Shown here in pieces: positions 1 through 64,000 of a DNA stretch of 64,000 nucleotides. The number at the start of each line of letters is the position of its first letter. Position 1 is the stretch's first letter. Source of the DNA: Nocardiopsis gilva YIM 90087 (GTDB lineage Bacteria > Actinomycetota > Actinomycetes > Streptosporangiales > Streptosporangiaceae); contig NZ_CP022753.1 in the NCBI RefSeq assembly GCF_002263495.1, positions 868,001 through 932,000 of the forward strand, written 5' to 3'. Both the position numbers and the translations under genes were made by a program. The notes under the pieces are model-generated. The model saw only the letters and a program-made list of their open reading frames with translations. It was not told the DNA's origin and searched no databases.

Positions 1-163
1 ACGCGGGTGTGGACGGTTCGCCGCCCCCGGCCGAGACCCCCACGGCCCGCCCGGATGAGCAGGAGGATCGTGAGGGATAGGGGTCCGCAGGGGCGGCCCG
101 GATCACAGTTCGCGGTCCCCCGCTGGTGCCGACCCGCGGAGCGATTCTCTACGATCTCAAAGT

Positions 164-2106
164 ATGAACATGCCGGAGAGTGGGGCCGCCAGCGCGGACG
201 GCCCGGCCCTGGGCGCCGGATTTCCGGCCGCCACGCGGGAGCGGTGGCGCGAACTCGTGGCCGGAGTGCTGGCCAAGACCGGGGTCGACGTCGACAGCTC
301 GGCGCACGCGCCTGAGGAACTGCTGGCCTCCGCCACCTACGACGGGTTCACCATCGGCCCGCTCTACGTCGCGGAGGACGAGGACGACCAGGTGCAGGGG
401 GGCGGGTTCCCCGGTCTCGCGCCGTTCACACGGGGCCGCCGCCCCGAGGGCGCGGTCACCAGCGGGTGGGACATCCGCCAGCAGCACGTGGGACCCGACC
501 CCGCCGCCACGCGCAAGGCGGTGCTCGCCGACCTGGAGAACGGCGTCACCTCGCTGTGGCTGGCCGCCGGTGACCAGGGCGTACCGGTCGCCGGAATCGG
601 TGAGGCGCTGGCCGATGTCCACCTCGACCTGGCCCCCGTCGTCCTGGATCCCGGCCCCGACACCGACGACGCGGCGGCCGCCGAGGCCCTGCTCACCGCC
701 TGGTCCGACCGCGACATCCCCGACACCGCCGTCTCCGGCAACCTCGGCATCGACCCGATCAGCCGCGTCGCCCGCACCGCGGTACCGGACGACGCCGCCA
801 CCGCCGCGGCCGACATCGACGCTGCGGCCCGCCTCGCCGCCTCCCACGCCGCGCGCTACCCGGGCCTGCGGCTCATCACCGTCGACGGCACCCCCTACCA
901 CGACGCGGGCGGCTCCGACGCCCAGGAACTGGGCGCGACCATGGCCGCGGGCGTCGCCTACCTGCGCGCGCTCACCGACGCCGGACTGGACCTGGCCGAC
1001 GCCGCCGCACGGCTGGAATTCCGGTACGCCGCCACCGCCGACCAGTTCGCCACCATCGCGAAGCTCCGCGCCGCCCGCGCCATGTGGGCGCGCGTCGCCG
1101 AGGTGTGCGGGCTGCCCGCCGAGCAGCGCGGCATGCGGCAGCACGCCGCCACATCGGCGGCCATGATGACCCGCCGCGACCCGTATGTGAACATGCTGCG
1201 CACCACCCTGGCCTGCTTCGGCGCGGGCACCGGCGGGGCCGACGCGGTGACGGTCCGGCCGTTCGACGCCGCGCTCGGCCTTCCCGACGACTTCGCCCGC
1301 CGCATCGCCCGCAACACGCAGTCGCTGCTGCTGGAGGAGGCCCACCTGGCCCGGGTCATCGACCCCGCCGGAGGCTCCTTCTTCGTGGAGCGGCTCACCG
1401 CCGACCTCTACACCGCGGGGTGGGCGTTCTTCCAGGAGCTGGAGGCCGCAGGCGGCATGGCCGCGGCCCTGACCAGCGGGCTGGTCGCCCAGCGCGTGGA
1501 CGAGGTGTGGCAGAAGCGCCGCGACAACCTGGCGCACCGCCGCGACCCGGTCACCGGCGTCAGCGAGTTCCCCGACCTCGACGAGCCCCGGGTGGAGCGC
1601 TCCGCCGCCCCCGGCGCCGTCACCGCGCCCTCCGCCCCGACCGCGCTGCCCCGGCACCGCTACGCCGAGGACTTCGAGGCGCTGCGCGACCGCTCGGACG
1701 CCCACCTCGACGCGACCGGCGAGCGTCCCAGGGTCTTCCTGGCCACGCTCGGTCCGGTCGCGGCACACACCGCCCGCGTCACGTTCGCCGCCAACCTGCT
1801 CCAAGCGGGCGGGATCGAACCGGTCCCCGGCGGCGACGACGTGGCCGCGGCCGTCGCCGCGTTCCGCGACAGCGGGGCGCGCGTCGCCTGCCTCTGCTCC
1901 AGCGACAAGGTCTATTCCGAACTCGCCGCGGACGCGGCGGCGGCGCTCAAGGAGGCGGGGGCCGAGAAGGTGCTGCTCGCCGGAAAGCCCGCCGAACGCT
2001 ACGCGGCGGCGGGTGTGGACGCGTTCCTGTTCGCCGGCTGCGACGCGCATAGCCTGTTGGTAGAGCTGCACGACGTTCTGGGGTGCACTCAAGAAGGTGG
2101 GGACCG

Positions 2107-2110
<4 letters not shown>
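164..2110 (+). CDS. mutA: methylmalonyl-CoA mutase small (beta) subunit
   Basis: Non-catalytic subunit of the adenosylcobalamin-dependent mutase that interconverts (R)-methylmalonyl-CoA and succinyl-CoA in propionate and odd-chain or branched-chain catabolism; in actinomycetes it also tunes methylmalonyl-CoA supply for polyketides. The 648-residue product shows the mutase TIM-barrel region (about 40-470, including [19 protein letters not shown] and [12 protein letters not shown]) and a C-terminal flavodoxin-like domain. That domain lacks the cobalamin-binding DxHxxG motif, as expected for the small subunit. Its TGA overlaps the ATG of the large subunit (ATGA), so the two are translationally coupled. 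The ATG at 164 is the first plausible start after an in-frame non-coding leader. Confidence 0.95.
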
Positions 2111-4352
<2,242 letters not shown>

Positions 4353-4356
<4 letters not shown>

Positions 4357-5357
4357 GCCGCAGGATCGACATCGACGCCTACGCCGAGGGCGTCCTCGCC
4401 GGACACCGACCGACCCTGGCCCGCGCCATCACCCTGGTGGAGTCACGGCGCGCGGACCACGCGGGTTTGGCGCAGGAGCTGCTGGTCAAGCTGCTCCCGT
4501 ACAGCGGGAAGGCCCACCGCGTGGGCATCACCGGCGTGCCGGGCGTCGGCAAGTCGACGTTCATCGACGCGCTCGGCACCCGGCTGACCAGCGAGGGGCA
4601 CCGGGTGGCAGTGCTGGCCGTGGACCCCTCCTCCACACGCACCGGGGGCAGCATCCTCGGCGACAAGACGCGGATGGAGCGGCTGTCGGTCGACCCGAAC
4701 GCGTTCGTGCGCCCCTCGCCCACGGCGGGCACGCTCGGCGGCGTCGCACGGGCCACCCGCGAGACGATGATCCTGATGGAGGCCGCGGGCTTCGACGTCG
4801 TGCTGGTGGAGACGGTCGGCGTGGGGCAGTCGGAGGTCACCGTCGCCGCCATGGTCGACTGCTTCCTGTTCCTGACCCTCGCCCGCACCGGCGACCAGCT
4901 GCAGGGCATCAAGAAGGGCGTGCTGGAGCTGGTCGACGTCGTCGCCGTGAACAAGGCCGACGGCCCCCACGAGTCCGAGGCGCGCAAGGCCGCCCGGGAG
5001 CTCGGGCGCGCGCTGCGGCTGCTGCACCCCCCGCACACCGCGTGGCGTCCTCCCGTGCTTACCTGCAGCGGTCTCACCGGCGACGGCCTGGACGAGGTGT
5101 GGAAGGCGGTGCTCGACCACCGCTCGACGCTGGAGGGGAGTGGGGAGTTCGCCGAACAGCGCAGCCGCCAGCAGGTCGACTGGATGTGGTCCCAGGTGCG
5201 CGACCGCCTGATGGACCGGCTGACGCGCCATCCCGGCGTGGGCGAGGCGACGCCGCGGCTCGAGGCGGCCGTGCGGTCCGGTGAGATCACCGCCACGCTG
5301 GCGGCTGAGCGGCTCCTGGAAATCTTCACAGACTCCGCTGAGGCGGCGGGGGAGTGA
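4353..5357 (+). CDS. meaB: methylmalonyl-CoA mutase-associated GTPase MeaB
   Basis: SIMIBI-class G protein of the MeaB/ArgK family that protects and reactivates methylmalonyl-CoA mutase and gates cofactor loading. The 334-residue product has a P-loop GVPGVGKST at residues 61-69, a Mg-binding VDPSS segment, the switch-region [10 protein letters not shown], and NKAD as the G4 guanine-specificity motif. It overlaps the mutB stop by ATGA, so the chaperone is made together with its client enzyme. Length and motif order are those of the family. Confidence 0.96.
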
Positions 5358-5672
5358 CGCGCACCCGGTGCCCCGGCCTGGAGTACATGAAACTTGCCAC
5401 AGACTTTTCTGGTCTGAGCTGACCTGTACCGGAAAAAATCTTCACGCATCGGCATTCCCGTGCGCCCGATCGGCTAATACCGTGTGTGCCCAGAGACTTA
5501 CGGGAACCAGCGAGCCGGGTTCACCGGAGCGCGGCGCCGATCACCGCACCGGACTTCAGGCGTGAATCCGGCGCGACGGAGTGCGGCCGGACCCCCTACC
5601 GGAATTCGCCGTTTTCCGTATGGTTGACCCAAAGGGGCCCCTCACATCGACGTGGGGCTGGGAGGAGTGAAC
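5358..5672. other. intergenic region upstream of the STAS gene
   Basis: About 315 bases between meaB and the STAS gene. It is richer in A and T than its neighbours around 5400-5480 and holds no convincing reading frame. A short inverted repeat (GGGGCCCC near 5636) precedes the ribosome binding site. No promoter could be assigned with confidence. Confidence 0.4.
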
Positions 5673-6044
5673 GTGCACAGGCTTGGGCTGAGTACCCGGG
5701 TCGAGAACCACAGCGTGATCGTCAAGGTCGAGGGTGAGCTCGACATCGCGACCGCTGACGACCTCCAAGAGCATGTCCTGTCCGCCGTTGAGAAGCATGG
5801 ACCCTGGCTGATCCTCGACCTCACGAACCTGGAGTTCATGGACTCCAGCGGACTGAACGTCGTGATCCAGGCCTACAGCGCCGTCAAGGAGCGCAACGGC
5901 AGCCTCGCGCTCGCCGCGCCGAACGAACGTGTCGACAAGGTCGTCCGGCTGGTAAGCCTGCACCGCCAGGTCCCGGTCCACCACACGGTGCCCGCTGCCG
6001 TCAACGCCATCGAGGCGCTGGAAGCCAAGCAGCAGGCCGGCTGA
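5673..6044 (+). CDS. STAS-domain anti-sigma factor antagonist
   Basis: Single STAS-domain protein of the SpoIIAA/RsbV/BldG type. Such proteins bind an anti-sigma factor kinase when unphosphorylated and so release an alternative sigma factor. The FMDSSGLNV segment contains the serine that partner kinases phosphorylate in this family. No anti-sigma kinase lies next to it, so its partner must be elsewhere. GGAGG at 5661-5665 is ideally spaced for the GTG at 5673 (7 bases), and too close for the GTG at 5667; an in-frame GTG at 5652 lies upstream of the site. The product is about 123 residues, the usual length for a stand-alone STAS protein. Confidence 0.9.
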   Translation: MHRLGLSTRVENHSVIVKVEGELDIATADDLQEHVLSAVEKHGPWLILDLTNLEFMDSSGLNVVIQAYSAVKERNGSLALAAPNERVDKVVRLVSLHRQVPVHHTVPAAVNAIEALEAKQQAG

Positions 6045-6070
6045 TTGATCGGTCCCCCCGTCGGACCGAT

Positions 6071-6117
6071 GACATGACGGGCGGACCCGCGATCGACGCG
6101 GGTCCGCCCGTCATGTC
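6071..6117 (+). terminator. strong hairpin terminator after the STAS gene
   Basis: A perfect 20-bp inverted repeat (arms 6071-6090 and 6098-6117, 7-base loop) starts 27 bases after the STAS stop codon. There is no T-run, as is common for GC-rich actinobacterial terminators. Confidence 0.8.
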
Positions 6118-6240
6118 GTGTGCTCCGAGAACACCCCCTCCGTCACCGCCCTGCGGGCACCCGCGGGCGCCGTCGGCGCCCATCCGCGAGCGGCCCGTCC
6201 CCGGGGCCGGAGCTCGGCACGATCGATAGGGTCCGGAGAT

Positions 6241-6720
6241 ATGGCGACACCCGAGTTCATCCTCCGGCTGCGCAAGCACGTGGGACACGAGCTGCTGTGG
6301 CTGACCGGAGTGACGGGGGTCGTCGTCGACCCCGACGACCGCGTCCTGCTGCACCAGCGGGCCGACGACGGCTGCTGGGCACCGCCCGGAGGGATCCTGG
6401 AACCCGGGGAGCAGCCCGCGGCCGCGCTCGCGCGCGAGGTCGCCGAGGAAACCGGCGTCCACGTGGTCCCGGAGCGGGTGGCGTGCATCGTCACCGAGCA
6501 ACCATGGACCTACTCCAACGGGGACGTGGTCCAGATCCTCGACATCACCTTCCGCTGCCGCCCGTCCGGCGGCGAGATCCGGCTCGACCGCGACGAGTCC
6601 CTCGACGCCGGCTGGTTCGCCCCCGACGAGCTTCCGGAGATGAGCGAGGCGCTCCTGCGCCGTGTCCGGCTCGCCCGCGAGGAACGCGGCGAGGCCTGGT
6701 ATCAGCCGTACGGAGAGTAA
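6241..6720 (+). CDS. Nudix hydrolase
   Basis: Predicted 159-residue cytosolic Nudix-family pyrophosphohydrolase that cleaves a nucleoside diphosphate linked to another moiety. The Nudix box is intact: GGILEPGEQPAAALAREV followed by AEETGV matches Gx5Ex7REUxEExGU at about residues 56-78. The ATG at 6241 with GGAG just upstream is preferred; earlier in-frame starts would run into the STAS terminator. The exact substrate cannot be read from the sequence. It stands alone, with a convergent transporter downstream. Confidence 0.9.
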   Translation: MATPEFILRLRKHVGHELLWLTGVTGVVVDPDDRVLLHQRADDGCWAPPGGILEPGEQPAAALAREVAEETGVHVVPERVACIVTEQPWTYSNGDVVQILDITFRCRPSGGEIRLDRDESLDAGWFAPDELPEMSEALLRRVRLAREERGEAWYQPYGE

Positions 6721-6767
6721 CCTCCACCGCGCCCCCGCATTGACCGACGGGACCGAACCGACCGGAC

Positions 6768-8315
6768 TCAGAACGAGATGCCGAAAAGCCACCCGGCGAT
6801 CGCGTACATCACGAACATGACGACGAAGACGGCGATGGTGTTGAGCCAGGTGCCGGCCTTGATCATCTGAGGGATCGTGACCTGGCCGCTGCCGAAGACC
6901 ACCGCGTTGGGCGGCGTCGCCACCGGCAGCATGAAGGCCAGGGAGGCGGCGAGCGTGGCCGGGACGACCAGGGTCATCACGTCCAGGTTCATGCCGAGGG
7001 CGACACCGCCCAGCACCGGCAGGAACGTGGCGGTGGTGGCGGTGTTGCTCGTCAGTTCGGTCAGCACCAGCACCAGTGCGATCACGACCACCAGCAGCAC
7101 CCACACCGGGATGTCGTCCAGGGCGCCGACGCGGGTGCCGATCCACTCGCTCAGCCCGTTGGCGGTGAACTGGCTGGAGAGCGTCAGGCCGCCGCCGAAG
7201 AGCAGCAGGATGCCCCACGGCAGCCGGACCGCGCTCTCCCAGTCCATCAGCTTCTCGCCCTGTGTGCCCTCGTTGGGGATCAGGAAGAGGGCGACGGCGA
7301 CGGCCATCGCGATCCCGGAGTCGGAGATCCGGTCCAGCCAGGGCAGCATGCCGCCGGTCGGCGACTGGGCCAGCAGCGGGATGAACACCCACGACGCCGC
7401 GGCCGCCACGAACACGGCCAGCACGCGCCGCTCCGCACTCGTCATCGGGCCCATGTCGCGCAGTTCGCCCTTGATGACGTCCTGGGCGCCGTCCAGCGAG
7501 GCGACCTTGGGCGGGAAGACCACCCGGGTCAGCACCACCCAGGCGATGACGAGGAAGACCGCGGCGAGCGGGAACCCGATCAGCATCCACTGGCCGAAGC
7601 CGACGTTGATGTCGAACGTGTCCTTGACGTATCCGGCCATGAGCGCGTTGGGCGGGGTGCCGATGAGGGTGGCGACCGACCCGATGGACGCGGCGTAGGC
7701 GACCCCGAGCAGCAGCGCGGTCGCGAAGTTGGTGTCGGACTTCCCGTCTCGCAGCTGGGTCACCAAGGTGATGACCGAGAGCGCGATGGGCAGCATCATG
7801 ATCGTCGTCGCCGTGTTGGCCACCCACATGGTGATGAAGCCGCTGGCGAGCATGAACCCGCCGATCAGCCGCACCGGGTTGGTGCCGACGGCGCCCACGA
7901 TGGCCAGCGCCACCCGCTTGTGCAGGTTGGCCTTCTGCATGGCCAGGGCGAGCATGAACCCGCCCATGAACAGGAAGATGACGTCGTTGGCGTAGGGAGC
8001 GGCGACGTCATCGATCTCGGCCACGCCGAACAGCGGGAACAGCACGAGTGGCAGCAGCGCGGTGACGGGGATGGGCAGCGCCTCGGTGGCCCACAGGGTG
8101 GCCATGAGCACCGCGACGGCCGCGGTGGCCTTCCCACCGGTCGACAGGGCGTCGGGAAGCAGCAGGTACACCGCCGCGGCGAGCAGCGGGGCCAGCGCGA
8201 GCCCGACGCGTTTCGCCTTGGAGGGTTGGGGGTTGGCCGCCCGTTCGGTGGTCAGCGCGGGAAGGCCCTGTCTGCTCGGGTCGGCTGGGGGATTGTTGCC
8301 GATGTCGGCTGCCAT
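6768..8315 (-). CDS. SLC13/DASS family dicarboxylate transporter (copy 1)
   Basis: Inner-membrane divalent-anion:Na+ symporter family protein (515 residues, about 11-12 hydrophobic segments), likely importing succinate, malate, fumarate or citrate. The two SNT substrate and sodium-binding motifs are present (VANTATTIMMLP and ELTSNTATTATFLPVLGG). The ATG at 8315 has AAGGAG eight bases upstream; longer in-frame starts lack a binding site. A paralogue lies immediately upstream on the same strand and is very similar throughout, so the pair is a tandem duplication. Confidence 0.93.
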   Translation of the reverse strand: MAADIGNNPPADPSRQGLPALTTERAANPQPSKAKRVGLALAPLLAAAVYLLLPDALSTGGKATAAVAVLMATLWATEALPIPVTALLPLVLFPLFGVAEIDDVAAPYANDVIFLFMGGFMLALAMQKANLHKRVALAIVGAVGTNPVRLIGGFMLASGFITMWVANTATTIMMLPIALSVITLVTQLRDGKSDTNFATALLLGVAYAASIGSVATLIGTPPNALMAGYVKDTFDINVGFGQWMLIGFPLAAVFLVIAWVVLTRVVFPPKVASLDGAQDVIKGELRDMGPMTSAERRVLAVFVAAAASWVFIPLLAQSPTGGMLPWLDRISDSGIAMAVAVALFLIPNEGTQGEKLMDWESAVRLPWGILLLFGGGLTLSSQFTANGLSEWIGTRVGALDDIPVWVLLVVVIALVLVLTELTSNTATTATFLPVLGGVALGMNLDVMTLVVPATLAASLAFMLPVATPPNAVVFGSGQVTIPQMIKAGTWLNTIAVFVVMFVMYAIAGWLFGISF

Positions 8316-8705
8316 GAGTACGTCTCCTTGCGTGGCTGGTGGCTCGGACGGACACCCACCGGGGCCGAGGCGCGTCGCGCGCGGCGACGTCGGGGGTTGC
8401 GGCACGGTAGTCGGGGGTGCCCCAAGCGGACCTGCGGTGATCGTCCTCAGTGCGACCTGGGTCACGCAATGGTGTGACGTGAGACTTGAGGTTCCGCTGA
8501 CGTGGAATGACGTGCGGTGACGGTGCGGGTGCGGGCCGCCGTGGTGATCCCCGGTGGCGGGAACGTGGCGGGCAACAGGGCGACGGCTCGGGCCCCCGAC
8601 GAGGGGCGGCGCCCGCGCAGAGGGGAGGGGGTGTGCGCGGGCGCCGCAGTAGGGACGGCCGAAGCGCGCGGAGGGGGAGGCCGCGCCGCGACGACGCTGA
8701 AGGTT
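8316..8705. other. intergenic region between the two DASS genes, with TGACGTG repeats
   Basis: About 390 bases with no gene. It contains three TGACGTG copies at 8475, 8498 and 8508 and a partial fourth at 8518, the last three spaced by 10 bases. One further TGACGTG occurs at 10463 upstream of the second DASS gene. This may be a binding array for a regulator shared by the two transporters; that is an inference from repetition only. Confidence 0.4.
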
Positions 8706-10241
8706 CTAGAGGGCGAAGCCGAGCAGTAGGCCGGCGATCCCGTACATGACGACGAGGATCAGGAACAGGGCGATCAGGTTGAGCCAGATCCCGCCCCGCA
8801 TCATCTGCGCGATCGTCACGTGCCCCGAGCCGAAGACGATCGCGTTGGGCGGGGTCGCCACCGGGAGCATGAACGCCAGCGACGACGCCAGCACCGCCGG
8901 GACGATCAGGGTCATGACATCCATGCCCATCCCGACCGCGACGCCGCCCATGACGGGGAGGAACGTCGCGGCTGTCGCGGTGTTGCTGGTGAGCTCGGTC
9001 AGCAGCAGCACGAGTGCCGCGACGGCCAGGACCAGCACCCACACCGGCACCGTGCTCAGCGCGCCCACGCCCGCTCCGATCCACTCGCTGAGGCCGCTCT
9101 CGCCGAACTGCGTGGACAGGCTCAGGCCGCCGCCGAAGAGCAGCAGAATGCCCCACGGCAGCTTGGTGACGCTCTCCCAGTCGAGGAGCCGGGCACTCAT
9201 CCGCCGATCCACCGGGATCACGAAGAGCAGCACCGCCACGGCCATTGCGATCCCGGCGTCGGAGATGCTCCCCAGCCACGGCAGCGTCGCGCCGACCGGG
9301 CTGTCGGCCAGCAGCGGCACGAACACCCACGCCAGTGCGGCCCCCACGAACACCAGCAGCACCAGGAACTCGCCGCGCGAGACCGGACCCATGGCGCGCA
9401 GCTCCGAGCGGATCAGCTCCCGGCCGTCCGCGCCTTCCGTGAACGCCTCGACGCGCGGCGGGAAGACCAGCTTGGTCAGCACCACCCATGTGAGGACCAG
9501 GAACACGGCGGCCAGCGGCAGGCCGACCATCATCCACTGGCCGAAGCCGATGGTGATGCCGTGGTTCTCGGCGAGGTAGCCGACCATGAGCGCGTTGGGC
9601 GGCGTGCCGATGAGGGTGGAGACCGACCCGATGGAGGAGGAGTAGGCGATACCGAGCATCAGCGCGGTCGCGAAGTTGGGGTCGGTCCGGCCGTCGCGCA
9701 GCTGGGCGACCATCGCGATCACGGCCGCACCGATCGGCAGCATCATGATGGTCGTGGACGTATTGCTGACCCACATCGTGATGAAGCCGGTGGCCAGCAT
9801 GAACCCCGCGATGAGCATGGCCGGGCTGGTGCCCACCGCCGCCACGACGGTCAGCGCGATGCGCCGGTGCAGGTTCCACTTCTGCATGGCCAGGGCGAGC
9901 ATGAAGCCGCCCATGAACAGGAAGATGATGGGGTTGGCGTAGGGGGCGGCCACGTCCTTGATATCGGCGCCGGTGAGGAGCGGGAACAGCACCAGCGGCA
10001 GCAGAGCCGTGGCGGGGAGGGGAATCGCCTCGGTGGCCCACCACACGGCCATCAGCGCGGCGACCCCCGCGGTGATCTTGCCCGCCGTGGACAGCGAGTC
10101 CGGCAGGACCAAGTAGAGGACAACGGAGACAAGGACGCCCACCGCCAGCCCGCCGACCTTCACCAGCGGGAGCGGTTCGCCGGTGTTGTCCGGGTGCGGA
10201 GGAGTGGACGAACCGCTGCTGCCGGCCGTAGACGTCGACAT
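8706..10241 (-). CDS. SLC13/DASS family dicarboxylate transporter (copy 2)
   Basis: Second member of the tandem pair (511 residues). It shares the conserved VSNTSTTIMMLPIG and ELTSNTATAATFLPVMGG motifs and the same hydrophobic profile as copy 1, but has a different N-terminal tail (MSTSTAGSSGSS) and C-terminus. The ATG at 10241 has AAGGAGG ten bases upstream. A 390-base gap with its own repeats separates it from copy 1, so the two may be expressed separately. Substrate is inferred from family only. Confidence 0.93.
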   Translation of the reverse strand: MSTSTAGSSGSSTPPHPDNTGEPLPLVKVGGLAVGVLVSVVLYLVLPDSLSTAGKITAGVAALMAVWWATEAIPLPATALLPLVLFPLLTGADIKDVAAPYANPIIFLFMGGFMLALAMQKWNLHRRIALTVVAAVGTSPAMLIAGFMLATGFITMWVSNTSTTIMMLPIGAAVIAMVAQLRDGRTDPNFATALMLGIAYSSSIGSVSTLIGTPPNALMVGYLAENHGITIGFGQWMMVGLPLAAVFLVLTWVVLTKLVFPPRVEAFTEGADGRELIRSELRAMGPVSRGEFLVLLVFVGAALAWVFVPLLADSPVGATLPWLGSISDAGIAMAVAVLLFVIPVDRRMSARLLDWESVTKLPWGILLLFGGGLSLSTQFGESGLSEWIGAGVGALSTVPVWVLVLAVAALVLLLTELTSNTATAATFLPVMGGVAVGMGMDVMTLIVPAVLASSLAFMLPVATPPNAIVFGSGHVTIAQMMRGGIWLNLIALFLILVVMYGIAGLLLGFAL

Positions 10242-10544
10242 GGTGGGGGCGCCTCCTTGCGTGTTCGGTCGTCGTCGCTCGGCTCCGCGTCCGCTCGGAG
10301 GCTGAGCCGGTGTGGCACGTTCCCCGTGCGGCGCCCCCGTTATGCCGCAGGGGTCGGGAAGACACGCCGACTCCGCCCTCCGTACTTGGGAGCCTGGGGA
10401 CTGTGGCGTAGAGCACGCAAGCGCTTGGCGAAAACTTGGGATTCTCCTGACATATGAGTACTTGACGTGCGTCACCGGTCGCTTGCGGTGACCCTCACGT
10501 GGCCGGACCCGGCCATCGACCACACCGTCGCCTAAGCTGCCGAC
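10242..10544. other. divergent promoter region of DASS copy 2 and TAXI lipoprotein gene
   Basis: About 300 bases shared by two divergent genes. A TGACGTG copy at 10463-10469, continuing into GCGTCA, makes a near-palindrome. No clear -10/-35 pair could be assigned. Confidence 0.35.
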
Positions 10545-11465
10545 GTGGGATTAGCGCAGCCGAGTCGGCGCACTGTTGTTCTCGGCGCCGTGGCGGTCGC
10601 CCTGACCGCGTGCAGCGGTCGGGGGGTCACGTCCTACCCGGAGCTCGTTTTGGCCACCGGCCCGCCCGGTGCGGTGTTCCGCGAGATCGGCGGGGCGCTG
10701 GCGACCGAGCTGCACGGCGCCATGCCGCAGACCAAGGTCACGGTTCTGGGCACCGGGGCGTCGACGGAGAACCTGAGACTCCTCGACGAGGGCCGGGCCC
10801 ACCTGGGCATCTCCAGCCTGGACGCGGCCGCCGCCGACCCCGACGGCGTCGCCGCGATCGGCCGCCTCTACGACAGCTACCTGCACCTCGTGGTGCGCGC
10901 GGACTCCGAGATCACCGACTTCGACGACCTGACGGGCAAGCGGGTCTCCTTCGGGGCGACCGGATCCGGGACCGAGTACACGATGCTCCGCCTGACGGCG
11001 TTGACCGGCCTCGACGTCGACGACATGCGCATGGACCAGGCGGCATCGGCGCGTGCCCTGGCCAAGCGGGACATCGACGCGATGTTCTCGCTGACCGGAA
11101 TCCCCACCCCCGCCATCACCGACCTTCTGCGCCACCAGGCGCTGCGCTGCCTCCCCCTGGACCGCCAGGCGGCCGACCTGGCCGAGGCCTACCCCGGCTC
11201 GTACTTCCCCGCGACGATCCCGGCGACGGCCTACCCCGGTCTGCCGCCGTGCCCGACCCTCTCGATCCCCAACGTCCTGCTGGCCCGCACCGATATCCCG
11301 GACACCGTGGCCCGGACGATCACGGAAACCGTTTTCACCACGGCCGACGCGATGGCCGCGACCCGCCCCGAGGCCGCCCAGATCAACGTCCGAACCGGGA
11401 TCGCCACCAGCCCCATCCCCCTCCACCCGGGTGCCGTCGGGTGGTTCCGGGACCAGAAGGCCTAA
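10545..11465 (+). CDS. TAXI family TRAP-type solute-binding lipoprotein
   Basis: Periplasmic-type binding protein of the TAXI (TRAP-associated extracytoplasmic immunogenic) family, 306 residues, GTG start. The N-terminus SRRTVVLGAVAVALTAC combines a twin-arginine-like motif with a lipobox (cysteine 23), suggesting a Tat-exported lipoprotein. LATGPPGAVFREIGGALATEL and VLGTGASTENLRLLDEG are typical TAXI segments. TAXI proteins normally deliver ligand to a fused DctQM permease; none is visible nearby, and the neighbours are DASS transporters, so it may be an orphan or a sensor. Confidence 0.85.
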   Translation: MGLAQPSRRTVVLGAVAVALTACSGRGVTSYPELVLATGPPGAVFREIGGALATELHGAMPQTKVTVLGTGASTENLRLLDEGRAHLGISSLDAAAADPDGVAAIGRLYDSYLHLVVRADSEITDFDDLTGKRVSFGATGSGTEYTMLRLTALTGLDVDDMRMDQAASARALAKRDIDAMFSLTGIPTPAITDLLRHQALRCLPLDRQAADLAEAYPGSYFPATIPATAYPGLPPCPTLSIPNVLLARTDIPDTVARTITETVFTTADAMAATRPEAAQINVRTGIATSPIPLHPGAVGWFRDQKA

Positions 11466-11518
11466 GCGGCCGTCAGCCCACCGCGCCCTACTGGCGTTTC
11501 ACCAACGCAGTCACCGTT

Positions 11519-11592
11519 CCCTTCGTTGATCTCGGAGATATTGGGGTAAAAATCGGCGCTGGGACCCCAATATCTCCGAGATCAACGAAGGG
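11519..11592. terminator. 28-bp perfect inverted repeat between convergent genes
   Basis: Arms 11519-11546 and 11565-11592 are perfectly complementary over 28 bases with an 18-base loop. It lies between the TAXI gene (plus) and the histidine kinase gene (minus), and the kinase stop codon and last three codons lie inside the right arm. It should act as a bidirectional terminator, though arm length and AT-containing centre (GAGATATTGGGG) are unlike the other terminators here. Confidence 0.7.
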
Positions 11593-13081
11593 GTGCGGCG
11601 GGGGCGCGCGGCAGGCGGATGACGACGTCCAGCCCGTGGCCGGTGCCGTCCGGCCGCGGCAGTCCCGACTCCAGGCGCAGCTCGCCGCCCGCGCCGCGGA
11701 CCAGCTCGGCGCAGATGGCCAGGCCCAGCCCGGTGCCGTCGGTGTTCTGGTGCTTGGCCGCGCGCCAGAAGCGGCGCAGCGCACCGGCGCGCTCCTCGTC
11801 GGTCAGGCCGACGCCGTCGTCGGACACGTGCAGCTCGACCAGGTCCGGGCCGCTGTCGGCGGACGCCGCCGCCCCATCGTGCGCACCGTCATCCGCGCCA
11901 TCCACCGCGGACCGCGCGGGAGCGTCGCTCCGGTCGGCCGACCGCACCCGCAGCTCCACCCGGCTCCCGTCCGACAGTCGGCCGGCGTTGGTCATCAGCT
12001 CGTCCAGCACGCTGCCCAGCCCGCCGGGCGGTGCCATCAGCCGAAGCCCGTCCGGCACCCGTGTCTCGACGGTGATGCCCCGCTGTGCGCCGAGCACCCG
12101 CCACCGTGCGGCGTGCGCGTCCAGCACGGTGTCCAGGTCCACCGGCTCCGCCCCGCTGAAACTCTCCAGCCGCGTCATGGCGAGCAGCGAGTTCAGCATC
12201 CGGTGCATGGCCATGGCCTCCTCCACGGCGTCCTGGTGTGCCGCGCGGGCGTCCGGGCCGGTGAGGAAGGGAGCCAGGTTCTCCACGGCCAGCCGCAGGC
12301 TCGCCAGCGGGTTGCGGAGCTGGTGAGAGGCGTCGGACACGAACGCCCGCTGGCGCTGTACGGCCTTCTGCACCACGTCCACCATCGCGTTGAACGACTC
12401 CGCGAGACGGCGCAGCTCCGGCGGGCCGCCCGCGGCATCGGCGCGGACCGACAGATCGCCCTGGGCGACCGCGGCGGTGGCGTCGTCGAGCCGCTGCACC
12501 GGTCGCAGCACCCAGCGCGACAGCGGCCACGCGGATGCGGCGAGCCCGGTCAGCGGCACCAGGCTCAGCAGTGACAGCCCCGCCCAGTCGACGAGGATGG
12601 CCGCGCGCAACCGGTCGGTCGGCGACACCAGCACCACGACCCCGGCCACCTCGCTGTCCCGTCCGATCGGCTCCGCCAGGACCAGCGGGTCGGACTCCCA
12701 CGGCCACACCGCGGTGGGCGGCTCCGGGCGGAACCCGGCGAGGGCGGGGGTCATCACCTCGCGCGCCCGGGCGCCGTCCAGCAGCTCGGCGGCCTGGTCC
12801 GTGGGAACGGACGCGACCACCACCTCGCCCGCGGGATCGGCCACCGCGACGTCGATGCCGTACAGCTCCTCGTACCGCTTCAGCTCGCTGTCCAGGGCCT
12901 CCAGCCGGCCGGTGCGCATGGCGGTGTCGCCGAGGGAGGCGAACCGGCCGACATCACTGAGCCGGTCCACATAGACCTGCTGGGTCTCCTGCTGCGCCAT
13001 GACCGTTCCGAGCGGCAGGGCGAGCGCCGCCACCAGCAGGAACGCCATCGGCACCAGGATGAACAGCAGCCTCCGCAGCAC
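11582..13081 (-). CDS. sensor histidine kinase
   Basis: Membrane-bound sensor kinase of a two-component system, 499 residues. Order: N-terminal membrane helix (about 4-26), extracytoplasmic sensor (about 27-160), second helix (about 165-190), HAMP linker, HisKA with ASHQLRNPLAS providing the phosphorylated histidine, and HATPase with LMTNAG, SDDGVGL and GTGLGLAI. It starts at GTG 13081, three bases after the stop of its response regulator, so the two are co-transcribed. The signal sensed is not evident from the sequence. Confidence 0.93.
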   Translation of the reverse strand: MLRRLLFILVPMAFLLVAALALPLGTVMAQQETQQVYVDRLSDVGRFASLGDTAMRTGRLEALDSELKRYEELYGIDVAVADPAGEVVVASVPTDQAAELLDGARAREVMTPALAGFRPEPPTAVWPWESDPLVLAEPIGRDSEVAGVVVLVSPTDRLRAAILVDWAGLSLLSLVPLTGLAASAWPLSRWVLRPVQRLDDATAAVAQGDLSVRADAAGGPPELRRLAESFNAMVDVVQKAVQRQRAFVSDASHQLRNPLASLRLAVENLAPFLTGPDARAAHQDAVEEAMAMHRMLNSLLAMTRLESFSGAEPVDLDTVLDAHAARWRVLGAQRGITVETRVPDGLRLMAPPGGLGSVLDELMTNAGRLSDGSRVELRVRSADRSDAPARSAVDGADDGAHDGAAASADSGPDLVELHVSDDGVGLTDEERAGALRRFWRAAKHQNTDGTGLGLAICAELVRGAGGELRLESGLPRPDGTGHGLDVVIRLPRAPAAPLR

Positions 13082-13084
13082 CGG

Positions 13085-13762
13085 TCACGCCGACCCTGAC
13101 TCGTCGACCAGGCGGTAGCCGACGCCGCGCACGGTCCGGATGCGCACGGTGTCGTGGAGCTTGCCGCGCAGGGCCGCGATGTGGGTGTCGAGGGTGCGGG
13201 AGGAGGATTCCCAGGCCGAGCCCCACACCTGGTCGAGGATGAGGTCCCGGCTCACCACAGCGGGCGAGCGCGACGTGAGCAGTGCGAGGAGGTCGAATTC
13301 CTTGCGGGTCAGGGCGAGGGAGGCTCCGGCGAGGTCGGCCTCGCGGGCGCCCATGTCGAGGGTGAGGGAGCCCAGTCGCAGCGGGGGCTCGTCGTCGTGG
13401 CTGGCGCGGGCGGTGCGGGTGCGGCGCAGCACGGCGTCGATGCGGGCCAGGAGCTCGGCGATGCCGAACGGTTTGACGACGTAGTCGTCGGCGCCGCTGC
13501 GCAGTCCCCGGACGCGCTCGCGCTCCTCGGCACGCGCGGTGACGGCGATGATCGCGGTCTGGGGGCGCTCGCGCAGGCGGCGGAGGACGTCGATTCCGTC
13601 GGCGTCGGGAAGCCCCAGGTCGAGGAGGACGACGTCGGCCGCCGGGGCGCGCATCACCGCTTCGGCCGTCGCCACGCGGGTGACCTCATAGGAGGCGTTG
13701 CGGAGCGCGGTGACCAGGCCTCGGGCCACGCGGTCGTCGTCCTCCACCACCAGGATGCGCAT
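13085..13762 (-). CDS. OmpR/PhoB-family response regulator
   Basis: DNA-binding response regulator, 225 residues, partner of the downstream kinase. The receiver domain has the acidic pocket VEDDD, phospho-acceptor Asp48 in VLLDLGLPDADG and the VVKPF lysine. The C-terminal winged helix (about 128-222) contains LTRKEFDLLALL and the recognition helix region SSRTLDTHIAALRGKL with VRTVRGVGYRL. ATG start; first gene of the pair. Confidence 0.95.
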   Translation of the reverse strand: MRILVVEDDDRVARGLVTALRNASYEVTRVATAEAVMRAPAADVVLLDLGLPDADGIDVLRRLRERPQTAIIAVTARAEERERVRGLRSGADDYVVKPFGIAELLARIDAVLRRTRTARASHDDEPPLRLGSLTLDMGAREADLAGASLALTRKEFDLLALLTSRSPAVVSRDLILDQVWGSAWESSSRTLDTHIAALRGKLHDTVRIRTVRGVGYRLVDESGSA

Positions 13763-13956
13763 AGTGGGTCATCGTAGAACCCCGAGACCGCCGACGCCGC
13801 CTCGCGGCCGCGCCCGGCCACGGTCCTGCCAGGGCGCCGGCCGGAGCGGGAGGGGACGCGCGCGGGGGAACCGCACGAGCGCGATCCGTGAAGAGCGCGA
13901 TCCCCGGTGCCCCGCTCCGGCCGTGGCGCGTGGGGCGCCGTGGGCCTGAGCGGGCC

Positions 13957-14208
13957 CTAGTTCCACAGGCGGCGCATCGTCCAGTCGGCGGTGGCCGTGT
14001 CGAGCGTGATGTCGGCGATCGCGGGCTCGCCGTGGTCGGATTCGGCGGCGACCCGTACCAGGCGGATGTCGGCCTCGGGCGTGCCGGGAGCCGAGTTCCA
14101 GGTTCCGATGACGCGCCGGACCCGGAACATCCGGCCGCGCCAGGAGAAGAAGGCGGGGTGGCCGCCCATGGACGCTCTGACGTCGATCCGTTCGTTGTAG
14201 AGACTCAC
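13957..14208 (-). CDS. small DUF6504-like protein under SOS control
   Basis: An 83-residue basic-start protein with the core FFSWRGRMFRVRRVIGTW, a segment I associate with the DUF6504 family; that family is often encoded with imuB and dnaE2 in actinobacterial SOS mutagenesis cassettes (recollection, not searched). The GTG start at 14208 is only 12 bases from a perfect actinobacterial LexA box, which independently links the gene to DNA damage. No imuB or dnaE2 is visible next to it. Biochemical function unknown. Confidence 0.7.
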   Translation of the reverse strand: MSLYNERIDVRASMGGHPAFFSWRGRMFRVRRVIGTWNSAPGTPEADIRLVRVAAESDHGEPAIADITLDTATADWTMRRLWN

Positions 14209-14220
14209 CCTGGCATTCTA

Positions 14221-14236
14221 TCGAACACGTGTTCGA
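14221..14236 (-). promoter_or_regulatory. LexA binding site (SOS box)
   Basis: TCGAACACGTGTTCGA is a perfect 16-bp palindrome matching the actinobacterial SOS box TCGAAC-N4-GTTCGA. It lies 12 bases upstream of the GTG of the minus-strand DUF6504-like gene, where LexA would block transcription. Confidence 0.88.
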
Positions 14237-14432
14237 TGTAGCAGCAGGTGCGTGAAGCTGTCTCGCGTCTCTCACCCTAGGGGCCGGTGCGGTCCCGGCA
14301 CTGCCGACCGCGTGTCCCCGCGTCGGCCGGGCGCCCTCGACCGGCGGGAACGCGGGGACGAGTCGATGATCACCTGCCCCTTCCCGGCGTGTCGGGCAGG
14401 TGACCCGGTAGCGGGGGCGGGCCACCGGGACG

Positions 14433-14450
14433 AGACCGACCGGCCGGTCT
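14433..14450 (+). promoter_or_regulatory. putative TetR operator and -10 element
   Basis: AGACCGACCGGCCGGTCT is a near-perfect palindrome, followed three bases later by TATCCT as a possible -10 (14453-14458), 41 bases before the TetR gene. This layout suggests autorepression; it is inferred from symmetry and position only. Confidence 0.5.
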
Positions 14451-14498
14451 GCCTATCCTGGAAGCGGCTGGTCAGCACAAGGGGAGACGGGGCGACGC

Positions 14499-15140
14499 AT
14501 GGGGAATCCGCGGGACGAGCGCCCGGAGCACGGCCAGGACCGTTCCTCGTCGGGGTCGGGCGAGGGGAGTGCCGCCTCGGTCCCGGACCGGCTGCTGTCC
14601 GCCGCCACGCGGTTGTTCGCCGAACGCGGCTACGAGCGGACCTCGGTACGGGAGATCGTGGAGGCGGCCGGGGTCACCAAGGGGGCGATGTACCACTACT
14701 TCGCCTCGAAGGACGACCTTCTGTTCGCCGTCTACCAGCGCGTCCTCGCCATGCAGATGCGTCGACTGGAGGAGTTCGCGACGGCCGAGGGGCCGATCGC
14801 GGAGCGGCTGAGAGCGGCCGCCGCCGACGTTGTCCACACGACTGTGGACAACCTCGAAGACACCGTGATCTTCCAGCGGTCGCTGCACATGCTCTCTCCG
14901 GAACGGCAGAACGAGGTGCGCAAGGAGCGGCGCCGCTACCACGAGCGGTTCCGGGAGATGATCGAGGACGGCCAGCAGATCGGGGTCTTCCGCACCGACA
15001 TCCCGGCCGACATCGTCGTCACCCAGTACTTCGGCGCCGTGCACCACCTGGGCATGTGGTACCGCCCCGACGGCGAGCTCACCGGGGCCGCAGTCGGGGA
15101 CTACTTCGCCGACCTGCTGCTGAACGGGCTGCGGCCATAG
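14499..15140 (+). CDS. TetR/AcrR family transcriptional regulator
   Basis: Cytosolic repressor, 213 residues. After a polar N-terminal tail (1-27) the HTH is clear: LLSAATRLFAERGYERTSVREIVEAAGVTKGAMYHYFASKDDLL (start shown in two parts here: LLSAATRLFAERGYE and VREIVEAAGVTKGAMYHYF). The C-terminal ligand domain is all-helical and not specific enough to name a ligand. AAGGGGAG lies upstream of the ATG. The palindrome at 14433 is a likely operator. The neighbouring DivIVA-repeat gene is convergent, so its target is not obvious. Confidence 0.9.
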   Translation: MGNPRDERPEHGQDRSSSGSGEGSAASVPDRLLSAATRLFAERGYERTSVREIVEAAGVTKGAMYHYFASKDDLLFAVYQRVLAMQMRRLEEFATAEGPIAERLRAAAADVVHTTVDNLEDTVIFQRSLHMLSPERQNEVRKERRRYHERFREMIEDGQQIGVFRTDIPADIVVTQYFGAVHHLGMWYRPDGELTGAAVGDYFADLLLNGLRP

Positions 15141-15158
15141 AACCCCGGTGCGTGTGGG

Positions 15159-15941
15159 TCAGGGCTGCTCGTACCTGCGGAGTTCGTCGGCGAGGAGATC
15201 GAGGAAGGCGTCGACCTGCGCGGGGTCGTACCCCGGCCGGGCGCGCGTGGTGCCGAACTGGACCCGCTCGACCTGCGCGGGGGTGAGCAGCGCGCGGTCG
15301 GGTCGCCCGTTGAGGAGGGCCTCCAGGGTGACCTCGGCGCTGTCGAGGAAGTCGTCGACCTCCTGTTCGTTGTAGCCGGTGGTCAGGCGGGTCGTCGCGA
15401 ACTCCTTGTTGCGGACGTCCTCCGGCGTCATCCGGGGCCGCTCCCGCGGCGTCTCGCCGTAGGCCGGGCCCGCGGCCCCGGGCGGCGGCTGCGACGCGCC
15501 GATCGGTGGCTGCGCGGGCCGCATCGGCGGTTGCGCGGGTCCACTCCCTGGTGCTTGCGCAGCACCAGGCGCTCCATAGGGAGAGGGCGGCTGTGGCCCC
15601 TGCGGGTGCTGTTGGGCGTAGGGGTGCTGCGTCGGCCGGCGCGCCGCCCCGGCGGTCGCTCCGCTGCTCAGCCCGCGAGCGCGCAGGTCATCGACGATGA
15701 CGTCGAGGAAGTCGTCGACCTCGTCCTCGTTGTATCCGGGGCTGAGGCGCGTGCTCCGGAACCGGGCAGCCTGCACCTCCTCCGCGGTGATCAGCGGCCC
15801 GCTCTGCGGGCCGCCCTGCAGCGCCATGAGCGTGGCCTCGACGCGGTCCAGGAGGTCGTCGACGTCCTCTTCGTTGTATCCGGGGCGAAGACGCACCACA
15901 TGGAACTGCTTGTTGCGGACGTCCGCAGGTGTCAGAGCCAT
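15159..15941 (-). CDS. DivIVA-domain repeat protein (four units)
   Basis: A 260-residue protein with four copies of the short DivIVA N-terminal unit (F..TRL.PGYNE.EVDDFLD), near residues 8-40, 58-90, 172-205 and 225-257. Units 2 and 3 are separated by a long Pro/Gln/Ala-rich linker (about 100-165). Family DivIVA proteins bind curved membrane at poles and septa through one such unit followed by coiled coil; here coiled coil is absent and the membrane-binding unit is multiplied. The adjacent upstream gene encodes a second four-unit protein. Likely a cell-envelope or polar-growth accessory factor. Confidence 0.8.
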   Translation of the reverse strand: MALTPADVRNKQFHVVRLRPGYNEEDVDDLLDRVEATLMALQGGPQSGPLITAEEVQAARFRSTRLSPGYNEDEVDDFLDVIVDDLRARGLSSGATAGAARRPTQHPYAQQHPQGPQPPSPYGAPGAAQAPGSGPAQPPMRPAQPPIGASQPPPGAAGPAYGETPRERPRMTPEDVRNKEFATTRLTTGYNEQEVDDFLDSAEVTLEALLNGRPDRALLTPAQVERVQFGTTRARPGYDPAQVDAFLDLLADELRRYEQP

Positions 15942-15975
15942 GCCTATATTGTGCAGTCTTCACCTGATCAACGCG

Positions 15976-16536
15976 TTAATGCTGGTTGGGTGGATGCGAC
16001 CCGCCGTCGAGACGGTCGGCGAGACCGTCGATCAGGGAGGCGACCTGGCCCTCGTCATAGCCGCGGAAAACGACGTCGAAGCCTGCGGCGCGGGTCCGCA
16101 GGTCCTGGGCGGTGAGCGTGGCGGCACCGGGGCCGCCCCTCTTCACGGCGTCGACACTGGCGACCGCTTCGTTGACGACCTCCTCGACCTGCTGGCGGTC
16201 ATAGCCGCGAAGCACGATGTCGAGTTCGATCGCCTCCCGACGCGGGTCAAGCGAGGGGGAACCGCCGCCAAGCCTCTGGTGGAGAACCCCCACGACCTCC
16301 TTGACCTGGTCGATCTTGTAGCCGCGCAGGACAACGTCGAGAGCGTCGGCGTTCTCGCGCAGCTCCCGGGCGGTGAGGGTGACCGCGTCCGGGTTTCCGC
16401 CCTCCAGCGCCGTGACGCTGCCCATCGCCTCGCTGACCAGCTCCATGACCTGATGGCGGTCGTAGCCGCGAAAGACGACATCGAACTCGACGGGGTCCGG
16501 CAGGGGCGGCTCGGGGGAAGTGGGGGAATAACTCAT
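15976..16536 (-). CDS. second DivIVA-like repeat protein (four RGYD units)
   Basis: A 186-residue protein built of four related units with the core FDVVFRGYDRHQV, LDVVLRGYKIDQV, LDIVLRGYDRQQV and FDVVFRGYDEGQV, each followed by a helix and separated by short Ala/Thr linkers (LTARELR, LTAQDLR). The unit resembles the DivIVA N-terminal motif (x-RGYD..QVd). ATG at 16536 preceded by AGGA. It is transcribed just upstream of the other four-unit protein, 34 bases apart, so the two probably form an operon and may co-assemble. Confidence 0.75.
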   Translation of the reverse strand: MSYSPTSPEPPLPDPVEFDVVFRGYDRHQVMELVSEAMGSVTALEGGNPDAVTLTARELRENADALDVVLRGYKIDQVKEVVGVLHQRLGGGSPSLDPRREAIELDIVLRGYDRQQVEEVVNEAVASVDAVKRGGPGAATLTAQDLRTRAAGFDVVFRGYDEGQVASLIDGLADRLDGGSHPPNQH

Positions 16537-16588
16537 CCGGTCATCCTGCCCCACTCCGATCCGGCATGAATCGGTCGGGTGCCATGGG

Positions 16589-17470
16589 TCAGTCCCGTTG
16601 CAGGTAGCGCGCGATCCCCTCAGCGACGGCCCCTGCCGCCTCCTCCCGCCACTCCTCGTCCGCCAGCTTCTTCGCGTCGGCCGGGTTGCGCATGTTGCCC
16701 GCCTCCAGGAACACCTTCGGCACGGTGGAGAGGTTGAGGCCGCCCAGGTCGGTGCGCTCGTCCAGGCCGTCCTCGGCCAGGTAGTCGGCGTAGGGCAGCC
16801 CCGATCCCTCGCGGTAGGCGGCGCGCACGTCCTTGGCCAGCTGCCGCGACGGCTCGACGATGTCCTCGGTGAAGCCCTCCACCTCGCCCGGGGCGATGAG
16901 GTGGAAGCCGCGTCCGCTGGCCGGACCGCCGTCGGCGTGGATCGAGATGGCGGCGTCGGCCTCGGCGTCGTTGCCGATTTTCGCGCGTTCGTTGATGCAG
17001 GGGCCGACACCCTTGTCGTCGTCACGCGTGAGGACGACGGTGGCGCCTTCCGCCTCCAGCCGGTCGGCGAGGCGCTGGGAGAAGTCCCAGGTGAACGCGT
17101 GTTCGGCGTATCCGCCGTTGCTCTCGGCGCCGACGGTGTCGCACTCCTTCTTCGACGGCCCGGCGGGGACGAGCTTGTTGATCTCGTCGGGTGCGTCCTC
17201 GTTGCCGCCGTTGTGGCCGGGGTCGATGACGACGGTCATGTCGGCGAGCGGGCCCTTCGACGTGCGCTTGCCCTCGCTCTTATCCCCATCCCCGCCCGAT
17301 CCATCCGTCGGTGCCCCTGCGGGGGCGCCGCCCTCCCCGCCCGCTCGCGGATCCCCGGCGGCATCGGTGACGCGCGGCTCGGGGCGGTCGTCTCCGGCGA
17401 CGGCGCTGCACGCCGTGGAGGCGAGCGAGGCGAGCACGGCCACCGCGATGAGGGAGGTGCCGCGGGCCAT
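16589..17470 (-). CDS. N-acetylmuramoyl-L-alanine amidase, lipoprotein
   Basis: Zinc-dependent peptidoglycan amidase (Amidase_3) that cleaves the bond between MurNAc and the stem peptide. The 293-residue product has a signal peptide with lipobox LASTAC (cysteine about 20), a Gly/Asp/Pro-rich linker to about 85, and the catalytic domain with VIDPGHNGG (first Zn histidine), AISIHADGG (second Zn histidine) and FLEAGNMRN (catalytic Glu). ATG at 17470 follows AAGGCGGAG. It lies just upstream of the two DivIVA-repeat genes on the same strand, which hints at joint work at growth or division sites. Confidence 0.92.
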   Translation of the reverse strand: MARGTSLIAVAVLASLASTACSAVAGDDRPEPRVTDAAGDPRAGGEGGAPAGAPTDGSGGDGDKSEGKRTSKGPLADMTVVIDPGHNGGNEDAPDEINKLVPAGPSKKECDTVGAESNGGYAEHAFTWDFSQRLADRLEAEGATVVLTRDDDKGVGPCINERAKIGNDAEADAAISIHADGGPASGRGFHLIAPGEVEGFTEDIVEPSRQLAKDVRAAYREGSGLPYADYLAEDGLDERTDLGGLNLSTVPKVFLEAGNMRNPADAKKLADEEWREEAAGAVAEGIARYLQRD

Positions 17471-17661
17471 CGGTCGGAGCTCCGCCTTGCCGGTACGCGT
17501 GATCGTCAACGGATTCCTCGGGTCGGGAGGGCTGGATTTCCACCACAACCTAGCGGTTCGCGGCCGCGATCGAGGGAACATCTTGCCGTGGAGTCGCGTC
17601 ATATCTTGAAAGCCGACCCGATTCGCCTGGGGCGACATCGACGATCTTTGAGGTGAGGCCT

Positions 17662-18024
17662 GTGCGCAAGAGCAATCGCGCCGCCGCCGGTGCTGCCGCG
17701 TGGCAGATGGTGCACGATGGGACGAAGCCGGGGAAGCCATCCGTGTTCGCGCGCGCCGGAGCGGTCCCGCGCATGCTGGGGAACCGGGTTCGCGGCCAGT
17801 ACACCGAACTCCCCGCGTCGCGACTGGTGATGTTCCTGGTCGCGATCGCCTACATCGTGTCCCCGGTCGACCTCGTGCCGGAACTGCTCATCCCGATCCT
17901 CGGCTTCGCCGACGACATCGGCGTCGTCATCTGGCTCACGTCGAGCCTGCTGGGGGAGACCGAGCGCTACCTGGAGTGGGAGCAGCGTTCGACGCCCTAT
18001 GTCCAGGGCCGTGTCGTGGACTGA
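17662..18024 (+). CDS. YkvA (DUF1232) family protein
   Basis: Small predicted membrane protein of about 120 residues. The diagnostic DUF1232 core is MFLVAIAYIVSPVDLVPE followed by GFADDIGVVIW, two hydrophobic segments separated by acidic residues. Function of the family is unknown. GTG 17662 has GAGG eight bases upstream and is preferred over the GTG at 17653, which overlaps that site. Confidence 0.85.
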   Translation: MRKSNRAAAGAAAWQMVHDGTKPGKPSVFARAGAVPRMLGNRVRGQYTELPASRLVMFLVAIAYIVSPVDLVPELLIPILGFADDIGVVIWLTSSLLGETERYLEWEQRSTPYVQGRVVD

Positions 18025-18179
18025 CCCCCTTCTCTCTCCCTCCTGTTCCTCCCTCGGCTCTTCGCGTCCGCTCCACGTTCGTTCGGGACAGGCCCCGCCA
18101 CCAGGCGGGACCTGTCCCCTATCACCCGCTTCCCGGCCTCGCCGTCGGCGCCGCGACCCCACACGCGTATGGTTTCTAG

Positions 18180-18196
18180 TTGCAAATCATTCGCAA
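18180..18196 (+). promoter_or_regulatory. Nur-type nickel-responsive operator upstream of nikA
   Basis: TTGCAAATCATTCGCAA fits the Streptomyces Nur box tTGCaa-N5-ttGCAA (TTGCAA-ATCAT-TCGCAA). It ends 13 bases before the ATG, so bound Nur would block initiation. The flanks extend the symmetry to CTAG...CTAG. A second copy precedes nikC. Confidence 0.8.
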
Positions 18197-18209
18197 CTAG
18201 TGGGGAAAC

Positions 18210-19790
18210 ATGAAGAGGTCCCGATCTCTCCTCGCCGTGGGCGCGTCCGTCGTGCTCCTCACCACCGCGTGTGCCGGTGGCGGCACCCAGGACGGTGCCG
18301 GGAGCGACACGCTCACCTACGCCCTGGGCGACGAACCCGACGTGCTCAACCCCGCCCTGGTCGACGAGCACCTCGACCCCGTCACGGAGATGGTCTTCCG
18401 CGGCCTCACCGGGCATGACGCGGACAACAAGATCGTCCCGGCACTGGCCGAGAGCTGGAAGATCAGCGACGACGAGCGGACCTACACCTTCTCCCTGCGC
18501 GACCGGGTGACCTGGCACGACGGTGAGCCCTTCACCGCCGACGACGTCGTCTTCACCATCGAGGGCATCCGCGACGGCGACTTTGTCACCAGCAACAAGT
18601 TCGCCGACGTCAAGGACGTCACCGCCGATGACGACCACACCGTCACCATCAAGCTCAGCGAGCCGGCGCCCGCCCTGCTGGACACGCTGGCCAACGGGAT
18701 CCTGCCCGAACACATCCTCGCCAAGACCGGGATCGACGACCCGGACTTCAACGAGCACCCCATCGGTACCGGCCCGTTCAAGCTCGACACCTGGAAGCAC
18801 GACGAGTACGCGACGCTCAGCGCGTTCGACGACTACTACGACGGTGCCCCGGGACTCGACGGCATCACCATCTCCTACGTTCCCGACGCGGCGACGCGGC
18901 TCATCAAGCTGAAGAACGGGGAGGTGGACGCCGCCTACCTCGAACCCCAGCAGGCCAAGGAGTTCGACGGTGACGGAGGCGATGGGGGCGACAACGGCAC
19001 CGAGGTGAAGGTGTGGCCCACCGCCGACTACCGGGCGGTCATGTTCAACATGACCGATGACCGGTTCAAGGACCCGGCGATCCGCCAGGCGATGAACTAC
19101 GCCGTCGACCGCGACGCGATCATCAAGAGCGTGCAGCACGGGTACGGCTCCCCGGCCACCGGGCCGCTCGACAAGAGCCCCTTCCACGCGGACGTCGCCG
19201 ACTACACCTTCGACCCGAAGCGGGTCGAGAAGATCATGACCGATGCCGGATACGAGAAGAACGACGACGGCATCTGGGCCAAGGACGACAAGCCCGTCGA
19301 GTTCGACCTCACCACCTTCGCCGAGGACGGCCTGCGCGCCTCCATGATCGAGGTGCTCGCGACCCAGCTGCGCGAGCAGGGCTTCGACGTGACCGCGAAG
19401 CCGGAGCCGCAGGATTCGGTGAAGTGGGACAAGCTGGAGACCTTCCTCATCGGGTGGGGCACGCCCTACGACCCGGACGGCGCGCTCTACGGCCCGTTCC
19501 ACTCCAGTGAGTCGCTGGCCAAGGGAGGCTCCAACTACGGCAGCTACGCCAACGACGACGCGGACAAAGCCCTGGAAGAGGGCCGTAGCACCAGCGACGA
19601 GAAGACGCGGAAGAAGGCCTACACCGACTTCCAGAAGGCCCTCGTCGAGGACCCCCCGTTCGTCTTCGTCTCCTACCTGGAGGCGGTCAACGCCGTCCCG
19701 TCGAACCTCGAGGGTCTACAGGAGCGCACGCTCGCCCACCACGGCTACGGGTTCTTCTGGAATGTTGAAGACTGGTCGTTCGCGAAGTAG
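18210..19790 (+). CDS. nikA: nickel ABC transporter substrate-binding lipoprotein (NikA-like)
   Basis: Family 5 (peptide/nickel) extracellular binding protein, 526 residues, with a signal peptide ending in lipobox LLTTAC and the usual segments PALAESWKISDD, FTLRD-like FSLRDRVTWHDGEPFTADDVVF and the IRQAMNYAVDRDAI hinge region. Family 5 proteins bind peptides, nickel or metallophore complexes; nickel is preferred because a Nur box sits on the promoter. A strong terminator closes the unit right after the stop, so the permease gene downstream is not simply co-transcribed. Confidence 0.85.
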   Translation: MKRSRSLLAVGASVVLLTTACAGGGTQDGAGSDTLTYALGDEPDVLNPALVDEHLDPVTEMVFRGLTGHDADNKIVPALAESWKISDDERTYTFSLRDRVTWHDGEPFTADDVVFTIEGIRDGDFVTSNKFADVKDVTADDDHTVTIKLSEPAPALLDTLANGILPEHILAKTGIDDPDFNEHPIGTGPFKLDTWKHDEYATLSAFDDYYDGAPGLDGITISYVPDAATRLIKLKNGEVDAAYLEPQQAKEFDGDGGDGGDNGTEVKVWPTADYRAVMFNMTDDRFKDPAIRQAMNYAVDRDAIIKSVQHGYGSPATGPLDKSPFHADVADYTFDPKRVEKIMTDAGYEKNDDGIWAKDDKPVEFDLTTFAEDGLRASMIEVLATQLREQGFDVTAKPEPQDSVKWDKLETFLIGWGTPYDPDGALYGPFHSSESLAKGGSNYGSYANDDADKALEEGRSTSDEKTRKKAYTDFQKALVEDPPFVFVSYLEAVNAVPSNLEGLQERTLAHHGYGFFWNVEDWSFAK

Positions 19791-19878
19791 CCACCTCCGC
19801 CCAGTCCGACCCGTGCAGGGGCCGGGCCGGACGCGCGGCGGGCCCGCCGGGGTAGGGCAGGGTCTCCCGTAGCGACTC

Positions 19879-19931
19879 GGGCCCCGGGGTTCGTGGGTCG
19901 CGCACAGCGGGACCCACGAACCCCGGGGCCC
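19879..19931 (+). terminator. strong hairpin terminator after nikA
   Basis: Perfect 21-bp inverted repeat (arms 19879-19899 and 19911-19931, 11-base loop), 89 bases past the nikA stop and only 20 bases before the next start codon. Confidence 0.8.
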
Positions 19932-19951
19932 CTCAAGGAGATGATCACCGG

Positions 19952-20401
19952 ATGGCCCACCTCGGTCTGGTCACCATCGTCGTCCGGGAGTACGACGAGG
20001 CCATCGACTTCTACGTCGGCAAACTCGGATTCGAACTGGTCGAGGACACCCGACTCGACGACGACTACGAAGGCAAGCGGTGGGTGGTCGTCGCCCCGAG
20101 AACCACGGAATGTGCAAACGCAGCGGAGGCAGGAAGGCCGACGAGTGCGCCGCCGCACGCCGGACTGCTGCTCGCCCGCGCGGTGACCCCGGAGCAGCGG
20201 GCGCGGATCGGCGACCAGACCGGCGGACGCGTCGGCCTGTTCCTGTACACCGACGACTTCGACGCCGACCACGCCCGCATGCGCGCGGCCGGAGTCGACT
20301 TCGCGGAGGAGCCGCGGCACGAGCGCTATGGCACGGTCGCCGTCTTCCGGGACCTTTACGGCAACCGCTGGGACCTCATCCAGCGGCGAGACGAGGGGTG
20401 A
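19952..20401 (+). CDS. VOC (glyoxalase/bleomycin-resistance) family protein
   Basis: A 149-residue vicinal-oxygen-chelate protein with two beta-alpha-beta-beta-beta modules: LVTIVVREYDEAIDFYVGKLGFELVEDT (begin LVTIVVREYDEAIDFY) and the closing FRDLYGNRWDLIQ. Between VVVAP and GLLLARA there is a lower-GC stretch of about 18 residues (RTTECANAAEAGRPTSAPPH region) that looks inserted relative to typical family members. Function could be detoxification or a metal-dependent isomerase or dioxygenase; substrate unknown. It lies inside the nik locus between terminator and nikB, an odd position. Confidence 0.85.
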   Translation: MAHLGLVTIVVREYDEAIDFYVGKLGFELVEDTRLDDDYEGKRWVVVAPRTTECANAAEAGRPTSAPPHAGLLLARAVTPEQRARIGDQTGGRVGLFLYTDDFDADHARMRAAGVDFAEEPRHERYGTVAVFRDLYGNRWDLIQRRDEG

Positions 20402-20459
20402 CGGATCCGGCCACCCGCATCTCCTCGCTCACCCATCCCACACCCACAGGAGGACCACC

Positions 20460-21461
20460 ATCACCCGGTTCATCGTCCGGCGGATCACCGCGGCGGTCAT
20501 GGTCACCGCCGTGCTGTCGGTGGTCTGTTTCCTCCTCCTGGACCTCGCCCCCGGTGACCCCGCGCGGCACGTGCTGGAAGCCCGGTCGGGCGGGCGGCCG
20601 GTGGGCGAAGCCGCCATCGCGGTGCAGCGGGAGGCCATGGGCCTCAACGAGCCGATGCCGGTGCGCTACGCCGAGTGGGTCGGCGGGGTTCTCCACGGCG
20701 ACCTCGGCTTCTCCTACATGACCGGCCGTCCCGTGGCCGACGCGATCGCCGACGCCCTTCCCTGGACGCTCCTGCTGGCCGCCGTGGCTACCGTCTTCAG
20801 CCTGATCGGAGCGATCGCGATCGGCCTGGTCGCCGGTCTCACCCGGAGCACCGCGCTGCGCCGCGCGATCCAGCTCGCCATGTTCGCACTGGGCGGTATG
20901 CCCGGGTTCGTCGGTGCGCTGCTGCTCTTGTTCGTGTTCTCCGTCTGGCTGGGCTGGTTCCCCTCGGGCGGACTGGGGCAGCCGGGGCAGCCGCTCACGC
21001 CGGCCATCGTGGCGTCCTCGGTGACGCTGCCCGCCCTGGCACTGACGTTCGGGCACCACTTCGGCGTCTACGTCCGACTGGTGGAGACGGGCGTCGCGCG
21101 GGTGCGCGGGTCCACACACGTCCTCAACGCCGAGGCGCGCGGCCTGCCGCCATGGACGGTGCGGACCCGGCACATCCTCCGGCCGGGGCTGGTTCCGTTC
21201 GCCGCTCGGTTCGGCACCGGCGTCGCCCAACTGCTGGCCGGCGCTTACGCGATCGAACTCATCTACGCGTGGCCCGGCATGGGGCGGCTGGCACTGGAAG
21301 CGGCGCAGACGCAGGACTACCCGGTGCTGCTCGCCGTTGTACTGATCACCGGTGCGATCGTGGTCACCGCCAACCTCATCGGCGAGATCGCCACCGCGCG
21401 ACTGGACCCCAGGATCCGACTCACGCGTGATGATCCTCGGGCGCGGTCAGGGGCGTCGTAG
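20460..21461 (+). CDS. nikB: nickel/peptide ABC transporter permease (NikB-like), apparent ATC start
   Basis: Inner-membrane permease of the NikB/DppB type, about 333 residues, with six hydrophobic segments and the EAA loop ending HILRPGLVPF. No ATG, GTG or TTG exists where translation should begin: AGGAGG at 20448-20453 is followed after six bases by ATC, then ACCCGGTTCATCGTC, the expected TRFIVRR start of this family. The only upstream in-frame ATG (20328) lies 74 bases inside the VOC gene and gives an unlikely N-terminus. Either ATC is used, or the start codon was lost by a G-to-C change. The partner permease and ATPases are 27 kb away. Confidence 0.8.
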   Translation: MTRFIVRRITAAVMVTAVLSVVCFLLLDLAPGDPARHVLEARSGGRPVGEAAIAVQREAMGLNEPMPVRYAEWVGGVLHGDLGFSYMTGRPVADAIADALPWTLLLAAVATVFSLIGAIAIGLVAGLTRSTALRRAIQLAMFALGGMPGFVGALLLLFVFSVWLGWFPSGGLGQPGQPLTPAIVASSVTLPALALTFGHHFGVYVRLVETGVARVRGSTHVLNAEARGLPPWTVRTRHILRPGLVPFAARFGTGVAQLLAGAYAIELIYAWPGMGRLALEAAQTQDYPVLLAVVLITGAIVVTANLIGEIATARLDPRIRLTRDDPRARSGAS

Positions 21462-22670
21462 AACGGGTCCCGCCTCCTGCTCCCGCCCCTGCGCGTGATC
21501 AGGCAGCTCCCGTCGACGAGGCGGCGCCAGGTAGAGCCCGGGGTAACGCATCACCCGCACGGAACCGCGCACGACGGCCTCCTTCCAACGGGCGGCGGTT
21601 CGGCCGGTCAGGATGGCGCGGTGGGGGGAGTCGTCAGGACGCACGAACTGGATGAGACCGTCCCGGCGGCCGAGGCTGATGTTCTGCGCGGCGTACCGGA
21701 AACGGAACGGATGCGGATCACGCCCTGTGATGCGGGCGGCGATCGCATCGGCGGCCTGCCACCCCATCGGAACACCGGTCCCACAGGCCATGCGGAGCTG
21801 CTGGGACGCGAGTCGACCTGGACCGCGGGCCAGGGCCGCGTCGCCGACTGCGTACACATTCGGGTGGGAGTGCGAACGCATCGTCTGGTCCACGAGGATG
21901 CGTCCATCGTGATCGACGGCGAGTCCGGACTCGCGGGCAAGGGCGGGGACCCGGAAACCCGTGGTCCAGACGGTGGCGTCGAGCGGCACCGCGTCGCCCC
22001 GCGTCGTCATCAGGCGGTCCTGTTGGACCTCCGTGACGGGGGAGTCCGCCCGAACATCGATGTCCAACCGCCGGAACACGCGGCGGAGATGCCGCTGAGC
22101 GGCGAGGGACAGGCCGTCTCCCGGCGCGTCGGTGGACAGCAGCCGTACGCGGAGACGTGGATAGGTCTCGGCCAGTTCGGTCGCGGCCTCGATGCCGGTC
22201 AATCCGGCGCCCACCACCCCGAGGACGCCTCCGGCGGCGCCGAGGTCCGCTGCCCGGTGATGAAGTGCGGCAGCGCCCTCGGTGTCGGAGACGCTGAACG
22301 CGTGTTCTGCGACGCCCGGAACGACGTCGAGATCGGCCATGCTGCCGAGCGCGTACACGAGCGTGTCGTATTCGAGGCTCAGCTCGTCTCGGGATTCGCC
22401 GGTCACGCGCACGTGCCGCCGCTCCGGGTCGACGGAGGCCACCCGTCCGACGATGAGCTGAACACCGGTTCCGTCCAGCAGTTTTCGCAGGGGGAGGTCG
22501 GCAAGCCGCTGACCGGTGGCGAGCTGGTGGAGCCGCACGCGTTCCACGAAATGGGGATTCGCGTTGACCAGGGTCACGCGTGCGTCATGCGGGTGGAGTC
22601 GGCGGGCTAGCCGGGCAGTGGTCGTGAGACCCGCGTAACCGGCGCCCAGTACGAGGATGCGGTGCGTCAC
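21447..22670 (-). CDS. NADH dehydrogenase-like FAD-dependent oxidoreductase
   Basis: Two-dinucleotide-binding-domain flavoprotein of the NDH-2 type, 407 residues. FAD-binding LVLGAGYAGLTTTARLARR opens the protein, the NAD(P)-binding VVGAGLTGIEAATELAE is central, and VYAVGDAALA closes the FAD site. GTG 22670 has AAGGGG six bases upstream. It sits next to an ECF41 sigma factor gene on the same strand; ECF41 genes are typically paired with a carboxymuconolactone decarboxylase, oxidoreductase or epimerase, so this is the probable sigma target. A weak TGTCATG-N15-CGGT lies upstream on the minus strand and only partly matches the ECF41 promoter. Confidence 0.9.
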   Translation of the reverse strand: MTHRILVLGAGYAGLTTTARLARRLHPHDARVTLVNANPHFVERVRLHQLATGQRLADLPLRKLLDGTGVQLIVGRVASVDPERRHVRVTGESRDELSLEYDTLVYALGSMADLDVVPGVAEHAFSVSDTEGAAALHHRAADLGAAGGVLGVVGAGLTGIEAATELAETYPRLRVRLLSTDAPGDGLSLAAQRHLRRVFRRLDIDVRADSPVTEVQQDRLMTTRGDAVPLDATVWTTGFRVPALARESGLAVDHDGRILVDQTMRSHSHPNVYAVGDAALARGPGRLASQQLRMACGTGVPMGWQAADAIAARITGRDPHPFRFRYAAQNISLGRRDGLIQFVRPDDSPHRAILTGRTAARWKEAVVRGSVRVMRYPGLYLAPPRRRELPDHAQGREQEAGPVLRRP

Positions 22671-22863
22671 TGACGTCCCCTTCCCTTTCCCTTTTCCCTT
22701 CGGAAGCCCTGGACGGCGAGGCGGATGTGCGGTGCTTGGCGACACCGCCCGCCGTGATGGCATCTCCTGAACCGGGGAGAGGACCGATCCATGACAGGAA
22801 CTGGGTGTGTCCCCCGTCACACGTGCGCGGGTAGACGGGTGGGGAGGGGGAGAGACCAGCCTT

Positions 22864-23832
22864 TCAGCGAGGCGTGGTGGGCCAGAGAAGCACGCCCGCG
22901 TGGGAACGGGACAGCTGAGCGCCGATGAACGCAAGCTTGTCGGGGTTGACGATGGTGCGGATGGCTGCGATGCGGTCGTCGTGAAGCTCAAGGACCGCCA
23001 CAGCAAGCGGTCCGCTGTCGACCGTGACCAGGAGCGCCGGTTCTCCGTTGACCTCCGCAGCGCAAATCTCCAGGCCGGGCCCGAAGCGTTCTTCCACGAT
23101 GGCGTCGATCTGTCGGAACAGTCCGTGGAGGTAACGCGCCACCCTGGTGCTGCCGAAGATGGGGCGCCGTGCGGCCCCGATCTTGCCACCGCCATCCGCC
23201 CACGCGGTGACATCGTCGGCCAGCAGTCGTTCAAGGCCGGTGAGGTCACCGCTGTGTGCGGCCGCGAAGAACAGCTCGGCGATCCGGTTCCGCTGCTCGT
23301 GGGGTGTCTCGGAGACCGGCCGATGGCCCTGCTCGTCATGCAGCTTCTGCCTGGCCCGGCGATTGAGCTGCTGGCAGTTCGCCTCGCTGAGATCCAGGAC
23401 CTCAGCGATCTCACGGTGGCGGTACGCGAATGCTTCGCGAAGTACGAAGACCGCCCGTTCGGCGGGCGTGAGCCGTTCGAGCAGGACCAGCAACGCCATG
23501 GATACGGACTCACGCTGCTCGACGGTTTCCAGGGGACCGAGCGACGAGTCTGGGGTTAGCACTGGCTCAGGAAGCCACGGCCCCACGTACGCCTCCCGAC
23601 GCGCGCGGGCAGCGGTCAGACGGTTGAGACAGAGGTTGGTAAGGACCTTGGTCAGCCAGGCCGCAGGCGTGGTGATGAGGTTGCGATCCGTGTCGCTCCA
23701 ACGCAGGTACGTGTCCTGCACGGCGTCCTCGGCCTCGGTCGCAGAGCCGAGAAGACGATAGGCGACAGCGAAGAGCCGAGGCCGGTGGGACTCGAACTCC
23801 GAAACGTGCTCTCCGTCCAACGGTGCTGACAC
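22864..23832 (-). CDS. ECF41-group RNA polymerase sigma factor with SnoaL-like C-terminus
   Basis: Extracytoplasmic-function sigma factor, about 322 residues. Sigma region 2 (AYRLLGSATEAEDAVQDTYLRW) and region 4 (LTPAERAVFVLREAFAYRHREIA in part) are followed by a SnoaL-like domain. All three ECF41 signatures are present: WLPEP in the linker, DGGGK and NPDKL in the C-terminal domain. In ECF41 proteins that domain replaces an anti-sigma factor and controls activity in cis. The paired oxidoreductase gene follows. GTG 23832 is chosen; no strong binding site is visible. Confidence 0.93.
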   Translation of the reverse strand: MSAPLDGEHVSEFESHRPRLFAVAYRLLGSATEAEDAVQDTYLRWSDTDRNLITTPAAWLTKVLTNLCLNRLTAARARREAYVGPWLPEPVLTPDSSLGPLETVEQRESVSMALLVLLERLTPAERAVFVLREAFAYRHREIAEVLDLSEANCQQLNRRARQKLHDEQGHRPVSETPHEQRNRIAELFFAAAHSGDLTGLERLLADDVTAWADGGGKIGAARRPIFGSTRVARYLHGLFRQIDAIVEERFGPGLEICAAEVNGEPALLVTVDSGPLAVAVLELHDDRIAAIRTIVNPDKLAFIGAQLSRSHAGVLLWPTTPR

Positions 23833-23890
23833 ATCGCCGAGCCTAGATGCAGGACTGACGCGGGGGTGTCCCGGGTCACGCCTCCCCAAG

Positions 23891-23919
23891 TTGGTGTTCC
23901 CGGAGTAGAGGGCTATAGT
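23891..23919 (+). promoter_or_regulatory. putative rrn promoter P1
   Basis: TTGGTG (23891-23896), a 17-base spacer, then TATAGT (23914-23919). It lies about 520 bases upstream of the 16S gene, the usual zone for distal actinobacterial rRNA promoters. Confidence 0.6.
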
Positions 23920-24132
23920 TGTCCGAGTCGCCTTGAAGCAGCCGGTTCGCCCGGCCCTCGGGGCGGCGGTCTTCTCTCCGGCCGCACCTTGGTCTTGTCC
24001 GATGGTGGTGGCCGCGTCTGCAGGGTCCGAAGCTCAGAGTCTGGCTGGCATACATCAGTGTGCCGGGCGGGTTTTGCTGTGGGGATTCTGTGCGGCGATT
24101 TTTCAGGGAAGCTTTCACGAAAATCCGCCGGT

Positions 24133-24161
24133 TTGGCGGGTTGCGGAAGCCCTGATAAAGT
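24133..24161 (+). promoter_or_regulatory. putative rrn promoter P2
   Basis: TTGGCG (24133-24138), 17-base spacer, TAAAGT (24156-24161), about 280 bases upstream of the 16S gene. GC content falls sharply downstream, as in rRNA leaders. Confidence 0.6.
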
Positions 24162-24250
24162 GGAGACACAACAAAGCGGAACGCACCGCCTCAACAGAAA
24201 AGCCAGACCAGGCAAATGACAGGTCGGCTCGTATGGGATGAGCGGTTGTT

Positions 24251-24270
24251 TCTTGAGAACTCAACAGCGC
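24251..24270 (+). promoter_or_regulatory. rrn leader antitermination/processing element
   Basis: TCTTGAGAACTCAACAGCGC is the conserved leader motif found in actinobacterial rrn operons, resembling boxA-type antitermination signals. The rest of 23833-24440 is leader without a credible gene. Confidence 0.55.
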
Positions 24271-24440
24271 GTGTTTGTTTTTCTTTCAGCCAAGTTTGTT
24301 TTGGCCCTTTTGAGCACACGGAACCCTTGGTGGTTGCGGGTGCTCGGGTTCCTTTGATTGGCCATGATGCGAGTCATGGTCGGTCAGGGTTATCTCTTCC
24401 AGGTTTACCCGCCATGCTTCGGCACGGTTGGGTTGTTTGG

Positions 24441-29460
<5,020 letters not shown>

Positions 29461-29630
29461 CCGCAGATGGCTGGGTGCTCGCGCACACTATTTCATCACT
29501 CTTGAAGGTAGGGGTGGTGGAGCGTGATGATCGCACACGAATCGTTTTTGTTCTTTTTCATATGGTTGCCGCTCGTTGCGGCCCTTGGTTTTCCCGACAC
29601 GGATCGTGTGGTTCGTGGTTTGGGGTTAGG
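29461..29630 (+). other. 23S-5S spacer
   Basis: About 170 bases of rRNA spacer, rich in T, without a gene. Confidence 0.7.
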
Positions 29631-29748
29631 GTTGCGGTGGTTTTTGCGAGGGGGTCACACCCGGTCTCATTTCGAACCCGGTCGTTAAGTTCCTCAGCGC
29701 CGATGGTACTGCCTCCATGGTGGGGGTGGGAGAGTAGGACGCCGCCGC
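29631..29748 (+). rRNA. rrf: 5S ribosomal RNA
   Basis: About 118 bases with the conserved TTCGAACCCGG, GCGCCGATGGTACTGC and GGGAGAGTAGGACGCCGCC segments; the 5' GTTGCGGTGG pairs with the 3' end. Boundaries are estimated from the terminal helix. Confidence 0.93.
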
Positions 29749-29759
29749 GCATTTCTTGT

Positions 29760-29802
29760 GGAGGAGGGTTGCCCCTGTGGGGGTGGCCCTCCTCCTTTTT
29801 TA
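29760..29802 (+). terminator. rrn operon terminator
   Basis: GGAGGAGGG (29760-29768) pairs with CCCTCCTCC (29787-29795), with an inner GCCCC/GGGGT extension, followed by TTTTTT. A classic intrinsic terminator just after 5S. Confidence 0.9.
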
Positions 29803-30356
29803 TTGCCCGGGTTTGTGAACATGTGAATCAACGGCGTGCTGTGGGGGTGGCGTTCCCCTGCCTCCTGGCACCGCTTCACTCTAGGTTGACGTTGCAAGAG
29901 CCCAGTTCAGTCCGTGTCTGTGCGTCCGCATCGTGGTTGGCGAGGCAGTCAAGGATCGCGTCGGCTGTGGGTCAATTCGGATGACCAAAATCAACATATG
30001 ACGAATGCCCAAATTGACTGGCTCAGTGTGATCAAAGAATCGCGCTTGAGTCGGACATCGAGCGATTTGTCGTGTCGTCCCATTACCGACTCTGAGAGTC
30101 ATCCTGTCACGGGTGGTTTGAGAATCAGACGGCCCGGTTATGGTCGCTCGCGCCGGTGGAGTGTCGCGTTTTCGATTAACAACCACTGGCGTTGGATGCT
30201 CATTGAAGGAATGCCCAAGCGATTCCACGTTTTCTTTCTAGTGCGTCCGAAGTTAATCGAAGTGACTCTGGCGATGGTGACGAGTAGTCACCTCGATCCA
30301 ACCTGGCCACCACGGGGCGTAAGGCGCACCTGTGGGGACAAAGAGGAGGTAGGAGA
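29803..30356. other. upstream region of the RiPP cassette
   Basis: About 550 bases of lower GC than the surrounding genes, between the rrn terminator and the precursor peptide gene. A long open frame exists on the plus strand but runs through the precursor gene in another frame and has no domain-like pattern, so it is not called. The promoter of the peptide gene should lie here; no single -10/-35 pair stands out. Confidence 0.4.
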
Positions 30357-30518
30357 ATGCAGGAAAAGATGCACCAGCCTGGGATGCCGTTGCTGGCTGA
30401 CCCAGTGGAACGCAAGCTCAACACCACGGCCGCGTCGGCCGCCGACGGTGTCGACCAGTCAATCTTCGGCGGGATCACTTGGAAGGACATTCCGTTCGCT
30501 GGCGACAGCGACGAGTAG
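30357..30518 (+). CDS. putative cyanobactin-like RiPP precursor peptide
   Basis: A 53-residue peptide gene with a strong AGGAGG site. It has the architecture of cyanobactin precursors (PatE type): a leader MQEKMHQPGMPLLADPVERK whose P-V-x-R element recalls PatE leaders, an N-terminal protease site GVDQS (31-35; canonical GVDAS), a putative core IFGGITWKDIPF (36-47), and a follower AGDSDE (48-53) like the AYDG or AGDDAE ends recognised by PatG-type macrocyclases. The core has no Cys and one Thr, fitting the absence of a heterocyclase gene. The next gene encodes a PatA/PatG-family protease. Product would be a 12-residue peptide, possibly head-to-tail cyclic; core borders are inferred. Confidence 0.75.
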   Translation: MQEKMHQPGMPLLADPVERKLNTTAASAADGVDQSIFGGITWKDIPFAGDSDE

Positions 30519-30546
30519 TCTGCTGCGATCCGTTGTGGACTTTTCG

Positions 30547-30621
30547 GCCTCGCCCGGCTTGCGAGGTCGATCGGGCCATGAATGCCAGCGCGGATATGTG
30601 ATTTTTCCGCATAGTGCGGTC
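30547..30621 (+). terminator. possible attenuator hairpins between precursor and protease genes
   Basis: GCCTCGC (30547-30553) can pair with GCGAGGT (30561-30567), and CCGCATAGTGCGG lies near 30609. Such partial terminators commonly raise precursor over enzyme transcript in RiPP operons. Stems are short, so confidence is low. Confidence 0.3.
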
Positions 30622-30663
30622 TGACCTTGGTATGAGCACACGAGTTCTGAGGAGTCGTAATTA

Positions 30664-32730
30664 ATGGGGAAGCTGTCAATCATTCCCGGGCTCTCCGAGC
30701 TGTGGCGGCTGACCAAGGGTGACGACCGTGTAGGGGTGGCCGTGGTCGACGGCAGGGTCGGTGCCGGCCACCCCGCCTTCGCTGGGAGTGGGCTGGCCTC
30801 CGTGGAGGGTGTGTGGCCCAGCGACGGTGCGACGGGTGCGAAGGCGGCCCATGGCACGTCCGTGGCCGGAGTTCTCTTCGGTCAACACGACGGCCCCGTC
30901 CCAGGCGTGGCGCCAGGGTGCCGGAAGGTGAGCGTTCCGGCGTTCTCGGACCGGTGGGCGCGCACGTCACAGCTGGACCTTGCGCGCGGAATCGAGCTGG
31001 CGCTGGACGAAGGCGTGCACGTCATCAACATCAGCGGCGGACAGCTCGCCTCGGCCGAGGAAGCAGAGGACCCACTGGCGCGGGCGGTGCGCCGGTGCAA
31101 GGAGAGCAACGTCCTGGTCGTGGCAGCCGCCGGGAACGACGGCTGCTTCTGCGATCACGTGCCCGCGGCTCTGCCCTCGGTATTGGCGGTTGGCGCACTG
31201 GACGACGAGGGCCGTCCGCTGCCCAGCAGCAATTGGGGTCCGGGGAACACTCGCCAGGGCATTCTCGCCCCAGGCCAGAACATCCCGGTGCCAGTTCCCG
31301 GCGGAGGCGTGGCTCTGCAGACCGGGACCAGCCTGGCCGCGCCGGTCGTGTCGGGCGTGGCCGCCCTTCTGCTCAGCTTGCAGCTACGCGACGGTCGTGA
31401 ACCCGACCCGCGGGCCATAGGCGAGCTTCTGATGACCACTGCTGATCCGTGCGACCTCGGCGACGCCGATGCCTGCGCACGTTTTCTGAACGGCAAACTC
31501 AACATCACGAAAGCGGTAACCACTGTGACCTCGAACGAGACAGACGTGTCCGTGGCTCACTCGCAAGCTGAGCCGGTGTCCCCGATCCCCGAGACCGCGA
31601 CCGGCAGACCCGAGCAGGCGGTGCCCAGCTGTGACTGCGGGTGTGACCAAGCACCGGCCGCAGCCGCGACGGTCCCGACTGCCCAGGCTGCCCTGCAAGC
31701 TCCGACGGATCCTGCGGCGGCTCCTGCGACAACCCCTGCGGCGGGGTCAGCGGCGGTGACCCTGTCCTCACCGGCTCCGGCCCCCGTGCCATCTCCCGCG
31801 CCCGCGCCGCCCCCGGCTCCTACGCCACCGCCACAGGCCACGTCAACGGTGACGACGTCGTCAGACGACCCAGCGCGCGTGCCGGCCCAGCGTCTGGCGT
31901 ATGCGCAGGGCGTACTGGGATACGACTTCGCTACTGAGGCGCGTCGTGACAGCTTCAAGCAGCTCATGGCGCCCGTCGAGGTTGGCGGTGCGCACGTCCC
32001 CGCCAACCCGTACGACCCCAACCACATGGTCGCTCACCTCAGGGAGAATCCCTCTGAGTCATCCGCGCTGATCTGGACGCTCAATCTCGACCTGACACCG
32101 ATTTACGCCATCGAACCCAACGGCGGCTACACAGTCGGCGTGTACGAGCGTCTGGTGGATTTCCTATCCCGTCAGCTTGAGTGTGATGACGGGGCGAACT
32201 TCGTCGACCGCGTCTCGATCCCCGGTAAATTGCCCGGCCGTACGGTCAAGCTGTTCTCGGGTCAGGAAGTGCCCGTCGTGGAGGTCGAACTCAAGCGCGG
32301 CCTGTACGGGTGGTCGGTCACGAGCCTGGCCAACGCGGTCGCCGAGGCTGGAGCGGCTGGGGCCAAGAAGGGCAACCCGTCTGCGGACACACTGCGTGCG
32401 GCCGTCGCGGAGTTCCTCACCCGCGTCTACTACGATCTCCGCAATTTCGGGGCGACCTCGCGCGACCGCGCGCTGAACTTCGCCGCGACCAACGCGGTTC
32501 AGGCCCGCGACACTCTGGCTCAGGCACTGAGCCAAGGTCTGGCCCTGCAGGACATCGACGTCGAGAAGAGCCCGTTCGCCCGCCCCGACAGCGACTGCTG
32601 GGATGTGAAGCTGCGCTTCTTCGACCCCGAGAACAGCCGCCGCGCCAAGCGGGTGTACCGCTTCACCGTCGACGTCAAGGACGTCATGCCGGTGACCGTC
32701 GGCGACATCCGAAGCTGGCCTGAGAGCTGA
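30664..32730 (+). CDS. PatA/PatG-family cyanobactin-type maturation protease (S8)
   Basis: Subtilisin-like protease of the cyanobactin maturation family, 688 residues, no signal peptide. The S8 domain (about 5-290) has an intact triad: Asp29 in VAVVDG, His63 in AHGTSVAGVLFG, Ser223 in GTSLAAPVVSG, with oxyanion Asn158 in AAAGNDG. The segments VLFGQHDGPVPGVAPGCR, SQLDLARGIE and INISGGQL are near-verbatim PatA/PatG features. A Pro/Ala/Thr linker (about 330-400) leads to the C-terminal PatA/PatG-specific domain (about 405-680). It should cleave the precursor at GVDQS and/or the AGDSDE border; whether it cyclises cannot be told. GAGGAG lies upstream of the ATG. Confidence 0.88.
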   Translation: MGKLSIIPGLSELWRLTKGDDRVGVAVVDGRVGAGHPAFAGSGLASVEGVWPSDGATGAKAAHGTSVAGVLFGQHDGPVPGVAPGCRKVSVPAFSDRWARTSQLDLARGIELALDEGVHVINISGGQLASAEEAEDPLARAVRRCKESNVLVVAAAGNDGCFCDHVPAALPSVLAVGALDDEGRPLPSSNWGPGNTRQGILAPGQNIPVPVPGGGVALQTGTSLAAPVVSGVAALLLSLQLRDGREPDPRAIGELLMTTADPCDLGDADACARFLNGKLNITKAVTTVTSNETDVSVAHSQAEPVSPIPETATGRPEQAVPSCDCGCDQAPAAAATVPTAQAALQAPTDPAAAPATTPAAGSAAVTLSSPAPAPVPSPAPAPPPAPTPPPQATSTVTTSSDDPARVPAQRLAYAQGVLGYDFATEARRDSFKQLMAPVEVGGAHVPANPYDPNHMVAHLRENPSESSALIWTLNLDLTPIYAIEPNGGYTVGVYERLVDFLSRQLECDDGANFVDRVSIPGKLPGRTVKLFSGQEVPVVEVELKRGLYGWSVTSLANAVAEAGAAGAKKGNPSADTLRAAVAEFLTRVYYDLRNFGATSRDRALNFAATNAVQARDTLAQALSQGLALQDIDVEKSPFARPDSDCWDVKLRFFDPENSRRAKRVYRFTVDVKDVMPVTVGDIRSWPES

Positions 32731-32755
32731 CCCGACACCCGCAAGGAGGGACGCG

Positions 32756-32956
32756 ATGTGCTTTCCCAAACAGGTGCCGCCGGTGCGCCGTCCTGAGCTG
32801 GTGAACCCGAACCGCATGGTCGATCTGGCGAAGGCGGCCCAGGGCGAGTGGGCCGCCCTGGGCGAGCTGTCGGTGTTCACCACGCACCTCAACGACCCGC
32901 AGGCCTACACTCCGCCGAGCTATCAGGAGATGCAGTACTCGGCGGCCTGGTGGTAG
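32756..32956 (+). CDS. small RiPP-cassette protein, possibly PatC/TruC-like
   Basis: A 66-residue protein with a textbook AAGGAGG site, 25 bases after the active protease gene and before the degenerate one. The sequence starts MCFPKQVPPVRRPELVNPNR and ends QEMQYSAAWW, hydrophobic-aromatic at the C-terminus. Cyanobactin clusters carry small conserved proteins of unknown role (PatB, PatC); position and size fit such a protein. A second, unusual precursor peptide is an alternative, but no GVDxS-type site is present. No enzymatic motif is visible. Confidence 0.65.
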   Translation: MCFPKQVPPVRRPELVNPNRMVDLAKAAQGEWAALGELSVFTTHLNDPQAYTPPSYQEMQYSAAWW

Positions 32957-32988
32957 CCCCTCGAACGTGATCCAGGAGTTGGTGCACC

Positions 32989-34944
32989 TTGTGCGAACAG
33001 ACGTCCCAGTCGCGGCAACGTGAGCCACTGCCGGATGGACTAACGGCAGACGCGGTGGGGGCCGTGCCCGAGGGGCACCGCGCCGCGGCCGGGAACGCCG
33101 AGATTCCGGAGCCATCTCCATCTTCGGTTCCAGAGGAGCTGTTTCCGGCCGATGCGGTCGCCGGCGTCAAGGAGCTGTGGGTACACACCCGCGGCGAGCC
33201 GGAGGTGACGATCGGCGTTGTCGAGAGCCCTCCGGACATGGAGCACCCCAGTCTGGCGGGCTCCGAGATCACCATGGTCGACTCGTGGTGGATGCCTGCG
33301 GTCACTCCGGAAGACGGCGCGATGGAGCACGGGACCTATACGGCCAGTGTGCTGTTCGGTCAGCCGGGCAGCGTACTGGAGGGTCTTGCACCTCGTTGCC
33401 GGGGGCTCATTTGTCCAGCACTGCGCGACAACTCGTCGGTGCTCGACCCGCTCAATGCGGCGCGCGCGATCGAGGAGCTGACCGAGGCAGGGGCCGACAT
33501 CGTCCTGTTCATGGCGGCACACCCGGCGCCCGCCGATGGCAACGGCACGTTCGACCTGGTCCGACGCGCTGTTGAGCAGGCGAGCCAGGCAGGTGTCCTC
33601 GTCACCGCGCCCGCGGGCAACGACTACGGTCGCAATCCCGTCGCCCCGGCGCTGCTGCCCGAGGTGCTGGCCGTCGGTGCCCACCGCGCCGACGGCACGA
33701 TGTACAAGTTCAGCAATTGGGGGGATGGCTATCACGGGCACGGCATCGCCGCACCGGGCGGGGAGGTGCTCGGCGCCGCTCCTGGGGGAGGGGTCAAGGC
33801 ACAGAAAGGCACATGCGTGGCCGTGTCCATGGCGACCGGCGCCGCGGCCCTGCTGCTCAGCCTCCAGAGGAAGGCGGGGCTGTCCGCCGATCCGCTCGGG
33901 GTGCGAGAGGCGTTGCTGCGCACGGCCCGCTCCTGCGATCCCGAAATCGCCCATGACGACACTGGGCGCTGTCTCAACGGCAAGCTCGACCTGCCCGCAG
34001 CTGCTCGGATGCTGGTAGGCGAAGGCGTGCTCAGCAGTAACCGGACCTCGGGCGCGGGCGCGGCTGTGCCGTCGTCTGCTTCGGCGGTGCGACTCTGCAG
34101 CCCGACAACGGCGGCCAAGCCCGCGCGTTCACCTGCGGCGACTCCGAAGTGCCGTAAGCGAATGGCCGCGGCTGGCGATGAGACGGCGCGGTCTGACACG
34201 AGGATCACCACGTTCGCCGAGCGGCCCGAGCTGGTGCAGTCCGGCATCGAACGCACGCCTCCGGGGCCCGGGTTTCTCCAGCGCTCCCTCGCCGACCGAT
34301 GGGAGGTGGCGAAACGCCTCTGTGGGCGTTTCCCGCAGTTCGGCGTGGCCGCGACGAGAGCGGTCGACGGCTCGGTTGTGGGACATGGCATCGGCGTGCC
34401 GCTCGCGCTTTCCGCTTCCGGTCGCGGTCACCTGCCCGGCGGGGGTGGCCAGGAGATGCTGGCCTGGGCACTGTGCGATGAGCGACGGGGCGTCCACCCC
34501 GACACTCTGGGGCTCCTTGGCATGACCATCCACCCCGAGCATCGTGGCACGGGCCTGAGCAGGTCCTTGCTGCAGGCCCTGAAGGAGGCGGCGCGGTCAG
34601 CCGGTCTGAGGGAGGTGGTCACGTCGGTGCGGCCAACCGCGAAGCATCGCCGCCCGGCGGAGCCGATGGCCCACTACGCCCGAAGGACCCACCGTGACGG
34701 CCTGCCCTGCGACCCCTGCCTGCGCGTCCATGCCCAGGCGGGTGGGCGAATCACGTCGGTGGCTCCGTCTGCGCTGGTGGTGTCCGGCCCCCTGGCCAAG
34801 TGGCGGCAATGGACGGGGTTGCCCTTCGACGCCCCTGGCCCAGTGCACGTGCCCCTTACGCTGGCTCCGGTGCGCTGCGACCCTGCCCAGGACCGTGCTG
34901 TCTACGTCGAACCGCACGTCTGGGTGCGACACGCGTTGGACTGA
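32989..34944 (+). CDS. degenerate PatA/PatG-type subtilase fused to GNAT acetyltransferase
   Basis: A 651-residue two-domain protein. Residues about 55-350 are homologous to the PatA/PatG protease domain (KELWVHTRGEPEV, SVLFGQPGSVLEGLAPRCRG, FSNWGDGYHGHGIAAPGGE). The triad is altered: Glu79 replaces Asp (GVVES), His114 remains (EHGTYTAS), and Cys276 replaces the nucleophilic Ser (KGTCVAVS); Asn211 is kept. A low-complexity linker leads to a GNAT fold (about 440-650) with the acetyl-CoA motif IHPEHRGTGLSRSLL. It may be a substrate-binding scaffold that directs acylation of the peptide (its core has one Lys), or a cysteine-type protease. Start is TTG 32989 after AGGAG; GTG near 33055 is possible. 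Confidence 0.82.
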   Translation: MCEQTSQSRQREPLPDGLTADAVGAVPEGHRAAAGNAEIPEPSPSSVPEELFPADAVAGVKELWVHTRGEPEVTIGVVESPPDMEHPSLAGSEITMVDSWWMPAVTPEDGAMEHGTYTASVLFGQPGSVLEGLAPRCRGLICPALRDNSSVLDPLNAARAIEELTEAGADIVLFMAAHPAPADGNGTFDLVRRAVEQASQAGVLVTAPAGNDYGRNPVAPALLPEVLAVGAHRADGTMYKFSNWGDGYHGHGIAAPGGEVLGAAPGGGVKAQKGTCVAVSMATGAAALLLSLQRKAGLSADPLGVREALLRTARSCDPEIAHDDTGRCLNGKLDLPAAARMLVGEGVLSSNRTSGAGAAVPSSASAVRLCSPTTAAKPARSPAATPKCRKRMAAAGDETARSDTRITTFAERPELVQSGIERTPPGPGFLQRSLADRWEVAKRLCGRFPQFGVAATRAVDGSVVGHGIGVPLALSASGRGHLPGGGGQEMLAWALCDERRGVHPDTLGLLGMTIHPEHRGTGLSRSLLQALKEAARSAGLREVVTSVRPTAKHRRPAEPMAHYARRTHRDGLPCDPCLRVHAQAGGRITSVAPSALVVSGPLAKWRQWTGLPFDAPGPVHVPLTLAPVRCDPAQDRAVYVEPHVWVRHALD

Positions 34945-34945
34945 A

Positions 34946-35089
34946 GTGGCGCAGAGCAAGGCGGAAGATGTCGATGGCTACCTGATCGAGGTGCCAGAAG
35001 ACCGGGGGAGGTCCCGTCCGAGCTGCAGCAGGTGTGCCGTTGACAGTGACTGGCCCTATCTGTTGCCGTCCGCCTTTGGAGCGACATAG
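34946..35089 (+). pseudogene. possible DUF1801 gene fragment
   Basis: The frame beginning GTG 34946 reads SKAEDVDGYLIEVPEDRG, which resembles the start of DUF1801 proteins (VDxYLAxLPEDRR). After the G-run near 35002 the continuation VPSELQQVCR is in another frame and soon meets a stop. This looks like a decayed N-terminal fragment; evidence is a short match from memory. Confidence 0.3.
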
Positions 35090-35304
35090 GTCCCCTTGCC
35101 TGGAGCTGTGACCACAAGCCCTTGTTCGGCGAGAACCTGGTATGCCGACCGTGCGGTTCGGCGCGAGACCCCGAACTCTTCACACACGGCTGCTTCGGAT
35201 GGGACAAGCCGGTTCGCCTCATGGGTCCCGTCGGAGATCCGACCTGCGATGACAGCAGCGATCTGCCGATACATCGGTTCGGGTCCGTCAAGGTCGGCAT
35301 TCAT
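35056..35304 (-). CDS. small GntR-family regulator (1)
   Basis: An 82-residue protein consisting only of a GntR winged helix: MYRQIAAVIAGRISDG, PSEAAVCEEFGVSRRTARSAY (split PSEAAVCEEFGVSRRTA), VVTAPGKGTYV. It lacks an effector domain, like KorSA-type or YtrA-like minimal regulators of mobile elements and small accessory loci. A second, related regulator lies 87 bases upstream on the same strand. Confidence 0.85.
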   Translation of the reverse strand: MNADLDGPEPMYRQIAAVIAGRISDGTHEANRLVPSEAAVCEEFGVSRRTARSAYQVLAEQGLVVTAPGKGTYVAPKADGNR

Positions 35305-35390
35305 GATTAACGACCCTAGGGATTCGCGATGATTCTGGTGCGCTTTTGGTTAACCGCCCTCTGCGACAAGCGCACCTGACAGGGGTAGGG

Positions 35391-35639
35391 CTACGCGTCG
35401 GTGCCGGGTTGCAGCGCGACGAAGGTTCCTCGCTGAGGCAGCGTGATCACCCATCCCTCTGAGCGCAGGAGGGCGACCGCCTGTCGCGCGGTGTCTCTCG
35501 CGATGCCGTACTCAGCGACCATCTGAGACTCGGATGGAATCCGATCTCTCGGCTTGAGCTCGCCGGACTTGATCCGCCCGCGGATAACTCGCGCCACCTG
35601 CTTGTAGATGGGCGTCGGGTCGAAGTGATCGATGTCCAT
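35391..35639 (-). CDS. small GntR-family regulator (2)
   Basis: An 82-residue stand-alone GntR winged-helix protein (PIYKQVARVIRGRIKSGEL, IPSESQMVAEYGIARDTARQ, VITLPQRGTFVAL). The ATG at 35639 lies inside the left arm of a 30-base inverted repeat, so the protein probably represses its own gene and the divergent operon. An in-frame ATG farther upstream lies within the repeat and is less likely. Confidence 0.85.
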   Translation of the reverse strand: MDIDHFDPTPIYKQVARVIRGRIKSGELKPRDRIPSESQMVAEYGIARDTARQAVALLRSEGWVITLPQRGTFVALQPGTDA

Positions 35640-35705
35640 GTCTAGGACGTTAGGTACGTAGGCCATGCTGCGCATATGGCCTACGTCGCCAACGTCCTAG
35701 ACATG
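35637..35705. promoter_or_regulatory. long inverted-repeat operator between GntR gene and small-gene operon
   Basis: Arms 35637-35666 and 35676-35705 match at 27 of 30 positions; only a three-base centre differs, and the loop is 9 bases. The arms include the GntR start codon on one side. Repeats of CTAGACATG and GTAGACAAG on the right are GntR-operator-like. Confidence 0.7.
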
Positions 35706-35727
35706 GTAGACAAGTTCCGGCTATGAT
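35698..35727 (+). promoter_or_regulatory. promoter of the small-gene operon
   Basis: TAGACA (35698-35703), 18-base spacer, TATGAT (35722-35727). The -35 overlaps the operator arm, so GntR binding would repress. A CCCCGG/CCGGGG leader hairpin follows near 35751-35776. Confidence 0.5.
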
Positions 35728-35809
35728 CAAAGGTCCACAGCAACAAAAGACCCCGGCGAGGTGCGAACTCCCGGGGCGTGGCCACCAGCTACAAGGGAGC
35801 TGATGACAG

Positions 35810-35953
35810 ATGCAGACTAACCGTCTGTCGGAGCGGTCCGCGAACCGAGTCCGTCCCTACATCACCGTGCTGGAACACCAGCGCGCCGTCCAGGACCGCC
35901 TCTTCCGGTGGTTCGCCGCGCAGGTCGCCCGCTCCTCCACGGAGGTGGGCTGA
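35810..35953 (+). CDS. small hypothetical protein (47 aa)
   Basis: A 47-residue basic protein (MQTNRLSERSANRVRPYITV, then VLEHQRAVQDRLFRWFAA) with AAGGGAGC upstream. Its TGA overlaps the ATG of the next gene (TGATG), implying coupled translation. An upstream ATG at 35803 stops after five codons. No family recognised; context suggests an accessory-element operon under GntR control. Confidence 0.55.
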   Translation: MQTNRLSERSANRVRPYITVLEHQRAVQDRLFRWFAAQVARSSTEVG

Positions 35954-36189
35954 TGAACAGCGACAACGACCCGTTGCTGCGGCTACTGCGGGAGCGCTAC
36001 GGGGACCAGTGGGCGATCCGGCGCACCGAGCACCTGTGGATCGCGGTCACTCACGACACCGAGGCCGACCACGCGCCGACCATCGTGCAGCCCGACATGA
36101 ACGTCTTCCTCTCCGACTTGGAGAACCCGCCGCCGCGCGCGTGCTGTCCCCGGTCACTGATGTCGGCCGAGTTCTTCTCTGCCCAGTAG
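35953..36189 (+). CDS. small hypothetical protein (78 aa)
   Basis: A 78-residue acidic protein, MNSDNDPLLRLLRERYGDQW then AIRRTEHLWIAVTH and a Cys-containing tail (RACCPRSLMS). Similar small proteins occur beside GntR regulators in actinomycetes; no function known. Translationally coupled to the preceding gene. Confidence 0.6.
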   Translation: MNSDNDPLLRLLRERYGDQWAIRRTEHLWIAVTHDTEADHAPTIVQPDMNVFLSDLENPPPRACCPRSLMSAEFFSAQ

Positions 36190-36270
36190 GACCAGGTCGA
36201 CGACGGCGTGTGGCGCAACAACAAACCGCCCGAGGGCTGACCCCCGGCCCTCCGCGGTCGATCAGCCAAT

Positions 36271-36306
36271 AGAGCCCCACCCCGCCTGGTGGACGGGTGG
36301 GGCTCT
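36271..36306. terminator. bidirectional terminator
   Basis: AGAGCCCCACCC (36271-36282) pairs perfectly with GGGTGGGGCTCT (36295-36306), between the small-gene operon and the convergent MarR-like gene. Confidence 0.8.
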
Positions 36307-36344
36307 CGCTGTTGAGGGCTGGGGCTCTGGGGTGCCGACCGGTG

Positions 36345-36800
36345 CTACTCGTGCCAGGCCCTGCCTCCGACGTTGTGGATCATCCGCTGCAGCACCTTGA
36401 GCGTGGTGATGTAGTCAGCGTCCGTCACGCCCGCGTTCCGCGCCTTCTTCATGGCCGCATGGCGCTCCGTGCACTGTCGGAAGACGGCTTCTCCCTCAGC
36501 GGTCCCCCACAGCTGCTCCTCATCGTCGACCCTGATCAGCCCCTTCTCGATGAGTCCGTCGAACTCCGCATCGAGCGTGGTCCCCACATCCAGGTAGCCC
36601 TCCAGGATCTCCGTGATCTCCTCGCGGGTCCGGCCGTTCCTTCCGCTGAGCACCTGGTCGAGGATCCAGTTTTGGGGCTGGGTGACACCGAGCTCCGCGA
36701 GATTGGCGCGGATGTGGTCGACGACCGCCTTGTGTGCCGCCCAGCTCCAGTAGCCGATCGGCTGATCGAGAAGCTCGGTGTCGTTGTGCGAGTACTCCAT
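36345..36800 (-). CDS. MarR-like winged-helix protein
   Basis: A 151-residue soluble protein with MarR-type pattern: helix-rich start (AAHKAVVDHIRANLAELGV), recognition region (REEITEILEGYLDVGTTLDAEFDGL in part), wing (KGLIRVDDEEQLWGTAEG) and C-terminal helices. ATG 36800 follows GAGGACAGGACA. Ligand and targets unknown; it stands alone. Confidence 0.8.
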   Translation of the reverse strand: MEYSHNDTELLDQPIGYWSWAAHKAVVDHIRANLAELGVTQPQNWILDQVLSGRNGRTREEITEILEGYLDVGTTLDAEFDGLIEKGLIRVDDEEQLWGTAEGEAVFRQCTERHAAMKKARNAGVTDADYITTLKVLQRMIHNVGGRAWHE

Positions 36801-36927
36801 TGTCCTGTCCTCACCATCTGGCGATCCCGGCTGGTGAGGATGAACATAGAAGCTCAATTAAGGTTCAGGTCAAACGCCTGTTTCCGCGTCGTGGACGGGA
36901 AGATCATTGCCCACCTGGCGGGGGTGG

Positions 36928-37527
36928 CTAATCGAGTTCGTAAATCTGTCCGGTCTGAGCGCCCTCGATGGAGCGCACGTAGGCCTGGGCCACCTGGGTG
37001 AGATCCACCGGCGGGATACCGGGGAAGAAGTCGCCGTAGTCCGCGAGGGACTCGGTGAAGACGGTGGGGCTGATGGCGTTGACGCGCTGCGGTGCGATCT
37101 CGATCGCCGCTGACCGGACGAAGGCTTCCACGGCGCCATTGGCCATGGCCGCTGCGCTGCCGCTGACGATGGGATCGCGGGCCAGAGCCCCGGTGATCAG
37201 GGTGAACGAGCCCCGCTCGGCAATGCGTTTCGTGCCCTGGCGGACCAGTTCGATCTGGCTGAGCGCCTTACCGCGGAAGGCCGAGAGATAGTCGTCGGCG
37301 GTCAGCTTCGTGAGCGTGTTGTACGGCACGTCCCCAGCCGCGCTGGCCACCGCATCGATGTGTCCGGCGCGGTCGTACAGCTCGGTGGCCTGAACAGGGT
37401 CGGTGATGTCGAGACGAATGTCCCCGCTGGTGCGGCCCACTGTGACGACGTCGTGGCCGCGGTCGGCGAGAGTGGCGTGCACGTGGGCGCCAAGCTTGCC
37501 TGCCGCCCCGATCAGCAGAATTCTCAT
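36928..37527 (-). CDS. short-chain dehydrogenase/reductase
   Basis: NAD(P)-dependent SDR, 199 residues. The cofactor site is ILLIGAAGKLGAHVHATLA at the N-terminus, followed by DIRLDITD and AVASAAGDVPY. The usual YxxxK is not obvious: the corresponding region reads SGSAAAMANGAVEAFVRSAA, with no Tyr-Lys pair, as in some atypical short SDRs. It is divergent from a LysR gene 70 bases away, the classic regulator-target arrangement. Confidence 0.88.
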   Translation of the reverse strand: MRILLIGAAGKLGAHVHATLADRGHDVVTVGRTSGDIRLDITDPVQATELYDRAGHIDAVASAAGDVPYNTLTKLTADDYLSAFRGKALSQIELVRQGTKRIAERGSFTLITGALARDPIVSGSAAAMANGAVEAFVRSAAIEIAPQRVNAISPTVFTESLADYGDFFPGIPPVDLTQVAQAYVRSIEGAQTGQIYELD

Positions 37528-37597
37528 GCCAGCGACGGTAGGCACGGGGCAGGCGACGAGGGAAATACCGTCTGAGTTGCGGTTATGCTCATGGGTT

Positions 37598-38452
37598 ATG
37601 AATGTGGAACTGCGGCATTTCCGCGCGCTGGCGGCCATCGGGGACGAGGGCACCATCACCGGTGCCGCGGCTGCCCTGCGCATCAGCCAGCCCGCGCTTT
37701 CGCGGACACTGTCGCAGCTGGAGCGCGGCCTGGGCACGCAGCTCGTCGAGCGCACCACCCGCAATCTCCACCTCACCGAGGCGGGTCGGCGGCTGTGGGA
37801 ACACGCGCACCGCATCCTTGCCCACGTCGACGACGCCCTGGCCGAGGTGAGCGCCGGGCCGCGACCGCTCCGCATCGGCTTCGCCTGGGCGGCTCTGGGG
37901 CACCACACCGTTCCGCTGCTGCGCGAGTGGCGTCGGGACCACCCCGACATCCCCCTCCAGGCGCAGCGACTAGACGACCCCGAGGCCGCGCTGCGCTGCG
38001 GCGACATCGACCTCGCTTTTCTGCGCACACCGACCGATGACGACGAGTTCTACTCCTTGCCCCTCTACCAGGAGCGGCGCTTGGTGGCACTGAGCGAGGA
38101 CGATCCTCTGGCGACCCGACCCTCCCTGGAACTGGCCGACATCGCCGATCGGACCATCGCCATGTGTGCCTCGGCCGGGACGACCAGCACCGAGCTGTGG
38201 TCCGCCGACCGGCGCCCCTCCACCACCATCGAGGTGGCCAATGTCGACGAGTGGCTCACCGTGATCGCCACTGGGGACGCCGTCGGCGTGACCGCGGAGG
38301 CCACCGGACACAGCCATCCCCACCCTGGGGTGCGCTACCTCCCGATCGCCGATGCTCCACCGATCACTGTCTGCCTGGTTTGGCCGCCCTATCCAGTGCA
38401 CTCCGCGGCCGCGACCTTCCGGGAACATGCCCGTCGCACGGTGGAGACTTAG
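37598..38452 (+). CDS. LysR-family transcriptional regulator
   Basis: A 284-residue LysR regulator: N-terminal HTH (LRHFRALAAIGDEGTITGAA then LRISQPALSRTLSQLERGLG) and a periplasmic-binding-like effector domain (from about 88). ATG at 37598 is preferred. The 70-base gap to the divergent SDR gene should hold the shared operator. Likely activates the SDR gene in response to its substrate. Confidence 0.93.
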   Translation: MNVELRHFRALAAIGDEGTITGAAAALRISQPALSRTLSQLERGLGTQLVERTTRNLHLTEAGRRLWEHAHRILAHVDDALAEVSAGPRPLRIGFAWAALGHHTVPLLREWRRDHPDIPLQAQRLDDPEAALRCGDIDLAFLRTPTDDDEFYSLPLYQERRLVALSEDDPLATRPSLELADIADRTIAMCASAGTTSTELWSADRRPSTTIEVANVDEWLTVIATGDAVGVTAEATGHSHPHPGVRYLPIADAPPITVCLVWPPYPVHSAAATFREHARRTVET

Positions 38453-38548
38453 GTGACACGTCTCGCTCTATGAGATGGCCTGCTTGCACAGGGCACCCTT
38501 TTAGCATCGAGAGTGGTTCCGATCGGGGCCGTGTTGATGAGGAGTCCC

Positions 38549-38881
38549 ATGATTTTCATTACCGCCAAGTTCCGCATCCTGCCCGAGTACGCGGACAGCT
38601 GGCCGGAAATCGCCCGCGAGTTCACCGAGGCGACGCGCAGCGAGCCGGGGTGCCTTTGGTACGACTGGTCGCGCAGCGTCGAAGACCCGAACGAGTATGT
38701 CCTGGTCGAGGCGTTCCGTGATGACGAGGCGGGTGCCGCCCACGTGCAGTCCGAGCACTTCAAGACCGCGCAGAAGACGCTGCCGCCGCACCTCGCCGAG
38801 ACGCCGAAGATCGTCAACACGACGATCCCGCAGGACGACTGGTCCCTGCTCGGCGAGATGGCCGTGCCGCCGCGGGACTGA
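38549..38881 (+). CDS. antibiotic biosynthesis monooxygenase (ABM) family protein
   Basis: A 110-residue ferredoxin-like-fold protein of the ABM/YgiN type (MIFITAKFRILPEYADSW, EPGCLWYDWSRS, EAFRDDEAGAAHVQSEHFK). Members are cofactor-free oxygenases or quinol monooxygenases, often in redox stress loci. ATG 38549 has AGGAG five bases upstream. Confidence 0.88.
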   Translation: MIFITAKFRILPEYADSWPEIAREFTEATRSEPGCLWYDWSRSVEDPNEYVLVEAFRDDEAGAAHVQSEHFKTAQKTLPPHLAETPKIVNTTIPQDDWSLLGEMAVPPRD

Positions 38882-38919
38882 GCGACCGAGCACATCGTCC
38901 GCTGATCTCAGTCGGCGTC

Positions 38920-38959
38920 GAGCTCTGAGCCCCGCTTGCCGTAGCGGGGTTCAGAGCTC
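38920..38959. terminator. hairpin terminator between ABM and DoxX genes
   Basis: Seventeen-base arms 38920-38936 and 38943-38959 pair with one G-T wobble and a 6-base loop, between convergent genes. Confidence 0.75.
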
Positions 38960-39024
38960 AGAGCAGGCCGCAGACGGAGTCCGAGGCTGAGGCCCGGTTC
39001 CGATGCGGTGGGACTGCCGCGGGG

Positions 39025-39492
39025 TTAGGACTCGCGGCGCGGAAAGAACCTGCGGTCCAGCGACCAGCGTCCCGCCCCCACGAGCAGCAGGAACACCAGG
39101 CTGAACAGCAGAAGCGAATCAGTGCGCGCCTCGTGGGCGGCCCTCCAGAAGCCCTCGTCCATCAGGATGGGCAGCTTGGTGAAGAGCAGCGCCCCACCCA
39201 TGATGGTGAGTAGTGGCAGCGTGGCCAGTCGGGTGAGGAGCCCGACGACCAACAGCAGCCCGCAGCTGATCTCGAACACCGCGGCGCTGTAACCGAAGAC
39301 CTCTGGTGCGGGGAGCGGGGTCTGCGCGGCGAAGCGGCCCGGGCCCAGGTCACCGGGGTAGAGGAACTTCTGGATGCCCTCGGAGCAGAACACCGCTCCG
39401 GCGATGAGGCGGATCAGGAGCACCGCTGGCGGCGCGTCGCGCACCACCAACGCATGACGCAGGGCGTTGACGAGGCCGCGCGCTTCGGCCAT
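39025..39492 (-). CDS. DoxX-family membrane protein
   Basis: A 155-residue inner-membrane protein with four hydrophobic segments and the DoxX pattern (LIRLIAGAVFCSEGIQKFLYPG, VFEISCGLLLVVGLLTRLATLP). The family includes thiosulfate:quinone oxidoreductase subunits and redox-related proteins (MSMEG-type DoxX in oxidative stress complexes). ATG 39492 after GGGAG; a longer in-frame start exists at 39540. Confidence 0.88.
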   Translation of the reverse strand: MAEARGLVNALRHALVVRDAPPAVLLIRLIAGAVFCSEGIQKFLYPGDLGPGRFAAQTPLPAPEVFGYSAAVFEISCGLLLVVGLLTRLATLPLLTIMGGALLFTKLPILMDEGFWRAAHEARTDSLLLFSLVFLLLVGAGRWSLDRRFFPRRES

Positions 39493-39648
39493 GGCTCTCC
39501 CGCCATTCGTGTCCACGTGACAGCAGTCGGTGACAGTCATCGTGGCGCGCTCTTGGCAACCGGGCCAGGGACCGCGACCGTATTCGGGCTCGGTCGCCGA
39601 CCCCGGGCGTTCTCGCCGCGCAACCTGGAGACGGGGCGGATAGATGGA

Positions 39649-40014
39649 TCAGTGGGACGCCCGACGCCCCTTGGCCCACGCCCAGGCCCCGAGTGCGGCG
39701 ACTCCCCAGAAACCGCTGGCCGGCATCATGGCCGCGCCCGTTGCGCCCGTCGCGACGAGGGCGGCCCCGGCGGTGCGCTGGGCGCGGGTGTCGCCGTTCT
39801 CCTCCGCCGACCGCAGCAGACGACCGGTCGTCCACATCGCCGGTGCCAAGGCAAGAAACCAGAAGGCCGTCGCACGGTCGCCCCAGTCGGGGACCGTGCT
39901 GACCACCCCGTCGGCGGCCATGTCGCCAGCGGGCTTGCGGTACAGGATGATGCCGGTCGCGAAGTGCAGGCCCGCGAGGGCCTGGACCCACCGTCCCGGT
40001 GAGCGAGAGATCAT
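39649..40014 (-). CDS. small membrane protein, possibly DUF6463-like
   Basis: A 121-residue protein with about four hydrophobic segments (ALAGLHFATGIILY, ATAFWFLALAPAMWTTGRLL, AGAALVATGATGAAMMP, FWGVAALGAWAWAKG). It resembles the uncharacterised DUF6463 group by layout. ATG 40014; stands between DoxX (same strand) and the divergent YCII gene. Function unknown. Confidence 0.7.
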   Translation of the reverse strand: MISRSPGRWVQALAGLHFATGIILYRKPAGDMAADGVVSTVPDWGDRATAFWFLALAPAMWTTGRLLRSAEENGDTRAQRTAGAALVATGATGAAMMPASGFWGVAALGAWAWAKGRRASH

Positions 40015-40143
40015 GGCTTGACCCTAAGTGCGGCCCACCCGCCATGGTGAGGAGGGTCGAGGGTGGGTCGGTCCGCTGGCTAGCGCTGCGGGCCCGCGGC
40101 TGAAGAGCCCGTTGGGGAAATTTTTCGCTCGGTGGTGTCAGAG

Positions 40144-40170
40144 TGTCGATCCGGGCCGAAGCCGTTCGTA
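40144..40170 (+). promoter_or_regulatory. putative ECF42-type promoter
   Basis: TGTCGA (40144-40149), 17 bases, CGTA (40167-40170), 53 bases before the YCII start. ECF42 sigma factors are reported to use TGTCGA at -35, and the ECF42 gene is the next one, so this is probably an autoregulated promoter. Confidence 0.55.
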
Positions 40171-40223
40171 TAGAGGGTGAGAAGCCGGAACACATCCGGC
40201 GGCGATACCGAGGAGGAACGGCA

Positions 40224-40577
40224 ATGCAGCACTACATGCTCACCATCCACCAGCCCCAGGGCGAGACTCCGTCTCCAGAGGTCCTGGAGCCGATCATGCG
40301 GGATCTCGAAGCCGTCAACGAGGAGCTTAGGGCGGCCGGCGCCTGGGTGTTCGCCGGAGGCATGCACCAGCCGAGCACCTACACCGTGCTGCGGCCCAAG
40401 GATGACGAAGTGATCACGACCGACGGCCCGTATGCCGAGGGCAAGGAGTTCATCGGCGGCTTCACCGTCATCAAGGCGCCCGATCTCGATGCCGCCCTCG
40501 AATGGGGACGCAAGTTCGCCCGCGCGATCACCCTTCCGGTCGAAGTCAGGCCCATGCAGTACGGGAGCTGCGGGTGA
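40224..40577 (+). CDS. YCII-related (DGPF) protein
   Basis: A 117-residue YCII-domain protein with the diagnostic TTDGPYAEGKEFIGGF (DGPF motif region). DGPF proteins accompany ECF42 sigma factors. AGGAGG at 40211-40216 fixes the ATG at 40224. The stop overlaps the GTG start of the sigma gene. Biochemical role unknown; a stress-related enzyme is assumed. Confidence 0.92.
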   Translation: MQHYMLTIHQPQGETPSPEVLEPIMRDLEAVNEELRAAGAWVFAGGMHQPSTYTVLRPKDDEVITTDGPYAEGKEFIGGFTVIKAPDLDAALEWGRKFARAITLPVEVRPMQYGSCG

Positions 40578-41857
40578 CCTCCGGCTCGCCGGAGGTATCG
40601 GCCGCGGAGATCGAACGCGTGTTCCGCGAGGAGCGGGGCCGCGCCGTGGCTGTCCTGGTCCGCCTCCTCGGCGACATCGACCTCGCCGAGGAGGCGGTCC
40701 AGGACGCCTTCGCCGAAGCGGTCCAGCGGTGGCCGTCGGCGGGGCTGCCGCCGAGTCCGGCCGGCTGGATCATCACCACCGCCCGCAACCGGTCCATCGA
40801 CCGACTCCGACGGGAGGCGTCCCGCAAGGACCGCTATGCCCAGGCCGCACTCCTGCACGCCCATGATGACGCGCCATCCGAGGAGGGGCCTGTGTGCGAC
40901 GACCGGCTGCGCCTGATCTTCACCTGCTGCCACCCCGCGCTCGCTCCGCACTCCCGAGTCGCCTTGACGCTCCGCCTGCTGGGCGGGCTCACCACGGCCG
41001 AGATCGCCCACGCCTTCCTGGTCCCCGAGAGCACCATGGCCCAGCGCCTGGTCCGGGCCAAGGGCAAAATCCGCGACGCGCGGATTCCCTACCGGGTGCC
41101 GGACGAGTCCGACCTCCCCGACCGCCTCCGGGGGGTCTTGTCCGTCGTCTACCTCATCTTCAACGAGGGCTACGCGGCGAGTTCGGGCGACCGGCTCGTC
41201 CGAGAGGACCTCTGTGCCGAGGCCATCCGCCTCGGCCGCCTCCTCGCCGAGCTCATGCCCGACGAACCGGAAGTCCTGGGACTGCTTGCGCTGATGCTGC
41301 TCACCGAGTCGCGCCGTGCCGCCCGCACCACACCCGACGGTGCCCTCGTGCGACTGGCCGACCAGGACCGCGAACGCTGGGATCGCGCTCTCATCGCCGA
41401 AGGCCAGGAGATCGTCCGCGCCTGCCTTCGGCGCGATCGGCCCGGTCCCTACCAGATCCAAGCGGCGATCAACGCCGTCCACAGCGACGCCGCGACCGCC
41501 GCGGCCACGGACTGGTCGCAGATTCTGCGGCTCTACGACCATCTCTACGCGCTCACGCCGACCCCGATCGTGGCGCTGAACCGAGCCGTCGCGGTGGCCG
41601 AGGTCGAGGGACCCGAGGCCGCGCTGTCCCGCGTCGACGCCCTCGCCTCCGACCTCGACCGTCACCACCTGTTCCACGCCGTCCGCGCCGACCTGCTCCG
41701 TCGCCTGGGCCGGAGCGCCGAGGCGGTCATGGCCTACGAGGCGGCCCTCGACCGCACCCAGAACGCGGCTGAGCGCGACTTTCTGCGGCGTCGACGCGCC
41801 GACCTCGATTCCGCGCGCGAGTCCGATCCCAGGAACGGCGACGCCCGAACGACCTAG
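40574..41857 (+). CDS. ECF42-group RNA polymerase sigma factor with C-terminal extension
   Basis: A 427-residue ECF sigma factor: region 2 (LLGDIDLAEEAVQDAFAEAV), region 4 (TLRLLGGLTTAEIAHAFLVP then ESTMAQRLVRAKGKIR), then a long helical extension of about 230 residues (DUF6596/TPR-like) containing VVYLIFNEGYAAS and the alternating helices NRAVAVAEVEGPEAAL. In this group the extension is needed for activity and no anti-sigma factor is known. GTGA overlap with the DGPF gene. Its TAG shares the CTAG palindrome with the convergent ROK gene stop. Confidence 0.93.
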   Translation: MTSGSPEVSAAEIERVFREERGRAVAVLVRLLGDIDLAEEAVQDAFAEAVQRWPSAGLPPSPAGWIITTARNRSIDRLRREASRKDRYAQAALLHAHDDAPSEEGPVCDDRLRLIFTCCHPALAPHSRVALTLRLLGGLTTAEIAHAFLVPESTMAQRLVRAKGKIRDARIPYRVPDESDLPDRLRGVLSVVYLIFNEGYAASSGDRLVREDLCAEAIRLGRLLAELMPDEPEVLGLLALMLLTESRRAARTTPDGALVRLADQDRERWDRALIAEGQEIVRACLRRDRPGPYQIQAAINAVHSDAATAAATDWSQILRLYDHLYALTPTPIVALNRAVAVAEVEGPEAALSRVDALASDLDRHHLFHAVRADLLRRLGRSAEAVMAYEAALDRTQNAAERDFLRRRRADLDSARESDPRNGDARTT

Positions 41858-43146
41858 GCGGGGGCGTTCGGTCCGGGGCCGGACGTCGCCGCCGGTGCGG
41901 CCGACCGGGCGGGCGGGAGCGGCAGTCGGCCGCTGTCGAGGGCGTCGATCATGGCCATGGCCCCGCCTCGGGCCGCCGCACTGAGGCCCAGGGTCGAAGG
42001 CTCCACCCGGCACCCGCCCGCGTCGGGGGCGATGGCGATCTCGCGGACCGCCGCGCGGCAGTTCGGGAGGAGCCACGGGGCCATCGGTACGAAGTACCCC
42101 CCGAGGACGACCGCCGCCGGGTTGACGATGTCGACCAGTGTGGCGATGCCGCGGCCCAGCCATGTGCCCGCCGTGTGCAGGGTGTCCAGCGCCGTGGCGT
42201 CGCCCGCCTCGGCACGCTCGACCGCGACGTCGACCAGGTGGGCGATGCCGTCCCCCGATAGCGGCCCTTCCGGCACGCGGTCGGGAACGGCGGCGCGGAG
42301 GATCGGTTCGATGCCCGCGATCGCCTCCAAGCAGCCGCGCCGCCCGCACCCGCACTCCGGGCCGTCCTCCATCAGCGGGATGTGGCCGATCTCCCCCGCG
42401 AAGCCGGTGGATCCGCGCAGCAGGTTCCCGTCCGTCAGCACGCCCGCCCCAATGCCGACCTCTCCGGTGATGTAGACGAGGTCGGGTGTGCGGGTGAGGT
42501 GCCCGCTGCGGAATTCGGCGACCGCTCCGAGGTTGGCGTCGTTGTCCACGAGGATCGGCGCCGTCGGCAGACGCGCCTCCGCCATCAGGTGCGTCAGACG
42601 ATCGCGGAGCGGGGTGTCGCGCCAGCCCAGGTTCGGGGCTCGGGTGACGGTGCCGGAGGGCGCGTCGATCAGCGCGGGCACCGCGACACTCACCCCGATG
42701 ACGCCGCGCCCGGCCAGCGCGGGATCCGCCATTGCCTCCGCCGTGGCCCGCGCGATCCGGTGCGCGCACGCCTCCGGGCCGGCCGCCCGGGCGTCGAAGG
42801 AGATGTGCCGGGTGAGGAGTTCCTGCTCAACGAGGTCGACCGCGACGACTGACAGGTAGTCGACGTTCACCTCCAGCCCGATGGCGGCGATCGTGCTGTC
42901 GTCGAGCGCGAGCAGCACCCCCGGGCGTCCCACGCGGCGCTGGGTGGACTCGCCGGTCTCGCGGACCAGCCCGCGGGAGATGAGGTCGGCGACCAGGCTG
43001 GAGACGGTGGTTTTGTTCAGCCCTGTGGCTGCGGCGATGGCGGCGCGCGAGCAGGGCGCGAGGGAGCGGACAGCACGCAGCACGACGCCCAGGTTGGCCT
43101 CGCGTACCGCCTGGAAACCGGTGGGTCCGGTATTCACGCTCGACAC
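41854..43146 (-). CDS. ROK-family transcriptional repressor
   Basis: A 430-residue ROK/NagC-type regulator. An N-terminal winged HTH (AAIAAATGLNKTTVSSLVAD) precedes a sugar-kinase-like domain with VDNDANLGAVAEFRSGH, GEVGIGAGV and the zinc motif CGCGRRGCLEA. Such proteins repress sugar uptake or utilisation genes until a sugar binds. No sugar operon is adjacent. GTG 43146 chosen; GTG 43137 is also possible. AGTTTGGTTAAGG near 43370 resembles ROK operators. Confidence 0.88.
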   Translation of the reverse strand: MSSVNTGPTGFQAVREANLGVVLRAVRSLAPCSRAAIAAATGLNKTTVSSLVADLISRGLVRETGESTQRRVGRPGVLLALDDSTIAAIGLEVNVDYLSVVAVDLVEQELLTRHISFDARAAGPEACAHRIARATAEAMADPALAGRGVIGVSVAVPALIDAPSGTVTRAPNLGWRDTPLRDRLTHLMAEARLPTAPILVDNDANLGAVAEFRSGHLTRTPDLVYITGEVGIGAGVLTDGNLLRGSTGFAGEIGHIPLMEDGPECGCGRRGCLEAIAGIEPILRAAVPDRVPEGPLSGDGIAHLVDVAVERAEAGDATALDTLHTAGTWLGRGIATLVDIVNPAAVVLGGYFVPMAPWLLPNCRAAVREIAIAPDAGGCRVEPSTLGLSAAARGGAMAMIDALDSGRLPLPPARSAAPAATSGPGPNAPA

Positions 43147-43553
43147 GTGGTCTCGACACTCCGTTCCTGTGGTCCCGCGGATGCCTGGCGCACGGACACC
43201 TCGGGCGTACCCGCTGCGCTGGGGTGCCGGGCCGGACACGGGAGTGGCGCGGGCCCAACGGGGGTACGCGTTCCGTGACTTCCAACGTACGGGGTGTCCG
43301 TGGAAGGCTCCGGGGCGCCCGCTGGTCGGGCATCTTCGGTCGAATGTGGGCCCCGTCTCATTGACCTCCAGTTTGGTTAAGGTCAGAGGCTGATGCCATG
43401 AGCCGATCGGTGACGGTTCCGCGCCGCGCGCGAAGCCAGCGGAGTCCACGACCCCACCACCGTGACCGCCAGCGCCGTCAACGACGCCGATCGCGACGAG
43501 GGTGTCGGCTCCGTGTCCTCGTCCTCCGCCGGTCGCGTGTCCTGCGTGGACCG
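43147..43553. other. intergenic region between TetR and ROK genes
   Basis: About 400 bases. A TTAACCAAACT motif (minus strand, near 43380) resembles ROK/XylR operators. Open frames on the plus strand (from 43398 and 43462) have no family-like pattern and overlap the TetR gene, so none is called. Confidence 0.35.
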
Positions 43554-44261
43554 CTACGGAGCCGGCGCGGACATTGCCACGGTTCCCGGGATCGCGTCGA
43601 AGGCCTCTTCCACCGATGCGATGAGCGCGGCCCGTCCGCCGCGGTCGCGGCGTCCGGTCCCGCGCTGGTCGGCGAGCCAGTTCTTGGTTCCGCAGCGCCA
43701 GGCGCTGATGGCGAACTCGCCGACCAGGCGCAGCCGGACATCCTCGTGGCGGTCGATCCCCAACTTGGCCTCCAGCTCCTGCACCAGGCGCCGCTGGACG
43801 CGCATGGATTCCACGACGGAATAGTCGATCAGGGCGGGCGTGTGGTAGATGAGCCGTCGTGTGCGGAGGAAGCGATCCTCCCAGTCGTCGTCCATGCGCC
43901 GGATCGCCAGCGTCAGCGCGTCCCGCAGGGCGGGGAAGACCGGGCCGTGCAGCTCCTCACGGGCGACGACGATCACGTAGGCGTCCAACAGTTCGTTCTG
44001 TGCCGCCAGCGCCACCTGCTCCTTGGAGGCGTAGTTGCGGAAGAACGTGCGCTTGGACACCTCGACCGCGTCGACGAGTTCGTCGAGTGTGACCGCGTCG
44101 AACCCCTTCTCGCTGAACAGCGTCAGCGCTGCCTCCGCCAGGGCCCGCCGCGTGCGCAGCTTCTTCCGCTCGCGCAGCGGCAGCGTGCGGTCCACGGAGG
44201 TCGGCCAGCTCGACGGCACGGCCCCTGGTGTGCTCGCTGACGTGGCGGAATGCGCTGTCAT
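43554..44261 (-). CDS. TetR-family regulator of the adjacent ABC exporter
   Basis: A 235-residue TetR protein: HTH RRALAEAALTLFSEKGFDAV then LVDAVEVSKRTFFRNYASKE, and a helical ligand domain with MRVQRRLVQELEAKLG. It is divergent from the two ABC exporter genes, and a perfect palindrome lies between them at 44333, so it most likely represses the exporter until a toxic substrate binds. Confidence 0.92.
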   Translation of the reverse strand: MTAHSATSASTPGAVPSSWPTSVDRTLPLRERKKLRTRRALAEAALTLFSEKGFDAVTLDELVDAVEVSKRTFFRNYASKEQVALAAQNELLDAYVIVVAREELHGPVFPALRDALTLAIRRMDDDWEDRFLRTRRLIYHTPALIDYSVVESMRVQRRLVQELEAKLGIDRHEDVRLRLVGEFAISAWRCGTKNWLADQRGTGRRDRGGRAALIASVEEAFDAIPGTVAMSAPAP

Positions 44262-44332
44262 AGCCGATCAGCCTAGCAAGACACCCCTCAGATGCGAAAG
44301 CCACCAAGGGGATTTAGTCACTTGATGGCGAG

Positions 44333-44347
44333 TGCCACTCGGTGGCA
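44333..44347 (+). promoter_or_regulatory. TetR operator upstream of the ABC exporter
   Basis: TGCCAC-TCG-GTGGCA is a perfect palindrome that abuts a TATTGT -10-like element (44348-44353), 52 bases before the exporter start. Confidence 0.6.
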
Positions 44348-44398
44348 TATTGTGTCCCCGTCATCGACCCCCCACACCCCGACCAGAAAGCCTCCTCC

Positions 44399-46240
44399 AT
44401 GACTCTGACTACCTCGGCCCGCTCCGCCGGCCCGGCCATAGCGCCGGAGAAGGAGCCGCCGGAGAAAGCAGTGCTGGAGAAATGGGCGCTGACGCGCCTC
44501 CTGCGGACGTACTTACGCCCCTCCCTCGGGGCTATCGGCATCGTCATGCTGCTGCAGCTCGTCCAGACCGGCGCGATGCTCTACCTGCCGACGCTGAACG
44601 CCGACATCATCGACAACGGCGTGGCCCGGGGCGACACCGGCTACATCGTGGGCTCCGGCACGGTCATGCTCGCCGTGGCCCTGCTGGAGCTGCTGTGCGC
44701 AGTCGGCGTCGTCTACTTCGGCTCGCTCGTCGCGATGACCCTCGGCCGTGACCTGCGCACCGCCTTCTTTCACCGGGTCCAGGACCTGTCGGCGCGCGAG
44801 GTCGGCCACTTCGGTGCGCCGTCGCTCATCACCCGCACGACCAACGACGTCGAGCAGGTGCAGATGCTGGCGCTGATGACGCTCACCATGGTGGCGTCCG
44901 CGCCCATCATCGGTGTCGGCGGCATCGTGATGGCCGTCCGGCAGGACGCCGAGTTGTCCCTGGTGCTGCTCGTCGCCCTCCCGACGTTGATCACGGCGGT
45001 GATCCTGCTCATCCGCCGGATGGGTCCCCTGTCGGCCTCCCTGCAGCAGCGCATCGACCGGGTTAACCGGGTGGTGCGCGAGCAGATCACCGGCATCCGT
45101 GTCATCCGAGCCTTCACCCGCGACGCGCACGAGCAGGCGCGGTTCGGCGCGGCCAACGACGACCTGCTCGATGTGGGCCTGCGCTTGGGCCGCATCCAGT
45201 CGTTCATGATGCCCACGGTCATGATCGTCATCGAGTTCGCCAACATCGCCGTCCTGTGGTTCGGCGGGCACCGGATCGACGACGGCGGCATGCAGGTCGG
45301 CTCGCTGATCGCGTTTCTGCTGTACCTGCTCCAGATCCTCAGCGCCGTCATGATGGCCACGATGGCGTTCTTCATGGCCCCGCGGGCCAAGGTCAGCGCC
45401 GGACGCATCCAGGAGGTGCTGGGCACCTCCTCCAGCGTCGCACCTCCCGCCGACCCGGTTCGGGCGCTGCCCGGGGCGGGGGAGGTGGAGATCCGCGACG
45501 TCGACTTCGGCTACCCCGGCGCCGAGGACCCCGTTCTGCACGGCGTCTCCTTGGTCGCGCGTTCTGGCGAGACCACCGCCATCATCGGCTCCACCGGCAG
45601 TGGGAAGACGACACTGCTGAACCTGGTGCCGCGGCTCGTCGACCCCACCGGCGGCACGCTGTTCGTCGACGGCGTCGACGTCCGCGAGCTGGACCCGCAG
45701 ACCTTGTCCGCCGTCGTCGGCCTGGTGCCGCAGAAGCCGTACCTGTTCACCGGGACGGTCGCCTCCAACCTCCGCTACGGCAAGCCCGACGCGACCGACG
45801 AGGAGTTGTGGCGCGCCCTGGAGATCGCCCAGGCCCGCGACTTCGTCGAGGACATGCCCGAGAAGCTCGACGCGCCGATCGGGCAGGGCGGCACCAACGT
45901 CTCCGGTGGCCAGCGCCAGCGCCTGGCCATCGCGCGGGCCCTGGTGGCCCGGCCGCGGGTCTTCCTGTTCGACGACTCCTTCTCCGCTCTCGACTACGCC
46001 ACGGACGCGGCCCTGCGCGCGCGGCTGGAACGCGAGACCGACGGGGCGACCGTCATCATCGTCGCCCAGCGCGTCTCGACCATCCGTCACGCCCACCGCA
46101 TCGTCGTGCTCGATGCGGGCCGGGTCGTCGGCACCGGCACCCATGAGGAGCTGATGGGCGGCCCGGACGGCACGGGTGGCAACAGGATCTACCGGGAGAT
46201 CGTGCTCTCCCAGCTCACCGAGGAAGAGGCGTGCCAGTGA
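44399..46240 (+). CDS. heterodimeric ABC exporter subunit A (degenerate ATP site)
   Basis: Type IV (ABCB-like) exporter half-transporter, 613 residues: six membrane helices (about 40-330) and an ATPase domain with Walker A GSTGSGKTT, signature VSGGQRQR and Walker B VFLFDDSFSALD. The residue after the Walker B Asp is Asp, not the catalytic Glu, the mark of the degenerate site in heterodimeric exporters. Stop overlaps the partner start (GTGA). Likely multidrug or lipid export under the divergent TetR. Confidence 0.93.
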   Translation: MTLTTSARSAGPAIAPEKEPPEKAVLEKWALTRLLRTYLRPSLGAIGIVMLLQLVQTGAMLYLPTLNADIIDNGVARGDTGYIVGSGTVMLAVALLELLCAVGVVYFGSLVAMTLGRDLRTAFFHRVQDLSAREVGHFGAPSLITRTTNDVEQVQMLALMTLTMVASAPIIGVGGIVMAVRQDAELSLVLLVALPTLITAVILLIRRMGPLSASLQQRIDRVNRVVREQITGIRVIRAFTRDAHEQARFGAANDDLLDVGLRLGRIQSFMMPTVMIVIEFANIAVLWFGGHRIDDGGMQVGSLIAFLLYLLQILSAVMMATMAFFMAPRAKVSAGRIQEVLGTSSSVAPPADPVRALPGAGEVEIRDVDFGYPGAEDPVLHGVSLVARSGETTAIIGSTGSGKTTLLNLVPRLVDPTGGTLFVDGVDVRELDPQTLSAVVGLVPQKPYLFTGTVASNLRYGKPDATDEELWRALEIAQARDFVEDMPEKLDAPIGQGGTNVSGGQRQRLAIARALVARPRVFLFDDSFSALDYATDAALRARLERETDGATVIIVAQRVSTIRHAHRIVVLDAGRVVGTGTHEELMGGPDGTGGNRIYREIVLSQLTEEEACQ

Positions 46241-48078
46241 CCAAGGATGCCAAGGACAAGTCGATCGACTTTCGCGGATCCAGCCTGCGCCTGATCCGCA
46301 CCATGCGCGAGGACAGCCTGCTCCTCGCGGTCGTGGTCGGAATGATCGCCGTGACCGTCGGGCTCACCGTGACCCTGCCGCGGCTGCTCGGCCACGCCAC
46401 CGACCTGGTGGTCGAGGGCGCCGCCGGCGACGGCGTCGACTTCACGGCGGTCGGCCGGGTGCTGCTGATCGCACTCGCGGTCGCCGCATCCGCGGCCACC
46501 ATGGGGTACCTGCGCGGGCGCCTGTCGGTGAAGGTCGCCCAGCGCACCGCCCACCGCCTGCGCACGCGGTCCGTGGCCAAGCTCGCGCGGCTGCCGCTGT
46601 CCTACTTCGACAAGCAGCCGCGCGGGGAGGTGTTGTCCCGGCTCACCAACGACGTCGACAACATCGTGATGGTCCTGCAGAACGTCCTCGGCCGGATCAT
46701 CACCCACCTGCTCACCATTGTGTTCGTGCTGGTGATGATGGTGGTGCTGTCCCCGCTGCTGACGCTCGTGGCGCTGGTGGCCGTGCCCGTCTCGATCAGG
46801 TTCGCGACGCTCATCGGCAAGCGCGCGCAGCCCCGGTTCGTCGAGAAGTGGGCGACCACGGGCAAGCTCAACGGGCACATCGAGGAGATGTACAGCGGCC
46901 ACAGCGAGATCCGGGTCTTCGGGCGGCGGAAGGAGGCCGAGCAGACCTTCGCCGAGCACAACGACGCCCTGTTCGAGGCCGCGCACAAGGCCCAGTTCGT
47001 CTCCGGCGTCATCGAGCCCACCCTCAGGTTCGTCGGCAACTTCAGCTACGTGCTCGTCGCCGTCTTCGGCGCCCTTCGGGTCGCCTCCGGCACGATGTCG
47101 ATCGGTGAGGTGCAGGCGTTCATCCAGTACGCGATGCAGTTCAGCCAGCCCATCGCGCAGATGGCATCGACGGCCAACCTGGTGCAGTCCGGGGTGGCGT
47201 CGGCGGAGCGGATCTTCGCCCTGCTCGACGCCGAGGAGCAGGAGCCCGAGGCGCCGAACCCGGCCCGCCCCGAGCGGGTCGAGGGACGCGTGGTCTTCGA
47301 GGACGTCGCCTTCTCGTACGAGCCCGATGAGCCGCTGATCGAGAACCTGTCGCTGACCGTGGAGCCCGGCCGGACGGTCGCCATCGTCGGCCCCACGGGG
47401 GCGGGCAAGAGCACCCTGGTCAATCTGCTGATGCGGTTCTACGAGGTCAGCGGTGGCCGCATCACCCTGGACGGGGTGGACATCGCCGAGATGGCGCGCG
47501 AGGACCTGCGCGGCCACACCGGCATGGTGCTGCAGGACACGTGGCTGTTGAACGGGACGATCGCCGACAACATCGCCTACGGGGGCGGTGATGTGTCGCG
47601 TGAGGAGATCGTCGCGGCGGCGCGCGCCACGTACGTGGACCGGTTCGTGCGCACCCTTCCCGACGGCTACGACACCGTGCTCGACGACAGCGGGGCGAGT
47701 CTGAGCGCGGGCGAGCGGCAGTTGATCACGATCGCGCTTGCGTTCCTGAAAGAACCGGCGATTCTCGTCCTCGACGAGGCCACAAGCTCGGTCGACACCC
47801 GCACCGAGATGCTCATCCAGCAGGCGATGAGTTCGCTGCGCGAGGGACGCACGAGCTTCGTCATCGCCCACCGGTTGTCGACCATCCGCGACGCCGACGT
47901 GATCCTCGTGATGGAGCGGGGCTCCATCGTCGAGCAGGGCACGCACGACGAGCTGATCGCCGCTGACGGAGCCTACGCCCGGCTGTACACGGCCCAGTTC
48001 GAGGACGCAGCCCAGTTCGAGGACGCGGCGCAGTTGGATGGCGCAGCTCAGTTCGAGGACAGGGTGAGCCCCGTGTGA
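46237..48078 (+). CDS. heterodimeric ABC exporter subunit B
   Basis: Partner half-transporter, 613 residues, six helices and an ATPase domain with Walker A GPTGAGKST, altered signature LSAGERQL and canonical Walker B ILVLDEATSSVD (catalytic Glu present), completing one active and one degenerate ATP site. The C-terminus carries four 6-residue repeats (AQFEDA AQFEDA AQLDGA AQFEDR). GTG 46237 is preferred because AGGAAGAGG is 7 bases away. Confidence 0.93.
   Translation: MTKDAKDKSIDFRGSSLRLIRTMREDSLLLAVVVGMIAVTVGLTVTLPRLLGHATDLVVEGAAGDGVDFTAVGRVLLIALAVAASAATMGYLRGRLSVKVAQRTAHRLRTRSVAKLARLPLSYFDKQPRGEVLSRLTNDVDNIVMVLQNVLGRIITHLLTIVFVLVMMVVLSPLLTLVALVAVPVSIRFATLIGKRAQPRFVEKWATTGKLNGHIEEMYSGHSEIRVFGRRKEAEQTFAEHNDALFEAAHKAQFVSGVIEPTLRFVGNFSYVLVAVFGALRVASGTMSIGEVQAFIQYAMQFSQPIAQMASTANLVQSGVASAERIFALLDAEEQEPEAPNPARPERVEGRVVFEDVAFSYEPDEPLIENLSLTVEPGRTVAIVGPTGAGKSTLVNLLMRFYEVSGGRITLDGVDIAEMAREDLRGHTGMVLQDTWLLNGTIADNIAYGGGDVSREEIVAAARATYVDRFVRTLPDGYDTVLDDSGASLSAGERQLITIALAFLKEPAILVLDEATSSVDTRTEMLIQQAMSSLREGRTSFVIAHRLSTIRDADVILVMERGSIVEQGTHDELIAADGAYARLYTAQFEDAAQFEDAAQLDGAAQFEDRVSPV
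47992..48063 (+). repeat. 18-bp in-frame tandem repeat, four copies
   Basis: Four 18-base units encode AQFED(A/R) or AQLDGA at the C-terminus of exporter subunit B. The array is in frame, so copy changes alter only the length of the tail. Confidence 0.8.
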
Positions 48079-48294
48079 ACCGACGGAGCCGACGAGGACC
48101 CGGCGTGCGGGGGGAGGCGGGAGCGGGCTCGGTGGGCCGCTGTTCGAGCTGGTCGGACCCGTCCAGACCTAACTTTGGGTTCGCGTCCTCCCGCTGCCGT
48201 TGGTGCCGATCACGCTGGTCGTCACCGCCGGACGCTGGGCCGTCGGCGGTCCCGTAGCCGCCGCCGGGATGAACCGCGCGTAGGATGCCGCTAG

Positions 48295-48311
48295 TTGCGA
48301 ATACTTTGCAA
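48295..48311 (+). promoter_or_regulatory. Nur-type nickel-responsive operator upstream of nikC
   Basis: TTGCGA-ATACT-TTGCAA fits the Nur box tTGCaa-N5-ttGCAA, 38 bases before the GTG of nikC. Same layout as the box at nikA. The rest of 48079-48348 holds no supported gene. Confidence 0.8.
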
Positions 48312-48348
48312 CAAGGGCCAAGCGCGAGGCAAGGGGGCGTCCACAGCG

Positions 48349-49356
48349 GTGGAGACGAGCGAGGAGACGCGTTCGGCCGACAGCGCGGCGCCGTCGGCCG
48401 ATGTGCGTGGCGAAGAGGAGCACGCAGGGGAGCACGCGAAACCGGCGGCGCCCCCGGCGTCGGCACCATCCCCCGTCGCGACGCCCCTACCGGGGGCGCC
48501 GCGGGGCATTCTCGCGGTCCGGGTTCCGCTGGGTGGACGAGGCGAACGAACCGCGGTGCTGGTCGCTCTCGGGGTCCTCCTGCTCATGGCTCTCGCCGCG
48601 CTCCTCGCCCCCTGGCTGGCCGGGCACGATCCGATCGCCACCGACACCGATGCCATCTCCCTGCCGCCCGGCGCGCCCGAGCACCCGCTCGGCACGGACA
48701 TGCTCGGCCGCGACCTCTACGCCCGCCTGCTCTACGGCGCCCGCCTGTCCCTGCTGGTCGGCCTGGTCGCCGGTGCCGTCACCGTCATCGCCGGTACCGC
48801 GCTCGGTACTCTGGCCGCCATCGGTCCCCGCTGGCTCGACGTCCTCGTCACCCGGTCCGCCGACGCGCTGCTCGCGCTCCCGATGATGCTGGTGGCGCTG
48901 GCCCTCGCCGCCGTCGCCGGATCGTCCGTGGTCACGGTGGTGGCGGCCATCGCCATCACCGCCTGGATGCCCGTCGCGCTCATCGCCCGCGCCGAGGTCG
49001 CGGCGCTGCGTGAGCGGCCGTTCGTTCGGGCCGCCTACTCGTTGGGCTTCTCGCGGCGCCGCGTCGTCCTGCGCCACCTGGTCCCCAACGCCGTGCCGCC
49101 GATCGCGTCGATCGCGGCCTTCGAGGTGGGGCACGCGATCCTCACCGAGTCCACGCTGAGCTTCCTCGGTGTCGGTATCCCGCTGAACACCCCGAGCTGG
49201 GGCAACCTGCTCACCGACGCGCGCTCCCACCTGCTCACCGGGCAGTGGTACACGGTGGCCCTGCCCGCGGCGGCCATCGTCGTCACGATCATCGCGGTGA
49301 ACATCGTCGCCACCGGCCTGGACCGGCGCGGCGCCGTTGAGGGGAGGACCTGGTGA
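48349..49356 (+). CDS. nikC: nickel ABC transporter permease (NikC-like)
   Basis: Inner-membrane permease of the NikC/DppC type, about 335 residues. A polar N-terminal tail (1-55, Ala/Pro/Glu-rich) precedes the membrane domain; HPLGTDMLGRDLYARLLYGA (two parts in the family: HPLGTD and GRDLYARL) and the EAA loop RAAYSLGFSRRRVVLRHLVP are characteristic. GTG 48349 follows AAGGGGG; an upstream TTG lies in the Nur box. First gene of nikCDE, overlapping nikD by GTGA. Its permease partner is the NikB-like protein at 20-21 kb. Confidence 0.9.
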   Translation: METSEETRSADSAAPSADVRGEEEHAGEHAKPAAPPASAPSPVATPLPGAPRGILAVRVPLGGRGERTAVLVALGVLLLMALAALLAPWLAGHDPIATDTDAISLPPGAPEHPLGTDMLGRDLYARLLYGARLSLLVGLVAGAVTVIAGTALGTLAAIGPRWLDVLVTRSADALLALPMMLVALALAAVAGSSVVTVVAAIAITAWMPVALIARAEVAALRERPFVRAAYSLGFSRRRVVLRHLVPNAVPPIASIAAFEVGHAILTESTLSFLGVGIPLNTPSWGNLLTDARSHLLTGQWYTVALPAAAIVVTIIAVNIVATGLDRRGAVEGRTW

Positions 49357-50270
49357 GCGGTGCGATGAGCAGCACAGGGTTAAGCAGCACAGTGTTGGGC
49401 AGCCCGGTGTCGAGTAGCCCAGCGTTGAGCAGCACCGTGCTGACGATCTCCGGGCTGAGGGTCGAGATCGCGGGCCGGCGCCTCATCGACGGGCTCGACC
49501 TCGCCCTGGCGTCGGGCGAGATCACCGCACTGGTCGGCCGCAGCGGCAGTGGCAAGAGCCTCACGGCTCGTGCGGTGGCGGGCCTGCTGCCCGAGGGGGC
49601 GGCGGCGAGGGGCCAGGCGCTGCTGGACCGGGGCCGGGGCCGCTCCGAGGACCTGCTCGGGCTGTCCCCCTACCGCCTGCGGCGGCTGCGCGGCGCGGCG
49701 ATCGGCTATGTCTTCCAGGAGTCCCAGGCCGCCCTGAACCCCACGGTCACCGTGGGCGGGCACCTCCGGGAGACCCTCAAAGCCCACGACGTTCCCCGCT
49801 CCCACCGCAGGAACCGGGGGCTGGCCGCGCTGCGCCAGGCCGGGCTGCCCGCCCCCGAGCAGCTGTGGTCGGCCTACCCCTTCGAGCTGTCGGGTGGCCA
49901 GGCGCAGCGCGTCGCGCTGGCGCTCGCCACCGCGCTCGACCCGCGACTCCTCATCGCCGACGAGGTCACCTCCGCGCTGGACCCGGTGACCCAGGCCGGG
50001 GTGCTGGACATCCTGCGCACCGGAGCGCGGGCCGGGCAGCGCGCGGTGCTGCTCATCACCCACGACCTCGCCGTCGCGGGCCGCTGGGCCGATCGGCTGG
50101 CCGTGCTCGACGGGGGCCGGATCGTGGAGAGCGGGCCGTCGTGCCAGGTCCTACGGGACCCCGCCCACCCGTTCACCGCTGAGCTGGTGCGGGCCAGCGG
50201 GGTCGCGACCGACGGCGGGGACCGGGCGCGGGCGGACGTGCCGCCGGGTATGGCGGGGGAGCGGGCATGA
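49353..50270 (+). CDS. nikD: nickel ABC transporter ATP-binding protein (NikD-like)
   Basis: Cytosolic ATPase, 305 residues: Walker A GRSGSGKSL, Q-loop FQESQAAL, signature LSGGQAQRVAL, Walker B LLIADEVTSALD, His loop LLITHDLAV. The N-terminal tail before the ATPase fold is five pentapeptide repeats encoded by 15-bp units, not found in normal NikD/DppD proteins. GGGGAGG precedes GTG 49353; ATG 49365 is possible. Overlaps nikE by ATGA. Confidence 0.9.
   Translation: MSGAMSSTGLSSTVLGSPVSSSPALSSTVLTISGLRVEIAGRRLIDGLDLALASGEITALVGRSGSGKSLTARAVAGLLPEGAAARGQALLDRGRGRSEDLLGLSPYRLRRLRGAAIGYVFQESQAALNPTVTVGGHLRETLKAHDVPRSHRRNRGLAALRQAGLPAPEQLWSAYPFELSGGQAQRVALALATALDPRLLIADEVTSALDPVTQAGVLDILRTGARAGQRAVLLITHDLAVAGRWADRLAVLDGGRIVESGPSCQVLRDPAHPFTAELVRASGVATDGGDRARADVPPGMAGERA
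49368..49442 (+). repeat. 15-bp in-frame tandem repeat, five imperfect copies
   Basis: Five 15-base units encode SSTGL-SSTVL-GSPVS-SSPAL-SSTVL at the start of nikD. In frame and imperfect, it looks like slippage expansion. Confidence 0.8.
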
Positions 50271-51103
50271 CGCCATCGGACCAGGTGTCCCACGACCGGG
50301 GAGACGACCAGACCGCCAGGGCGGGCGGGCGCGGCGCCCCGCTGATCTCGTGCCGAGGGGTGGGCCGCACGCTCGGCGGTCGGCGTCGGCGCGTGGCGGC
50401 GCTGCGCGGCGTGGACCTGGAGATCGCCGCGGGCGAGTCCGTCGCGGTCGTCGGACGCAGCGGGTCGGGCAAGTCGACGCTCGTCGGGGTGCTCACCGGC
50501 CTCGACCGGCCGCAGAGCGGCACGTTGGGCATCGGTGGCGTGGCCGACGTGTGGAGCGTGCCGGAGCGCGAGCGCAGGGTGGTGCGGCGGCGTTTCGGGT
50601 GGATCCCGCAGGACGCGCTGACCTCGTTCGATCCGCGCTATGCCGCCGGAGACGTGGTCGCGGAGGCGCTGCCGGGTGCCGCGGACGTGGATACCGCGTC
50701 GGCCGTCGCGGCGCTGTTCGAGCGCGTCGGCCTCGCACCGGAGCTGATGACGCGGCGGCCGGCCACGCTGTCGGGCGGCGAACGCCAGCGGGTCGCGGTG
50801 GCGCGGGCGCTGGCGGTGGATCCCGACGTGCTCGTCGCCGACGAACCCACCAGCGGCCTGGATGTGGTGACCCAGGAGCGGGTGCTGGACGTGATCGCCG
50901 CTCAGCGGCGCATCGGTGCGGGTGCGGACCGCAGGGACCGGACGCTCATCCTGGTCACGCACGATCTGCGGATCGCGCGCCGGATGGCGGACCGGGTGGT
51001 CGTGCTGGACGGAGGAGGTGTCGCAGCCGATGTCCCCGTCGCGGCCCTGGACACCGGCGGCTCCGCGCTGCGGCGGCTGGTGGAGGCCACTCCGGCCCTC
51101 TGA
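50267..51103 (+). CDS. nikE: nickel ABC transporter ATP-binding protein (NikE-like)
   Basis: Second ATPase of the importer, 278 residues: Walker A GRSGSGKST, signature LSGGERQRVAV, Walker B VLVADEPTSGLD and His loop LVTHDL. ATGA overlap with nikD. With nikC and nikD it forms one Nur-boxed operon; nikA and nikB are at the other locus. Confidence 0.9.
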   Translation: MTPSDQVSHDRGDDQTARAGGRGAPLISCRGVGRTLGGRRRRVAALRGVDLEIAAGESVAVVGRSGSGKSTLVGVLTGLDRPQSGTLGIGGVADVWSVPERERRVVRRRFGWIPQDALTSFDPRYAAGDVVAEALPGAADVDTASAVAALFERVGLAPELMTRRPATLSGGERQRVAVARALAVDPDVLVADEPTSGLDVVTQERVLDVIAAQRRIGAGADRRDRTLILVTHDLRIARRMADRVVVLDGGGVAADVPVAALDTGGSALRRLVEATPAL

Positions 51104-51225
51104 ACCGGGCGGGGGTCCGCCGTAGGTGCGTATCGGCGGGTGGCTGCTGGAGGGCGGCTGCTGGTGGGTTGATGTTGACGGGTAGATGGTGCGGGCGTGC
51201 TCGTGTTACGAGTGGTTGTAGCGCC

Positions 51226-51306
51226 GGACCCCGCGGTGATCGATAGCGGGCGGGCCGAAAATCGCCGATTGCTGCGGCGTCTCAGCTCACCTTCACCGCG
51301 GGGTCC
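51226..51306. repeat. 14-bp inverted repeat with long loop
   Basis: GGACCCCGCGGTGA (51226-51239) and TCACCGCGGGGTCC (51293-51306) are perfect complements separated by 53 bases, in the gap between nikE and bldC. Could be an extra terminator or a folded leader; function unknown. Confidence 0.6.
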
Positions 51307-51335
51307 GACAGGCGTTGCCCTGTAGGACAGGGCCC

Positions 51336-51364
51336 GAGGGCGGAACGCTGGCCGTTCCGCCCTC
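51336..51364. terminator. bidirectional terminator between nikE and bldC
   Basis: GAGGGCGGAACG (51336-51347) pairs perfectly with CGTTCCGCCCTC (51353-51364), 5-base loop. Confidence 0.8.
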
Positions 51365-51430
51365 GCCGACCGGGGAATATCTGTCCTCCCCCGATTGATC
51401 CCCCCTTGGTTCGGCACATGCCGGGGGAGA

Positions 51431-51634
51431 TCACTCCGAGCGCTGGTTGGGGATGCCAGCCAGCAGAGCCCGAACCTCGGTCTCGCGGTAGCGACGGTGC
51501 CCCCCCAGGGTCCGAATCGAGGTCAGCTTGCCCGCCTTCGCCCAGCGCGTGACGGTCTTGGGGTCCACGCGGAACATGGTGGCAACCTCAGCAGGGGTCA
51601 ACAGGGGCTCCGCCTCGGGCGTGCGAGTTGACAT
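51431..51634 (-). CDS. bldC: developmental transcriptional regulator BldC
   Basis: A 67-residue MerR-like winged-helix protein nearly identical to Streptomyces BldC: LLTPAEVATMFRVDPKTVTR, WAKAGKLTSIRTLGGHRRYR. BldC binds direct repeats cooperatively and delays entry into sporulation. ATG 51634 gives the canonical N-terminus MSTRTPEAEP; an in-frame longer start is unlikely. Confidence 0.97.
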   Translation of the reverse strand: MSTRTPEAEPLLTPAEVATMFRVDPKTVTRWAKAGKLTSIRTLGGHRRYRETEVRALLAGIPNQRSE

Positions 51635-52316
51635 GTGTACGGCCTCTCCTCCTGGATCTGTGTGCCGATCCTGAGCCTTATCCTGGCACTTGGCCCGGAT
51701 GTCCAATATTTCCCTCAAGGGTCCATATTGGCATCACCCGAGGTGATTGTGCGACCACTTAACGCGACTTTGTTGGATGGGAGTCGCAAAGTCGTCATGC
51801 GGTGCGTCACGCTGAGTGATTCTAGCGCCACGTTTAGTGGCATGTGGCCTATTCGGTCAAAACTTCGTTCTCCGGCCCTGTTTTTCTCGATCCGGAGGGC
51901 CGAAAGTGCTAGAGGCGGCCCGTCTGAAAAGGGGTTCGCCGCGACGGGCAGCTCGGACTCAGCGTTTCTGACGAGGACTTTCGCGGGCGCGTGCGGTGCG
52001 ACCGGTGCCTATGTCTTCTCTCATCGACTGCTCTCCTGTGTCACGCACATCCACGGCGTGGCACGGGGTTCCGATTACTCAGAGTGCGCTCTGTAGCGTG
52101 TCGAACACAGTCTATGTCGATCTCTATCGACTGGTATGCCCAGTTTCGGCAAAGTTGATGCTAACTGTGAAGGTTCTCCCCAGTCTGACCGTCATGAGAT
52201 GCGAAAACTTGCGTCAGGCGTCAAAAGAAACCTGGTACACCAGGTTGAGCCTCGGTGTGGCGTGTGACCAGGTAACGTGACGCGTATTCATGTTCTCCGT
52301 GACGGAAACATGACGC
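51635..52316. other. bldC upstream region
   Basis: About 680 bases, lower GC than the flanks, upstream of bldC and downstream of the convergent-facing unknown gene. Open frames here lack a family pattern. Probably a long leader or control region for bldC. Confidence 0.4.
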
Positions 52317-53243
52317 TCAGTTGGCGTGCTCCAGGGCCTGTATCGACTTCCAACGCTGTGTGACGCGCTGGTACATGGCCACGGTGAGCTCCTCGTGACC
52401 GGTCTCCAGACCCGTGATGGCCGCCGCGACCTCGGCGACCGACTCGTCGTCGCGCAGCTCGTCGTCGTCCAGCAGGTGCACCAAGCCGCCGTAATCAAGT
52501 TCAAGGAGCGACCCCGGGTGGGCGACGCCGGCCAGCCAGTCCTCCAGCCGCTTCCCCGCGCCCAGCGCCGCGCTGTCGCCCAGGCTGGTCTCCAGCACCT
52601 GGATCGCGTGCTCCAGACGGCGGCGCGCCGTCGCCATCTCGGTCACATAGACCAGGGCCCGGCTCGGCTGCGTGCCGGGCAGCGCTTCAGTGCGGTCGGA
52701 CCCCGTGGCGGAGGAGTGCGCGTGCACCCCCGCGTCGCCGCGCGCGGTGGCCGGATCCGGCCCCGCCTCCAGCACCAGGCGGCGCTCCCCGGCCGCGAAC
52801 GGCGCGAACCAGGGCAGGGGAATCCCCCAGGTACTGGTCAGGATGTGGGTCCGCAGCGGCTCACCCCTGTCACGCCAGCGCTGAAAGGCCTCTTCTGTGG
52901 CCTGGGCGACGGGCTCCGGCACGAACGCCGCGCTGAGGCGGGCCGGGGTCGCGGAACGGAACTCGCGCACGGCCAACCACGAACGCAGCCGGGTCTGCCA
53001 GGGGCAGATATAGGTGTCGTCGCCCCAGACGCGCACGTAGGCGTCCCGGCTCTCCTGTTCCGGGGCGAGGACCGGCGGTGCGGCCACCAGCCGGCGCAGG
53101 GCGTCGGCGTGCTCGGCCGCCATGGCCTCCACGCGTCCGATGCCGCCGGAGGACTCGGCATAGGCCCTCCAGTACGCCTGCTCCCGGCGCGGAAGCGCGG
53201 TAACGGGCTGGTAGACACGGAGATAGGCGGTGTAAGGGAGCAC
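52317..53243 (-). CDS. conserved actinobacterial hypothetical protein
   Basis: A 308-residue soluble protein (VLPYTAYLRVYQPVTALPRR, then YICPWQTRLRSWLAVREFRS, RTHILTSTWGIPLPWFAPF). I recall similar unnamed proteins near bldC and purM in Streptomyces. GTG 53243 gives the family-like start; earlier starts add an unlikely tail. No catalytic motif recognised. Confidence 0.8.
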   Translation of the reverse strand: MLPYTAYLRVYQPVTALPRREQAYWRAYAESSGGIGRVEAMAAEHADALRRLVAAPPVLAPEQESRDAYVRVWGDDTYICPWQTRLRSWLAVREFRSATPARLSAAFVPEPVAQATEEAFQRWRDRGEPLRTHILTSTWGIPLPWFAPFAAGERRLVLEAGPDPATARGDAGVHAHSSATGSDRTEALPGTQPSRALVYVTEMATARRRLEHAIQVLETSLGDSAALGAGKRLEDWLAGVAHPGSLLELDYGGLVHLLDDDELRDDESVAEVAAAITGLETGHEELTVAMYQRVTQRWKSIQALEHAN

Positions 53244-53662
53244 GATCGAATGGTGGCATACCTCGGCGGCCTCCACGGCTCGGCGTGACACTACGCGGCG
53301 GTCGTCGGCCGCTGATCGCGGTGATGTCGGGTCCGGGTGATGTTGGGTACTTTGGTCCGGGGCCGCCAGCGGTCCGGCTGTTCTCCGTGCGCCCGCTCGC
53401 CATAGGAGGCGTCCCCGGTGGACAATGGTTCTACAGGGGCTGGATGACACGCCCGGTGCGGCGCCGCGTGGCGGCCGGGTGGTGTGCCGCGCGGCCTGTT
53501 AACGAAGGGCGGCGTAGGCAGGTTGGTCCCAGACCGGGTACGGTTGTATCCGTACGTAAGCTGGCGCCTGTCGTCAGTGCGATGACGGCCGTCAGCCCGG
53601 CAGTGCGGTTTTGCTAGTGATCTGGGGTTTCGTCAAACCCAATCGTTGAGGGGGTCGAGCCA
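53244..53662. other. divergent promoter region
   Basis: About 420 bases between the unknown gene and DUF3073. A palindrome GTACGG-TTGTAT-CCGTAC lies at 53538-53555 and may be an operator. No gene supported. Confidence 0.4.
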
Positions 53663-53935
53663 ATGGGGCGCGGCCGAGCCAAGGCCAAGCAGCAGAAGGT
53701 CGCTCGGAGGCTGAAGTACAGCTCCGGCGGGACCGACCTTGAACGGCTGCGGTCGGAGCTGGGTGTCGCTGAGGGCAATACGGGGAGTTCGGACCGGTAT
53801 TCGGAGCCGTCGGATTCCACCTATGGGGACCCATACGACGACCTGGTCGACCGTTATGCGGACTACGCGGACAACTACCCGGGCGGCGACACGTCCTCGG
53901 AAGACGAGTCCGAGCGATCGGACAGCTACCGCTGA
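53663..53935 (+). CDS. DUF3073 family protein
   Basis: A 90-residue protein opening with the DUF3073 signature MGRGRAKAKQQKVARRLKYS and ending in an acidic Asp/Ser/Tyr-rich tail. Widespread in actinobacteria, usually next to purine genes as here; function unknown. Confidence 0.95.
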   Translation: MGRGRAKAKQQKVARRLKYSSGGTDLERLRSELGVAEGNTGSSDRYSEPSDSTYGDPYDDLVDRYADYADNYPGGDTSSEDESERSDSYR

Positions 53936-54005
53936 GCCTCCGCTTCGCGCAGAGTCGGCGGGCACGCGCAGCATCCGCATAACCGGGTTCCGCTGATACG
54001 CAGGC

Positions 54006-54054
54006 AGATATAGCCGGTCCGAGCCACCTTTGGTGGGTCGGACCGGCTATATCT
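54006..54054. terminator. bidirectional terminator between DUF3073 and purM
   Basis: Twenty-three-base arms (54006-54028, 54032-54054) with one mismatch and a TTT loop. Confidence 0.85.
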
Positions 54055-54192
54055 GTATGTGCTGAACCCGTCTGGGCTGAATGGGTCTGTGCCCAGTGCC
54101 CAGCCGCACCCGGAGTCGGGCGCGTGGCCGCGCGCGGCGGGCACGGTTCCTCGGGCCGCCGCCGGTGCGGGACGGCCCCGTCGCGCACCGCG

Positions 54193-55248
54193 TCAGGCGT
54201 GGTCGCCGACAAGGCGCACCTGGCCGGATCCCGGGGTCACCGACCCCATGTTCCACGCGTGCAGGCCGCGCTCCGCCAGCACGGCGAGCGCCCGGTCGGC
54301 GGAGTCGGCGGCGACGATCGCGACCATGCCCACGCCCATGTTGAACGTGGACTCCATGTCCTCTCGGGAGATCTTGCCCCGCTCGGCGATGTAGGAGAAC
54401 ACCGGGTCGGGCGTCCATCCCGAGCGGTCGATGGTGATGTCGACGGTGTCGGGCAGCGAACGGGCCAGGTTCGACGCCAGGCCCCCGCCGGTGATGTGGG
54501 AGAAGGCGTGCACCTCGGCCCCGGCGGTCAGCGCCAGGCAGTCCTTGGCGTAGATCCGGGTGGGGGTCAGCAGCACCTCGCCCAGCACGCCGCCCAGCTC
54601 CGGGACGTGCCCGTACAGGTCCAGGTCGGCGTCGTCGACCACGTGCCGGATCAGCGAGTACCCGTTGGAGTGCGGGCCCGAGGAGGCCATCGCGATGACC
54701 GCGTCGCCCGCCCGCACGCGGTCGGGGCCCAGGACGGCGTCGGCCTCGACGACGCCGGTGCCCGCGCCCGCCAGGTCGTACTCGTCGGGCTCCATGGCGC
54801 CGGGGTGTTCGGCGGTCTCGCCCCCGATGAGCGCGCAGCCCGCCTGGTGGCAGCCCTCGGCGATCCCGCTGACGATCTCGGCGATGCGCTCGGGGACCAC
54901 CGAACCGCAGGCGATGTAGTCGGTCATGAACAGCGGCTCGGCGCCACTGACCACGAGGTCGTCGACGACCATGCCGACCAGGTCGACGCCGATGGTGTCG
55001 TGCTTGTCCATCTGCTGGGCCAGCAGCACCTTGGTGCCCACCCCGTCGGTGGAGGTGGACAGCACGGGGGCGCGGTACTTCGCGACGTCCAGGCGGAACA
55101 GCCCGGCGAAGCCGCTGGCGTCGGTGACCTGCTCGGGTCGGCGGGTGCGCGCCACGTGCTGCTTCATCAGGTCGACGGCGCGCTCCCCGGCGGCGATGTC
55201 GACACCGGCGGCGGCGTAGGCCGGTGTGGTGTTGGCACCCTCTGCCAC
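54193..55248 (-). CDS. purM: phosphoribosylformylglycinamidine cyclo-ligase (AIR synthetase)
   Basis: Converts FGAM to AIR with ATP in de novo purine synthesis. The 351-residue product has the N-terminal TPAYAAAGVDIAAGERAV, VLSTSTDGVGTKVLLAQQ, GGETAEHPG and HITGGGL segments of the family. GTG 55248 follows GAGAGG. Downstream of purF on the same strand, 93 bases apart. Confidence 0.97.
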   Translation of the reverse strand: MAEGANTTPAYAAAGVDIAAGERAVDLMKQHVARTRRPEQVTDASGFAGLFRLDVAKYRAPVLSTSTDGVGTKVLLAQQMDKHDTIGVDLVGMVVDDLVVSGAEPLFMTDYIACGSVVPERIAEIVSGIAEGCHQAGCALIGGETAEHPGAMEPDEYDLAGAGTGVVEADAVLGPDRVRAGDAVIAMASSGPHSNGYSLIRHVVDDADLDLYGHVPELGGVLGEVLLTPTRIYAKDCLALTAGAEVHAFSHITGGGLASNLARSLPDTVDITIDRSGWTPDPVFSYIAERGKISREDMESTFNMGVGMVAIVAADSADRALAVLAERGLHAWNMGSVTPGSGQVRLVGDHA

Positions 55249-55341
55249 GCGAAACCTCTCAACTGTGCTCGGCTTGGGCCCCGGCGCCGCGGCGGCGGGA
55301 CGGCCGCCCCGCGGGAGGGACACCTCCCCCGGGCGGAGGGT

Positions 55342-56817
55342 CTACTTCGTGCTCGCGCCCGACGTCAGCGGCTCGCGCGTGCCGCAGGACTTCTCCAGCA
55401 GGTACTTGCCGCGGGAGTCCTCGTCGACCTCGATGGGGTACACGCCGTCGAAGCAGGCGCGGCAGAGGCGGTTCTTGGGCACGTGCGTGGCGGCGATGAG
55501 CTCGTCCAACGCGATGTAGGCCAGCGAGTCGGCGTTGATGGACTCGCGGATCTCCTCGTTGCTGAGGTTCCCGGCGATCAGCTCGGCCTTGGTGGCGAAG
55601 TCGACGCCGTAGTAGCAGGGCCACAGCACCGGCGGGCTGGAGATGCGCACGTGCACCTCGGCGGCGCCGGCCTCGCGCAGCATGCGGACCAGGGCGCGCT
55701 GGGTGTTGCCGCGCACGATGGAGTCGTCGACGACGACCAGCCGCTTGCCCTCGATGACCTCTCGCAGCGGGTTGAGCTTGAGCCGGATGCCGAGCTCCCG
55801 GAGGGTCTGGCTGGGCTGGATGAAGGTGCGGCCCACGTAGGAGTTCTTCACCAGCCCCTGGGCGAAGGGGATGCCGCTGCCCTCGGCGTACCCGACGGCT
55901 GCGGGAGTTCCCGATTCCGGAACCGGGATCACCAGGTCGGCGTCGGCCGGGTGCTCCTTGGCGAGGCGGCGGCCCACCTCGACGCGGGTGGAGTTGACGT
56001 TGCGGCCGGCGATGGTGGTGTCGGGGCGGGCGAGGTAGACGTACTCGAACAGGCAGCCCTTGGGGGCGGCCGCGGCGAAGCGTATCGAGCGGATGCCGCG
56101 CTCGTCGGCCGTGATCATCTCGCCGGGCTCGATCTCGCGGACCACGGTGGCGCCCACGATGTCGAGGGCGGCGGTCTCGCTGGCGACGGCCCAGCCGCCG
56201 CCCTCCAGGCGGCCGAGGACGAACGGGCGGATGCCCTGCGGGTCCCGCGCCGCGTACAGCGTCGTCTCGTCCATGAAGACGAGGGAGAACGCCCCCTTTA
56301 CCTGCGGGAGCAGGTCGAGCGCCGCCTCCTCGATGGTGCGCCCGCTCTCCGCGAGGAGGTTGGTCAGGACCTCGGTGTCGGTGGTGGCGCCGAGCCGGTC
56401 GCTCGGCAGCATCGCCGCGAGCTCGGGCGTGTTGATCAGGTTGCCGTTGTGGGCGAGGGCGAGCCCTCCGTCGCGCGCCGTGTAGAACGTCGGCTGCGCG
56501 TTCTCCCAGACCGGGGAGCCGGTCGTGGAATAGCGGCAGTGGCCGATGGCCAGATCGCCGCGGAGCGAGTCGAGCGTCGCCTCGTTGAAGACCTGGGACA
56601 CCAGCCCCATGTCCTTGTAGACGAGGATGCGCTCGCCGTCGCTCAGGGCGATCCCTGCGGACTCCTGGCCGCGATGCTGCAGCGCGTAGAGACCGAAATA
56701 GGTGAGCTTGCTGACTTCTTCGCCGGGCGCCCAGACCCCGAAAACACCACAGGCGTCCTGCGGTCCTCGTTCGAGGGGATCGATGTCCATGGAGAGCCGG
56801 CCGTCGGATTGCGCCAC
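55342..56817 (-). CDS. purF: amidophosphoribosyltransferase
   Basis: First committed step of purine synthesis: PRPP plus glutamine to phosphoribosylamine. The 491-residue product has a short propeptide before the nucleophile Cys in DACGVFGVW, the PRPP loop VVVDDSIVRGNT, and cysteines in PKGCLFEY, LWPCYYG and LCRACFDG that fit the 4Fe-4S type known from Bacillus. GTG 56817 with GAGG; an ATG 27 bases further in is possible. Confidence 0.97.
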   Translation of the reverse strand: MAQSDGRLSMDIDPLERGPQDACGVFGVWAPGEEVSKLTYFGLYALQHRGQESAGIALSDGERILVYKDMGLVSQVFNEATLDSLRGDLAIGHCRYSTTGSPVWENAQPTFYTARDGGLALAHNGNLINTPELAAMLPSDRLGATTDTEVLTNLLAESGRTIEEAALDLLPQVKGAFSLVFMDETTLYAARDPQGIRPFVLGRLEGGGWAVASETAALDIVGATVVREIEPGEMITADERGIRSIRFAAAAPKGCLFEYVYLARPDTTIAGRNVNSTRVEVGRRLAKEHPADADLVIPVPESGTPAAVGYAEGSGIPFAQGLVKNSYVGRTFIQPSQTLRELGIRLKLNPLREVIEGKRLVVVDDSIVRGNTQRALVRMLREAGAAEVHVRISSPPVLWPCYYGVDFATKAELIAGNLSNEEIRESINADSLAYIALDELIAATHVPKNRLCRACFDGVYPIEVDEDSRGKYLLEKSCGTREPLTSGASTK

Positions 56818-57008
56818 GTTCCTCAGCTTAGTGCCTGATCACCGAGGGCGGGTCGCGCAGGGTCGGGTCAGCTCTGAAAACGCTGCTGACGCGGGATTCG
56901 CGGATTTCCGCAAGGTCTTCAAGGGAGCACAGGGTCTTCGCGGGAGCACAGCGCCGACGCCGGCACGATCCGGCCGGTCGCGGCGCTGTCGGAGCGGTGG
57001 CGTGGCGG

Positions 57009-57476
57009 TCAGGCCTCCCGCCACAGCGGCAGCAGCGCCGCGAGGTCGGCCCGGCTTCCGCTCGCCGACACCGTGTGCGCGGCCACGGCCTCCTCCCAGG
57101 TCGTCCGGCCCAGGGCCAGGTCGAGCCAGGTGAGGGAGTCGGTCTCCACAACGCCGGGCGGGGTGCCGCGTGTGTGGCGCGGCCCCTCGATCACCTGCAC
57201 CGCGCCGAACGGCGGCACGCGCACCTCCAGGCTGTGCCCAGGGGCGCGCTCGGCGAGTTCGGCCAGCGTCCCCCGGACAGCGGCGCGCACCGCGAACCGC
57301 TCCGGGGTCAGCCCGGCGTCGCGGGCGCGCAGCACGGCCTCGGAGCACGCCGCCAGGACGAGGGCGGGCCGGTCGGGGCCGTCGTAGGCGTCCTCGCCGA
57401 GCGCTGCGAGCTGGGCGTCGAGTGCGGCGCGCAGGGCGGCGTGGCGCCGCTGCGCGGCACTGGGCTTCGCGGGCAT
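57009..57476 (-). CDS. SCP2-like sterol carrier family protein
   Basis: A 155-residue soluble protein ([60 protein letters not shown]). I associate it with the small sterol-carrier-like proteins encoded beside purF in actinomycetes. ATG 57476 or GTG 57482. Role unknown. Confidence 0.8.
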
Positions 57477-58117
57477 GGACACGAGCCTAGGGCGTGCGCG
57501 GGGGTGGAGCCGGGGGACCGGGCCGCCCCGCTCCGCTTGCCACGCGCGTCCGCCGAACCCCGGGAGCGTGGAGGCCGCCGGAACAACTCACGGGGACGTG
57601 TCCACCGCGGGTGGCCAGGCTCGTCGGGACGCCGGGGATCCGTACGCGCAGATCGCCGGTACTTGTGGGCTTTTCTGCGGATGAAGTGCGGTCCTACCGG
57701 GCATGGGCGGTTGCCCTGAGAGTGTCTGGCGCCGAAACTGTCGGTTGTGGGAACTCGATACGACGCGGTGGTGAATGCCAGGTGCCGCGCAGGTGGGAGG
57801 GAGGCCATGGGCCATGTCGGCACAGGTGTTCCCCTGTGATTTGCGTCCCGTTCGCGAAGTTCACCTCGACCGTCCACCCGGCGTGGTGGGGGACCGTGGT
57901 CCACGGGTGCCCAGGCCGGGATGGTTAGGATGAATAGCTCCACTACATGGGTTTTCAGTGGTCAATGCCTGACTTCAGGCGAACAAGGAGTGAAACGCCC
58001 CCGGGAGGCCGCAATGGGGCGTCGGTCGGTCGTGCCCGCACCGAACCGCCGACCCATTTGCCCGATTGGTGCCCATAACATCCCACACGGACGAGTACCG
58101 CACTTCGGGAGATAGAT
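57477..58117. other. upstream region of the phosphate transport genes
   Basis: About 640 bases. A short palindrome GCCTGacttCAGGC lies near 57968. GTTCACC occurs once near 57859, but regular 11-base repeats of a PHO box are not evident. Open frames look non-coding. Confidence 0.4.
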
Positions 58118-58735
58118 GTGCGTCTGCGCCTGACACCGCGCGATGACAGCTACTACGAGATGTTCGCCGACTCGGCGAACAACCTGGTGATCGCGGCGCG
58201 TCTGCTGGTTGAACTGATCAGTGACGGCGCCGACCGCGATGCCATCAGCGAGAAGATGCGTGCCTGCGAACACGCCGGGGATGAGCGTACCCACGCGATC
58301 ATGCGGCGGCTGAACGAGAGCTTCGTGACGCCGTTCGACCGCGAGGACATCTACCGGCTGGCCTCGTCCCTGGACGATGTCATGGACTCCATGGACGCGG
58401 CGGTCGACCTCATCGGCCTCTACGGACTGGACCGCCTTCCCAAGGGCATCATCGACCAGGTCGAAGTGCTGGAACGGGCGGCGGAGCTGACCGCCGAGGC
58501 GATGCCCCGGCTGCGCTCGATGAAGGACCTCACGCGGTACTGGATCGAGATCAACCAGCTGGAGAACCAGGCGGACCAGATCTACCGGAGGCTGCTGGCG
58601 CGCCTGTTCAGCGGCGAGTACGACGCCCTCACTGTCCTCAAGCTCAAGGACGTCATCGAGGAGTTGGAGACCGCGGCCGACGCGTTCGAACACGTCGCCA
58701 ACACGGTCGAGAGCATCGCGGTGAAGGAGTCCTGA
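58118..58735 (+). CDS. DUF47 (PhoU-like) phosphate transport accessory protein
   Basis: A 205-residue helical protein of the DUF47/Pit accessory family (ARLLVELISDGADRDAISEK, DREDIYRLASSLDDVMDSMD, ELETAADAFEHVANTVES). It normally regulates the Pit transporter encoded next to it. GTG 58118 after GGGAG. Confidence 0.95.
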   Translation: MRLRLTPRDDSYYEMFADSANNLVIAARLLVELISDGADRDAISEKMRACEHAGDERTHAIMRRLNESFVTPFDREDIYRLASSLDDVMDSMDAAVDLIGLYGLDRLPKGIIDQVEVLERAAELTAEAMPRLRSMKDLTRYWIEINQLENQADQIYRRLLARLFSGEYDALTVLKLKDVIEELETAADAFEHVANTVESIAVKES

Positions 58736-58850
58736 CCCTCGTCCCCATCCGCGCCGGAGGTAGGCCCCCCTCATCCCCGCCCCCGTACCGTCCTGACCCT
58801 GACCCGTTCGGCCCCCCGCCACCGTCCCCGAGTGCGAAGTCCTGACGCCT

Positions 58851-59852
58851 GTGTCCCCTGAAACCCCCGCGCTCCTCGCCGTCATCCTTGTGGCGCTGGT
58901 GTTCGCTTACACGAACGGCTTCCAGGACGCCGCCAACTCGCTGGCGACGTCGATCTCGACGCGGGCACTGGGCCCGCGCGCCGCCGTCATCATGGCCGCG
59001 AGCATGAACATGATCGGTGCGTTCCTGGGCGAGGGCGTGGCGCGGACGATCGGGCAGAACATCATCGCGCCACCCGAGGGCGCCGACGGCCTCAACGTCC
59101 TGTTCGCCGCCTTGGTCGGCGCCATCGTGTGGAACATCGCGACCTGGTACAAGGGCATGCCGTCGTCCGCCTCACACGCCCTGGTCGGCGGGATGATCGG
59201 GGCGGCGCTGGCGTCGTCCTCGACCGTGGAGTGGTCCGGCGTGGGGGTCAGGTTCGCGCTGCCGATGCTGCTGTCGCCGCTGATCGGCGGGGCGGGCGGT
59301 TTCCTGGTGATGCTGGCGATCATGTGGCTGTTCCGCCGCGCCAGCCCGCGCCGGGTCGGGCGCCGGTTCAAGCTGGCGCAGAGCGTCTCGGCGGCCGCGA
59401 TGTCGCTGGGGAACGGGCTGCAGGACGCGCAGAAGACGATGGGCGTCGTGGTCCTCGCCCTGGTCACCACCGGGTACCAGGTTTCCTACGACGTTCCGGT
59501 GTGGGTGGTCGCGGCGGCAGCGGTGGCGATGTCGCTGGGGACGCTCACCGGGGGCTGGCGGATCATGCGGACGCTGGGCCGCCGGGTGATGCATCTCGAT
59601 CCGCCCACGGGTTTCGCGGCGGAGAGCACGGTCGCGGTGGTGTCCTATGCGACCTCGTTCATCTGGCAGGTGCCGATCTCCAGCACCCACACCATCACGT
59701 CGGCCATCATCGGGGTCGGTGCGACCCGGCGGCTGTCGGCGATCCGCTGGGGTGTGGCCGGGAACATCGTCGCGGTCTGGCTGCTGACGCTCCCGGGCGC
59801 CGCCGCGATCGCCGCCCTCACCTACGGCCTGGTGAAGGCCATAGCGCTCTAG
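58851..59852 (+). CDS. pit: low-affinity inorganic phosphate transporter (Pit)
   Basis: Inner-membrane PHO4-family symporter moving metal-phosphate with protons, 333 residues, about ten helices. The duplicated family signature is visible as FAYTNGFQDAANSLATSIST and SLGNGLQDAQKTMGVVVLAL. GTG start; lies 115 bases after its DUF47 partner. Confidence 0.95.
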   Translation: MSPETPALLAVILVALVFAYTNGFQDAANSLATSISTRALGPRAAVIMAASMNMIGAFLGEGVARTIGQNIIAPPEGADGLNVLFAALVGAIVWNIATWYKGMPSSASHALVGGMIGAALASSSTVEWSGVGVRFALPMLLSPLIGGAGGFLVMLAIMWLFRRASPRRVGRRFKLAQSVSAAAMSLGNGLQDAQKTMGVVVLALVTTGYQVSYDVPVWVVAAAAVAMSLGTLTGGWRIMRTLGRRVMHLDPPTGFAAESTVAVVSYATSFIWQVPISSTHTITSAIIGVGATRRLSAIRWGVAGNIVAVWLLTLPGAAAIAALTYGLVKAIAL

Positions 59853-60098
59853 GGCACGAGGGTACGGCGATCGCGGCGGTTCTTGCTTGTCCCCGGGGCT
59901 GAACCAGGTGGCTCATCTGGCTCGCCCGTCGATCCGTTCGCTTGGGCCACTTCTCCGTCGGCCGGGGTCTTCCGAGGGACGAAAGCCCGTTGTTCGGAGA
60001 ACCGCGTCCCGTGGGCGCACCACTTCCCACGGAGTCCCCACTACGCGCGGGACCCGCACACATCCGGACCGGTCGGGCCGCGGGAAACGCTCGGGGTG

Positions 60099-60434
60099 TC
60101 AGCCCACGCGGGGGACGTTCACGAGGAGCAGCTGCGGGCTGTCGACCTCGTGGAACAGCCACACCCGGTCACACCGGAAGTCCAGGGTCACGGGGCTTCC
60201 CTCGGGCAGGATCTTGGCCGTGACGTAGGGGTTCTCCCGCTCGATGATCTCCTTGGCCATCTTCGCGGGGGCACCGGCCAGCTCGGGCCACTCCTGCTTG
60301 CCCTTGCAGAACGATGCGGACTTCTGCGCGGGAGCGCCCTGGTCGGTGACGGCGGCATTGGCAGCCGCCGGGATGCCCACCCCCAGGCTTGTGGCCGAGG
60401 CGAGAACGAAGGCGGCAACGGTGACGCGCTTCAT
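60099..60434 (-). CDS. secreted potato-inhibitor-I (eglin-like) serine protease inhibitor
   Basis: A 111-residue exported protein: signal peptide to about ANA (residue 27), then an inhibitor domain with WPELAGAPAKMAKEIIERE, the reactive loop LPEGSPVTLDFRCDRVWLF and the terminal VPRVG. GSPVTLD matches the eglin c loop; Thr-Leu would be P2-P1. Two cysteines (in SFCKG and FRCDR) may form a disulfide that eglin c lacks. ATG 60434 is nine bases from GAAGGA; ATG 60443 directly abuts it. Confidence 0.85.
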   Translation of the reverse strand: MKRVTVAAFVLASATSLGVGIPAAANAAVTDQGAPAQKSASFCKGKQEWPELAGAPAKMAKEIIERENPYVTAKILPEGSPVTLDFRCDRVWLFHEVDSPQLLLVNVPRVG

Positions 60435-61140
60435 GGCAACCATTCCTTCAACTTGTGATTGGAAAGGACGTCACAAAATGTAGCACTGAATGTTGACGGT
60501 TGATTACGCGTCCATTGCGGGGGGCGTGCCCGTGGCCGAATGTTTGCGCCGGCGGGCCTATAAGTGCTGGTCGCGTCGGGTGAAAGCAACGCCAGGTTTC
60601 CTGGTGATGTCAAAAGTCGTTGAAAATGAGTGAATATGCGGTGGCCGGTTTGCGAGGTGGTGAACTCGCAGCTCTCCGGCCCTTTTTGGGGTGCCGGCAA
60701 ACCCCGTTTCGGGGTGCCGAGCGCAGGTTCGGGGTCAGGTTCGGAAAATGGACCGATAGTTGACCATGAAGCTCGATTTGCACGTGCAATGCACGTTCGC
60801 ATGCGCTGTGACCTGCTGATGTGCCGACCCAATGAGGAAAAATAACGACTAGATAACGATCGATGGGTCGTAAGTCATATGCTTCCGGGTCGTTGTTCCG
60901 GGCTTGGTGACATCCGTTCGTGGTGTGCCGTTCAGCCAGCCGTGAAATGGTTTACACGAACCCGAGTGAGCTTCTTCACATCCGCTGGCGCAGTATATTA
61001 CGAACAGGATGGCGAAAAAAGGTATGGGGGCACGAAGCGTGTAATCTACAGTTTCGCCGATGCGCTGCGAAGACGAATAGGGTTGATCGCGAGAAAGCCG
61101 CAGGATTAATACTCGTGTTGTAGATCGGGTGCGCCCTGAT
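60435..61140. other. gene-poor low-GC region
   Basis: About 700 bases with clearly lower GC than the genome average and only short frames without protein-like pattern. Probably foreign or decayed DNA. Confidence 0.5.
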
Positions 61141-61149
61141 CAGTCACCA

Positions 61150-61430
61150 TGCACGGAACACCCCGTCCCCTGCCGGATGCAGCACCTGCTCAACCGCGCC
61201 CGCCTGGACCCGGTGAGCTGGCGTTCTACAGGTGCTACGCCGCTGAGCCGGTGTCCCTGGGCCGCCTGGTGGCGGCGAGGCGCCGGTGGCGGGTCGAGAA
61301 GTCCTTCCAGTAGGGCGCGGGCCTGGCCTGGTCGGTGTTCAGACGCTCCCACCAAGCACAGGCTCTGCGCTGCCCTCACCGCAGACAGGCAGCTCGTGAA
61401 TCATGACAAAACGGACCCACAGTCGGAGTG
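61150..61430 (+). pseudogene. transposase relic (IS701/IS4-like C-terminal region)
   Basis: The reading GPGELAFYRCYAAEPVSLGR then LVAARRRWRVEKSFQ resembles the YRCY...RWRVEESFQ core of IS701-type transposases. A TAG follows SFQ (61312), and the continuation GAGLAWS reads on to a deletion-scrambled end. No terminal repeats found. Recognition is from memory. Confidence 0.5.
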
Positions 61431-61662
61431 CTAACCAGTCCGGGGGTTCACAACGGATCGCGTCGGCGTCCTTGCCAGGCAGAGGCGAATAGCTTCGTAT
61501 AAGGGCATTTTCTGGGAGGTGGCGGACTATCGTGAGGGTGTTTGACGCAGTCTGGCGAATGTAGTCCGAGGATGCACCTACGCCCCTGCGGCGCCCCATA
61601 CGTCGGTGTTTGTGGCATAGTGCGAACTCGCCATTCCCCGATCACGTGTTGTCAGGACGTGT

Positions 61663-63691
61663 ATGGTCCACCCCCCATGGAACCCTCCCGGACCGTCAAC
61701 CCCCCACGCCCCCAGCGGGGCACCTCCGTGGCCGGGCGGTGGTCATCCGCCGCCCCCACCACCTCCTGGCTGGCAGCCACCACAGCCGCCACACGGCGGT
61801 GGAGGTGGTGCGGAGCCGCCGTTGGACACGGCCGAATGGCTGGCGGCGCTGCGCGACCGGCTCGTCCGACGCTTCCCCGAACCGCGCGGTGGTTGCGGCG
61901 CGCCTACAACATCACTGCCTGGGCCGCGTTCCCGCTGCTGCTGATCAACCTGCTCCTCATCCCGATACCCGACAGGCGCTGCCGGTCTATCTGGGGATCT
62001 TCACGCTGGCCATCCAGTTGGGCCTGCTGCTGCGTTCCCGCGGGGTGGCGCTGGCTTCCTACCTGTCCATGGTCGTGGCCGCAGCACTGTGGTCACCGCT
62101 AATCTTCGCCGTGCAGCTGGCTGTCATGACCGCCTTCGGCTGGACCAGCCACGACGACGAATCGTCAGTATGGGTGGCAGGCCCGACAGAGGAGGTACTC
62201 AAGCTCGCCCCCCTGGCCGCGGTGCTGATATTCGCCCGCAACCGCGCCGCCCGCTTCGGCATTGCCGACCACATCCTGCTGGGTGCGGCCTGCGGGGCGG
62301 GTTTCGGACTGGCCGAGAACGTCTCCCGCGGCCTGGGCGGGTCGGGCGGCCCCAGCCTGTTGAGCGTCCTCACCACCATGGAGGACGGTGTCGGCCACAC
62401 CTACTCCCTGTTCACCCTCTTCCCCGGTTGGACCTCCGACACCAGCATCGAAAGTTCCGGGCACGCAGTGTGGACCGCGCTGTTAGCCGGCGGTATCGGG
62501 ATTGCCCGACGCTACGGACGCGTGCTGTGGTCCCCACTGGTGCTGGCACTGTTGGGCTGGGTGTGCCTGGACCACATGGCGTGGAACGAGCAGGCCGGCC
62601 TGCTCAGCGCCGGGCTCCTGCCCGAGCCAGCACAGACGCTGCACGCGTGGCTGGGGTCGGGGTTCGCTGCCCGCCCCGCACTGCTCGCCATGATTCTGCT
62701 GGCGGTCTGGCTCGACTATCGCACCCTGGCCAAGGTCCATCAGGGGCTGCCCCCGATCCCGGGAAAGATCGGTACGGGAAGCGGCCCGCCTCCGGCGTTC
62801 GTCCTGGCGATCCTCACTGAGCTCGGCCTGCAGTGGCGAATGCTGCGGCGGGCGCCGTTGATGTATCCCCAGGCGACGGCCTTTGTCCGCGCACGCCGCG
62901 AGCTGGGGTACGGACTTCACCGCGCCGCAGGACATCCCCGGCGCGACGCCCCGCCGCTCCGGCTGATGTGGCAGACCGGCGCCCGTCTGCACAACGCAGT
63001 CGCCATCGGGGTGGCGCTGATTATCACGGGCGCGGCTGTGCTGGCGGTCATGCAGGGCGATCCCGTGGCAGCGCACGCCTTCCTGGCCCCGCAACTGGAA
63101 AGCCTGGCCGACTGGTGGAACGGGCTCAGCCCTGGAGGGCAGTTCCTGGTCACCGCCGGTGGTGTCGCCGGGTTGATGCTCATCCCCGGCGTGGGCTTCA
63201 TGGCCGCGGTCGGAGCCGCCACGACTGCTACCGGTGTTGCGGCCAGTGGGCGTGACATCGCCCGTGCCATTCGTGACAAGGCCCCTGGAGCCCTTGCTGC
63301 GCACCTGGCGATCGCCGTCTTCGTGGGGCGGCTCCGGCCCGCCACAGTAGTCAAAGTCAACGGCCGGTGGCCGATCAACTCCCAATGGGCCGGAAAGGAG
63401 TATCGTGACTTCCGGCGATACCCCCAGGAGCTCTATGAAAAGTACGGCCCCGTACGGTTTACAGATAGAGGATATCCTGACTTCAGTCCGAACGCGCGGT
63501 TCACAGTTGATGTGCCGACAACCGGAAAGCGGTCCACAGATTTCAGGCTTGCCAATCAGGCGGCGGGACTTCCGGCAACTCCGAAGGGGTGGACATGGCA
63601 TCACGTCGAGGACGGCCGAACCATGCACTTGATTCCCTACGAACTGCATGACGCGGTTAAGCATAGCGGTGGTATAGCGAACAGCAGATGA
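61663..63691 (+). pseudogene. PrsW-type protease fused to WHH nuclease toxin, two apparent frameshifts
   Basis: Encodes a Pro-rich N-terminus (from ATG 61663), a multi-helix PrsW-type intramembrane protease domain (GPTEEVLKLAPLAAVLIFAR, GAGFGLAENVSRG, GHAVW, LDHMAWNE) and a C-terminal HNH/ENDO VII WHH nuclease (DFRLANQAAGLPATPKGWTW, HHVEDGRTMHLIPYELHDAV). The reading frame changes twice: near 61874-61885 (before TARWLRRAYNITAWAAFPLL) and near 61961-61985 (before LPVYLGIFTL). Both shifts are in the same direction. This is either gene decay or assembly error, since the rest is intact and an immunity gene follows. Expected role: toxin released by its own protease domain. Confidence 0.75.
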
Positions 63692-63698
63692 GTTGCAA

Positions 63699-64000
63699 AT
63701 GAGCATCGGATTCATAGAGGTATTTCCACCAGCAACTGCCGACCAGATCATCGGCCTAGAACAGCATGTCGGTAGTCCAATCCCGCCGGCATTCCGTGCG
63801 TTCCTCGGGGCGAACAACGGTGGGCAACCGTATCCCAATTACCTGAGAACCAACCACGATGTCAGTGTCCACCTGTTCCTTGGGATCGGCCACAAGTGGG
63901 AGCCCTACTTCGATATCTACCGCTACCTGCGCGTCTACTCGGACCGCGTGATTCCCAGGTTTCTTCCCGTTGCCACGGACGAGGGTGGCAACCTCCTCTA
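63699..64000 (+). CDS. SUKH (SMI1/KNR4) immunity protein, partial
   Basis: Starts ATG 63699, 7 bases after the toxin stop, and runs off the window. The visible 100 residues (FLGANNGGQPYPNYLRTNHD, VSVHLFLGIGHKWEPYFDIY, FLPVATDEGGNLL) match the SUKH fold, a common immunity partner of nuclease toxins. It should neutralise the WHH nuclease of the preceding gene. Confidence 0.88.
   Translation, partial: MSIGFIEVFPPATADQIIGLEQHVGSPIPPAFRAFLGANNGGQPYPNYLRTNHDVSVHLFLGIGHKWEPYFDIYRYLRVYSDRVIPRFLPVATDEGGNLL

Follow-up and report, generated by a model that had tools for sequence, protein, structure and literature searches.

The closest described systems are the anacyclamide, piricyclamide and prenylagaramide pathways (acy, mca/pir and pag), which combine PatA- and PatG-type subtilases and PatB with a precursor carrying a PVxR leader and a P-FAG follower, and which have no heterocyclase. 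Passages of PMC4259220 place the PatA/PatG DUF in all cyanobactin pathways characterised by then, and passages of PMC4663559 describe an insert of PatG that keeps water away from the cleavage site, as well as the single C-terminal proline that anacyclamides keep. A second point of comparison comes from subtiligase and peptiligase (S221C/P225A and descendants; passages of PMC7921005 and PMC9126251), in which Ser is exchanged for Cys and residue 225 is small. The thioester of S221C subtilisin is described as more prone to amine attack, the activity of thiol-subtilisin as drastically reduced, and P225A as restoring activity (PMC7921005). Accounts of residue 225 in these passages conflict: Ala was the sole active change in earlier screens and Ser beat Ala in one later background (PMC7921005), and only Ala and Gly were tolerated according to PMC9126251. 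Subtiligase changes have also been introduced into a PatG-type domain, giving an engineered 'PatG subtiligase' that favoured cyclisation (as described in a passage of PMC4663559, its reference 33).

The window analysed here, a 64,000-nucleotide stretch of Nocardiopsis gilva YIM 90087 (contig NZ_CP022753.1, positions 868,001 to 932,000), holds a four-gene cassette in the order E-A-B-G, encoding a precursor, a PatA-type protease, a PatB-like protein and a PatG-type subtilase that carries a fused GNAT domain. The cassette shares the features named above with acy, mca/pir and pag, but is actinobacterial, and its G has Cys for Ser and Ser for Pro225 (Ser or Ala in the Cys-type group), has neither the insert between Asp and His nor the PatG DUF, and carries a GNAT. 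Relative to subtiligase and peptiligase it is a natural candidate ligase on a different S8 branch, with a probable amide rather than ester substrate; relative to the 'PatG subtiligase', a laboratory mutant of capped PatG, it is natural and uncapped. The features are as follows.

29760-29795, forward strand: terminator-like hairpin after the 5S rRNA (16-pair stem with 11 G-C pairs, then a T-run)
30343-30355, forward strand: likely ribosome-binding site GAGGAGGTAGGAG of the precursor gene, read from the sequence just 5' of the ATG
30357-30461, forward strand: E residues 1-35, leader and N-terminal recognition site (...DPVER...GVDQS), the PVxR leader and x-x-S site also occurring in relatives
30462-30494, forward strand: E residues 36-46, core, best read as IFGGITWKDIP from the triple-core L153, Ser-type relatives and cyanobacterial P-FAGDDAE frames
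30495-30518, forward strand: E follower FAGDSDE and stop, from the sequence and relatives' frames
30664-32730, forward strand: gene A, PatA-type protease, S8 domain followed by PatG_D and PatG_C (TIGR03895, Pfam, 4h6w, alignment)
32756-32956, forward strand: gene B, PatB/AcyB/McaB-like small protein of 66 aa (TIGR04220; position kept in relatives)
32989-34944, forward strand: gene G, with a TTG start, a fusion of a PatG-type subtilase (residues 50-345, approximately) with a GNAT domain (residues 404-651, approximately) (sequence, profiles, fold)
33223-33225, forward strand: Glu79 of G, at the triad Asp position (alignment)
33814-33816, forward strand: Cys276 of G, at the nucleophile (Ser221) position (alignment)
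33826-33828, forward strand: Ser280 of G, at the Pro225 position (alignment)

The sequence-only reading had described a 53-residue precursor followed directly by a PatA/PatG-family protease with an intact triad, and both elements hold. The 53-codon ORF E (30357-30518) contains GVDQS, IFGGITWKDIPF and AGDSDE; it scores just under the cut-off of 25 against DUF5840 (24.9 bits, 2.5e-5) and under the cut-off of 35 against TIGR04446, the anacyclamide/piricyclamide precursor profile (28.9 bits, 1e-6), yet its frame is conserved in relatives and its recognition sites flank a hypervariable core. Gene A reaches 745 bits against TIGR03895 (PatA/PatG maturation protease; cut-off 421) and matches 4h6w at 6.8e-91, and the alignment shows its Ser triad D29/H63/S223 intact (S223 codon 31330-31332), together with N158. 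That reading had counted one protease only; it missed a second family protease, the Cys-type subtilase G, and the PatB-like gene B, which is assigned on a TIGR04220 score under the cut-off of 55 (37.8 bits, 1.1e-9) together with its equivalent place in relatives. The absence of an adjoining heterocyclase was borne out: no YcaO is found in the window, the genome's sole match lying at contig position 3,529,990, outside 868,001-932,000. No match to the TIGR04445 prenyltransferase/PatF profile was found in the genome, but the control of the same search likewise had no match anywhere, so that this negative says little about absence.

Twelve related loci repeat the E-A-B-G order, and their precursors keep fixed flanks around hypervariable cores. 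Relatives keeping the protease without a conserved peptide, which had been named as counter-evidence to the cassette, did not appear among these: all 12 related A/B/G loci encode a peptide with a PVxR-type leader that ends in F-A-G/D-acidic, and 11 of them have the x-x-S site before the core (L154 is without the Ser). More distant related-protease loci do differ in their peptides, which have no follower (L034, L035, L037, L038, L156) or are of another type (L102); a pattern search found no precursor in L159 and L178-L180.

G is a PatG-type protease by homology, as indicated by a family-profile score below cut-off, a PatG-like S1 motif and fold matches to PagA (Z 42.3) and the PatG macrocyclase 4aks (Z 42.0). 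Its active site nevertheless departs from the Ser nucleophile of the family, consisting of Cys276, His114 and Asn211 with Ser280 nearby (Ser221 and Pro225 in subtilisin numbering for Cys276 and Ser280), so that Cys at 221 and a small residue at 225 occur with the His and oxyanion Asn kept. The DUF is present on A, but no PatG_D or PatG_C match was found on the window's G with Pfam. The macrocyclisation insert is also missing: the Asp-His spacing is 35 in the window's G and, among the 18 G rows outside the cyanobacterial clade, 35 in 17 and 42 in one, compared with 64-91 and a long insert in all 31 PatG-type rows of the cyanobacterial clade (rows listed from a tree that covers 97 of the full set of 149; two of the 31 are without their Asp end, so that their spacing of 82 is a minimum). 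In the A-type remainder (n=100) the spacing is 33-37 in 93 rows and 31 in one, four rows are incomplete at Asp and His, and two with spacings of 84 and 85 are probably PatG-type rows left off the list. Since Ser-type actinobacterial G proteins likewise have no insert, insert loss and Cys gain were not one event.

Across an alignment of 149 PatA/PatG-family domains, from which three duplicates and six partial domains had first been removed, a Cys nucleophile occurs in nine. Residue 225 is Ala or Ser in all nine (Ala in six; Ser in the window, L148 and L149), compared with Ala in 3 of 140 Ser rows. L151 and L152 are 99.7% alike, so the nine rows amount to eight near-distinct ones. The Cys rows form one clade (support 94/83, not starred, in a careful tree of 38 rows) with a single Ser/Cys change on the 97-row tree, and on these trees they are one evolutionary event, not nine independent trials. 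The window's G groups with actinobacterial G proteins, outside cyanobacterial PatG. Glu replaces the triad Asp in 12 of the 149 rows (the window, four other actinobacterial G proteins and seven cyanobacterial rows, some perhaps misaligned).

These features give about an even chance that the product of the cassette is an anacyclamide-type ribosomal peptide, with a proteinogenic core and no azolines, whose ring is closed by a natural subtiligase-like G. In the proposed sequence A would cut after GVDQS, freeing the amine of Ile36 and leaving IFGGITWKDIPFAGDSDE with a free Ile N-terminus as the substrate for G. G would then bind the FAGDSDE follower, Cys276 would attack the Pro46-Phe47 bond, and the core would be held on Cys276 as a thioester. 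Because thioesters prefer amines to water, the Ile36 amine rather than water would take the acyl group, yielding the 11-residue ring cyclo(IFGGITWKDIP). The broader proposal, put just short of even, is that a clade of PatG-type macrocyclases swapped the water-excluding cap and Ser for Cys with Ala or Ser at 225 and closes rings through a thioester, the changes at the two subtiligase positions standing in for the helical insert that, in cyanobacterial PatG, shields the acyl-enzyme from water. If so, evolution reached the same two positions that protein engineers chose independently, and the clade would be a natural test of the subtiligase/peptiligase principle in an enzyme already evolved for small rings on a short follower. 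A protease fold would then have two ways to join peptides, a water-excluding cap (PatG) and an amine-preferring thioester (Cys-type G), and the loci would provide cyclic-peptide synthesis with a family of compact macrocyclases that have no cap, besides opening a new actinobacterial source of such peptides. Among the matches listed from open-licence PMC literature, passages of which were covered, neither a natural Cys subtilase ligase nor actinobacterial E-A-B-G cassettes are reported, a weak negative in both cases.

Several points count against a ligase. The window's G has Glu at the triad Asp position and Ser at 225, on which reports conflict. Thiol-subtilisin acts poorly on amides, and G would have to cut one. 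The absence of the insert from Ser-type G proteins too, the single origin of the Cys rows and the only mildly constraining dN/dS of G weigh in the same direction.

An alternative in which G is a cysteine hydrolase that removes the follower, leaving an 11-mer that stays linear and may be N-acylated by the fused GNAT, appears unlikely. It would accord with the lack of the insert, which in PatG is described as excluding water from the site of cleavage, and with the existence of linear cyanobactins (passages of PMC4663559), and it would leave a free amine for the GNAT fused to G in the window, L150, L153 and L159. However, the exchange of Ser for Cys with loss of Pro225 raises aminolysis over hydrolysis, the wrong direction for a hydrolase (passages of PMC7921005), and the C-terminal Pro that precedes F-A and ends all 11 distinct cores of Cys-type loci also marks cyclic anacyclamides. 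The GNAT component is further weakened by three of the nine Cys-type G proteins (L148, L149, L155), whose ORFs are complete and too short for GNAT.

A purely precursor-binding role for G as a pseudoprotease, with A cutting on both sides or a host protease removing the follower, is rather unlikely. Ser is replaced, as is Asp in the window, and the S1-region motifs of the two proteases differ (NISGGQ in A, VLFMAAHP in G), but the latter resembles cyanobacterial PatG, often IIHCAACHPT, and does not look like plain decay. Moreover Cys, His and the oxyanion Asn are invariant in nine Cys rows whose pairs, other than L151-L152, share only 55-76%, and the residue at 225 is always small, leaving room for a Cys nucleophile.

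The preferred ring of 11 residues depends on where the core ends. The sequence-only reading had proposed 12 residues, in which case the core would end at Phe47 and G would cut between Phe and Ala; this is very improbable. In the Cys loci A is always preceded by P and F, so that these loci alone cannot separate a P/F from an F/A cut, and none of four published core peptides was found in the fetched loci, so that the boundary has no known-product anchor. In Ser-type loci, however, F is constant but is preceded by I, T, M or P, so F belongs to the follower. P also precedes FAGDDAE in 33 of 34 distinct cyanobacterial frames, the sole exception (L044) being preceded by a stop, lacking a PVxR leader of the normal type and probably not being a gene, and the C-terminal Pro of anacyclamides (passages of PMC4663559) points the same way, as does the precursor of L153 with its three tandem cores. 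The core is thus best read as IFGGITWKDIP, 11 residues rather than 12; the computed [M+H]+ is 1228.67 for the cyclic 11-mer and 1375.74 for the cyclic 12-mer, compared with 1246.68 for the linear 11-mer and 1288.69 for its N-acetylated form.

That the cassette is decaying or silent is most improbable: the first 466 codons of A are lost in L159 and a consensus scan of 29700-35100, of a kind that says little, found no promoter-like site, but E, A, B and G are all open, in order and recurrent in relatives, and dN lies below dS for G (dN/dS of 0.31/1.12 for window-L148 and 0.21/0.44 and 0.22/0.45 for two other pairs), although the ratios appear only mildly constraining.

The cassette had been taken as a compact, apparently new actinobacterial arrangement right behind an rrn operon. 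Its actinobacterial setting stands, but it is not unique to this genome, and the rrn operon looks to be an incidental neighbour, because the predicted hairpin after the 5S gene (end at 29750) separates the two and, in all nine relatives searched, no rRNA was found in the surrounding 10-15 kb. The same two grounds led to the rejection of transcriptional read-through from that operon. A defence role was likewise set aside: in PADLOC, B and G had no match, and A matched a general 'subtilase' model (1.3e-21) and, weakly, IetS (0.00096).

PatB matches occur in 12 of 341 family genomes, own genome included, in 4 of 394 in the class sample (the own genome and three small ones with Ser/Pro-type G) and in 1 of 396, own only, in the phylum sample. 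TIGR03895 also matches ordinary subtilases (248 of 249 order genomes at some level), and counting only matches over cut-off it is found in 10 of the 249, own included.

The fused GNAT may be an exchangeable tailoring module transferring an acyl group to the peptide. A head-to-tail ring would offer it no amine besides Lys43, which counts against tailoring of the ring, and the cores of the GNAT-bearing L150 and L153 have no Lys. GNAT as the defining part of the cassette was ruled out, as it is a common standalone domain and Cys-type G exists without it. Three records of standalone GNAT proteins share no common neighbourhood; in one of them an S8 peptidase gene lies four genes further along.

The cassette consists of four forward-strand genes in the order E-A-B-G, which lie downstream of an rrn operon and after a hairpin:

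29750 (end): 5S rRNA of the upstream rrn operon
29760-29795: terminator-like hairpin between rrn operon and cassette
30357-30518, +: E, precursor
30664-32730, +: A, PatA/PatG-family maturation protease (TIGR03895)
32756-32956, +: B, PatB/AcyB/McaB-like protein
32989-34944, +: G, subtilase with a C-terminal GNAT domain

A scores 745 bits against TIGR03895 (cut-off 421), its nearest solved structure is PagA (4h6w, 6.8e-91), and its membership by descent in the cyanobactin kind is clear. Membership is well supported for B (PatB/AcyB/McaB-like at 1.1e-9, below the model cut-off) and for E, which matches DUF5840 and the anacyclamide/piricyclamide model, both slightly below cut-off. The sequence-only reading had correctly recognized a real cyanobactin-like cassette; it had counted one protease, missing the second subtilase of the family, G, which matches TIGR03895 at 211 bits over part of the model, below cut-off.

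The host is an actinobacterium. Counting its own genome, 10 of the 249 genomes in its order score above the TIGR03895 cut-off, and 12 of the 341 in its family have a PatB match. A contig scan gave 171 relatives, of which the best 80 were kept; their 79 loci included Nonomuraea (locus L039), a genus of the same family, Gandjariella (L040) and Streptomyces (L050), the rest being mostly cyanobacterial. The E-A-B-G order recurs at 12 loci beyond the window (the eight loci L148-L155, among which L151 and L152 are near copies, and L176, L039, L040 and L050).

Alignment of window G to A and to solved structures places Glu79 at the Asp position, with His114 and Asn211, Cys276 at the nucleophile position (221 in subtilisin numbering) and Ser280 at the position of Pro225. 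After three duplicates and six partial domains were dropped, 149 distinct S8 domains of this family were aligned from the loci; the residues at 221/225 are Ser/Pro in 137, Ser/Ala in 3, Cys/Ala in 6, Cys/Ser in 3 and Cys/Pro in 0. The nine Cys rows come from the window, L148 and L149, which have Ser at 225, and from L150, L151, L152, L153, L155 and L176, which have Ala; the L151 and L152 domains are 99.7% alike. In a tree of 97 of the 149 rows, with trait columns left out, Ser/Cys changes once and Pro/non-Pro three times, and in a careful 38-row tree one branch splits off all nine Cys rows (94/83, not starred). The Cys type is a single retained evolutionary event rather than many independent ones. 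Its weak sister in the 38-row tree is the Ser/Ala protein of L039 (91/77; L175 is the same contig), which suggests that Pro225 may have been lost first, ahead of the Ser to Cys change.

G also lacks the PatG cap, an insert between Asp and His described in part of PMC4663559 as two helices that keep water from the cleavage site. Within the cyanobacterial clade all 31 PatG-type rows (30 from cyanobacteria and one from Bradyrhizobium; two truncated at the Asp end) have an Asp-His spacing of 64-91, versus 35 in 17 and 42 in one of the 18 G rows outside it, which resemble A-type rows (33-37 in 93 of 100). A PatG-like motif is present in G (VLFMAAHP in the window, IHFSAAHPT in L159, IHCAACHPT in cyanobacteria), where A has NISGGQ. 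The predicted structure of window G (mean pLDDT 83.4; at least 90 in 22 of 30 ten-residue blocks over residues 51 to 350) has PagA (Z 42.3) and 4aks, the PatG macrocyclase (Z 42.0), tied as its best matches, with engineered peptiligases and aqualigase lower in the Foldseek match list.

Like subtiligase (S221C/P225A), an engineered subtilisin that joins peptides, window G has Cys at the nucleophile, whereas at 225 it has Ser and subtiligase Ala. Passages of PMC7921005 describe S221C as giving a thioester more open to amine attack and P225A as restoring activity through relief of crowding; they rank Ser, Asn, Asp, Cys or Gly above Ala at 225 in a later background and quote earlier work with Ala as the sole active change. 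Part of PMC9126251 names Gly as the only residue tolerated besides Ala, and an engineered 'PatG subtiligase' is said in a section of PMC4663559 to favour cyclisation. From this chemistry and the engineered enzyme we infer that G would close the peptide ring via a thioester, without a cap. Such closure would need the opening of an amide bond, and thiol-subtilisins are poor on amides; the rival readings are that G hydrolyses, giving a linear product, or that it only binds. Across the nine Cys rows 105 of 293 columns are invariant, including Cys, His and Asn, and dN/dS is 0.31/1.12 for window-L148, 0.21/0.44 for L148-L149, 0.22/0.45 for L153-L176 and 0.0018/0.0025 for L151-L152. Known cyanobactin macrocyclases have a Ser nucleophile, the insert and a DUF, whereas G, tested for each, has none of the three; we therefore class it as a PatG-type relative whose action may be subtiligase-like.

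The C-terminus of G varies. It is a GNAT domain in the window, L150, L153 and L159, no further domain follows in L148, L149 and L155, and a longer C-terminus without Pfam match is found in L151 (scanned) and its near copy L152; in L176 the contig ends within G. The PatG DUF is kept in four relatives of the Ser type (L039, L040, L050, L154). That the GNAT domain acylates the peptide is a guess; the family also includes standalone proteins. After the Cys-type G lie a nitroreductase in L155 (4063-5340, -) and a DUF6895 protein in L151 (4665-5690, -), perhaps further tailoring modules.

Precursors of the related loci have hypervariable cores between fixed flanks.

Precursor segments (flank / core / follower)
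L148: VEQS / IQFPVHP / FAGDDDE
L149, first: GVTPS / FMILGSTFSGLP / FAGEGDE
L149, second: GVAPS / WLEPFRGSAGHFINLVPGAP / FAGEGDE
L150: GVGQS / ITDFRFP / FADEGDE
L151 and L152: GAEQS / LWPVVPIPGVP / FADENDE
L155: DVHQS / QHWRIWRP / FADEGDE
L176: AVGQS / GSGTWWGSP / FADDGDE
L153, three tandem cores: GVEQS / EWGSFRFP / FAGVEQS / LAWDGSRP / FAGVEQS / VAGNFRVP / FAGEGDE

In Ser-type loci F is constant but follows different residues: I in L039, T in L040, M in L154 and P in 3 of 3 precursors of L050. F therefore belongs to the follower. Pro precedes F in 33 of 34 distinct cyanobacterial FAGDDAE-ending frames from related loci, and anacyclamides retain one C-terminal proline, as stated in part of PMC4663559; together these make IFGGITWKDIP the best reading of the window core. 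The 12-residue end proposed earlier is probably wrong, the Pro/F cut fitting 11 residues. None of four published cores sought in the related loci was present, so the cut site is drawn from homology only.

A core could be read in 13 loci. In three of them, L039, L040 and L154, it does not end in Pro, and the same three carry a TP_methylase directly 3' of G (L039:7058-7903; L040:12858-13682; L154:9406-10284); a search of 28 sources found this gene in none of the remaining 25. Enzymes that methylate borosins share the TP_methylase fold. Borosin pathways methylate backbone amides, according to part of PMC8429565. An N-methyl amide could replace Pro at the ring-closing bond, making these loci a possible backbone N-methylating cyanobactin class.

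L159 (5262-8432) is a decaying cassette, with B and a Ser-type G-GNAT open despite an A lacking its first 466 codons; no precursor was found there. Small actinobacterial genomes (L102, a MAG titled Bifidobacterium breve, and L178-L180) hold A-B-G cassettes with a Ser-type, uncapped G, and several small peptides of L102 (...APVDR...CFEG...) represent a precursor type unlike the others. Another cyanobactin-like group (L034, L035, L037, L038, L156) comes from four plasmid loci of Streptomyces and from one genome of the order. Each has one PatA-like protease with PatG domains, adjoined by a BTAD regulator in the plasmid loci, and small peptides in which a PxQxxPVxR-like leader and GVEA precede a C-terminal core without follower; a second PatA/PatG-type protease was not found in these stretches. 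The N-terminus of PatB (window 32756-32956; L151:7176-7373; L153:6981-7184), PPQAPPVRRP in relatives, looks like a precursor leader (LPIQSAPVVRT in L151), as though PatB either imitated a leader or had arisen from one.
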